From the IMG/VR virus record IMGVR_UViG_3300010373_000096, positions 1 to 35,530 of that record: a DNA stretch of 35,530 bases. The stretch is one strand, 5' to 3'. Below the pieces are notes generated by a model. The model saw nothing but the letters and a program-made list of their open reading frames with translations. It did not search any database and had not been told where the DNA came from. The position numbers were made by a program, and so were the translations under genes. The stretch comes from a virus. Below are positions 1-35,530 of this stretch, piece by piece; the stretch's first letter is position 1, and the number at the start of each line of letters is the position of its first letter.

Positions 1-1
1 A

Positions 2-685
2 AAGGACAAGTATGTGGCCCGGATGCGGGCGCACATGGAGGCGGACGAGCTGGTGCAGGGCACGGGCTTCGAGAAGCTGGGCGGAGGGAAAGTAAAGGGT
101 TGTGCCGTAGGGTGCACCCTGGACAACTATTCTCATGTCGGCTATGAAGAGGAATTAGGCATTCCTTTTAGTATCGCGATTTTAGAGGACAGGATCTTCG
201 AGATGCTGCCTTGGGAACAGGCGAAGACGTTTCCGTTAGAGTTTTTAGAGGCGGTGCCTGTGGGCAAGAATCTGGACAATGTGTGGCGGAAGTTTGACAT
301 CTGGATGTTACTGGAGGCGGACATGGAGGTGTTTAAAAGGTTATCCCCGGAGGATAAGCAGCTGAGTGTAGATATTGCACAATTGCTGCAGAAGGGGATA
401 GACGGGAAAGAGGTAGGAGCAGATGAATGGAAGGACCTAGCCTACCGAGCCGACCGAGCCGACCGAGCCTACCTAGCCGACCGAGCCGACCGAGCCTACC
501 TAGCCTACCTAGCCGACCGAGCCTACCTAGCCGACCGAGCCGACCGAGCCTACCGAGCCGACCGAGCCTACCTAGCCTACCTAGCCGACCGAGCCGACCG
601 AGCCTACCTAGCCTACCTAGCCGACCGAGCCTACCTAGCCCCGGCGATGCGTGCCAAGCTTATCCAACTCCTTAAAGAAGCATAA
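2..685 (+). CDS. Phage protein with GCAVGCTL motif and C-terminal [D/Y][R/L]A repeat (5' partial)
   Basis: The reading frame is open to the left edge (codons for KDKY precede the first possible GTG at 14), so the gene probably begins outside the window. The N-terminal half carries a GCAVGCTL motif followed by a block resembling a family of unknown function that I recognise from other phage and metagenome proteins. Residues about 141-209 (counted from the GTG at 14) are 23 triplets of the form D/Y-R/L-A encoded by a 9-bp minisatellite, followed by a short tail rich in Leu and Lys. The repeat would probably form an extended helix or rod with alternating charged (DRA) and hydrophobic (YLA) faces. 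The next gene starts 3 bases after the stop. No function can be assigned. Confidence 0.75.
   Translation, partial: KDKYVARMRAHMEADELVQGTGFEKLGGGKVKGCAVGCTLDNYSHVGYEEELGIPFSIAILEDRIFEMLPWEQAKTFPLEFLEAVPVGKNLDNVWRKFDIWMLLEADMEVFKRLSPEDKQLSVDIAQLLQKGIDGKEVGADEWKDLAYRADRADRAYLADRADRAYLAYLADRAYLADRADRAYRADRAYLAYLADRADRAYLAYLADRAYLAPAMRAKLIQLLKEA
434..640 (+). repeat. Two-letter 9-bp minisatellite, 23 units
   Basis: There are 23 uninterrupted 9-bp units of the form [G/T]ACC[G/T]AGCC. Almost all are GACCGAGCC (Asp-Arg-Ala) or TACCTAGCC (Tyr-Leu-Ala). The two variable positions are strongly linked: only one DLA and two YRA hybrids occur. The array is in frame with the surrounding gene. The complementary strand has GG pairs every 2-3 bases, a pattern compatible with two-tetrad G-quadruplexes. 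There are no spacers, so it is not a CRISPR array. Confidence 0.95.
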
Positions 686-688
686 CAC

Positions 689-1261
689 ATGAGCAAACTA
701 TTTTACTTTGATGTAGAAACTACTGGCACTGACTCTAAGTTGCACGGTATCCATCAGATTGCCGGGTTCATAGAAATCGCGGGAAGCATCGAGGAAAAGT
801 TCAATTTCAACGTGCGGCCCAAAGCTAACGCAGTCATTGAAGAGGAGGCCCTGAAAGTGGCCAATGTTACTAAAGAGCAGATACAGGCCTACTCTCCAAT
901 GAGGGAAGTATATAACAAGCTATTAGTCATCCTTGGCAAGTATGTACAAAAGTTTGACCGGCAAGACAAGTTCTTTCTGGTCGGCTTTAACAATTCTTCT
1001 TTCGATAACGGGATGTTCCGCCAATGGTTCACCGATAACGGCGATAAATATTTTGGAAGCTGGTTCTGGTCGAATTGCGAGGATGCCATGGTTCTGGCCA
1101 CAGGCCCGCTCATGGAACAGCGTCACCTAATGCCGGACTTTAAACTCAAGACTGTTGCTAAATATTTGGGCATTGAAGTGGACGAAACCAAGCTCCATGA
1201 TGCGCTTTATGATATCGAACTCACCAAGGCCATTTACCAACACTGCAAAGCCAAGCGATGA
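689..1261 (+). CDS. DEDDh 3'-5' exonuclease (DnaQ-like)
   Basis: 190 aa. This is a DnaQ/RNase T-type 3'-5' exonuclease acting on DNA or RNA ends. Exo I is FDVETTGTD (Asp8, Glu10), Exo II is NNSSFDNG (Asp106), and Exo III is LHDALYDIEL (His170, Asp175), so the full DEDDh set is present. The family uses two metal ions to release nucleotides one at a time. As a free-standing domain beside the replication initiator it may proofread, process recombination ends or salvage nucleotides. It starts 3 bases after the preceding gene and overlaps the next by 4 bases (ATGA). The enzyme class is secure; its precise role is not. Confidence 0.9.
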   Translation: MSKLFYFDVETTGTDSKLHGIHQIAGFIEIAGSIEEKFNFNVRPKANAVIEEEALKVANVTKEQIQAYSPMREVYNKLLVILGKYVQKFDRQDKFFLVGFNNSSFDNGMFRQWFTDNGDKYFGSWFWSNCEDAMVLATGPLMEQRHLMPDFKLKTVAKYLGIEVDETKLHDALYDIELTKAIYQHCKAKR

Positions 1262-1671
1262 AATACGATATCATTTTAACCAAGGGCGAGGATATTACCG
1301 GCGTTGCGATATTCGAATGCGAACCACAGGAAGTGTCCAGCATGCTGGCCAAGTATTTGTTCAGGCAATATACCTGTGGCTATACTGACGAAGGTGATAA
1401 GCGTGTACTTATTGATATGCGCAACAATTCGGTTGTATGGAAGCCCGGAGATATGTCGGCCACGCTTCCGGAAGGAACATTTACGCTGCGTGAGAATACC
1501 AACCCTGGCGAGGCCCCTTTTGAATCTTGGCAGAGATCACTCCCTTTCGAACGGCGCCGCCTGGTAACCACTGAGCTGGATAAGGCCTACGACAAAGGAA
1601 AAGAAGAGGGCTATGAACTGGGCCTGCAGGAAGGACGCAAACAAGGCTATAACGAAGGAATAATCGCATAG
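1258..1671 (+). CDS. Hypothetical protein with Gly/charged C-terminal tail
   Basis: 137 aa, not recognised. The body (about 1-105) looks like a mixed alpha/beta domain. The last 30 residues are rich in Gly, Glu, Lys and Tyr in a loose 4-residue repeat (KGKEEGYELG, EGRKQGYNEG), a pattern seen in small phage proteins with oligomerising or flexible tails. It overlaps the exonuclease by an ATGA junction, suggesting coupled translation, and is followed 2 bases later by the HNH gene. No signal peptide or membrane segment is visible. Confidence 0.75.
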   Translation: MKYDIILTKGEDITGVAIFECEPQEVSSMLAKYLFRQYTCGYTDEGDKRVLIDMRNNSVVWKPGDMSATLPEGTFTLRENTNPGEAPFESWQRSLPFERRRLVTTELDKAYDKGKEEGYELGLQEGRKQGYNEGIIA

Positions 1672-1673
1672 AT

Positions 1674-2108
1674 ATGCAACATAGGGAATACGAACTACTC
1701 GATTATTATTTCGGCGACTGTGTGAAAACTATTCCGCTGCCGACAAAGTATGTATATACTATCGACAAATTCGGCAACGTTTTTAGGGGGGGGCGCAAGC
1801 TAAAAGGCTATATACATTACTCCAAACCTCCGTACGACAAGCATTACAAACGCTATACATTAACCATGAAGGACGGGTCCGTTAAGAAATTTTACGGGCA
1901 CAGACTCATGGGTTTTGCGTTCCTCGGATTAAAGGAAGGCGACGGTAAAATAGTTTGCCACGATGGGGTCGACGGAACGAACAACTATGTTGAAACCCTG
2001 CGCCTGGGAACAAAGCTCGAGAATCAAACCATCGATCGACTGGAGGCCGGAACCTATTTCAACCGCGGTCCGAGAAAAGAAGTACAAACCGAACAACATC
2101 CTTTTTAA
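1674..2108 (+). CDS. HNH-type endonuclease-like protein
   Basis: 144 aa. The central and C-terminal part fits an HNH_3-type nuclease: a conserved HRLMGFAFLG block (His76), CHDGVDGTNN (His96, Asp97, Asn103/104), then LRLGT..EN (Asn117). This order matches the His-Asn-His/Asn fold of phage-encoded homing or packaging-associated endonucleases. The N-terminal 45 residues (YTIDKFGNVFRGGRKLKG) resemble the NUMOD-like region before such domains. The gene contains a run of eight G at 1786-1793. Its stop overlaps the start of the replication gene by one base. It may be a selfish homing gene or a structure-specific nuclease for the phage; the sequence does not decide. Confidence 0.7.
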   Translation: MQHREYELLDYYFGDCVKTIPLPTKYVYTIDKFGNVFRGGRKLKGYIHYSKPPYDKHYKRYTLTMKDGSVKKFYGHRLMGFAFLGLKEGDGKIVCHDGVDGTNNYVETLRLGTKLENQTIDRLEAGTYFNRGPRKEVQTEQHPF

Positions 2109-2815
2109 TGTACAGATACACAGCGACAGAGAAGTGGGACGATCCTTGGTACCGGAAATTAAAGCCGGCCGAAAAACTCATTTTCGAATACTTACGAGAC
2201 CGGTGCGACAATGCTGGTTTTTACGAAATCGATTATGAAACCATGTCCTATTATACCCTGATTCCTGCCTCTGAAATTGAAGGGGCATGCAAGGGGCTTG
2301 ACAAGGGGCTTCTATGGGGCATGCAAGGGGCTTGGGTGTATTTAGTGAACTTTTTGAAGCACCAAAAAAATACGCCGCTTAACCCGAATAACCCTGCGCA
2401 TAAGCAAATCCTGAATTTATTCGAAGCTAAAAAAAAGTATTTCGACCTTAAAAAAATGCGAGGGGCTTGCGAGGGGCTTGGTAGCCCCTTAGGTATAGTA
2501 CTATCAGATAAAGGTATAGGTATACCAAGTTCTACAGAAGGGGGTACGGGGGAAAAATCGGCGACGTTAACATTCAGCGTCGACCAGCTCGAACAATTTC
2601 TGAACGAAAGTGGCCGGAAGAAAGAAGAAATCTGCATGGCCTTTTCGATCACCCCGCAACAACTCGGAAAGTATCAGCTCGAATTTCTGACCAAGGAACG
2701 CACGAAAGAGACCTGCTGGCACAACCGGAAGGATGCGCTGGGACATTTCATCAACTGGCTTACGAAAGACAAATTAAAAACAACTAAAACACTTACCGAA
2801 CAATGGTTAGCTTAA
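2108..2815 (+). CDS. Replication initiator / replisome organiser (O-like)
   Basis: 235 aa. The N-terminus (about 1-90) has the block PAEKLIFEYLRDRCDNAGFY followed by a predicted winged helix, as in phage replisome organisers (lambda O / DnaD-like N-terminal domains) that recognise origin iterons. A low-complexity linker (about 118-150) joins a C-terminal helical domain (about 155-235) rich in Lys and Trp, the part that in related proteins contacts the helicase loader. The gene itself contains repeated AGGGGCTTG elements, as lambda O contains its origin. The C-terminal gene overlap (2803-2815) with the next gene fits an initiator-loader pair. The function is inferred from layout and fold; confidence in 'replication initiator' is moderate. 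Confidence 0.7.
   Translation: MYRYTATEKWDDPWYRKLKPAEKLIFEYLRDRCDNAGFYEIDYETMSYYTLIPASEIEGACKGLDKGLLWGMQGAWVYLVNFLKHQKNTPLNPNNPAHKQILNLFEAKKKYFDLKKMRGACEGLGSPLGIVLSDKGIGIPSSTEGGTGEKSATLTFSVDQLEQFLNESGRKKEEICMAFSITPQQLGKYQLEFLTKERTKETCWHNRKDALGHFINWLTKDKLKTTKTLTEQWLA
2282..2536 (+). other. Candidate replication origin: iterons plus AT-richer flank
   Basis: Two identical 19-bp direct repeats (GGGGCATGCAAGGGGCTTG) lie at 2282-2300 and 2316-2334, with a further shortened copy at 2303-2312. Two more AGGGGCTTG copies lie at 2461-2469 and 2472-2480, followed by an inverted AGCCCCT at 2483-2489. A segment with three GGTATA motifs and less G+C follows to about 2536. Iterons inside the initiator gene with an adjacent AT-rich segment is the arrangement of the lambda origin. 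Inference from structure only. Confidence 0.5.
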
Positions 2816-3489
2816 TCAAAATCGCCGAGAACTTTAAAGACCGGGTTCTGGCACGATTCAACAAAACAGAACAGGCCATGCTTTCCATGGATGGCAAAAC
2901 GCTGCAGGAATGTACCGACGGCGACCTCAAGAGCATGCTCTCGTATTGCTGCATCATGGTCGGCATACACCGGGTGCCAAGCGACGACGTAAAAATGGTT
3001 ATCGTCGGCTATCTCCGTAAATACCACGGGGGAATGACAAACAAGCAAGTGGCGCAGGCTTTCGAACTGGCTGCCACCGGCATGTATGGCACGGCCTGTC
3101 CCGAGCATTACCAGAACATATCGCCTCAATACATCAGCGAAGTACTTACCTGCTTTACTATGAAAGTAAAAACCGTCGTAGACAAAGCAAAGCGCGCGGA
3201 GTTCCAAATGCAAATCGAACAAGCACCCAAAAGTACTCCGGAACAATATTACGCCGGATTACTCAAGGCTATTGATAAGCATCAGTTCATACCGATGATA
3301 TGGGCCTGGGAGGAGGTATGCGAACATTTGATGGAGATAGCCGACATAAACATCAACTACGAACCGACACCGGACCAGGCAAAAGAACTGGTCATTGCGT
3401 GGTGCCGGAAGAAATACCCGACCCTGCCATTACAGTCCTCCTCTTTCGACTCCAGATTTAAAACAACCCGCAAAACCCAACAAGCATGA
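2803..3489 (+). CDS. Hypothetical protein, possible helicase loader / replication accessory
   Basis: 228 aa, not recognised as a named family. It looks alpha-helical and soluble, with Cys-rich stretches (SYCCIMVG) and no Walker motif, so it is not an ATP-dependent DnaC-type loader. It overlaps the initiator by 13 bases and the next gene by 4. In many phages the gene directly after an O-like initiator encodes a helicase loader (lambda P-like), and that is the basis of the suggestion. Nothing in the residues proves it. Confidence 0.7.
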   Translation: MVSLIKIAENFKDRVLARFNKTEQAMLSMDGKTLQECTDGDLKSMLSYCCIMVGIHRVPSDDVKMVIVGYLRKYHGGMTNKQVAQAFELAATGMYGTACPEHYQNISPQYISEVLTCFTMKVKTVVDKAKRAEFQMQIEQAPKSTPEQYYAGLLKAIDKHQFIPMIWAWEEVCEHLMEIADININYEPTPDQAKELVIAWCRKKYPTLPLQSSSFDSRFKTTRKTQQA

Positions 3490-3824
3490 AATCACTCTTC
3501 GCCCGATTCAAACGCAAGCCGAAATTAAAATCCCTGGGCCCGGATTCCGATATACGTTGCCGGGTATTACTTATCAACGATCCGAACAATGGCTATCTGC
3601 ATCATACACTTGGCATTACCGACAAACGTATGGAAGAGCTGGTCGAGATCCTGAGACGTATTACCGCCATGCATGGTAAAAAGGGACCATCGACTATTAT
3701 CTCCGAGTTCAGCAAGGAAATGAAACACCCCAATGAACTGGCCTACATGTGTTATCACTTCGGCTATTGCAATAACAGTTCGCATGTACCACTAAATTTT
3801 ATCAGTCCAACAAGCAAATTTTAA
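3486..3824 (+). CDS. Hypothetical protein
   Basis: 112 aa. A basic N-terminus (KSLFARFKRKPKLK) is followed by a short alpha/beta body (RCRVLLINDPNNGY, then a helix KRMEELVEILRRI). It resembles no family I can name. It is coupled to the preceding gene by an ATGA overlap and separated from PRTRC-E by 10 A-rich bases that probably serve as its leader. Confidence 0.65.
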   Translation: MKSLFARFKRKPKLKSLGPDSDIRCRVLLINDPNNGYLHHTLGITDKRMEELVEILRRITAMHGKKGPSTIISEFSKEMKHPNELAYMCYHFGYCNNSSHVPLNFISPTSKF

Positions 3825-3834
3825 AACAACAAAT

Positions 3835-4653
3835 ATGAACAAAACATCATTCTTTACAGACTTAAACGAAGTTCTAGACGGGCAGCCAGCTCAGCTCGTC
3901 GTTACTTTCAAAGAAAATGGCCAATGCGTGGCCAGCTTTTTACCTACCCGCTCCGGCAGTGTCGGCGGGAAATTTAAACCCCTGAACCTAAACGGACCAG
4001 TAAAAGATTTCGACGAACAGTTCCTGCAGGAGATCCATTCGGCCGTTGCCATCGTAAAAACGGGAAGCATCGCGCAGAACAAAAACGAATTTGTGGAAGC
4101 CGTTGGCGCAGAAGCACCTGCAGTGAAGAAAACCGACAAGAAACCTACCGAATCGAAAGAGAAAATCCTGGGTAATCTTCCGGAAGGAGTGACACAAGAG
4201 CAGGCCGATAAGGTACATAAGCTCAAGGGCCAAGCCAAAGGCATGAAGTTTATCGCCGAGAAAACGGGCCTTACAGAAGCGCTGATAAACGAAGTACTGG
4301 CATGCAAGGTAAAGGCGAACACCAAGCAATTGGATATCGAAGAGGAAGCAGCCAAGGTACCGGTAAAAGTTTCGCACAAACCCGAGGACTTGGCTAACTT
4401 TAAGAAGATTCTCACCAATCAACTTCACGATGCGGAAGATGTGCTCGTATTAGCGCCCCGTAAACTTGAACGCGAACTACCAGAAGAACAAAAAATTGAA
4501 TTACAAGGCGACATTACCCGAGCCCGCAGTACCGTAGAAAATTGCAAAGATAAACTCAAGCAAATAGAAGCCGGCACGTTTGGTACACGTAAGGAACAAA
4601 CCGAACTGGTCCCTGTAGAAGAATTATTAACCCAATTAAATCCTAAAGCATAA
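3835..4653 (+). CDS. PRTRC system protein E
   Basis: 272 aa. The N-terminal 95 residues (NKTSFFTDLNEVLDG..., then KPLNLNGPVKDFDEQFLQEI) match PRTRC-E, a small protein found in PRTRC gene clusters beside PRTRC-C, -B and ThiF. Residues about 95-165 form a Lys/Glu-rich linker with a helix-turn-helix-like stretch (ADKVHKLKGQAKGMKFIAEKTGL). Residues 180-272 look like a coiled-coil or helical extension, making it longer than the short PRTRC-E proteins I know from plasmids. The biochemical role of E is unknown. The next gene begins inside the stop codon (taATG), so the two are translationally coupled. Confidence 0.75.
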   Translation: MNKTSFFTDLNEVLDGQPAQLVVTFKENGQCVASFLPTRSGSVGGKFKPLNLNGPVKDFDEQFLQEIHSAVAIVKTGSIAQNKNEFVEAVGAEAPAVKKTDKKPTESKEKILGNLPEGVTQEQADKVHKLKGQAKGMKFIAEKTGLTEALINEVLACKVKANTKQLDIEEEAAKVPVKVSHKPEDLANFKKILTNQLHDAEDVLVLAPRKLERELPEEQKIELQGDITRARSTVENCKDKLKQIEAGTFGTRKEQTELVPVEELLTQLNPKA

Positions 4654-4874
4654 TGGCACTTCAAGTAACCGGCATCGAACGTAAATTTTCGATTAAAAAA
4701 GGCAAGAAAGAAGAATTCCTGCCCGATCCTGATCCGACCATGTCACCGTCGGAAGTTATCAAGCATTACATCCCCATCTACCCGGAGCTAACGAATGCCC
4801 ATATCGATGGCCCCGATACAAAAGATGGCAAACTGGTGTACAGTATGAGCACCGAGGTAGGTACCCATGGCTGA
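4653..4874 (+). CDS. PRTRC system protein C (ubiquitin-like, Prok_Ub)
   Basis: 73 aa. The core motif FLPDPDPTMSPSEVIKHY, then IYPELTNAHIDGPD and KDGKLVYSMSTEVGTHG, matches PRTRC-C, assigned in comparative genomics to a prokaryotic ubiquitin-like (beta-grasp) family that accompanies E1-, E2- and JAB-type genes. The protein ends directly at ...VGTHG, with a C-terminal Gly that could be adenylated by the ThiF protein without trimming. Its start overlaps the PRTRC-E stop by one base and its end overlaps the ATG at 4867. Family membership is solid from the motif; actual conjugation is inference. Confidence 0.85.
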   Translation: MALQVTGIERKFSIKKGKKEEFLPDPDPTMSPSEVIKHYIPIYPELTNAHIDGPDTKDGKLVYSMSTEVGTHG

Positions 4875-5082
4875 TAAGAACCGGAAGATAACGATTGAAC
4901 AATACCTGAACCAACATCCGATATGCCCCGCACCGCCAAAGAAAAGAAAAAAACAAGCCGAGGAACGCCTGCAAAGGGACGTATTCATAGCCATGCGCGA
5001 CAACGTGGACAGCCTAACACTGCATCACGCAGCACAGGTAAGGATATCGCCACCCTCAGAAATGGTGGATTTTCTGCCCTGA
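4867..5082 (+). CDS. Small lysine-rich ORF coupled to PRTRC-C, or N-terminus of the following protein
   Basis: 71 aa. It starts inside the last codons of PRTRC-C (8-base overlap), the same coupling seen throughout this operon, and its codon choice resembles the neighbours. The sequence has a helical N-terminus (ITIEQYLNQHPICP), a basic stretch (PPKKRKKQAEERLQRD) and ends MVDFLP. It stops exactly where the neighbouring -1 frame begins to look protein-like (ALSFRPEVKYS). A single -1 shift near 5070-5078 would join the two, so this may be the real N-terminus of the next protein, either through a frameshift or a base error, instead of a separate gene. Confidence 0.5.
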   Translation: MADKNRKITIEQYLNQHPICPAPPKKRKKQAEERLQRDVFIAMRDNVDSLTLHHAAQVRISPPSEMVDFLP

Positions 5083-6179
5083 GCTTTCGACCAGAGGTAA
5101 AGTATAGTGCTCAGGTATTTTCGGCAAATAACGAACATCTGGCACTTAGCCACCCCTTAGAGAAATTAAAGCTCATGCGCCGGATATTAGGTTCTTTTCG
5201 GGATCAGCCAGGATTCGAACCGCCTATGGTAAAGGAGCATGCCTCCATCGATGAAGTATTAAACATGCTCACTAGCTATATACTGGAGTATTGTAAAAAG
5301 GATAAAGTAATCAACGACGTAGAGTTGGTGATGGATAGCAAAGGCAAATATCATTTCCGTCTGGGGTTTGGTTCCCAACATTATGGCCTCGGACACTTGC
5401 CATTGTTTTATCTCCCATGGATCGAGAAGCATCATCCGGCATTGTTCGATGTTTGGATAAAGGGCTTGGGTGTGGTGCGCCGTACCGGTTGTTTGTCGCT
5501 CGATGCGTTCACTAAGGGGCAAATCATGTGGGAACTGGAAGACTATTACTCTCCGGATAACCAGGAAGGCTATAATGAATTTGGTGATGAAAACAGCGAC
5601 TATAAGGAAAAATGGAGGGAGGCAAAAGCATTCTATGGCAAGAAAGGACCTGTCTGCCGGTATGCGGATATGATCAGTAGGGCCACTCCTAAACAATGGA
5701 CCAAAGCGTATAAAGCTTTCCAACCCAAGGCTGGTATTGAAGCTGAATTCATCCCCTTACTAGCACTCATAAACATTATCGCCAAAGCCGATCTTACACT
5801 CGACGACGAATATCTCGACGAGAGCAATGAGGATGCGATGGATATGCTACAGCCTTCCATGCAATGGGCCATGTTATGGTGCGATGATCCGGAAAAGGAC
5901 CTTCTCACCCATATCCTACATCAGGATGTCGACTCCATCCAGCAAGGATTTGGCGTACAGGACTGTATTAAATACAACCACCTTACCCTGGGCTATCGAT
6001 TTACCCGCCCTGAATTTAATCTCGCTTCATTGATGGATGACCTTTTCGACAGAGGGTATAAGCTGGCAACGACGCATTTTATTTATAAAGCTTATGGTAA
6101 AGTAGAACCGAGCCCAAATCTTACCTCTATTCTAACACTTCACAACAACGCTGAACAACACATAGAAATTACGGTATGA
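4923..6179 (+). CDS. Large PRTRC-cluster protein (PRTRC-F position), unknown function
   Basis: The open frame from the ATG at 4923 gives 418 aa. The first ~53 residues look like an out-of-frame translation; convincing sequence begins near 5079 (ALSFRPEVKYS). The body is a soluble alpha/beta protein with motifs FRLGFGSQHYGLGHLPLFYL, VRRTGCLSLDAF and an acidic stretch around LDDEYLDESNED. Its place between PRTRC-C and PRTRC-B is where PRTRC-F sits in known clusters, but I cannot confirm homology by eye. Its stop overlaps the PRTRC-B start by 4 bases. The start is unresolved: ATG 4923, a non-ATG codon near 5079, or a -1 frameshift from the preceding frame. Confidence 0.7.
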   Translation: MPRTAKEKKKTSRGTPAKGRIHSHARQRGQPNTASRSTGKDIATLRNGGFSALSFRPEVKYSAQVFSANNEHLALSHPLEKLKLMRRILGSFRDQPGFEPPMVKEHASIDEVLNMLTSYILEYCKKDKVINDVELVMDSKGKYHFRLGFGSQHYGLGHLPLFYLPWIEKHHPALFDVWIKGLGVVRRTGCLSLDAFTKGQIMWELEDYYSPDNQEGYNEFGDENSDYKEKWREAKAFYGKKGPVCRYADMISRATPKQWTKAYKAFQPKAGIEAEFIPLLALINIIAKADLTLDDEYLDESNEDAMDMLQPSMQWAMLWCDDPEKDLLTHILHQDVDSIQQGFGVQDCIKYNHLTLGYRFTRPEFNLASLMDDLFDRGYKLATTHFIYKAYGKVEPSPNLTSILTLHNNAEQHIEITV

Positions 6180-6922
6180 AAGAAACCAAATTAGATATCC
6201 TCGACACTTTCGGAACTAAATATGTACCTCAGGAAGTATTGGTATTCTATAGTTCCGACGACGGAAGGAACCAAAATTACCTAAGTTCCGAACGGGTATA
6301 CATTGAGCATCATGCTGTACGTAGTGGTAAACTGGAAGCAGGCAAACCCATTACCCGGAAATTTATCCACGATCTAGCATTGCTTTCCCAGGAACAAAAC
6401 AACCTAGCGACCGCAACGATTGAAAACCTGATGCCGGAATGTGTACTGTTTCACGATACGCGCCCGGGCCGAAATGTGGTGGCATGGCACCAAAAGCCCC
6501 AAGTAATAATCTTGAGGCTGCAGGGTAATAAAGCCGACCGAACATATAAGGTCCCTATGCCGGATATGCTCTTCTGCGCGAATGGTCCCTCTCTGCATGT
6601 ATATGCGATGAAAACATTGGGTAAACGACCGACCATAGCGACGCCTCTATTTCGCGCACCGGTATGGAATACTTATGATGAAGGCGGTGTATGCATGGGT
6701 AATGTGGAGCATCCGGAAGAGGTGGAAGACATTCAGGATTTTATCGATGAATATACCCGCGCATTTTGGGCCGGCATATTCACCCATGCATCAGGTAAAC
6801 CCACAAAGACCCCTATACCAAAACTATACCTCAAGCTGAAAGGAAAGAAGAGTTTTCCGTTAACGGAACTCATCCCTAGCAAGCCTGCAGGAACAATTAA
6901 ACATTTACTCACACAATTATGA
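6176..6922 (+). CDS. PRTRC system protein B (E2-like, Prok-E2_D)
   Basis: 248 aa. The motifs KVPMPDMLFCANGPSLHVYA, TPLFRAPVWNTYDEGGVCMG and TRAFWAGIFTHASG are those of PRTRC-B, the Prok-E2 family D protein proposed to act like a ubiquitin-conjugating E2. Cys173 (in GGVCMG) is the best candidate for a thioester-forming residue; Cys134 in MLFCANG is the alternative. ATGA overlaps link it to the genes on both sides. In the predicted pathway it would accept PRTRC-C from the ThiF-like E1 and pass it to a target. Family assignment is confident; chemistry is predicted. Confidence 0.85.
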   Translation: MKETKLDILDTFGTKYVPQEVLVFYSSDDGRNQNYLSSERVYIEHHAVRSGKLEAGKPITRKFIHDLALLSQEQNNLATATIENLMPECVLFHDTRPGRNVVAWHQKPQVIILRLQGNKADRTYKVPMPDMLFCANGPSLHVYAMKTLGKRPTIATPLFRAPVWNTYDEGGVCMGNVEHPEEVEDIQDFIDEYTRAFWAGIFTHASGKPTKTPIPKLYLKLKGKKSFPLTELIPSKPAGTIKHLLTQL

Positions 6923-7266
6923 ACACAAACGAACAAACTCAGTCTGCAGCGCCTAGACCAGCGGGTGTATTAGAAAGATTGCAAATGAAAAACCGCCAAC
7001 GTGCCGAATACCTTGGTAAGATTGAAGATTGGTCGCCTAGTGAATGGGCCACTGCAGTATCCGGTGAAGTCGGAGAGCTATGCAATGAAATTACACATCA
7101 GTTACGTGGTGATACTGTACCGAAAGAAAACTTCGAAAATGAAGCCGCCGACATTGTAATCTATCTTGATTTACTGTGTCAACGAATGGATATAGACCTA
7201 CCCAATGCAATCATAAAAAAGTTTAATAAAACCTCCGACAAAAAAAGCATTGATATAAAACTATGA
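6919..7266 (+). CDS. MazG-type nucleoside triphosphate pyrophosphohydrolase
   Basis: 115 aa. It has the all-alpha NTP-PPase signature: ExxE at GEVGELCNEI (Glu50, Glu53, Glu57) and ExxD at ENEAADIVIYLD (Glu75, Asp78), then DLPNAIIKKFNKTS, typical of the third helix in MazG-like enzymes. The family hydrolyses (d)NTPs or nucleotide alarmones to monophosphate and pyrophosphate using Mg2+. Phage copies are linked to nucleotide-pool control. It is inserted between the E2-like and E1-like genes with 4-base overlaps on both sides, so it is co-translated with the PRTRC proteins; MazG is not a standard PRTRC member. Confidence 0.85.
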   Translation: MNTNEQTQSAAPRPAGVLERLQMKNRQRAEYLGKIEDWSPSEWATAVSGEVGELCNEITHQLRGDTVPKENFENEAADIVIYLDLLCQRMDIDLPNAIIKKFNKTSDKKSIDIKL

Positions 7267-8072
7267 AGCCAGTCTATCATTATACTGCAGCATATTTACT
7301 TAACCCTACACATCCGGTTACCATCAACTTGGTAGGGTGTGGTGGGACCGGCTCCCAAGTGCTTAATAATTTAGCACGTACACACTTGGCGCTTCGGGCG
7401 TTAGGACATCGGGGCTTTCATGTGACGGCTTGGGATGGCGATGAAGTAAGCGATGCTAACATCGGCCGACAGCTATTTGTAAGGGGTGATATCGGAGTCA
7501 ACAAAGCACTGGCACTGATTACCCGCATCAACCGGTTTTATACATTGGGCTGGACTGCGCACAGCCGATACTGGAAGGATCCCGAAAGGGAACAACATGC
7601 TAATATCACCATCAGCTGTGTTGACAATGTGCGCACCCGTCGCATGGTATTGGAAGGATTGGTTAAGCAGGATAAAGCAACATTAAAATACAAGGATCGC
7701 CGTGTCGATGATCCTCATATTCCTTTTTATTGGCTGGACTGCGGCAATAATAAGGATAAAGGACAAATTATCCTGGGAAATGTTCGACCGATTCCTCAAC
7801 CAAAGCCGACCAAGGAATTTACCACACAGGAAAACCTCCCGAATCTATTCGACATATTTCCGGATATGGAAAGGCATGAAGGCAAAGAAAGTGGGCCAAG
7901 TTGTTCCTTGGCCCAAGCTTTACATAAACAGGATCTATTCATCAATAGCACACTGGCTCAATTCGCTACCCATCTTATATGGAAAATGTTTCGCAATGCT
8001 CGGCTGCAGTACCATGGTGTATTCCTTAATCTCGATACCATGCAAACTAATCCTTTAAAAGTAAAGGCATGA
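7263..8072 (+). CDS. PRTRC system ThiF-family protein (E1-like adenylyltransferase)
   Basis: 269 aa. The N-terminal Rossmann motif NLVGCGGTGSQ (Gly25-Gly30) is followed by WDGDEVSDANIGRQLF (Asp58, Asp60, Arg69) and SCVDNVRTRR (Asp121), the ATP-binding elements of ThiF/MoeB/E1 enzymes. The C-terminal block GPSCSLAQALHKQDLFINS is characteristic of the PRTRC ThiF subgroup; Cys214 (or Cys160) could be the thioester cysteine. The expected reaction is adenylation of the C-terminal Gly of PRTRC-C followed by thiol transfer. Overlaps of 4 bases join it to MazG upstream and to a small zinc-ribbon-like gene downstream. Confidence 0.9.
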   Translation: MKPVYHYTAAYLLNPTHPVTINLVGCGGTGSQVLNNLARTHLALRALGHRGFHVTAWDGDEVSDANIGRQLFVRGDIGVNKALALITRINRFYTLGWTAHSRYWKDPEREQHANITISCVDNVRTRRMVLEGLVKQDKATLKYKDRRVDDPHIPFYWLDCGNNKDKGQIILGNVRPIPQPKPTKEFTTQENLPNLFDIFPDMERHEGKESGPSCSLAQALHKQDLFINSTLAQFATHLIWKMFRNARLQYHGVFLNLDTMQTNPLKVKA

Positions 8073-8302
8073 TCATCGGTACCGAATGTCCATCCAGGAA
8101 GCGCATGTTCCCTACCAAGGAATCTGTCAAGGATTACATTACGGAAAACACCGCCAAGCATTTACGATACGGTATTCGCAAGCTTTACTATTACTTATGT
8201 CCTGTCTGTGGGATGTATCATTTAACGAAACAAAAACAAGTTCTAACACCAAATAAAACAAAACAACATGAATCTAAAAGACAGAATCCAGGCAAAAATT
8301 GA
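8069..8302 (+). CDS. Small protein with CPVCGMYH zinc-ribbon-like motif
   Basis: 77 aa. A possible zinc knuckle is formed by Cys7 and LCPVCGMYHLT (two Cys and a His). The C-terminus is basic and low-complexity. It overlaps the ThiF stop by 4 bases and is probably the last gene of the PRTRC operon. Similar tiny CPxCG proteins are common in phages and often unassigned. Its 3' end overlaps the start of the next short frame (8268). Confidence 0.6.
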   Translation: MIIGTECPSRKRMFPTKESVKDYITENTAKHLRYGIRKLYYYLCPVCGMYHLTKQKQVLTPNKTKQHESKRQNPGKN

Positions 8303-8396
8303 CGAGAACACATCGAACATTAATTGGCTCACCGACATGAATGAAGAGCTTACAGCGCTTTTAAACGATGAAGATGACAATGGGGGGGGGTATTAA
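8268..8396 (+). CDS. Short acidic ORF ending in a G9 tract (possible N-terminus of next gene)
   Basis: 42 aa, beginning MNLKDRIQAKIDENT and ending DDNGGGY. Its ATG follows an A-rich leader typical of the other genes here. It is a plausible amphipathic helix with an acidic end. The stop comes directly after nine G residues (8382-8390). One G fewer would join it in frame to the HTH-like protein that follows, so it may be the first half of that protein. Confidence 0.5.
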   Translation: MNLKDRIQAKIDENTSNINWLTDMNEELTALLNDEDDNGGGY

Positions 8397-8691
8397 GGAA
8401 GAAGTAACACCAAAAGCCCGAAAAACGAAGAAAACCAAAGCCGGAAGAGTGAACCAGCAAAAAGTAATATTACAAGCACTGGATAGCGTCGGCGATATGT
8501 CATTCGACCAATTGGCAGAACATCTGGATATTGTCAATGATACGGTCACTAAAGGCAATTATAGCCGGGCCTTAAAGCGCTTAGTGGAAAAGGAGCAGGT
8601 AACCGAAGAGGATGGAATCTATTCAATAGCCAGCGAATTCGAAACAAAAGGCGAAATGTTATCGGCAAAAGATTTTAAGAAACAATTTTAA
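8368..8691 (+). CDS. Small winged-helix-like DNA-binding protein
   Basis: 107 aa from the ATG at 8368 (an alternative ATG lies at 8380, next to the G9 tract). A Lys-rich linker (KARKTKKTKAGR) precedes a compact helical domain: QKVILQALDSV, DMSFDQLAEHLDI, SRALKRLVEKEQV, then a wing-like EEDGIYSIAS. This is the pattern of a winged helix-turn-helix and suggests a transcriptional or replication regulator. Its location just before the packaging genes would suit a late-gene regulator. No specific family is recognised. The N-terminus is uncertain because of the homopolymer overlap with the upstream short frame. Confidence 0.65.
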   Translation: MKMTMGGGIKEEVTPKARKTKKTKAGRVNQQKVILQALDSVGDMSFDQLAEHLDIVNDTVTKGNYSRALKRLVEKEQVTEEDGIYSIASEFETKGEMLSAKDFKKQF

Positions 8692-8702
8692 ACCAATATT
8701 AT

Positions 8703-8888
8703 ATGAGTACAGAATTTTATGAAGTACCGAAAAAGCGCCCCTATGATAAAGAGGCCGCTGCGATTGCCCGAAAAAAAAACAGGGGATTGCCTTTTTATGC
8801 CGTCGAGCAAAAGATTAAAGGACAAGTAATTATGACGCCTGGCCACGTTCGAAATACGGGAAGGGTTAATTTTGCACCTTGGAAATAA
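8703..8888 (+). CDS. Small hypothetical protein
   Basis: 61 aa, basic, without membrane segments. It contains YDKEAAAIARKKNRGLPFYA and TPGHVRNTGRVNF. It starts after a short A/T-rich leader (tattatATG) and ends 22 bases before the best start of the terminase small subunit. It resembles small proteins found just before terminase genes but has no function I can name. Confidence 0.5.
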   Translation: MSTEFYEVPKKRPYDKEAAAIARKKNRGLPFYAVEQKIKGQVIMTPGHVRNTGRVNFAPWK

Positions 8889-8910
8889 AATCTGTCAATT
8901 TACTGTCGGC

Positions 8911-9315
8911 ATGGCTGGGAAATTAAAAGGCGCAAAAGATGGGGTACCCTTCAAAAAGGGTAAGGACCCGCGTCGTAACCTATCGGGCCGACCCGTGAAA
9001 TTCTTCACCACCATGAAGCAAGCTGGCTACAAGCCCGTCGAGGTAACCGACTGCATTCAGGCAATGCTCGGTTATACTGTCGAGCAACTCCAGGAGATTA
9101 TGAACGAAAAGGAAGATGCGACAGTACTCGAAAAAGGGGTAGCGAAGCTTTTGTTTAATTTCGTCATTACTGGCGATACAACAGACCTCGACACACTCTT
9201 TCACCGGGCTTGGGGTGCACCGAAACATCAGGTCGAGCACTCCGGCGAAGTAAAGACCAATGCCCCTGTAATCAATATACTTCCTCTCCGTGGATCTAAG
9301 CCAACCTCAGAGTGA
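8911..9315 (+). CDS. Terminase small subunit-like protein
   Basis: 134 aa from ATG 8911. An upstream TTG at 8872 is open but adds a non-conserved stretch. The N-terminus GVPFKKGKDPRRNLSGRP fits the 'GNPxGRP'-type start of DUF5681/terminase small-subunit proteins that recognise packaging DNA. A helical body follows (EQLQEIMNEKEDATVLEK, LFHRAWGAPKHQVEHSGE). Its 3' end overlaps the large subunit by 26 bases. It is expected to form a ring that selects the pac or cos site and loads TerL. Confidence 0.75.
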   Translation: MAGKLKGAKDGVPFKKGKDPRRNLSGRPVKFFTTMKQAGYKPVEVTDCIQAMLGYTVEQLQEIMNEKEDATVLEKGVAKLLFNFVITGDTTDLDTLFHRAWGAPKHQVEHSGEVKTNAPVINILPLRGSKPTSE

Positions 9316-10696
9316 TGCCTGGCATTACCTGCATGACAATGAACACACCGAGGTATTGTTCGGCGGTGGAGCTGGCGGGGGTAAGTCAATGCTCGGCTGC
9401 ACCTGGCAGATCAATGAACGTATTGCGCACCCTGGTACCCGGGGTATCATTTGCCGAAAAGAATTAAAACTCATTCGGGAGTCGACACTTGTGACTTTTT
9501 TTTACATGATGGGCCAGCTCGGCTACAAGGCCGGCACCGATTATGAGTATAACAGCACACTGATGACTGTTACATTCTCCAACGAAAGCACCATCACATT
9601 CAAAGACTTGGGATGGATCCCCAGCGATCCCAACTTTGAGCGGCTTGGCTCCAGCGAGTACACTGATTGCTTTATCGACGAGGCGGGTGAAATCACGGAG
9701 AAGGCTTTCGATATCATTACTTCCCGTTTGCGTTGGATGGTGAAGAAAGGCACCGCCATTCCTTTGTCGAAGGTACTACTCACCTGTAATCCGAACAACA
9801 ACTGGATAAAGGCAAAGTATATCAAAAAGGAAAACAAAGAAGTGATACTCAAACCCTACCAAGCTTTTGTGCGGGCTCTGGTCACCGATAATCCCGACAA
9901 AGATTTCGCAGAGACCTATGTACAGCAGCTCAAACGCATGAACAACACCTACGACATCGCCCGGTTATTGGATGGCGACTGGGATGTAACCGAACGTACA
10001 GGTGGCGAGTTTTACAAAAGCTTTGATACCCTCAAGCATGTGAAGCAAGTCCAATACGACCCGAGCTTACCTCTTCACCTCAGTTGGGATAAAAACGTGA
10101 AGCCTTACCTACCCTGTGGCGTGTTCCAAATTAAGGGCAAAACGGTAATGATGATTGACCTGTTCCTCGGCAAGAGCCCGAACAACAAGGTGTGGACCGT
10201 GTGCGATTGGATACGCTCCAAGTATGGCGAGCATACGGATGGTATGTTCATCTATGGGGATTCGACGGCCGACAATAGTGACCCGTCCCTGGAAGAGAAC
10301 CGAACCTTTTATGCGCAGATCATGCAGCGACTGGCATCGTTCAGCCCACAGAAGCGTGTACCTGCCAGTAATCCTTTGGTCGTTCCTAGGGGTCGGTTCA
10401 TTAATGCTATTATGGACAGCAACTATGCCGGTATTTACTTTATGATATCGGACCAGCTGAGCGAGGCCATCAATGAATTCACCAACGTAAAGGAAAATGC
10501 CGAAGGCGGCAAGGATAAGAGCACAGAAAAGGACCAGTCGGGCGCTACATATCAACGCTGGGGACACATTTCCGACCTCACCGACTACATCATTTGCAAG
10601 GCCTTCAATAGCGAGTATGAGCGCTTCAAGCGCGGAGGTGTAGCGGCCTTCGATAACGCTGAAATATTCGACGCCCCCACCAACATTTCGTATTAA
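9290..10696 (+). CDS. terL: Terminase large subunit
   Basis: 468 aa from a GTG start. The ATPase domain has Walker A GGGAGGGKS (25-33) and Walker B CFIDEAGE (127-134, Glu131 catalytic), followed by LLTCNPNNNW as the coupling motif. The RNase H-like nuclease has Asp267 (LSWDKN), Asp324 (YGDSTADN) and a distal acidic pair in HISDLTDYI. It packages genome DNA into proheads and cuts it. Length and motif order are normal for the Mu gp28/Terminase_6 type. It overlaps the small subunit; a TAACTTTG promoter-like element lies in its last codons. Confidence 0.95.
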   Translation: MDLSQPQSDAWHYLHDNEHTEVLFGGGAGGGKSMLGCTWQINERIAHPGTRGIICRKELKLIRESTLVTFFYMMGQLGYKAGTDYEYNSTLMTVTFSNESTITFKDLGWIPSDPNFERLGSSEYTDCFIDEAGEITEKAFDIITSRLRWMVKKGTAIPLSKVLLTCNPNNNWIKAKYIKKENKEVILKPYQAFVRALVTDNPDKDFAETYVQQLKRMNNTYDIARLLDGDWDVTERTGGEFYKSFDTLKHVKQVQYDPSLPLHLSWDKNVKPYLPCGVFQIKGKTVMMIDLFLGKSPNNKVWTVCDWIRSKYGEHTDGMFIYGDSTADNSDPSLEENRTFYAQIMQRLASFSPQKRVPASNPLVVPRGRFINAIMDSNYAGIYFMISDQLSEAINEFTNVKENAEGGKDKSTEKDQSGATYQRWGHISDLTDYIICKAFNSEYERFKRGGVAAFDNAEIFDAPTNISY

Positions 10697-10701
10697 CTTT
10701 G
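10694..10701 (+). promoter_or_regulatory. Bacteroidota-type -7 element TAACTTTG
   Basis: An exact match to TAnnTTTG spans the end of terL. The next ATG (10706) lies only 4 bases beyond, so the transcript could be leaderless or nearly so. No good TTG box is seen at the expected -33 position, so this is tentative. Confidence 0.4.
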
Positions 10702-10705
10702 CAAT

Positions 10706-10933
10706 ATGAAATGGAATAACATTACAGTACTACTAGGCGGTAAAGAAATAAATATCATCCCTCTCATATTGCCAGAACATAAATACAAAGCAGGCGACTG
10801 GATAAATGTCGATGGGTATCCGTGTCAGATTATGTGGGCAGGCTACGGTAGGACCCATGCACCAATGTATCGCTGTATGTGTGATGGTTTTGAATGGGAT
10901 ATTCTTGAATCCCTCATCATAGGAATGTGGTAA
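10706..10933 (+). CDS. Small hypothetical protein
   Basis: 75 aa. A beta-rich sequence (NITVLLGGKEINIIPL, AGDWINVDGYPCQIMWAGYG, YRCMCDGFEWD) suggests a small SH3-like or OB-like barrel. Cys residues are not arranged as an obvious metal site. It lies alone between terL and the gp36-like gene, behind a TAACTTTG element. Function unknown. Confidence 0.6.
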   Translation: MKWNNITVLLGGKEINIIPLILPEHKYKAGDWINVDGYPCQIMWAGYGRTHAPMYRCMCDGFEWDILESLIIGMW

Positions 10934-10956
10934 AATAGTAGGCGTATAACGGGGGG

Positions 10957-10979
10957 TAAAGCGGTGCGTTTCCGCTTTA
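10957..10979 (+). promoter_or_regulatory. 8-bp perfect hairpin in leader of gp36-like gene
   Basis: TAAAGCGG, a 7-base loop and CCGCTTTA form an uninterrupted stem ending 8 bases before ATG 10988, followed by TTTG. A GGCGTATA octamer at 10941-10948 just upstream is shared with the operators near 20.05 kb. It could be a weak terminator or a translation-control hairpin; the short T run argues against an efficient terminator. Confidence 0.45.
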
Positions 10980-10987
10980 TTTGTGCC

Positions 10988-12235
10988 ATGTACCTAAGAA
11001 CGCGAGACTACGACCCCGCCATCCTGGCCCCCAACCTATTGCAGATAATCACCAACGCAACGGTTGCCGACTTAGGCATTCGCCAGATCGTAGAGAATTA
11101 CGCCAAAGGTGTCGTACGGTCCTACCTTAAACAAAAATACTATACCGACTGGGAGTTGACCGACACCAATGTGTATTCGCGGTACATCGCCAACACCACT
11201 ACACCAATTCTGTTCTATTCCGGCTCCCGGGTGGAACTTAACTTTGCCGCGTATGTGCCGGCCAATACATACAACATCGGCGACACCTGCAGTGTAACAG
11301 CCGCAGGAGTAACCACTGAATACATCTGCAATACGAACGGTACCACAGGGACATTCAATCCATCTAACTGGTACGCCGTAGGCATTCAGTACGACCTGTG
11401 GAATGTGCAGATGCCCTATCCCCTCTTCAATGTCAATGCCAATTATAAAATAGGTGATATCCGCTTTTGGAAGGGAAATCTATATTCCTGCCAGCAGGCT
11501 ACAGCTGACCTCACTACCAACGATGTGCTGGATGCGATTACCATCAGCAATATACCTAAGCCGAATTCGTTCCCGGGTGATGGCTCTACCGCCAGCCTCA
11601 ACCAATGGGGTATCGGCGTCCCCTATACATTCAGCATCATAAATCTTTCACAATACAACGCATGGTCGAACGTCGGCAGTTACCTGCAGGGGAATATCAT
11701 CACGCACAACAACACAGCGTGGATATCCCTACAAGGCACACTGGCTTCGCCTAATATCAATAATGAACCAGGCTCGGACAATGTTAACTGGGGGGTATAT
11801 GCCTTCAATGGCATAGCCCCGAATGTCCCTTTCAATACGCCATGGTCCGGAGTAACAAACTATACCGCAGGACAACTGGCCATGAATGGAAGTATGCTGT
11901 GGGTGTCGATATTCGGTACTGCAAGCGTTCCCAATGTGGGAAACATCCCCGGGGCCGACATCAAAAATTGGGTGCCACTTACCTGGGTATATGGAGACAA
12001 CCGCGATCAGGTTCTTCTGCCGGCCATGGTAAATATCAGCCTGAAGATGTTACACGAACGCATTCCGCCAAAGCAGATACCAGAGATACGGCAGCTCGCG
12101 TACGATGACGCCATCAAAACGCTGAAGGATATCGCCCACGGAGAAATCAACCCCGATGTATTACAGCCCTATCAAACCGATGCAGGGCAAACGGTAACGG
12201 CCATCGGCATCACCAAAGAAAATAACACATGGTAA
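10988..12235 (+). CDS. gp36-like (DUF1320) head-tail connector with inserted carbohydrate-binding-like repeats
   Basis: 415 aa from ATG 10988; an upstream GTG at 10964 would read through the leader hairpin. Residues 1-80 (MYLRTRDYDPAILAPNLLQI) and 340-395 (LLPAMVNISLKMLHERIPPK, then DDAIKTLKDIAHGEINPD) look like the two halves of a Mu gp36/DUF1320 connector. Between them four beta-rich repeats follow the scheme Y-x2-GD/Q-x-Val...Y/W...P...W: about 94-130, 152-207, 226-270 and 287-329. The scheme is that of small chitin/cellulose-binding modules (CBM5/12-like). The insertion makes it more than twice the usual length of gp36 (about 140 aa). The core identity is likely; the binding role is inferred. 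Confidence 0.7.
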   Translation: MYLRTRDYDPAILAPNLLQIITNATVADLGIRQIVENYAKGVVRSYLKQKYYTDWELTDTNVYSRYIANTTTPILFYSGSRVELNFAAYVPANTYNIGDTCSVTAAGVTTEYICNTNGTTGTFNPSNWYAVGIQYDLWNVQMPYPLFNVNANYKIGDIRFWKGNLYSCQQATADLTTNDVLDAITISNIPKPNSFPGDGSTASLNQWGIGVPYTFSIINLSQYNAWSNVGSYLQGNIITHNNTAWISLQGTLASPNINNEPGSDNVNWGVYAFNGIAPNVPFNTPWSGVTNYTAGQLAMNGSMLWVSIFGTASVPNVGNIPGADIKNWVPLTWVYGDNRDQVLLPAMVNISLKMLHERIPPKQIPEIRQLAYDDAIKTLKDIAHGEINPDVLQPYQTDAGQTVTAIGITKENNTW

Positions 12236-12651
12236 TCGACATCAAACAACTGACCAAAGAGGAGCTACTGGAGTTCTTCCGCACCCAACAGAAACGGGTA
12301 AAAGAAATGTGGGCCGTGCTTTCCGAATGGTGCACCGGGCATTATACAAAAAGCATCAAGGCGATACAGAAGCTTCGCAGGGACATCAAGCAGATCGATT
12401 ACGTGGTAATGGAGCAACACAACCCGCTTACCAATGAGGTCCTGTACTATATCGAAATAAAGAAATACGGGCGGCCCAAATATATCTACCGCATCAAAAA
12501 CGTGGTGCATCAGCAATTATTCGGATGCGACCGCGACGGCTTTTTCGGTAATTACCAGAACGCCCTGAAGATTCAGAAGTTCATCAGTGGCGAAACAAAA
12601 ATCATTAACCGGCCCGCTGTAAAGCCAACAGAAAACGATGAGAGACGTTGA
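12229..12651 (+). CDS. Hypothetical protein between gp36-like gene and portal
   Basis: 140 aa. A helical N-terminus (LTKEELLEFFRTQQKRVKEM) is followed by an amphipathic, basic region and a beta-rich part (EVLYYIEIKKYGRPKYIYRI). It overlaps the genes on both sides by 7 and 14 bases. The position suggests a head-assembly accessory or regulator. No family recognised. Confidence 0.65.
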   Translation: MVIDIKQLTKEELLEFFRTQQKRVKEMWAVLSEWCTGHYTKSIKAIQKLRRDIKQIDYVVMEQHNPLTNEVLYYIEIKKYGRPKYIYRIKNVVHQQLFGCDRDGFFGNYQNALKIQKFISGETKIINRPAVKPTENDERR

Positions 12652-14059
12652 CAAGTTCATGAAGAAATACAGCGTGGTAAAGAACTTCGCTTTACCCGGT
12701 GGTGGTGCCACGGAACGGAACGCCAAACTGGCTTTTGATTTCGGCAACTGGGCCCAGCCCGGAGACGGAGCGTTATTGCCCGGTGGTATCCCTTCTCCCG
12801 AAAACATAAGTGGCTATATTGCGCCTGTACAGTTTCAGCGTATCCGGCATGATGTGGGCCTATGGCGCGAAGCGGTAAGAGAGGCCGAGCTGGCCATCCT
12901 GCCTTTTCGTGTGCGCATGCAGCGCATGTATGTCGATACCGTATTGAACCCGCACCTGCAGGCATTGATGTTGCGCCGTAAGCGGCTCACTTTGCTGAGG
13001 GATTTCGATATCTGCGTGAATGGCCAGCCCAGTGAAACTTTAACCGAGGTGTTTAAGAATCAGTGGTTCTACGACTATCTTAATCATTCCCTCGATGCCA
13101 AGGCCTACGGCTATTCTCTGATACAGCTTTCGAATCCTGATAACGATGGATGCGAGGTGGACCTTGTGCGACGGTTCAATGTGAGCCCTGACCGCCGGGT
13201 AGTATCCCTTTTTGAATATTCCGTCACCGGTATCGACTTTGACGATCCTGTGTTCAACCCCTATTTAATATTTGTAAAGACCCCGACCGAAATCGGCGTA
13301 AGCAAATGCGGCTATGGCTGGCTGTATAAGGTGGCTAACATCGAGCTGATGCACCGCAATCTGTTACAACAAAATGCTGACTACTGCCAGACTTTCGCCC
13401 ATCCATTACGAACCATCAAAACCGAAAAGCTTCAGGGCGATGCGGACCGCAAGCGTTATACCGAGTTCCTAAAGAACCAGGGTGCACTAGCCGGCCTTAT
13501 CCTCGACCCATCCGATGAGATCGAGTTCCATGAGGCCAATACAGGGACCGGCTCGAAGTGTTATGAAACCTTCGGCGCTACACTGGAGAAGATGATGTCG
13601 AAAATGGTGCTCGGCCATGGCGATGCATTGGATTCTGTTCCCGGAAAACTGGGGAAGGAATCGAATGTGGAGGATGCCATCAATGAAGTGAAGATAGAAG
13701 ATGGCCGTTTTGTAGCCTGGGATTTCAAAAAGAACTTGGTTCCTAAGTTACAGGGCCTAGGTGTACCCCTGCCACAAAACACCACCATCGTGTACAACAA
13801 TGACGACGAAATGCTCGAGGGCCAAACCAAGGAAGCCGAGAACGCCCTGATTTTTGGTCAGGCGCTTTACCAGCTTTCCCAGGCAGGCTATCAAGTAGAT
13901 GTAACCGAAGTATCTGAGCGCCTCGACATGAATGTGATAGTGAAAGTACAACCGGCCAACCCCGGAGCACCCGATGAAGAGCACAAACGCGCAGCCGACA
14001 TACAAAACCGCATTAATCTGATTTATTTCAAACGCCACGGCAAACAACTCAATGCCTAA
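12638..14059 (+). CDS. Portal protein (Mu gp29-like, DUF935)
   Basis: 473 aa. The sequence has the layout of the DUF935/Mu gp29 portal: an N-terminal disordered segment, a helical wing (YVDTVLNPHLQALMLRRKRL), DLVRRFNVSPDRRVVSLF, a central stem region, and a C-terminal crown helix (DEEHKRAADIQNRINLIYF). It would form the dodecameric vertex ring through which DNA enters and leaves, and to which the terminase docks. The length agrees with the family. It overlaps the gpF homologue by 8 bases, as in Mu-type late operons. Confidence 0.88.
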   Translation: MRDVDKFMKKYSVVKNFALPGGGATERNAKLAFDFGNWAQPGDGALLPGGIPSPENISGYIAPVQFQRIRHDVGLWREAVREAELAILPFRVRMQRMYVDTVLNPHLQALMLRRKRLTLLRDFDICVNGQPSETLTEVFKNQWFYDYLNHSLDAKAYGYSLIQLSNPDNDGCEVDLVRRFNVSPDRRVVSLFEYSVTGIDFDDPVFNPYLIFVKTPTEIGVSKCGYGWLYKVANIELMHRNLLQQNADYCQTFAHPLRTIKTEKLQGDADRKRYTEFLKNQGALAGLILDPSDEIEFHEANTGTGSKCYETFGATLEKMMSKMVLGHGDALDSVPGKLGKESNVEDAINEVKIEDGRFVAWDFKKNLVPKLQGLGVPLPQNTTIVYNNDDEMLEGQTKEAENALIFGQALYQLSQAGYQVDVTEVSERLDMNVIVKVQPANPGAPDEEHKRAADIQNRINLIYFKRHGKQLNA

Positions 14060-14816
14060 AAAGAAACCCGACATAAAGAGTTCTACCGTTCAGGGCATAT
14101 TTGCCGGTGTGATCACTGTGCATAACCTGCCGCAGGATGTATACTATATGAATGCGCAGAAGCTTATGTCTGGTGTGCACAAAGGCTGGAAGGGTTCTGT
14201 GCAGCTTGCCTATAATTCCCCCAACTGGAAGTTATACGAAAGCATCAGCGACAATATTTTCCTATTCTCCGGCGCCAAAACCTTCAAGCAAACCCTGGAT
14301 ATGTCCGAGGCCCTGCTCGATGAGGACGGCAAGCTGGTCCCTTTCGATAAGTTCAAGGAAGTGGCCGGTGAAATCTTCAGTACGTTCAATGAGGATTATC
14401 TGGAGTCGGAATATTACACCGCACTGGATGGGGCCCGCGAAGCCGACAAGTGGCTCGACTATAAAAAGAATGGCGTAGAATACCTGCGCTTCCTGACCTC
14501 CAATGACGAAACCGTCTGCGAAATATGCGGGGGATACGATGATACGGTACTACCCATTACCGATTCCTTTTGGGATGTAAATTACCCGCCGCTTCATTTC
14601 AGGTGCAACTGCACTACGCAGCCTGAGTATGATGCCGAGGAAGAAACCGAGCGCCCTGAACAAAGTGATGTATCTCCTGGCTTCCGGAACAATATCGCCA
14701 AGACGGGAGTTATCTTCAATAAGCACAATGGGTACTTCCAGATACCGGCAAAGTACAAAGATTTGGCAAGAAACAACTTCGGGTTACCGCTGCCCGCCCA
14801 TACGCTATCCAAATGA
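14052..14816 (+). CDS. Mu gpF-like minor head protein (SPP1 gp7 family)
   Basis: 254 aa. The C-terminal part holds the hallmark TVCEICGGYDD ... PPLHFRCNC, with Cys156, Cys159, His182, Cys185 and Cys187 positioned to bind zinc, as in SPP1 gp7/Mu gpF minor head proteins. The N-terminal half is helical. These proteins sit inside or at the portal vertex in a few copies and take part in head morphogenesis and DNA delivery. Directly downstream of the portal and overlapping it, as expected. Confidence 0.85.
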   Translation: MPKKKPDIKSSTVQGIFAGVITVHNLPQDVYYMNAQKLMSGVHKGWKGSVQLAYNSPNWKLYESISDNIFLFSGAKTFKQTLDMSEALLDEDGKLVPFDKFKEVAGEIFSTFNEDYLESEYYTALDGAREADKWLDYKKNGVEYLRFLTSNDETVCEICGGYDDTVLPITDSFWDVNYPPLHFRCNCTTQPEYDAEEETERPEQSDVSPGFRNNIAKTGVIFNKHNGYFQIPAKYKDLARNNFGLPLPAHTLSK

Positions 14817-15238
14817 GGCACAAACTCGATTTTAAAAAGGCCATACGCTTGCTAGAGGAAAAGAAATCTACCTTACCCAATCAGCTGGCCCATATTGCCC
14901 AGTCGGCTTTCATCAACAACTTCCGCACGTCGAGCTGGTTCGGCAATAAATGGCCCGAGGTACAACGCAGGCTCAAGCCAGCACCGAAAAGCGACCCTAA
15001 GGCAAATAGCCGGGGTATATTACGGGGTAAGACCCGCAGGCTCCTGCATGATGTGGAGCACTCCATCCGTGAAGCCAATTGGAGGGAAATACGCTTAGGT
15101 GTATCGGTCCCTTACGCCGAATACCACAACGACGGTACCGATAAGATCCCGAAGCGCAGGTTCATGGGCGACCATCCGAAGCTCAGGGCCAAGCTCCGTA
15201 AAAAAATGGATACAGAACTTAAAACCATTTTCAAATGA
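14813..15238 (+). CDS. Mu gpG-like virion morphogenesis / tail completion protein
   Basis: 141 aa. The C-terminal motif SVPYAEYHNDGTDKIPKRRF followed by a basic helix is the signature of phage virion morphogenesis proteins (Mu gpG / P2 gpS-like), and the N-terminal helix LDFKKAIRLLEEKKSTLPN is also typical. It is thought to complete the tail or join head and tail. ATGA overlaps connect it to the gpF homologue and to the small gene that follows. Confidence 0.8.
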   Translation: MRHKLDFKKAIRLLEEKKSTLPNQLAHIAQSAFINNFRTSSWFGNKWPEVQRRLKPAPKSDPKANSRGILRGKTRRLLHDVEHSIREANWREIRLGVSVPYAEYHNDGTDKIPKRRFMGDHPKLRAKLRKKMDTELKTIFK

Positions 15239-15411
15239 ATATTTATACATGCGACTATAAGACCGTCCGGAACATCATCAGTGAGTACCCGGATTACATA
15301 TTCTACCAACAGCACCGCAATCATTGCTTAGTGATGCTGGTGGCCAAAGAACAAACCATCGTAAAGAAGTTTAACCTGGTATTGCAATCCTTTCACTCCA
15401 AAGTAGATTGA
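15235..15411 (+). CDS. Small hypothetical protein (58 aa)
   Basis: 58 aa, starting inside the stop of the gpG-like gene (ATGA) and ending in the TTGA start of the next. It reads MNIYTCDYKTVRNI... and ends SFHSKVD, with a central beta strand CLVMLVAKEQTIVKKF. The gap-free coupling on both sides and normal codon use support it as real. No family recognised. Confidence 0.65.
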   Translation: MNIYTCDYKTVRNIISEYPDYIFYQQHRNHCLVMLVAKEQTIVKKFNLVLQSFHSKVD

Positions 15412-15953
15412 AACAGATATTCCTCGACATACAAACCGCCTTGCAAAATAACCCACCGGTATATGCACTCCCTTCCGGAGTGACGCTGGATGCGAACGGT
15501 TGTGTGTTCCTGTATAACCATCAGCTGGAAGATTTGGAGAAAGGAGAACGCCCGGAGTTCCCGCAGGTGAGTTTCTTTGTCGAGTTCATCAATCCTATCG
15601 TTTATAAACAGGGAGGCAATGGTGTACAGTTTGCGTATTTTAAAACCCGCATCTATATTGTGCATCACTTTTACCTAGCTACGGATGGATTAGATGGCGG
15701 TCAGGGCGACCAGGATCTAACCATCTTCGACCTAAAGCAATGGGTGTATATCACCCTGCAGCAATTCAGCCCGACAAATACCGGCGAAATGGTCCGCACC
15801 TCCGAAGCGGTGGATTATTCGCACGACAACGCCAACGTATATGCCATGGAGTTCGACTGCGTATTCGAAGATATCGCAGCGGATGCACCGATCGGCGGAA
15901 TACCGATGACCCCGGCACCGACACTCAACCCAACAATGACAATACAAGATTAA
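15408..15953 (+). CDS. Probable tail terminator / tail completion protein
   Basis: 181 aa from a TTG start that overlaps the preceding stop (TTGA). Alpha/beta sequence with YALPSGVTLDANGCVFLYN, VSFFVEFINPIVYKQGG and a long beta region KTRIYIVHHFYLAT, ending in a Pro/Thr-rich tail. The overall pattern (short N-terminal helix, then a beta sheet with a helix near DLTIFDLKQWVY) resembles tail terminator/neck proteins of myophages, and the place between gpG and gpJ agrees. Direct homology was not recognised. Confidence 0.6.
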   Translation: MKQIFLDIQTALQNNPPVYALPSGVTLDANGCVFLYNHQLEDLEKGERPEFPQVSFFVEFINPIVYKQGGNGVQFAYFKTRIYIVHHFYLATDGLDGGQGDQDLTIFDLKQWVYITLQQFSPTNTGEMVRTSEAVDYSHDNANVYAMEFDCVFEDIAADAPIGGIPMTPAPTLNPTMTIQD

Positions 15954-15954
15954 C

Positions 15955-16839
15955 ATGGCACGAAGCACGGCACAAATACAGGCGCAGATCCTCAGCAACC
16001 TGCAAACCAATTACGGGCAGGTGGGGCAGCCCTTTTACTATTATTTCAACGATGCGAATGCCAATCCCATAACGCCGAGCCAGACCAGCATCGTGATGAT
16101 CCTTATTTATATTCTGTCGGCTGCGATGAACCTGTTCGAACAGTTCAACGACTTGTTCCTGAGCAATGTCGAAACCCAGGTAACGAATGCGCCGGTATTT
16201 TCGGCACCTTGGTACCAGAACCAGCTGTTAAACTTCCAGTATAGTTCCAGTTCACCCCAGCTGGTGTCGCAAAACCCATCTACCTTTGCCGTGTTCTATG
16301 CTGTCGTAAATGCGGCTCTGCGAATTATTACACAAGCAGCGGTGATCCCTACGAATAACCGAACCATAAATATCAAGGTCGCCAGTAATTCTGCACCACT
16401 TAGCTCGCCTCAAATCACGGCCGTGAAATCCTTTTTAACTGCAATAGGAATACCAGGGACACAGTTTAATATCATCAGCGAAAATGCGGACCAGTTATTC
16501 ACGCAGGCCACTGTGTATTATGACGCTACCTATAGCGGTGTTATATCCGCCAATCTATTGGCTGCGTATGATGCGTTTCTGGCTGCTATCCCATTTAATG
16601 GGACATTCGAAGTATCTCAATTACAGGAAGCATTGATGGCAGTACCCGGGGTAAAAGATGTAGTATTTAATACCTTGAAAGCCATTCCACCAATTGGTAG
16701 CCCTGTGTACCTGTATGAAACCATCGGCGGTAATCCTACCTTATTAAATCGCAACTGGGCAACCGTTGCGGGATATATAATCGACGATACGACAATAGGC
16801 CAGGATTTTGTTTCGAATCTAACCTTGGTAGCTGCATGA
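15955..16839 (+). CDS. Baseplate J-like protein
   Basis: 294 aa. Residues about 155-245 match the C-terminal region of Baseplate_J proteins (AVKSFLTAIGIPGTQFNI, then AAYDAFLAAIPFNGTFEVSQ and LQEALMAVPGVKDV). It is a baseplate wedge component that contacts gpW/gp25 and links to tail fibres. The N-terminal half is mostly helical and more variable. It overlaps the next gene by 4 bases. It is separated by more than 14 kb from the other wedge gene (30401), which is unusual. Confidence 0.8.
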   Translation: MARSTAQIQAQILSNLQTNYGQVGQPFYYYFNDANANPITPSQTSIVMILIYILSAAMNLFEQFNDLFLSNVETQVTNAPVFSAPWYQNQLLNFQYSSSSPQLVSQNPSTFAVFYAVVNAALRIITQAAVIPTNNRTINIKVASNSAPLSSPQITAVKSFLTAIGIPGTQFNIISENADQLFTQATVYYDATYSGVISANLLAAYDAFLAAIPFNGTFEVSQLQEALMAVPGVKDVVFNTLKAIPPIGSPVYLYETIGGNPTLLNRNWATVAGYIIDDTTIGQDFVSNLTLVAA

Positions 16840-17630
16840 GCATCTTTGATGTAAACTACCAGAATTGGGCCCTGAATGAATTGCCGGCACCGAAACGCAA
16901 GCCTGGGTTATTGAATTGGTTATATGCTTTGCTCTATCCGCTTCAGTGGAGGCACGACATCAATTATAACACCTACATCAACGGCTCTTCCGACAATGCA
17001 TATTCTTTAACGAATACCTATACCAAAGGGCAGCGCGTGATATATTATATACAGGCTGGCGGTTTGTATTATGGTGACAATGCCGTATATGAAGCCAATA
17101 CCAATGTCCCGATAAACACACCGCCGACGGCAGCCAACCAAGTTAATGCGAATGGTGCAGGATACTGGATACAGGTGCAGCCGAATTTCATCGGGGTATA
17201 TGAACGGCTCGGCTGGAGCTGCCAACAGCTGACTATGGAGATCGCACTGAATCGCTGGTTCAATGTCGCCAACTTTTCAAAACAACAATGGGACCATACC
17301 GGAGCTCCTCCATATACTCAAATTTATATAGACACGAATGTACTGGATAGTGGAGAGGAGTACTGGCCACCTGTTCCCATAGGCTATTATTGGCCCAATC
17401 AGTCAGTGTTCGATGTCAGCTATTGGCCACCCGTTCCAGGACCGGTCCTGGTATACGATTTTACAATATATGTGCCAAATACGATTTTTAATCATTTGGT
17501 ATTGGGTTCGGTATTCAGCCCGGGCCATACCGAAAACATCTCTAGCGTAACCCGGAACGGTTCCATCATCCGTGCGCTGGTCGACAAGTTCAATGCAGTA
17601 GGAATGCTCTATAACATAACAACATACTAA
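16836..17630 (+). CDS. gpI-position tail protein with one CBM-like segment
   Basis: 264 aa. Residues 1-45 (LPAPKRKPGLLNWLYALLYP) resemble the N-terminus of Bacteroidota gpI-type proteins placed between baseplate J and fibre. Residues about 58-113 carry NTYTKGQRVIY...NAVYEANTN...YWIQV, the same scheme as the repeats in the gp36-like protein. The C-terminal half has two similar YWPPVP motifs and a beta-rich domain. It probably links the baseplate to the following fibre. Confidence 0.65.
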   Translation: MSIFDVNYQNWALNELPAPKRKPGLLNWLYALLYPLQWRHDINYNTYINGSSDNAYSLTNTYTKGQRVIYYIQAGGLYYGDNAVYEANTNVPINTPPTAANQVNANGAGYWIQVQPNFIGVYERLGWSCQQLTMEIALNRWFNVANFSKQQWDHTGAPPYTQIYIDTNVLDSGEEYWPPVPIGYYWPNQSVFDVSYWPPVPGPVLVYDFTIYVPNTIFNHLVLGSVFSPGHTENISSVTRNGSIIRALVDKFNAVGMLYNITTY

Positions 17631-17631
17631 C

Positions 17632-18513
17632 ATGAAAAAGAAACTCCCTTTATCGACATCCACCTCAAACTATCCTCCAGGGGATAATAACCCGAATGGT
17701 CCCGTAACACTAGACTGGCTCACACTGGGTATTGAAGAAGCCATTGCCGGAATAGCCCTGTTTCTGAATCAGGGTGTAACGAATAAAGTATACATCCTTA
17801 CCGGTACTTTAACGATAGCCGGGGGTAATTATACTTGGTCGGGCGGTTATTTATATTATGCCGGCGACGGTTCCGGCCTCGGAAAGGGTGAAGTATTTAC
17901 GGTTAATCCGTCAAGCGGAAGTATGAATAGCCATGCTTACCTGAATGCAGCTGTTGATAATTTATTTTCCGGCGCGGATCCCGTAATATACAGCGACAAT
18001 ACTCCCCGTAGCCCGCATGCCACCCGAGGGATTACATTTACTCCAGCGTCTTCTCCATCGGCCGGCGCAGTTAGTGCCGGTACAGGCTCCCTTCCTTATG
18101 GATTGATAACCACATTGCCAGATGCGACATTGTGGGTGCCACTAAATCAACCACAGATTACTATTGTGCCTCCAACTGGTTCAGGTCCTTCGTATGCATT
18201 CAGAGCTGGATATAGTCAAAACAATCGCCTTGCCTTTTGGAAAGATGCTTTTGGATTGGTGCATATACAAGGCGACTTTACAAGTGCTGGTACAGATGCT
18301 ACAGGATATATTTTTACCTTACCTGCAGGATATATTCCAGCCAATCCCGTATATGGTATAATGATGACAACTGGTGCCAATTATTCTACTTACAAGGAGA
18401 ATGTGGCTTATTTTGTTACTATTGATACAAGTGGAAGAGTAAGCGCTGGATATACAGTGCCATCCGATGCGGGTAATTACAGTTTAATATTCCAGCCTTT
18501 TACAACCGAATAA
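17632..18513 (+). CDS. Tail fibre / receptor-binding protein
   Basis: 293 aa. A short basic N-terminus is followed by a helical segment (LDWLTLGIEEAIAGIALFLN) and a long beta-rich, Gly/Ser/Thr-rich rod (GGNYTWSGGYLYYAGDGSG). The C-terminus has a fibre-head type sequence (RLAFWKDAFGLVHIQGDF, then FTLPAGYIPANPVYG), seen at the tips of many phage receptor-binding proteins. It starts one base after the gpI-position gene and converges with the minus-strand gene at 18500, sharing 14 bases. Confidence 0.75.
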   Translation: MKKKLPLSTSTSNYPPGDNNPNGPVTLDWLTLGIEEAIAGIALFLNQGVTNKVYILTGTLTIAGGNYTWSGGYLYYAGDGSGLGKGEVFTVNPSSGSMNSHAYLNAAVDNLFSGADPVIYSDNTPRSPHATRGITFTPASSPSAGAVSAGTGSLPYGLITTLPDATLWVPLNQPQITIVPPTGSGPSYAFRAGYSQNNRLAFWKDAFGLVHIQGDFTSAGTDATGYIFTLPAGYIPANPVYGIMMTTGANYSTYKENVAYFVTIDTSGRVSAGYTVPSDAGNYSLIFQPFTTE

Positions 18514-19060
18514 GTTCACGGGTCGACACTTCATTGTCGTTATATATAATCTCCTCAATCAATGGAATCTTGGGGAGGTTATTTTGTTTTTGTGTATAGG
18601 TGCCTATAAGTTGACCGGTTAATGTATAATACCGCACCATTGTTATTTTTTTATCCGGCGCCGAGAGTTCATTAATAGCCAGCAAACGACCTTCTAATTT
18701 CATTTCGAAAATATGCGTACCATCATATTGATATTCGATACAGAATCCCTGGTTACTAATATATTCTGGATACACAATGTTTTTATGTATTACCGTATTG
18801 GTATTAAGTATGGCGGCCGAATCCACATTAAGCAATTCAACTTGATATGTGCTATCATATGTCCAGTGATATAAACATTCCATTAAGCTATCATATTGAG
18901 AATGCAGAAATGTATCTCTTCGCTGTATTTGATATTGATATTTTATTGTTCGACTAAAATCTGGCATATCCAAACTATCGTGGCCGACTACAAGCACAGG
19001 GGTTTGTGCGGTGGTATACAATGAAACAGCCACCATTATCAGGAGTAATACTTTTCTCAT
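18500..19060 (-). CDS. Secreted protein, moron candidate, with weak T9SS-type C-terminus
   Basis: 186 aa on the opposite strand from the structural genes. The N-terminus (MRKVLLLIMVAVSLYTTAQ) is a signal peptide with a predicted cut between Ala18 and Gln19. The mature part is beta-rich and the last 50 residues (VRYYTLTGQLIGTYT, then NEVSTRELIRL) resemble the C-terminal sorting domains of the type IX secretion system of Bacteroidota. This is typical of a host-derived cargo gene that could be expressed by the lysogen. The minus-strand operon upstream ends at a terminator, so it probably has its own promoter. The T9SS resemblance is weak. Confidence 0.7.
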   Translation of the reverse strand: MRKVLLLIMVAVSLYTTAQTPVLVVGHDSLDMPDFSRTIKYQYQIQRRDTFLHSQYDSLMECLYHWTYDSTYQVELLNVDSAAILNTNTVIHKNIVYPEYISNQGFCIEYQYDGTHIFEMKLEGRLLAINELSAPDKKITMVRYYTLTGQLIGTYTQKQNNLPKIPLIEEIIYNDNEVSTRELIRL

Positions 19061-19089
19061 AAGACAAGTTTTATCCAGCTAAGGTATAC

Positions 19090-19114
19090 AAAAAAAGATT
19101 CCCCTCGCGGGGAA
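19090..19114 (-). terminator. Rho-independent terminator of the minus-strand operon
   Basis: Read on the minus strand, TTCCCC-GCGA-GGGGAA forms a 6-bp stem with a 4-base loop (extended by neighbouring pairs), followed by seven T (complement of 19090-19096). It lies 4 bases after the stop of the 19122-19514 gene. Confidence 0.85.
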
Positions 19115-19121
19115 CCCTTAA

Positions 19122-19514
19122 TTATGGTTTGTGTATGGTCACCGGCTTGTCGTTATTGGCCGGGAGATAGTCGCCGTTATCGACATCCTTTTTAGTAATC
19201 TTAGGCTCGCTGTATAGCGCCAGATAGGGTCTGCCTACTTCGTCGGTTTCCGGCACCACTTTCACATCGCTGTAATCGACTGCATCTTTTTTGAGTGCCA
19301 AGGTGTGCAGCGGTTTTAGATGATATATAACCCGAGCGGCTACTTTCTTGCTGTATGGATCCTGTCCCTCCGTCCATGCCCGGGCCACTACCTTGTAACG
19401 CTCTTCCGGTTTCGGCACAATTAGTTTGCCCTTTTCGTAGAAGGGCAGCGGCTTTACGATGGCGGTCACTTTAAAGGCGAACTCGGCGGTGATGGTTTCT
19501 TTTTCGTTACTCAT
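19122..19514 (-). CDS. Hypothetical protein of the RHH operon
   Basis: 130 aa. The sequence is beta-rich with a clear N-terminal strand (ITAEFAFKVTAIVKPLPF) and several charged loops. No membrane segments. It is the third and last gene of the minus-strand operon, overlapping the preceding gene by 4 bases, and is followed by a strong terminator. No family recognised. Confidence 0.65.
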   Translation of the reverse strand: MSNEKETITAEFAFKVTAIVKPLPFYEKGKLIVPKPEERYKVVARAWTEGQDPYSKKVAARVIYHLKPLHTLALKKDAVDYSDVKVVPETDEVGRPYLALYSEPKITKKDVDNGDYLPANNDKPVTIHKP

Positions 19515-19774
19515 TTGATGTAAAAAGTATGTTCAGGTATAAGGCTATTGGTAACTATTTCATAACCGAGTATATGTGTCGGGGGTTTGTAGTCGGCAGG
19601 CAGCGCTTTGTTTATTTCAATTAACCTATCGCACATCATATCCTGGTATTTTGCCAAATCTCTTTTACAGAGGTATATGCAGAGCCTTTGGTATGAACCT
19701 GGCTTGCAATAATCAGGATGTTGCTGTAAGGCTGCCCTGATCATTTCGAATATATTATCTCTGGTAAGTATCAT
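19511..19774 (-). CDS. Hypothetical protein of the RHH operon
   Basis: 87 aa. It is mostly helical with several Cys (YCKPG, LCIYLCKRDL, MMCDRL) and a beta C-terminus. It overlaps both neighbours by ATGA junctions, so the three proteins are made together. Function unknown. Confidence 0.65.
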   Translation of the reverse strand: MILTRDNIFEMIRAALQQHPDYCKPGSYQRLCIYLCKRDLAKYQDMMCDRLIEINKALPADYKPPTHILGYEIVTNSLIPEHTFYIK

Positions 19775-19992
19775 GCTTTCCCTGGTCGTTTACGTTCCTC
19801 CGGTGTCATGCGCTCGTACAGGCCCAGCAACTTGGCCACCTGCGCTTCGGGCATGCTCTCATAATGTTTGCGGAGCAATTCTTTAATGATGTCGATCTTA
19901 TCCCGGGAGCCGTTAAACGCATCTGCAGTGAGTAGCTTTTGCAGCCGCATCCCCAAGCGTATCGTAATGTTTCCGGTGATAGGACCCTCCAT
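19771..19992 (-). CDS. Ribbon-helix-helix-like transcriptional regulator
   Basis: 73 aa from the ATG at 19992. An upstream TTG at 20064 keeps the frame open but would read through a palindrome, so ATG is preferred. The core NITIRLGMRLQKLLTADA, followed by SRDKIDIIKELLRKHYE, has the beta-strand/helix/helix pattern of Arc/CopG-type regulators, which bind palindromic operators as dimers. It is the first gene of the minus-strand operon and two matching palindromes lie just upstream, so it most likely regulates its own operon and perhaps the divergent capsid operon. A toxin-antitoxin reading was considered; no toxin is evident among the partners. Confidence 0.6.
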   Translation of the reverse strand: MEGPITGNITIRLGMRLQKLLTADAFNGSRDKIDIIKELLRKHYESMPEAQVAKLLGLYERMTPEERKRPGKA

Positions 19993-20035
19993 GTTCGGTG
20001 ATTTGCTGCGAAACAAATGAATTACATTCTTATTC

Positions 20036-20105
20036 ACGCCCGTTAGGCGTATACTTTTTAACAAGTTTATGAACAGGCTTAAATAGCTTACGCCTACTGG
20101 GCGTA
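20036..20105. promoter_or_regulatory. Pair of operator palindromes in divergent control region
   Basis: TACGCC-N5-GGCGTA at 20089-20105 and ACGCC-N5-GGCGT at 20036-20050 have the same arms and the same spacing. Their centres are about 53-54 bp apart, close to five helical turns. They lie between the RHH-like gene (minus, ATG 19992) and the capsid module (plus, ATG 20146). The right arms extend to GGCGTATA, also found as a single half-site at 10941-10948. The likely ligand is the RHH-like protein; this is inference. Confidence 0.6.
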
Positions 20106-20133
20106 TAGAGCCTTTTTCGCGATTACATCGGCT

Positions 20134-20141
20134 GACTTTTG
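20134..20141 (+). promoter_or_regulatory. Possible -7 element GACTTTTG before the capsid operon
   Basis: One mismatch to TAnnTTTG, with a T-rich box (TTTTTCG, 20113-20119) about 18 bases upstream. ATG 20146 follows 4 bases later, the same TTTGCA-NN-ATG layout as at 10698-10708. A promoter is expected here because the gene is the first after the strand change. Confidence 0.4.
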
Positions 20142-20145
20142 CATC

Positions 20146-20787
20146 ATGAAAGTAAAAGCATTAGCCGATTTCAGCCTTCCCTACGCAGAGTATTTAGACA
20201 CTGCACATCCTTGTATGCTATTGCAGCAAGAAGTAGGCGGCGCAGGAATCGACTGCGAGCTTTTCACCCGCTCCTTAATGACCATCGACCAACTCAGGGA
20301 AGAAAAAGGATATCAGGATGTAACCATCCTTATCAATACTCCCGGTGGCGATGTGAACAAAGGAATGGGAATCTGCGATGCCATCCTCCGTGTAAAGATA
20401 CCGGTAGATACATTCATCATCAATGCCAAATCGATGGGCGCATGCATTGCAGCTCAGGGCCGCGAAGTCACCATTGCCGAATTCGGTCAAGAAATGATTC
20501 ACGAAGCTTCGTTTGGCGATGAAGAAACAGACAAGGAACGGAAAGAGGAACTGGAACTGGCCAATGATACGATTGCCAAGCTTATCTCTTCCCGCAGGTC
20601 CATCAGCTACGAAGCCGTTCGCAAACTCATGAAGCGCGAAACCTGGATCAAGTCCGAGGAAGCCCTCGAGCTGAAGCTGGTTGACGAAATCGAAAAATCT
20701 GAAAACCTTAATAACACCGCAAAGTTTGCGGGTACGATTGTCGCTACCGCGAATCGTGTAGAACTCTTAAAAAAAAAAGTAGCATGA
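20146..20787 (+). CDS. ClpP-like prohead protease
   Basis: 213 aa. The motif TILINTPGGDVNKGMGICD followed by NAKSMGACIAAQG (Ser96) and QEMIHEAS (His119) gives the Ser-His core of S14/ClpP-type peptidases. Where ClpP has its catalytic Asp, this protein has KRETWIKSEEAL, with Glu165 in the equivalent place, so the triad may be Ser-His-Glu. Phage members cleave scaffold and capsid proteins during head maturation. It is the first gene of the capsid module. The last codons contain ten A (20769-20778) just before the ATGA overlap with the scaffold gene. Confidence 0.88.
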   Translation: MKVKALADFSLPYAEYLDTAHPCMLLQQEVGGAGIDCELFTRSLMTIDQLREEKGYQDVTILINTPGGDVNKGMGICDAILRVKIPVDTFIINAKSMGACIAAQGREVTIAEFGQEMIHEASFGDEETDKERKEELELANDTIAKLISSRRSISYEAVRKLMKRETWIKSEEALELKLVDEIEKSENLNNTAKFAGTIVATANRVELLKKKVA

Positions 20788-21485
20788 AAGAACTAGCGCT
20801 TAGTCTCGGTTTTAAAGAAGAGGACCTGAAAGGCCTCAACGATGTGCAAATCAAAGCCAAGTGCGATGAAGCCATCGAAGCGTTGAAAAACCCTGACCTA
20901 CAAATCGCCGCCCTGGTAAAAGAGGGATATACCATCACTGCCAAGAAAAAAGCAGAAGATGACGACGAGGATGAGGACGAAGCCAAAGGTGGCGAAACCA
21001 AACCTGCCAAGGAAAAAGCCAAGGCAGATGCAGGAGACGACAGCGAGAAAGGTGTGAGCAAAGCAGCACACGACAAATTGAAGGCTGCCCACGATAAGTT
21101 GAAGGACCGCGTTTCCGATTGCGAAAACGAAATCAAAAAAATGAAGGACAAGATGAAAGCATCGACCGACGGTGAAATATCCGCCCGTGTAGAAACCAAA
21201 GTCACTGCCCTGGTTACTGCCGGCAAAATTGCCGACAACGATGAAACCAAAGCGATCGTTCGCAAAAACCTGACCAATGACTTCGATGCGTTCGCTCCGA
21301 TCTACGATGCCATCCCTGGTAAAGCAGTGACTGCAAAAGCACCCGGTGTAAACGCCGTGCTTGACCTTGCTGCGAAAACCAAAGAGGAAAATACCAAACC
21401 TGCCGCACCTAAAAAATCAGCCATCCTGGCCGCTATGGATGAAGCCGAAGTCAACGGAAAAGCAACTGAAAAAGCAATAAAATAA
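20784..21485 (+). CDS. Scaffold protein
   Basis: 233 aa. A short N-terminal domain is followed by a long Lys/Glu/Asp/Ala-rich region (about 50-130) including an acidic run (EDDDEDEDEAK) and coiled-coil heptads (HDKLKAAHDKLKDRVSDCE), then a C-terminal segment rich in Lys and Ala. This low-complexity helical design, the position between protease and major capsid protein and the length fit a scaffold that shapes the prohead and is then digested. It overlaps the protease by 4 bases. Confidence 0.8.
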   Translation: MKELALSLGFKEEDLKGLNDVQIKAKCDEAIEALKNPDLQIAALVKEGYTITAKKKAEDDDEDEDEAKGGETKPAKEKAKADAGDDSEKGVSKAAHDKLKAAHDKLKDRVSDCENEIKKMKDKMKASTDGEISARVETKVTALVTAGKIADNDETKAIVRKNLTNDFDAFAPIYDAIPGKAVTAKAPGVNAVLDLAAKTKEENTKPAAPKKSAILAAMDEAEVNGKATEKAIK

Positions 21486-21503
21486 TTTTAAATACACACT
21501 GCC

Positions 21504-22496
21504 ATGAATGACGCACTAACGATTGTCGACACACGCTACGCCGGAGACCAACAAGCTTTTTGGTGGCCGCGCGCAACGGTAACCATGACCACCGTTGCCA
21601 AGAAAGCCTGTATCGTAATTGACGGGGTTAAAAAGCAAACTTCGGTAACCACCCTGGATACCGATATGCCCTTGCAACCGAACGCAGCTACACCAGCTCC
21701 GGACGGCAACCCTGTAACGATTAACTCGACCTTGCTCGTTCCGCAGGACGTGATGGTGTTCAAATTGTTGAACCCACGCGATTTCGAACAACACTGGAAC
21801 GCCATTGATTTGGCCAAACAAATCATGGCACGCGAATTGCCCCCTACTGCCGCCGCTTATATTGTGAGCCAGGTATTACGCAGGGCATTTCAATACCTTG
21901 ACCAATGCTTATGGGTGGGCTCGACCGAATACCAGGGCAAAGTAGCCGCGAACGATGTTCGTAGCCAATACCAATATTTCAACGGATTCATCCAAAGAAT
22001 GGTGAACGATGCTACCGTAAAAAGCGTAGCCGGCGTATCGACATTCACCAATTCGAACATCGTAGGATTCATGGAAACCGCGATACAGGATACGGACCCC
22101 TTACTGAAGGCTAACCCCGACAAATGGAACCGCCTGAAGTTCGTGATGAACCCTAACACCAAAACTTTGTTTGACCAGAACATGACCATCGGCACCACCT
22201 ACAAAAACTTAGGGTATGCCGACAGGACCCCGAACTACTTCCAGGGTTATGAGATCATCGAATTGTACGGTGTTCCCGATAACACCTTCGTATTCGGCGA
22301 ATTCATCAACGACGGCACCGGAAACTTCGCCATCGCGATCAACGCATATGAGGACATGGAGCTGAAGCTCGAAAGGTACCGTCCGGAAGATGAAAGGTGG
22401 TTTGTACAAGGCAAAATGAAAATGGACGTGGGCTATGGATGGGGACAACAGATTGTACTCTGTACTACCCTCACCACTGCATCCTTTATCGCATAA
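21504..22496 (+). CDS. Major capsid protein
   Basis: 330 aa. No signal or membrane segment. Its position right after protease and scaffold, its size, and the alternation of a long helix (DLAKQIMARELPPTAAAYIV) with beta strands (IIELYGVPDNTFVFGEFIND) and a C-terminal acidic/aromatic domain (YEDMELKLERYRPEDERWFV, then QGKMKMDVGYGWG) fit HK97-fold capsid proteins of Mu-like and Bacteroidota phages. It would form the icosahedral shell. The fold assignment rests on context and pattern. Confidence 0.82.
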   Translation: MNDALTIVDTRYAGDQQAFWWPRATVTMTTVAKKACIVIDGVKKQTSVTTLDTDMPLQPNAATPAPDGNPVTINSTLLVPQDVMVFKLLNPRDFEQHWNAIDLAKQIMARELPPTAAAYIVSQVLRRAFQYLDQCLWVGSTEYQGKVAANDVRSQYQYFNGFIQRMVNDATVKSVAGVSTFTNSNIVGFMETAIQDTDPLLKANPDKWNRLKFVMNPNTKTLFDQNMTIGTTYKNLGYADRTPNYFQGYEIIELYGVPDNTFVFGEFINDGTGNFAIAINAYEDMELKLERYRPEDERWFVQGKMKMDVGYGWGQQIVLCTTLTTASFIA

Positions 22497-22514
22497 CCAG
22501 TAAAATTTAACGAA

Positions 22515-23093
22515 ATGAAAAATATACTTTTAGGCTTACTCCTGGCCTTTACCTTAGGAGCCGACGCTCAAATCGGCAATTCGCCGTATACTACACCTGC
22601 TAATGCTACTTCCTACTCGGGAGTGCTTCCGAGATACTATATCTCCGGTGTGCAAGGCAGCGTAAGCGGGCAGAATCTGACCTATTCGTTAATCCCATTC
22701 ACCTTCGCCACCAAAACGGATACCTCAAAACTGTTTTTAGGCGCATGGCAAAATCAATGGATACCTTCCGACAGCTTAGCAACTGCGCTGGAATCCGACA
22801 GTATTGTGGTGATCTCTATTAAAAGCAATGACGGCCAACCCGCCGGAAGCTTTACCGGAGATAACCTGAAACTACAGATACCGATGGGTACCTATGGCGG
22901 AGTGTTAAGCGCTGCCACGAATCATGCATCGATTCGGGGACACATCAACTTCCGCAATAAGTACGGTCCATATTTTTCCTGGACTACCGGAGCGGATAGC
23001 ACAACGACTATCTCCCTGGGACAAACCCTGTATATCGAATTCCAATGTACCGACGGCGTACACTGGCTTGAAAAATCTAAAATCACCAAGTAA
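22515..23093 (+). CDS. Exported-looking protein next to the major capsid gene
   Basis: 192 aa. The N-terminus MKNILLGLLLAFTLGADAQ is a clean Sec signal peptide with a predicted cut between Ala18 and Gln19. The mature part is beta-rich (YYISGVQGSVSGQNLTYSL, DNLKLQIPMG, FRNKYGPYFSWTTGAD) without Cys pairs, like an outer surface or decoration domain. A signal peptide is odd for a protein encoded between capsid and sheath genes, since virion parts assemble in the cytoplasm. It begins 18 bases after the capsid stop and overlaps the next gene by one base. Confidence 0.75.
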   Translation: MKNILLGLLLAFTLGADAQIGNSPYTTPANATSYSGVLPRYYISGVQGSVSGQNLTYSLIPFTFATKTDTSKLFLGAWQNQWIPSDSLATALESDSIVVISIKSNDGQPAGSFTGDNLKLQIPMGTYGGVLSAATNHASIRGHINFRNKYGPYFSWTTGADSTTTISLGQTLYIEFQCTDGVHWLEKSKITK

Positions 23094-23383
23094 TGGCTAA
23101 AACAGATCTTATCCCTAAACAGCTTATCGCTACCGTTAGGGAAAACCCGAACATTCAGGAAGTATTTATCGAGGATGAGCCCCGTACCCTGACCCGTAAT
23201 GTGGATGGCGACACCAAAGCCGTTACGCAAAACTGGTGGCATTTTAACCATGCCAAAGAAATACGGGAAATCGGAGCCGATAAAAAACCTACCGGACCCA
23301 CTTACTTAACTGTAAACGGCAGGCGCGTGACCAAGTTCACCCGCGAAGACATTCTCTCGGCCGACAAAAAAGCCAGCGCATGA
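23093..23383 (+). CDS. Hypothetical protein between capsid and sheath
   Basis: 96 aa. The C-terminal motif YLTVNGRRVTKFTREDIL recurs in my memory of small Bacteroidota phage proteins located here, but it has no name. It has a beta-rich core with several charged loops and no membrane segment. It overlaps its neighbours by 1 and 4 bases. Possibly a head-completion or tail-linked factor. Confidence 0.65.
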   Translation: MAKTDLIPKQLIATVRENPNIQEVFIEDEPRTLTRNVDGDTKAVTQNWWHFNHAKEIREIGADKKPTGPTYLTVNGRRVTKFTREDILSADKKASA

Positions 23384-23589
23384 AGATAGAATCCAAAAAT
23401 CACGCCATCGCGCATGCGCAAAAATACCCGGCTTACAATAGCGCGAGTAGGATTGCCGTAGACGAAAGCGGCAATGTGATTTTCGGAGGTTCCGATGAAG
23501 CGATACTGGCCATGAAAGGACAAGTGTACATGGTGAAGGGCGAAATGCCGGCAAAGGCTACCGCTCCCGCCTCAAAAGATACCAAATGA
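23380..23589 (+). CDS. Small hypothetical protein before the sheath gene
   Basis: 69 aa. A helical start (MKIESKNHAIAHAQKYPA) and a short beta-rich middle (ASRIAVDESGNVIFGG) are followed by a Lys/Ala/Pro tail. Four-base overlaps on both sides place it firmly in the operon. Function unknown. Confidence 0.6.
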   Translation: MKIESKNHAIAHAQKYPAYNSASRIAVDESGNVIFGGSDEAILAMKGQVYMVKGEMPAKATAPASKDTK

Positions 23590-25184
23590 GCTTACCAGAT
23601 GTAGATATTATCATAGGCAACGGAGATACCGGGCAACAACCTGCAGGACAGGATTATGTTTCCGGTATGGTGTTTTATACCAGCTCCCTGCCTTCCGGCT
23701 TCTCTTCAGGAGCCAGGGTAAAAATGATTACATCGCCCGGGTCGGCTAATTCCTTAGGCATCAACCAAAGCTATTCGGACGAAACCCAGGCCATCGTCAA
23801 GTTCCAGATTACCACCAACGGAACCACAGGCGACCAAGTGAGCGTGGTATTCAACGAACCGTTGGCCGGCAATGTGACACTCTGCAATTATACCCTTAAA
23901 AATACCGATAGTTCGGCGACGATTACTGCGGCATCCATTGCAGCGGCCATCAATGCCAACTCCAGTAATACCGGTGGATATACCGCCACTGCTTCCACAA
24001 CGTATGTAAGTGTTACCCTGCGCAAGGGATTGGGTGTGTGGGCCAATACCAACTATGCCACCCTGATGACCTTCGTTATCGTAAGCGGCACAATGGTTAT
24101 CGCTGCTCCGACATTACCTACTGCAGGTGTAGCTTCATTGCTTGCTGTATGGTATTATCATATCTCTGAATTCTTCCGCCTTAACCCGACAGGGGTATTG
24201 TGGGTAGGGTTCTTCGCAGTACCAGCTTCCGCTTCGGCATATAATTTTAACGAAGTACAATCGGTTCAGAACGCTTCCAGCGGAGCAGTCCGCCAGATAA
24301 GTGTATTTGTGAATAATCCGAACGGTACAGGAGGCAGTTCTATTACGAACCTCTCTACTCTCCAAGCCTGGGTGGCCAGCTCTATCGGTTTACTCCAAGG
24401 CCAGAAAGTTACATTGTACAATCAAAAGACCCCGCTTAATATCCTGTTCGCATGCGACATGACCTTAAGTGCCGGCATTGCAAATCTCACCCTTGATCTT
24501 TCGACCTTAACCGGTGACCATATATCCTTTGTTATTTCACAGGACGGAGCCAACCAGGGATATTACACCTGGGCCACCACCGGCTTCTCGATCACTGACA
24601 TAGGAGCCAAACTAGGCGCCGTAAGTTCGGTAGCCGTAAGCGATTCCATTGCTGATGTAGGTGAGGTGAATATGACAAATGGCGCTGAACTGAGCGTGCC
24701 TGCCTTTTTTGATGGTACTTTATATTCGACCCTTATCACAGTAGATGGCGTATCCTTCGCCAATCAACTGGACACCTGGAGGTATTGCTTCCTCAGAACC
24801 TTTACCGGGCAAACCGGCACATACAATAATAATGACCACACCTGCGTGGTGCTTTCGAACCAGTTCAATTATATCCGTAAAGGAAGGACATTCGACAAAG
24901 CCTACCGGCTCTTATATCCTGCGTACCTGCCTTACCTGAATGGTAAGCTAAAACTTAATTCTAACGGTACCCTGGCGAATACCACGGTAGCCACCTTGCA
25001 GAATGTAGGTAATGAAGCACTCGACCCGATGGTACGGTCCAATGACCTTTCAGGATATACTGTCGTGGTTCCTGCAAACCAGAACCCGAACAATACCGGA
25101 ATCCTGAACATTACAGTAAACCTATTGGGTGTACCTGTAGCCATGCAGATTAACGTAACCTCTCAATTCGTGAACTCACTATGA
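23586..25184 (+). CDS. Tail sheath protein (DUF2586-like)
   Basis: 532 aa. The N-terminus MSLPDVDIIIGNGDTG and the central block (TLQAWVASSIGLLQGQKVTL) resemble DUF2586-type sheath proteins of Bacteroidota myophages; the C-terminal part (CVVLSNQFNYIRKGRTFDKA, then YRLLYPAYLPYLNGK, VARSNDL-like) is the conserved sheath core. It forms the contractile outer tube. Position before the tube and chaperones is as expected. An insert of about 100 residues (FNEPLAGNVTLCNYTLKN...) may be a surface-exposed domain. Confidence 0.8.
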   Translation: MSLPDVDIIIGNGDTGQQPAGQDYVSGMVFYTSSLPSGFSSGARVKMITSPGSANSLGINQSYSDETQAIVKFQITTNGTTGDQVSVVFNEPLAGNVTLCNYTLKNTDSSATITAASIAAAINANSSNTGGYTATASTTYVSVTLRKGLGVWANTNYATLMTFVIVSGTMVIAAPTLPTAGVASLLAVWYYHISEFFRLNPTGVLWVGFFAVPASASAYNFNEVQSVQNASSGAVRQISVFVNNPNGTGGSSITNLSTLQAWVASSIGLLQGQKVTLYNQKTPLNILFACDMTLSAGIANLTLDLSTLTGDHISFVISQDGANQGYYTWATTGFSITDIGAKLGAVSSVAVSDSIADVGEVNMTNGAELSVPAFFDGTLYSTLITVDGVSFANQLDTWRYCFLRTFTGQTGTYNNNDHTCVVLSNQFNYIRKGRTFDKAYRLLYPAYLPYLNGKLKLNSNGTLANTTVATLQNVGNEALDPMVRSNDLSGYTVVVPANQNPNNTGILNITVNLLGVPVAMQINVTSQFVNSL

Positions 25185-25618
25185 TACAAACAGCACTTAT
25201 AGGAGGTATCAATTATGCATGGGCCGACATTACCCTGATGTTATTCGGTAACCCGGTGCGCGGCATAAAGTCGATTAAATACGATAAGAAAGCCGATAAG
25301 AAAAACACGTATGGACAGGGTCGTGAACCTGTATCCCGTGGCATCGGGCGTAATGAATACAATGCTGAAATCGTGATCCTGAAGGACGAATGGCAATCAG
25401 TAATTGAAGCCGCCATTGCTGCAGGATACAATGATCCTACCGACATTCCTTATTTCAATATACCGGTCCTCTATGGTTCTTCCCGTACCCAGGCAAAACA
25501 GGACACCTTGCTGGCCTGTGAATTCCTGGCCGACCCGATGGAATCCAAAGAAGGCGATACCGATATATGGTTAACCATTCCGCTCATCATAGCCGGAATA
25601 CAACACACTGCAGCATGA
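25181..25618 (+). CDS. Tail tube protein
   Basis: 145 aa. It has the small, beta-rich plan of tube proteins (FGNPVRGIKSIKYDKKADKK, then YGQGREPVSRGIGRNEYNAE and ILKDEW), and stands between sheath and chaperones. It would stack as hexamers inside the sheath. It overlaps both neighbours by 4 bases. Confidence 0.8.
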   Translation: MIQTALIGGINYAWADITLMLFGNPVRGIKSIKYDKKADKKNTYGQGREPVSRGIGRNEYNAEIVILKDEWQSVIEAAIAAGYNDPTDIPYFNIPVLYGSSRTQAKQDTLLACEFLADPMESKEGDTDIWLTIPLIIAGIQHTAA

Positions 25619-26007
25619 CCCGCGAAGAAGTAGACGAAAAAGTAGCCGAAGCCCAGGACAAGGCTCAACAGCTTTCGAAAGAGAGTAATGATGCCGGAGG
25701 GCTGAAATACGGGCCCGTGACTACGATTATCGTAGAAAAAACCGGAGCCGACAAAGCCACCGTGGAAGAAGTAATCGTCGGGTTTATGAAGAAACCCACC
25801 CGCGCCGCCAAGATGATGGGTATGAATTATATCGCCAAGCAGGAAATCGACCGTGCCGGCGAAGTGATCCTCACCAGCTCCCTGATCAAGGAAGTATCCG
25901 ATCCACGCCTGAGCGACGTATCGACCGATGATAATGTATTCATGTCCGCTGCACTGATCTGTGTGGCCGAGATAGAAGTCTACTCCGCCTACGTAAAAAA
26001 AAATTAA
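25615..26007 (+). CDS. Tail assembly chaperone, short form (gpG-like)
   Basis: 130 aa from ATG 25615, inside the stop of the tube gene. Helical N-terminus (MTREEVDEKVAEAQDKAQQL) and a central VTTIIVEKTGADKATVEEVI, typical of small chaperones before the tape measure. It ends ...AYVKKN at a stop immediately after an A9 tract (25995-26003). Chaperones of this kind bind the tape measure and recruit tube subunits. A longer form arises if ribosomes slip back one base. Confidence 0.75.
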   Translation: MTREEVDEKVAEAQDKAQQLSKESNDAGGLKYGPVTTIIVEKTGADKATVEEVIVGFMKKPTRAAKMMGMNYIAKQEIDRAGEVILTSSLIKEVSDPRLSDVSTDDNVFMSAALICVAEIEVYSAYVKKN

Positions 26008-26189
26008 AGGAATTTGAAGTAGGCCACAGCGAACTCGAAAAGATGTACGCGTATGTAGCCTTCCATTATCACCTTGATCCCACAAAGATCGAGGAAGAAG
26101 ATGTTATACGGCTCTGGAGCTATTTGGCATACAACAAACAGCGTCCCCTTCAGATAAAAAGTTACACGGTATTGGTTGAAGACAAATGA
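25615..26189 (+). CDS. Tail assembly chaperone, -1 frameshift product (gpGT-like)
   Basis: A -1 slip on the A9 tract at 25995-26003 continues into a frame that stays open to 26189, adding about 62 residues (KEFEVGHSELEKMYAYVAF, then FHYHLDPTKIEEEDVIRLW). That extension has no sensible start of its own and ends in an ATGA overlap with the tape measure. A fused second chaperone made by -1 frameshifting is the well-known arrangement of lambda G/GT and many myophages. The total is about 191 aa. The frame is seen directly; its use is strongly inferred. Confidence 0.75.
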
Positions 26190-27754
26190 ACGAAACGGTA
26201 GAATACATATTACGCATCCAGGACCAGATGTCCGGGTCCCTGAAACGGATCGAGGAGAATACCCAGCACATGAACAAAGGCATGGAACATGCCAAGGGCA
26301 TGGTTTCGGAGCTGAAAGGGGCCTTCGTTGAGTTTCTTGCAGTTGATAAGTTATTCGAATGGGGAAAAGAGGCATTTGGTGAATATCAGAAAGCGGCTGA
26401 AGGCAATGCACAATTGGAAGCTACGTTAAAGAGTACCAGCGATGCCATCGGATTCAGCAAACAACAACTCGATGCACAGGCCCTTTCCCTGAGCCGGGTA
26501 TCCTTAAATACCAAAGGTGCCATCACATCGATGCAATCGGTTCTCGCCACGTTTACCTCCATCAAGGGTGAAACCTTCAAGCAAACCCAGCAGGCCGTGC
26601 TAGATCTATCCGCCAAAATGGGAGGCGATTTACAAGGTTCGGCGATACAGGTAGGCAAGGCGATACAGGATCCTGTAAAAGGTGTCGCTGCCTTGCACCG
26701 TGTGGGTGTAAACTTCAACCAGACCCAGATGCAGATGGTCAAAAACCTGGTGGCGACCGGTCATGCCGCACAGGCCCAGCAGATCATCCTGAAAGAATTG
26801 AATACCGAATTCGGGGGCAGCGCTGCAGCGGCAGCTAAAGCCAACCCATGGAAGGTTATGCTGAATGGCCTGGAAGAAAAAATGGTCCGCATCGGCGGCA
26901 TGGTAAACAAAATGATGATGGGGCTCGAGCCTATTATCAATAAAGTGTTCAACCTGATTGATGTAATATTTAATTCGGTAAGCGGCGGCGGCTTCGGAAA
27001 TATGTTTAAAGAAGTGGTCAGCCAGGTTGGCCAAGTGGTAGATCTATTGGCATCTGTCCTGAAAGAGATATTGCCTTCGATTATCAGCATGCTCCGACCC
27101 ATCATGGACATATTCAAAGTAATCTTTAATACGGTAATGGCCATTATACGGCCAATTATCTCGGCCCTGCAACCAGCATTTAAGGCAATAGCTGCGGTGG
27201 TAAAAATGATTGCCAACGAGTTCAAGTTCATGGCCCCGGTATTGGGCTTTATCGGGAATATTATCGGCACCATCCTCGGTTTTCTTATCCGGGTGGCTTC
27301 TGCCGTCATCATGCTGATCGTGAAGTTCGACGAATGGCTGATGAAAAGCAAGTTGTTCCAGGGAATATGGGTCGTGATACGCACCATTTTCGACGGCATT
27401 TCCAAAGCGGTTACATGGATCGTCGATAAAATAGAAAAGCTTTTTGGCCTGAAGGGAGGCTCAACCACATCTACCGATACCAACCCCTCGGATGAAAATG
27501 CGGAAGCGGGTGCGGATACGTCCGCACTTGCCGGTGGCACAGGGCCGAGCAATAGTCCTTCGGATGTGATGAGCGCGAACCAACCGAAAGAGGCCAAGCT
27601 GACGAACATCAATATTAAAATCGATACACTGGCCAAGCTCGATATCCATACCACGACCTTGGGCGCTTCTATTGGCCAGATCAAAGAAATGGTGGCCGCT
27701 GCGTTGCTGGGTGCCGTGAACAATACACAACTTCAAGTATCCGCCGGAAGATGA
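26186..27754 (+). CDS. Tape measure protein
   Basis: 522 aa. It has an N-terminal coiled coil (DQMSGSLKRIEENTQHMN), Ala/Gln-rich helices, and a long hydrophobic region (about 225-415) with several predicted membrane-spanning helices (MLRPIMDIFKVIFNTVMAII, then VLGFIGNIIGTILGFLIRVA), then a Ser/Thr/Gly-rich linker and a C-terminal helix. The protein sets tail length and is ejected during infection. At 522 residues it predicts a short tail (about 1.5 angstroms per residue, so roughly 80 nm). Position after the chaperones confirms it. Confidence 0.9.
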   Translation: MNETVEYILRIQDQMSGSLKRIEENTQHMNKGMEHAKGMVSELKGAFVEFLAVDKLFEWGKEAFGEYQKAAEGNAQLEATLKSTSDAIGFSKQQLDAQALSLSRVSLNTKGAITSMQSVLATFTSIKGETFKQTQQAVLDLSAKMGGDLQGSAIQVGKAIQDPVKGVAALHRVGVNFNQTQMQMVKNLVATGHAAQAQQIILKELNTEFGGSAAAAAKANPWKVMLNGLEEKMVRIGGMVNKMMMGLEPIINKVFNLIDVIFNSVSGGGFGNMFKEVVSQVGQVVDLLASVLKEILPSIISMLRPIMDIFKVIFNTVMAIIRPIISALQPAFKAIAAVVKMIANEFKFMAPVLGFIGNIIGTILGFLIRVASAVIMLIVKFDEWLMKSKLFQGIWVVIRTIFDGISKAVTWIVDKIEKLFGLKGGSTTSTDTNPSDENAEAGADTSALAGGTGPSNSPSDVMSANQPKEAKLTNINIKIDTLAKLDIHTTTLGASIGQIKEMVAAALLGAVNNTQLQVSAGR

Positions 27755-28374
27755 AAGAAAAACTCATACTCATAAACGCTTTTGGATTGTCTCCGCTGGT
27801 ATCGGCCATTAAGGATGTGCCGGGAGTGTTGAATGCCAAAGCCAATAGTCTTGCGCCAAAATCACCAAATAATTATAACATATCCCAAAAGAGTACTACG
27901 CCTGACCCTTACCTGTACATTGGCTCACTGGGTACCCCCGTATGGTCCAATTTGGAAATAGAATCCGGTTCTTATATCGACAACAATGGCAACACGGTCA
28001 GCTACCCGGGCGTACAGATAGATACTGTACTTATTACGGTGGACCAGGCCAATATAGTAGTGAAGGATAAAGTGCAGGGCCTGGATGGAAGCATTAAGCA
28101 AACCGTAAGCGAGGATGATTGGATAATAAATGTGAAAGGGGTCATCATAGGCGGCCCTGATATCTATCCACGCCAGGTGGTGTCGGACCTGTTCCGTACT
28201 CTGAAATCGAAACTGGAGATACGCATCAACAACTGGTACCTGAACCAGTTCGGGATATACAATATCGTCATCGAGAATCGGAAGTTCCCCATGGAGGCCG
28301 GCCTGTATTCCCAACAAATTTTTGAATTCAATGCGGTATCTGATACCCCGGTAGAATTACAAATAACCAACTGA
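27751..28374 (+). CDS. DUF6046-like tail protein
   Basis: 207 aa. The central strand-rich part (EIESGSYIDNNGNTVSYPG, VQIDTVLITVDQANIVVKD) and DDWIINVKGVIIGGPDIYPR followed by a helix and RINNWYLNQFGIYNIVIEN resemble DUF6046 proteins of Bacteroidota phages, where they sit between tape measure and hub. They probably play the part of Mu gp43/DNA circularisation or LysM-type adaptor proteins. It overlaps the tape measure by 4 bases. Confidence 0.7.
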   Translation: MKEKLILINAFGLSPLVSAIKDVPGVLNAKANSLAPKSPNNYNISQKSTTPDPYLYIGSLGTPVWSNLEIESGSYIDNNGNTVSYPGVQIDTVLITVDQANIVVKDKVQGLDGSIKQTVSEDDWIINVKGVIIGGPDIYPRQVVSDLFRTLKSKLEIRINNWYLNQFGIYNIVIENRKFPMEAGLYSQQIFEFNAVSDTPVELQITN

Positions 28375-29624
28375 TGGCACTTGTACCTCTTGTTAAAATA
28401 CAAATACAACAGAACCCTACGCCGGATTATCCTACACGGAAGAATACGATCACGCTTCCATTTGTTATAGACTGCGATATAGAGCTGAGCTGGGCCTGCC
28501 TGACCGACAATGCCAAAATCGTATTCCCGAATAATATATACTATAAGGATCAGAATGGGAATGCCGTAGGCATAAGCGGTGGTATGGGTGGCTCGGTGCA
28601 GGGCAAACCCATCATAGCGTCTTCCGGAACGCAGGTGCCTTTGTTCCTGAGGGGCGATGCCATCACTATTACAGGAGGCTTTGGATACCTGGATAACCAG
28701 GGTAACGCCAAAACCATTTACCAGCAATTGTTCCAGGGATATATCTCCGGTGTTAAGAACAAGATACCCATTGAAATAGATTGTGAGGATAACATGTGGC
28801 TCCTGAAGCAGGTATTGGTCCCCGACCAGGTATGGGCCGACCCGATGGAGGACATGATCCAGCAAATGCTCGACCTGGTTAATGCGCAGAAGGGCACTAA
28901 CTTTACACTCGGCAATAACCCGCAGGGTATTACTACGAATCTTGGCGGTTTCCGTACCCAGGGCGAAACCGTCTGCGAGGTGCTCACCCGATTGCAGAAG
29001 GATTATAAGATAGAATCCTTCTTCCGGGGTGCCACATTATACTGCGGTACCATTGTATACTACCCGAACTCGAACCCGATCCGTACCTTCATTCTGGAAA
29101 AGAACATCCTCGAGGGACATTCGCTGGAGTATACCCGTACCGATGATATTAATATTGCCCTGAAGGCTTACTCGGTAAATAAACTGGAACTGCAGACCGC
29201 CACCAAGCGCGGTGCGCTGAAGACAAAAAACACCCGGCTGGAGGTGATGGTGGGCGTAGTGAACGGGAAGTATGTGGCGTTAACGACATCCAAAGCCGAC
29301 CAGGACCGGCAATCGAACTCGCAAATGCGCACCATGTACTTCTGGGATGTGACCAGCCTGTCCGACCTTACCCAGAAAGCTATTAATATGCTTCATCGGT
29401 TTTACTACGAAGGTTTCCGGGGATCGTTCACTACCTTGGGGCTTCCTTATGTGCAGCACGGGGACCAGGTAAACGTGCAGAGCATGCGGCTTCCGGAGTG
29501 GAACGGTACCTATTTTGTGAAGGGCATCAAATATAAACTTGGCGTATCAGGGTGGCACCAGACCATAGAAATAGATATGTTGAGCTCGATTTTTACACCT
29601 GCACAACTTGCACAGGGAATATGA
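28374..29624 (+). CDS. Baseplate hub protein (gpD / Mu gp44-like)
   Basis: 416 aa. The sequence follows the hub plan: an N-terminal barrel-rich part (PYPTRKNTITLPF-like), a helical insertion (DPMEDMIQQMLDLVNAQKGT), TRTDDINIALKAYSVNKLEL, and a C-terminal beta domain (LPEWNGTYFVKGIKYKLGVS). This resembles P2 gpD / T4 gp27 hubs, which sit under the tube and hold the spike. It overlaps the next gene by 4 bases (ATGA at 29621). Confidence 0.8.
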   Translation: MALVPLVKIQIQQNPTPDYPTRKNTITLPFVIDCDIELSWACLTDNAKIVFPNNIYYKDQNGNAVGISGGMGGSVQGKPIIASSGTQVPLFLRGDAITITGGFGYLDNQGNAKTIYQQLFQGYISGVKNKIPIEIDCEDNMWLLKQVLVPDQVWADPMEDMIQQMLDLVNAQKGTNFTLGNNPQGITTNLGGFRTQGETVCEVLTRLQKDYKIESFFRGATLYCGTIVYYPNSNPIRTFILEKNILEGHSLEYTRTDDINIALKAYSVNKLELQTATKRGALKTKNTRLEVMVGVVNGKYVALTTSKADQDRQSNSQMRTMYFWDVTSLSDLTQKAINMLHRFYYEGFRGSFTTLGLPYVQHGDQVNVQSMRLPEWNGTYFVKGIKYKLGVSGWHQTIEIDMLSSIFTPAQLAQGI

Positions 29625-30172
29625 GCGCTGATAGAAAAATACGAGATTCTGTAGAGCAATTGCTGGGAGAGTTTCTTGCCGACAAGGTGAATCTCATGTT
29701 TGGGAACGTCGTATCCATCCAAAACGATACCGCCGGCTTTCCTGCTTATTGTACGGTGGAATCGATAAGCGGGAAGGCGACCACGAATATAGAAAACGTG
29801 GCCCTGCAGGCCGATATATCGGATGGAGAACTGAAGGTCCCGGTTATCGGCAGTACGGTCATCGTGGCCTATTCCAAGTATAGCAATCCTTTCCTGGCCT
29901 TTGTATCCGACATCGAGAGTTATTACTATTACGGTAATACCTGGCAGCAAGGCGATGGCTCCTTCGGGGGTTGGGTGAAAGTAATCGACTTGGTCACCAA
30001 GTTGAACAACGTGGAAAACTTATTAAACGACCTGATTGGGAAATACAATGTACATACCCATTCGGGAGGTGGTGGACCTATTGGCCCTCCCACCCCGACA
30101 GAACCAACAATCATCAGCCCCATTACACAACGTTCCGACCTTGAAAATACCGAAGCCACCCATGGAGTATAA
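29621..30172 (+). CDS. Baseplate spike protein (gpV / Mu gp45-like)
   Basis: 183 aa from ATG 29621. The N-terminus (IRDSVEQLLGEFLADKVNLM) is helical, the middle is an OB-like barrel (VVSIQNDTAGFPAYCTVES, GELKVPVIGSTVIVAYS), and the C-terminal VHTHSGGGGPIGPP (His145, His147) is the histidine tip motif that coordinates iron in membrane-piercing spikes. It would form the trimeric needle tip. It follows directly after the hub gene. Confidence 0.85.
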   Translation: MSADRKIRDSVEQLLGEFLADKVNLMFGNVVSIQNDTAGFPAYCTVESISGKATTNIENVALQADISDGELKVPVIGSTVIVAYSKYSNPFLAFVSDIESYYYYGNTWQQGDGSFGGWVKVIDLVTKLNNVENLLNDLIGKYNVHTHSGGGGPIGPPTPTEPTIISPITQRSDLENTEATHGV

Positions 30173-30401
30173 GTTCTATAAACCGGAAATGACGACCTAC
30201 TTCGGTGGGATCATACGCTTTGAAAATGGGAAGGCACAGACCGCGGTACCGTATGGCATGAAGATTGGCGTGGAGCTATGGCTACCCACCATCCTGAGCC
30301 GGGAAGGCATGAGCTTTAAAGAAATGGCCGGCATGCTTGCTTTTAAAGTATACAAGGAACCCGGCGACTTTATATTCAACGAACCCATAACTCTGAACTG
30401 A
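30162..30401 (+). CDS. Hypothetical baseplate-cluster protein
   Basis: 79 aa from ATG 30162, inside the end of the spike gene (the frame is open further upstream but unsupported). Sequence MEYKFYKPEMTTYFGGIIR then KIGVELWLPTILSREGMSFK. Beta-rich, soluble. Placed between spike and gp46-like wedge. No family recognised. Confidence 0.6.
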   Translation: MEYKFYKPEMTTYFGGIIRFENGKAQTAVPYGMKIGVELWLPTILSREGMSFKEMAGMLAFKVYKEPGDFIFNEPITLN

Positions 30402-30712
30402 TGAGAAACCGCGTCGACATCGTATTGGTAAACAACGACATTTACATAGACCCGAACGTGAATGACCTGCCATTGCAGCCCAGCGACGCGCAGCATATCA
30501 CCGATATCATCAATGCTTCCCCGGGCTGGTATAAGCAATATCCCCAGCTGGGTGTGGGCATTCTTCTTTACCTAAACTCCCCCGGGCGATTACAGCAGCT
30601 CTTGGCATCGGTACGGCTACAGCTCCAATCCGACGGCTACAGCTCCAATCCGACGGCGGTATTTTCCAATAATTCTCTTTACTCAATTACTGCCAATGCA
30701 AGCCTTAATTAA
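30401..30712 (+). CDS. Baseplate wedge protein (Mu gp46 / gp25-like)
   Basis: 103 aa. The first 75 residues (NDIYIDPNVNDLPLQPSDAQ, then HITDIINASPGWYKQYPQLG and YLNSPGRLQQLLASVRLQLQ) match Mu gp46/gp25-type wedge proteins. The C-terminus is encoded across a 20-bp tandem duplication (30613-30652) that is read in two different frames: first VRLQLQSD, then GYSSNPTAV. With a single copy the protein would end soon after in GGIFQ. The duplication therefore created or altered the last ~20 residues. It overlaps the next gene by 17 bases. Confidence 0.75.
   Translation: MRNRVDIVLVNNDIYIDPNVNDLPLQPSDAQHITDIINASPGWYKQYPQLGVGILLYLNSPGRLQQLLASVRLQLQSDGYSSNPTAVFSNNSLYSITANASLN
30613..30652 (+). repeat. 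Perfect 20-bp tandem duplication
   Basis: ACGGCTACAGCTCCAATCCG occurs twice back to back, followed by a partial third copy (ACGGC). Because 20 is not a multiple of 3, the copies are translated in different frames of the gp46-like gene. Confidence 0.95.
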
Positions 30713-31223
30713 GTATACCACCGTTATTGAGGAAGTAATTGCGCTGTATGGTAGCTCCGATTTTAGTGTAAAGCTGATGACCGATAACCCGTGGATTGTG
30801 GGTATTGATTTCGACCTCACCCGGTATCAGGGCAAGCCCATCACCTACGATTCGACTGTGAGCCAGAATATACCGGCACCTGTGAACCAACAGCCGGCAC
30901 CTTCGAATATATACAGATATACGGTCCAGCCCGGGCAGTCGCTACTTGATGTATGTATCCAGATTTACGGAAGCAACGATTACATGCTCAAGCTGATCAC
31001 CGACAATAATTTAATAGGCGTATCACCCCCGAACCTTAATGGCACGGTACTTATTTTTGACAGCACATTGATAGCTCAACCCAGCCTATTCAATAAGAAT
31101 AAGAACAAAGGAGTGGTGTATGCCACGTCTGCAGTAGCGCAAGAGGTTGTGTATTCAAATGAAGGTCAGACAATCATATATACTTCAGAGGATGGTTCAA
31201 AAATTTATACACCAGAAAGCTAA
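30696..31223 (+). CDS. LysM-domain tail/baseplate protein
   Basis: 175 aa. Residues about 73-127 form a LysM-like domain (YTVQPGQSLLDVCIQIYGSN, DYMLKLITDNNLIG, LNGTVLIFDS). A degenerate second copy lies at about 3-53 (VIEEVIALYGSSDFSVKLMT). LysM domains bind peptidoglycan chains; in tails they are found near the hub. The C-terminus is Tyr/Ser/Glu-rich. It overlaps the following fibre gene by about 32 bases. Confidence 0.75.
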   Translation: MQALIKYTTVIEEVIALYGSSDFSVKLMTDNPWIVGIDFDLTRYQGKPITYDSTVSQNIPAPVNQQPAPSNIYRYTVQPGQSLLDVCIQIYGSNDYMLKLITDNNLIGVSPPNLNGTVLIFDSTLIAQPSLFNKNKNKGVVYATSAVAQEVVYSNEGQTIIYTSEDGSKIYTPES

Positions 31224-33327
31224 CACAGCTATTCTATTATTATGTCTCTTTCTGGCTATATCCGGTACTACCCAGGTGTTATCTCCTTTTAAAGCGCTAC
31301 CCATTGGCACCAGTGTGGACACGGTGAACGACCGGCTCGTATTTATGCACTGGAATGGCAGCACATTTGTGGACCAGCAATTACCTCCAAAATATTTAAC
31401 CCGTATGGCCAATGCGATTGCAACCGGATTAGTATGGAGTGATACGCTCCCACGCCATAAAGCATTAGCGACAAATTATTATTGTGATAGTCTTTTTAAG
31501 CCAGGGGGTTCCAATAATTCTGTACAGTTCAACAACAATGGGGCCTTTGGCGGCTTTTGGCAATATGTCGCAGGAGCCGGTCCAGGTACGAATGTATTGG
31601 AGGTGAGCCAAAGTAATTACATCACGGGCCATAGCGGTAACTGGTCGCAGATAAATATGAATGATGGGTCAGGTGGTAATGACCAACAAATGCTTTTCTC
31701 AGCCGATGGAGGTTCAAATAATCACGGATTCATTTATCTCAATCAATCTTCATCTGGCTTTGCCTTCCATAATACACAGTTTATTGCAACGGGCACCACG
31801 ATGCTTTTGCAGGATGCGTCTTCACCTCTTCAGGTGCAAGCTAATAACTCCACTTATTATTGGGGTGTAGATTGTTCGGCTCTGTCTGGTAATACGCAAT
31901 GGACCATTCCTAACAACGGGATCGGATACCTCTATAATAATGGTTCTGGGGGACTCGCATACTATGACAGTATTATACAAAACAGCTCCTCAGTAACATG
32001 GAACAGAGCTGGCGGCAAGTTAGTCGCCTCCACCGTTAATAATGGAACTGTGACCAATGTAGCAATGACTGTACCCAGTGGCTTTAGTATTTCGGGTTCG
32101 CCTATAACTTCCAGTGGAACATTAGGCTTAACCTATAGCACAGAAACAGCACATTATGCCCTACTTGGTCCAACCGGAGGGAGTGCAGCGACACCAACCT
32201 GGAGGCCTATTTATAGCAAAGACATTTCAGGCCTAACAGATTCGACTTCTCATTCCTGGACATTAACCACCACGGGGACAAGTGGTGCGGCAACCTATTC
32301 GGGGAATGTATTAAACATACCCGTTTATGCAGGTACGGTTACTTCTATAGCCACCGGATATGGCTTAACAGGAGGTACAATCACAACAACAGGTACATTA
32401 AAAATAGATAGTACGCAAGGTAATCTATATGGTAGTCGCGTTTCATCTCAATATGCCTGGTATCATTATATCAATGCAATATTTGCAGGATCATCGAATA
32501 TAACAACCGTCGGAACTCTTACCACAGGTGCAACGGGTTCGGGTTTTACCGTCGCTTTAGCATCCTCCACAATAACAGGAACATTATCAACTACAAACGG
32601 TGGCTTAGGTGCAAATGAAGGCTCCGCTACAGGCGTGGTTCAAATGAGTTCAGGATCAACATCGGTAAGTACAGCATTGGCAAATGCCACGACAGCTACA
32701 ACACAATCGTTTGGTGATGCGAGTACGGATGTCTCAACCGATGCTTATGCAGAAGGTATTAATCCCGAAATATCCGCATTACGGGCATTAGGCTCCACAA
32801 TACAGGACCAAACATTGGAATGCAAGATAAAAGACATCACCACCTCCAATACGTTGAATAGTGGCACTTGTTATTTCTTTGCTATTTATATTCCAAGAAC
32901 ACAAACTATTACTGGAATTAATTTTTACATGGCAACTACCGGAATCTATACAACATCACATTATAACGGAGTTGCATTATATTCTTATTCGGCAGGAACA
33001 ATGACATTGGTTGATTCCACAACAAGAAGTTCTACGGTATTTAAAGCAACGGTAAACACAACTGTTTCGGCCGCATTTCCAAGCACATATTCGGCCAGTA
33101 GAGGTGTCTATTACGTAGCGATATTATATTCTCAATCAGCAGTAACAACGCCACCTGCATTCGGTTCGCCGACAAGCGTGGCTAATATTGGTATACAGCA
33201 ATTGAATTTCACGAATAGTGCAACATTGGCTGGCGATATCAGTGGACAAACAGCATTACCCACAACACAAACAATGTCGGGATTAACGGGAAGCACTCCA
33301 GCAATAATATGGTTTGGATTATACTAA
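31192..33327 (+). CDS. Large tail fibre protein with signal-peptide-like N-terminus
   Basis: 711 aa from ATG 31192 (an earlier in-frame ATG at 31147 would overlap the LysM gene by 77 bases). The start (KANTAILLLCLFLAISG) is a hydrophobic, signal-like stretch followed by TTQ, which is unexpected in a tail fibre. The rest is Gly/Ser/Thr/Asn-rich with fibre motifs (GTVTSIATGYGLTGG, then TITTTGTLKID), short repeats and a globular C-terminal domain (CKIKDITTSNTLNSGTCYFF). It is the second candidate receptor-binding protein of this phage. No chaperone or intramolecular protease domain was seen. Confidence 0.75.
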   Translation: MVQKFIHQKANTAILLLCLFLAISGTTQVLSPFKALPIGTSVDTVNDRLVFMHWNGSTFVDQQLPPKYLTRMANAIATGLVWSDTLPRHKALATNYYCDSLFKPGGSNNSVQFNNNGAFGGFWQYVAGAGPGTNVLEVSQSNYITGHSGNWSQINMNDGSGGNDQQMLFSADGGSNNHGFIYLNQSSSGFAFHNTQFIATGTTMLLQDASSPLQVQANNSTYYWGVDCSALSGNTQWTIPNNGIGYLYNNGSGGLAYYDSIIQNSSSVTWNRAGGKLVASTVNNGTVTNVAMTVPSGFSISGSPITSSGTLGLTYSTETAHYALLGPTGGSAATPTWRPIYSKDISGLTDSTSHSWTLTTTGTSGAATYSGNVLNIPVYAGTVTSIATGYGLTGGTITTTGTLKIDSTQGNLYGSRVSSQYAWYHYINAIFAGSSNITTVGTLTTGATGSGFTVALASSTITGTLSTTNGGLGANEGSATGVVQMSSGSTSVSTALANATTATTQSFGDASTDVSTDAYAEGINPEISALRALGSTIQDQTLECKIKDITTSNTLNSGTCYFFAIYIPRTQTITGINFYMATTGIYTTSHYNGVALYSYSAGTMTLVDSTTRSSTVFKATVNTTVSAAFPSTYSASRGVYYVAILYSQSAVTTPPAFGSPTSVANIGIQQLNFTNSATLAGDISGQTALPTTQTMSGLTGSTPAIIWFGLY

Positions 33328-33331
33328 AAAC

Positions 33332-33631
33332 ATGAAAAAAGCAGTATTTATTTTATTGTTAAGTCCTTTGTTTGTAAAGGCACAGGACACTACCCAGGGA
33401 TATAATATCGCTTGCCGAATGGCCACATCTGATATTCCGAATACTGCCTATGTAATAATTCCAAAGCAGGCATACGTTATCGGCATCGATTCTCTATGGA
33501 TAATAATACCTAATGTACAGACCACAACACCGAAAAGAGCATTGGTGAAGATATTGCGCTGGATTAATCCAATTACCAATAACCAGGACTTTTTAAAGGC
33601 AAGAAATTTCAATAACATAACTATACAATAA
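33332..33631 (+). CDS. Small exported protein
   Basis: 99 aa from ATG 33332. The N-terminus MKKAVFILLLSPLFVKAQ is a typical signal peptide cut between Ala17 and Gln18. The mature part (DTTQGYNIACRMATSD, ending NNITIQ) is small and beta-rich. It lies between the large fibre and the lysis genes. No function is known; it may be a fibre partner or a periplasmic lysis factor. Confidence 0.65.
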   Translation: MKKAVFILLLSPLFVKAQDTTQGYNIACRMATSDIPNTAYVIIPKQAYVIGIDSLWIIIPNVQTTTPKRALVKILRWINPITNNQDFLKARNFNNITIQ

Positions 33632-33633
33632 CC

Positions 33634-33852
33634 ATGGAGCACATCGCCGACATCGTTAGCAATGTAAACCAGGTCCACCCCATTTTCGGGAAGCTAGCCA
33701 TGGTCATTATGGTAGGAGCGTTCTTGTATGGGTCCATTACCCTACAGAACACCTCTTTTATAATAAGTATCTGTTCCGGGTCCGTGGCCCTCGCATATTA
33801 CATCTGGCGCTGGAGAAAAGAATATTTAATTTATAAAAAGACAAAAAAATGA
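33634..33852 (+). CDS. Small two-segment membrane protein, holin candidate
   Basis: 72 aa. Two hydrophobic segments (about 19-36, FGKLAMVIMVGAFLYGS, and about 42-59, FIISICSGSVALAYYIW) are followed by a basic tail (RKEYLIYKKTKK). Size, topology and the adjacent endolysin candidate (4-base overlap) fit a class II holin that would permeabilise the inner membrane. Small membrane proteins of other function cannot be excluded. Confidence 0.6.
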   Translation: MEHIADIVSNVNQVHPIFGKLAMVIMVGAFLYGSITLQNTSFIISICSGSVALAYYIWRWRKEYLIYKKTKK

Positions 33853-34367
33853 AACTCGTAAACACCCGCCTTATTTTTACAGAGAACAGCACGATCGGCA
33901 AATTGACCGTTGATGGTGCTTTCTTATGTTACATCCTGGAGCCGACCGACCGAGGGCTAGATGCATCAATGCCTTTAAGCGAATTACAGCGCCTGAAGGT
34001 ATTCGGCAAAACGGCCATTCCTATCGGCACATATAATCTACAGTTAATATCGGGGGTTCCAATCATCAATAGGTTCCCATGGATCACGAAATATTACCCG
34101 AACAATACCTTCATGGTGCCGGAGCTGGAAAACGTACCTGATTACGAGGCAGTGCTTTTACATCCAGGGAATTATCCCAAGGATACCGAAGGCTGTTCCC
34201 TGGTCGGCATGACCATTGCCGGGCCCGACTTTGTCGGAGATACCCCCGACGCATTTGTAAAGCTTCAGAAAACCTGCTTCGACGAAATCAAGGCAGGCAA
34301 TGCGACTTATACCTTAACCCGTGACCCGCAAGCATGGACGGCATTCCAGGCAAAAACCAACAAATAA
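33849..34367 (+). CDS. DUF5675-like protein, probable endolysin
   Basis: 172 aa. The block FGKTAIPIGTYNLQLI and then AVLLHPGNYPKDTEGCSLVG matches DUF5675 of Bacteroidota phages. The His105-Gly107-Asn108...Thr113...Cys116 arrangement resembles the active-site layout of cysteine-dependent cell-wall enzymes. Clustered with holin candidates, it is the best endolysin candidate here. I see no amidase, lysozyme or other peptidoglycan hydrolase in the window. Confidence 0.75.
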   Translation: MKLVNTRLIFTENSTIGKLTVDGAFLCYILEPTDRGLDASMPLSELQRLKVFGKTAIPIGTYNLQLISGVPIINRFPWITKYYPNNTFMVPELENVPDYEAVLLHPGNYPKDTEGCSLVGMTIAGPDFVGDTPDAFVKLQKTCFDEIKAGNATYTLTRDPQAWTAFQAKTNK

Positions 34368-34374
34368 AATTAAT

Positions 34375-34641
34375 ATGAAATTCTTTCAGCAGATCTGGGC
34401 GACCCCCAAAGTGCATGGCCTGATACAAGCCATGGGCAGCGCCGTAGTAGGTGCTGTATTGCCATTCGTAATGGCGTTCTATACCTATGTGTCGAATCCG
34501 GCCGGAGTCACCTACCAGGTTCCCAGCCTTAAATCGGTTGTCGGTGCGGCAGTATGTGCGGCCCTTTCCGGAGGCATCGGCTATGCTATCAAGCAAGGCT
34601 GGCTCGGTAGTTCGAATATAACTCCACCTGCAGCGAAATAA
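34375..34641 (+). CDS. Second holin-like membrane protein
   Basis: 88 aa from ATG 34375. Two hydrophobic segments (about 14-37, IQAMGSAVVGAVLPFVMAF, and about 54-70, VVGAAVCAALSGGIGYAI) separated by a loop and followed by a hydrophilic tail. It could be a holin or antiholin partner of the 33634 protein. It ends within the start of the next short gene (taATG). Confidence 0.6.
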   Translation: MKFFQQIWATPKVHGLIQAMGSAVVGAVLPFVMAFYTYVSNPAGVTYQVPSLKSVVGAAVCAALSGGIGYAIKQGWLGSSNITPPAAK

Positions 34642-34754
34642 TGACGACGCTTTATCTCCTCACTCCGAAGCCGAACAATGACGGGAAGAAACTGGCCGTG
34701 CTGGTTATTCTCTTCCTGATAGCGGTTCTGTTTGGAACCATCTATTCACATTGA
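34641..34754 (+). CDS. 37-aa single-span membrane peptide
   Basis: The gene starts in the stop of the preceding membrane-protein gene. After a polar N-terminus there is one strongly hydrophobic span (LAVLVILFLIAVLFGTIY). Possibly a spanin-like or lysis-regulating peptide. Supported by coupling and position only. Confidence 0.5.
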   Translation: MTTLYLLTPKPNNDGKKLAVLVILFLIAVLFGTIYSH

Positions 34755-34757
34755 GGA

Positions 34758-34862
34758 ATGCATGTGCTGTTTTGGGAACTGGTAAAGGCTGCCATTGCCG
34801 GTGTAGTCGAATCCGCCGCGGGGGAATGGGTAAAGAAGGTATTTAAACGTAAGAAAAAGTAA
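34758..34862 (+). CDS. 34-aa amphipathic cationic peptide
   Basis: Hydrophobic and acidic residues in the first two thirds (MHVLFWELVKAAIAGVVE) give an amphipathic helix, and the end is strongly basic (WVKKVFKRKKK). It begins 3 bases after the previous stop. Similar peptides can insert into membranes. Function unknown; the small size lowers confidence. Confidence 0.45.
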   Translation: MHVLFWELVKAAIAGVVESAAGEWVKKVFKRKKK

Positions 34863-34880
34863 CCAATTAAAATCAACATA

Positions 34881-35129
34881 ATGGGAACATTCAGAATCGT
34901 GATTCAGGCAACCGGAGGCCATGGAGTAGACCGCTCCAAAAAAGAAGGTGAAAAAGTCGACTTCTACGCTGAAGGAGAAAGCTCTCCAGATGCCATCGCT
35001 AAAAAATGCCTGGAAGAATTAAAAGCGAAGGGCTGCCAGATTGAACAAGCTCGGATCATCCACTGGCCAGAGACGGAAAGCGAAGTATCGGATAACCTCG
35101 AAACTGGAATAAGAAAAGGCAATTTTTAA
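34881..35129 (+). CDS. Small hypothetical protein
   Basis: 82 aa. A compact alpha/beta pattern: MGTFRIVIQATGGHGVDR, then SPDAIAKKCLEELKAKG and ARIIHWPETESE. I have seen similar small proteins at the lysis end of Bacteroidota prophages, without a named function. Its leader (TTAAAATCAACATA) is A-rich. Confidence 0.65.
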   Translation: MGTFRIVIQATGGHGVDRSKKEGEKVDFYAEGESSPDAIAKKCLEELKAKGCQIEQARIIHWPETESEVSDNLETGIRKGNF

Positions 35130-35153
35130 TCTTTAATAAACAACAACAAAATC

Positions 35154-35420
35154 ATGGGAAAGACAATTTTCTCCGACATTGCCACCATTTTCGGGGCAGT
35201 AAAAACAGAAGCCGAAAAGATCGTAAAAGCCATTGAAGGCGAAGCCTCGGTTATTGCGAAGGACTTTTGCAAGAACCTTTTACCAGCCATAACCAAAGCC
35301 GAGCAGGATGTAATGGCAGTCATTGCCACCATCAAGGCCGATGAGCCTGCCCTGATCCAGGAAGGTGAAGCTTTGATTCAGGATATCCTGGCATTTAAAG
35401 CTGTTTTGGCCGCGCTGTAA
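35154..35420 (+). CDS. Small helical hypothetical protein, last gene of the phage
   Basis: 88 aa, almost entirely predicted helix, Ala/Glu/Ile-rich (AVKTEAEKIVKAIEGEASVI, then EEALIQ-like repeats). It may be amphipathic or form a bundle. The leader AACAACAACAAAATC before ATG 35154 is a typical A-rich Bacteroidota leader. It is the last gene before the terminator and the tRNA. Confidence 0.65.
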   Translation: MGKTIFSDIATIFGAVKTEAEKIVKAIEGEASVIAKDFCKNLLPAITKAEQDVMAVIATIKADEPALIQEGEALIQDILAFKAVLAAL

Positions 35421-35449
35421 TCAGTTTAAGCTTCCAAGCAAGGACGAAA

Positions 35450-35480
35450 AAAGGTCGAAGTAATTTCGACCTTTCTTTGT
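35450..35480 (+). terminator. Rho-independent terminator at the end of the phage operon
   Basis: AAAGGTCGAA, a 5-base loop and TTCGACCTTT make a 10-bp perfect stem followed by CTTTGTTT. It lies 29 bases after the last phage stop codon and can work in both directions because A runs precede it (35447-35452). Confidence 0.85.
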
Positions 35481-35486
35481 TTCCCG

Positions 35487-35530
35487 CTCCTCGAACTGGA
35501 CTTGAACCAGTGACCCTCTGATTAACAGTC
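35487..35530 (-). tRNA. tRNA-Asn(GTT), 3' part only
   Basis: On the minus strand, the anticodon loop CTGTTAA (anticodon at 35524-35526), the T arm ACTGG-TTCAAGT-CCAGT and the acceptor strand TCGAGGA with discriminator G at 35487 are all present. CCA is not encoded. The 5' half lies beyond the window edge. The 3' end points toward the phage, the usual orientation of a prophage attachment site. Confidence 0.85.

Follow-up and report, generated by a model that had tools for sequence, protein, structure and literature searches.

The DNA analysed here, an IMG/VR virus record of 35,530 bases (hereafter the window), comes from a real contractile-tailed phage that carries a PRTRC cassette, in which E1-like, E2-like and ubiquitin-like proteins are encoded together. 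We put at about even the chance that this is an active E1-E2-ubiquitin-like protein (UBL) cassette, used in replication of the phage genome, tethered to the sliding clamp and tagging replication proteins. The wider proposal, that PRTRC cassettes are systems of clamp-tethered UBL conjugation on the clamp and replisome, used by phages and conjugative elements, is offered more tentatively. The observations behind both are gene content, catalytic residues, the C-terminal Gly of the ubiquitin-like protein, gene order, the enrichment of a clamp-binding motif in protein E and, in relatives, the adjacency of dnaN to E. New here are a small gene, s, between C and F, the match of the E motif to host DnaE, and dnaN directly before E.

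All genes of the cassette lie on the + strand. PRTRC-E (3835..4653) has a conserved N-terminal domain and a charged C-terminal part, and scores above the cut-off of PF19556 (29.9 bits; cut-off 26) and below that of TIGR03741 (26 bits; cut-off 37.95). PRTRC-C (4653..4874), a ubiquitin-like protein of 73 amino acids, exceeds the cut-offs of TIGR03738 (55.4 bits; cut-off 45.95) and PF14454 (73.2 bits). PRTRC-B (6176..6922) is E2-like by PF14460 (Prok-E2_D; 79.7 bits, cut-off 25, E=2.8e-22), with TIGR03737 (92 bits, E=3.5e-26) below its cut-off of 131.45, and the E1-like PRTRC-ThiF (7263..8072) reaches 259.8 bits with TIGR03736 (cut-off 144.75, E=2.1e-77). The slot between B and ThiF is occupied by an accessory protein (6919..7266) that is called only MazG-like, as its PF12643 match (22.9 bits, E=1e-4) is below the cut-off of 27; phrog_2245 matched at E=1.5e-5. 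The F-like protein (4923..6179) found no match in the library HMM search and was identified by iterated HMM matches to the F families of related loci and by synteny. Curated TIGR and Pfam models thus agree with the genes named at these positions in a preliminary description, and the search that it proposed (TIGR03736-03741, PF14454 and PF14460) returned matches, two of them below cut-off as given above. Neither a JAB protein A nor a ParB-family protein is present in the cluster, and the only match of JAB models to an operon protein was a weak one to part of ThiF (E=0.017). We file the window cassette as a PRTRC variant lacking A and ParB, like Bacteroidota cassettes.

The window also encodes a terminase large subunit (9290..10696, + strand; phrog_979, E=2.9e-28, and PF04466), among whose nearest records are phages of Flavobacterium, Bacteroides and Cellulophaga, together with a Mu-type portal, a head protein, a tail sheath (PF10758, phrog_907), a tape measure and a baseplate hub. 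HMM matches and phage structural genes in one window confirm that the PRTRC cassette belongs to a tailed phage. The placement of the cassette between replication and packaging genes holds with certainty on the downstream side, where packaging genes begin 1.2 kb away, and in part upstream, where an RNase_T exonuclease is a clear match and the product of 2108-2815 has a weak DUF7833/replication-initiator-like match. Homologues of the latter lie shortly downstream of ThiF in three related loci (L028, L029 and L044). No clamp gene was found in the window contig, which may be incomplete.

The residues required of an E1 and an E2 are present, as had been noted earlier, and are also conserved across relatives. 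In ThiF these are G25xG27G28xG30, D58, D60, N66, R69, K81, D121 and the candidate catalytic Cys214; GxGGxG is kept in 89/89 alignable relatives, and D121 and Cys214 each in 90/90. In B, Cys173 occurs in 88/88 relatives and His204 is nearly invariant in the alignment. Hence neither an absence of HMM matches nor a conserved loss of Cys173 or of the ThiF ATP site, either of which would have told against the cassette, was found. The ThiF profile matches the solved E1 enzymes UBA6, UBA1 and Cap2 in the PDB; B has no solved relative, and no E2 structure matched it significantly in Foldseek, where the first E2 came at rank 38 with E=1.9. Protein C ends exactly in Gly in 73/78 relatives, mostly as GTKG and in the window as GTHG; it often extends past GTKG in loci that carry a JAB protein and stops at the Gly in those that do not. 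From these termini, trypsin would be expected to leave 13 residues (LVYSMSTEVGTHG) from the window C and a single Gly from the common GTKG tails, so the mass spectrometry screen for GG/HG remnants suggested in the preliminary description would fail as proposed. We found no experimental report of PRTRC-driven conjugation in the literature searched, and conjugates could have escaped proteomics because the one Gly left by GTKG adds 57 Da, the mass of carbamidomethylation.

The link to the clamp comes from the C-terminal tails of E. Using the published clamp-binding consensus (PMC11139829, PMC13254535) on a set of 66 E proteins sharing <55% identity (a larger set was also analysed), we found [SDNGTA][LMI]F in 50/66, compared with 5.7 in shuffled tails (maximum 13), and Qx[SDNGTA][LMI]F in 18/66, compared with 0.29. 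There was no enrichment for the reversed motif or in neighbouring proteins. Judged by its letters, the E motif is a copy of the one with which DnaE of Bacteroidota binds the clamp: one E protein (L038) contains NQNSLFGGE, and the DnaE proteins of Prevotella, P. vulgatus and Mucilaginibacter contain QMNSLFGGE, AANSLFGGE and SQASLFGG, respectively. SQTSLF is another example from an E tail. Motifs of this kind also close the E proteins of proteobacterial plasmids, which end in ...DASLF, ...ADELF, ...SKSLFF or ...ASLW, and that of Burkholderia phage BgVeeders33 in ...VDMY. Many copies lack the Gln at position 1, the loss of which weakened binding in measured cases (PMC11139829). The E tail of the window has no clear clamp-binding motif, nor do those of its nearest relatives (L091 and L092).

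The neighbourhood of the cassette points the same way. DnaN, confirmed by Pfam, is encoded in 28/81 viral loci and lies directly 5' of E in 21/28; among the chromosomal loci with DnaN, this arrangement holds in 6/6. When the clamp was taken as the starting point of a scan, it adjoined E in 11/13 viral clamp loci with a cassette. Across loci, the neighbours are TopB/DUF3945 (topoisomerase), DnaB, helicase, ParB, replication and clamp genes; virion or defence genes are not the setting. Clamp adjacency could instead reflect shared early-gene timing.

For years, PRTRC clusters have had a name but no assigned function. We propose one on the basis of the E motif, dnaN beside E in phages and, in all contexts, replication neighbours. 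ThiF would adenylate the C-terminal Gly of C and then carry C on Cys214; B would accept C on Cys173 and pass it to lysines of targets. The short motif in the flexible tail of E may anchor this machinery to the DNA sliding clamp, which would make the clamp and clamp-loaded proteins (replisome and repair proteins) the likely targets. F and s would be core accessory factors, possibly with a role in target recognition or resembling an E3. Since the window encodes no JAB deconjugase, C is presumably made ready for use (GTHG-COOH) and the cassette itself would not remove the tag. Catalysis, clamp binding, the targets and use of the host clamp by the window phage are what we infer from genes and motifs. 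The clamp link is a concrete proposal that can be tested cheaply. If it is true, bacteria and phages have a means of attaching a ubiquitin-like tag to replication proteins, phages encode their own UBL conjugation for replication, in some cases beside their own clamp, and PCNA ubiquitin/SUMO signalling has a bacterial counterpart. The analogy would lie in clamp-tethered UBL conjugation at replication forks; the differences are that the clamp is bacterial and the accessory proteins are unrelated.

The 71-residue open reading frame s (4867..5082, + strand; C-terminus ISPPSEMVDFLP) did not appear in the preliminary description. Its start is coupled to the end of C, and it shares the 5' part of F, where it is read in a different frame; this arrangement is kept in 135/144 loci, with a coding signal in the frame of s itself. 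It is possible, though a little short of even odds, that s is a core subunit of PRTRC cassettes and takes part in the joint clamp-tethered conjugation. F starts at an ATG (4923) inside s, and its conserved core begins at about 5079. The invariant -1 overlap had prompted the idea of a programmed -1 frameshift from s into F, which we rejected because F has its own conserved ATG inside s in 104/109 loci (14% expected); no natural in-frame s-F fusion was established. In loci with a JAB gene, size, position and end motif make it plausible that s has become fused to the C tail, but this is a hint only, as the HMM test was not significant. The AlphaFold2 model of F (pLDDT 83.4, pTM 0.81) is mostly alpha-helical. 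Its fold search gave no PDB match, so we rejected F as a known enzyme; the one match was an uncharacterised Caudovirales protein.

The cassette is not the phage oddity that it had seemed to be. PRTRC relatives are encoded in 317 viral-contig stretches, a search that required alignment queries (single ThiF or B proteins gave zero matches), and a terminase or portal is present on 23/50 long contigs examined. Gene order is conserved as E-C-F-B-(x)-ThiF; 57 viral loci and 72 chromosomal ones have ECFBT, and the arrangement is common both on viral contigs and on chromosomes of Bacteroidota. Phocaeicola vulgatus ATCC 8482 has two cassettes (L161 and L165). The window (ECFB-MazG-T) is alone among about 170 loci in having MazG, which removes MazG both from the conserved order and as a core partner. 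The same slot holds the JAB peptidase, protein A, in proteobacterial plasmids, and protein A is found only in proteobacterial-type loci. The phage cassettes do not form one clade: the tree, in which starred branches force at least 12 changes, intermixes copies from phages, chromosomes (some possibly prophage) and plasmids, and indicates movement of the cassette between phages and other mobile elements. Record MT839883, considered as a phage with the cassette, was rejected since it resembles Bacteroides element DNA.

Several other functions have to be weighed against replication-protein tagging. A role in element maintenance (partition, copy number or plasmid-like replication), with the phage living part-time as a plasmid or prophage, agrees with the ParB gene that precedes E in proteobacterial plasmids, the frequency of the cassette on plasmids and ICE-like elements and the adjoining replication genes in phages. 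However, no ParB adjoins the cassette in the window and in viral loci the ParB-like matches lie scattered and at a distance, and we consider this role unlikely, although it is compatible with clamp targeting and does not exclude it. It is rather improbable that virions or host surfaces are tagged, as a form of Bil in reverse that would give superinfection exclusion, weaker competing phages or inter-phage defence. Bil is an antiphage UBL system acting on phage assembly, as reported in PMC12660748 (citing Hor et al. 2024), and its E1, E2 and UBL composition is shared by the window cassette, whose movement between phages and other elements would also fit. Against this, the neighbours are replication, clamp and topoisomerase genes rather than tail or defence genes, PADLOC gave generic E1-E2 matches on the window and no specific system, and the E motif is left unexplained. 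The Bil operon includes a JAB gene, which the window cassette lacks. Phages commonly mimic defence components, and Bacteroidota hosts often have PRTRC cassettes of their own; phage UBL machinery might therefore poison or outcompete host E1-E2 systems of the Bil/CBASS type. We regard such counter-defence as very unlikely, as every catalytic residue is retained, unlike in a decoy, and the accessory proteins E, s and F are kept as a complete set. The modification of virions, superinfection exclusion and counter-defence that were suggested earlier thus gained no positive support, and on our reading replication-protein tagging is favoured over them. Sulfur transfer by ThiF and the UBL, or thio-nucleotide modification with MazG clearing unmodified nucleotides, would suit the ThiF family and the MazG-like gene in the operon but is the least probable reading, given that MazG is confined to the window, that an E2-like protein with its invariant Cys and near-invariant His is present in nearly every cassette, that the operon shows no rhodanese or sulfurtransferase and that, in the PDB, the E1s of protein conjugation come closest to the ThiF profile.

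Among the closest known systems is PRTRC itself (TIGR03736-TIGR03741; E, C, F, B, A, ThiF and ParB), described from proteobacterial plasmids and Bacteroidota conjugative elements. The window shares its C and ThiF models, B and E by Pfam, and the order E-C-F-B-x-ThiF, but differs in having a MazG-like protein in place of A, no ParB and a tailed phage as carrier. The type 6d operon of Iyer et al. 2006 (UBL, alpha-helical protein, E2-like, JAB and E1-like; PMC1779556) likewise has a UBL with a C-terminal Gly, a helical protein like F, an E2-like Cys with a downstream His, and an E1. That description differs in including a JAB protein, names no phage genomes for 6d, and has neither the small overlapping gene nor a clamp link. 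Bil, compared above, also differs from the window in that the latter is phage-borne and in a replication neighbourhood. Finally, one isolated phage carries the cassette: BgVeeders33 (OK665841) has a contractile tail and encodes E, C, s, F, B and ThiF, but its cassette is of the proteobacterial type, with a JAB protein A and an extended C, and lies far from the terminase in the opposite orientation. Its genes are annotated there only as hypothetical proteins and a 'dinucleotide-utilizing enzyme'.

The preliminary description had placed a PRTRC cassette inside a tailed phage, and this is borne out by curated models and by the virion and packaging genes downstream. The ubiquitin-like PRTRC-C (4653-4874) and the E1-like PRTRC-ThiF (7263-8072) score above the NCBIfam cut-off, and PRTRC-E (3835-4653) and the E2-like PRTRC-B (6176-6922) lie above the Pfam cut-off and below that of NCBIfam. 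The MazG-like gene (6919-7266) falls below the Pfam cut-offs, and F (4923-6179) had no match in any profile library searched. From E to ThiF, including a small ORF, s (4867-5082), every neighbouring pair overlaps or is closely spaced. The virus, an IMG/VR record, is a contractile-tailed phage, because a terminase (from 9290), a Mu-type portal (from 12638), a head protein, a sheath (from 23586), a tape measure (from 26186) and a baseplate hub (from 28374) are encoded 3' of the cassette. The closest relatives of the terminase are those of Bacteroidota phages. An ORF at 14-685 on the plus strand encodes a long stretch of ADRAYLADRADRAY-type repeats and has no Pfam match.

The E1 (ATP site, Asp and Cys) and E2 (Cys173) residues reported previously are indeed present. 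The ATP-site residues, Asp121 and Cys214 are essentially invariant across 90 ThiF sequences, as is Cys173 across 88 B sequences; the downstream His of B described by Iyer et al. (2006; PMC1779556) is almost invariant, and C terminates exactly at Gly in 73 of 78 cases. The ThiF profile matched solved E1 enzymes (e.g. UBA6 and Cap2). For B, no related solved structure was found and a good AlphaFold2 model (pLDDT 86.6) had no significant match among E2 structures; its predicted E2 identity therefore rests on Pfam, Iyer et al. (2006) and the residues.

However, the proposed conserved order E-C-F-B-MazG-ThiF did not hold: among the loci examined, MazG occupies the B-ThiF slot in the window alone, and the earlier interpretation as a whole is supported in part, with the observation itself confirmed. 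In other phages this slot holds unrelated small ORFs, and in proteobacterial-type loci it holds the JAB protein A, with the JAMM pattern HSHG...S..D. Where JAB is present, C often extends beyond GTKG (L002, L082, L083, Hydrogenophaga, Rhodoferax and Manganitrophus), while in loci without JAB it stops at the Gly, which suggests that A may mature C and that the phage form would require no maturation. The extra C tails resemble s in size and end, and an HMM test of this likeness was not significant. In two Candidatus Manganitrophus plasmids (L010 and L256), the C proteins differ after GRKG in a frameshift-like manner, possibly through assembly error. PRTRC thus takes a new form in this phage, without JAB and with a new, probable small subunit, s.

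An ORF of 38-85 aa, with its start coupled to the end of C and its stop overlapping F in the -1 frame, lies between C and F in 135 of the 144 loci examined. Our first reading was a -1 frameshift joining s to F, but F has its own ATG within s (104 of 109 non-redundant loci, versus 14% expected). Between related loci, differences concentrate in the third codon positions of s (1694 versus 940 and 980), and protein identity is 69% in the s frame versus 56%. Together with the conserved F ATG, these sequence patterns indicate that s is in all likelihood a genuine gene that overlaps with F. Its end is conserved (type LPPSxxxxx[LIV]F), and the gene is unannotated in the window and its equivalents (about 135 loci); BgVeeders33 and Cupriavidus have a separate small ORF annotated at this position, as hypothetical. 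At L025, L043, L075, L079, L080, L084 and L085, the ORF after C lacks the usual -1 overlap onto F; the small ORF is replaced or moved there, and what it does might be tested naturally in these loci.

In a set of 50,697 deposited phage records, Burkholderia BgVeeders33 is the sole isolated phage that encodes relatives of both B and ThiF. A second such record, MT839883 (L004), was rejected as a phage as it resembles Bacteroides mobile-element DNA; it is labelled 'Bacteriophage sp.' in GenBank, and an integrase-core-like and a sensor-kinase-like ORF lie beside its cassette. ThiF relatives are encoded in 317 IMG/VR stretches, the best 80 of which formed our IMG/VR set. Four Pfam models detected a terminase or portal in 23 of 50 longer IMG/VR cassette contigs (21 pass a curated cut-off), and manual reading of coordinates placed the packaging gene on the same strand and 3' of the cassette, as in the window, in 16 of the 23. 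The usual order is E-C-F-B-(x)-ThiF (57 viral and 72 chromosomal loci). Loci were ranked by similarity to the query, so such counts do not reflect frequencies in the population. In the ThiF+B tree, copies from phages, chromosomes and plasmids intermingle, and the cassette therefore appears to have moved often. On a Tunicatimonas plasmid, the PRTRC cassette has a further ubiquitin-like cluster about 7 kb away (L005:15059-17118), made up of multiubiquitin, ThiF and DUF6527.

The commonest neighbour family of viral cassettes is the sliding clamp, DnaN, confirmed with all three Pfam clamp domains. Of 81 viral loci, 28 contain it, and in 21 it lies immediately 5' of E, an arrangement also found in 6 chromosomal loci. 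A clamp-first scan gave 70 viral clamp loci, 13 of which contain the cassette, with the clamp adjoining E in 11 of the 13; most of these contigs had also been in the first viral set. A clamp query matched 79 of the 50,697 phage records, and phage DnaN of this kind is therefore uncommon. Chromosomal ICE-like cassette loci have TopB and DUF3945 as neighbours and plasmid loci have ParB; in every context the neighbours indicate DNA replication or maintenance. The cassette in Bacteroidota chromosomes (e.g. L124:4300-6066, L157:2157-3986) often follows genes for topoisomerase III and for a DUF3945/DUF4099 protein that bears topoisomerase C-terminal repeats.

An independent observation concerns E, in which a conserved domain is joined to a tail that varies. 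The tails carry a single short motif, x-x-[SDN]-[LMI]-F, similar to the published clamp-binding consensus (PMC11139829, PMC13254535). The motif occurs in 50 of 66 diverged E proteins versus 5.7 in shuffles, and its Gln form in 18 versus 0.29; neither the reversed motif in E nor the motif in neighbouring proteins was enriched. DnaE of the same host phylum has a motif, NSLFGG[ED], of which it is a copy, and E proteins of proteobacterial plasmids have similar motifs at their ends. For the window phage itself the putative clamp link is indirect, because its E has no clear clamp-binding motif, no clamp gene is present in its contig, and the motif is also missing from E of L091 and L092, the relatives nearest to it. 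Around L091, sequences read by eye include RecT-like, helicase, DnaB and integrase-like genes. We propose that the cassette would form ubiquitin-like conjugates at the sliding clamp, and that tagging may aid phage replication, recruit repair or block the host. This proposed function is testable. The Phocaeicola vulgatus ATCC 8482 chromosome, a handy laboratory system, carries two PRTRC cassettes (L161 and L165).
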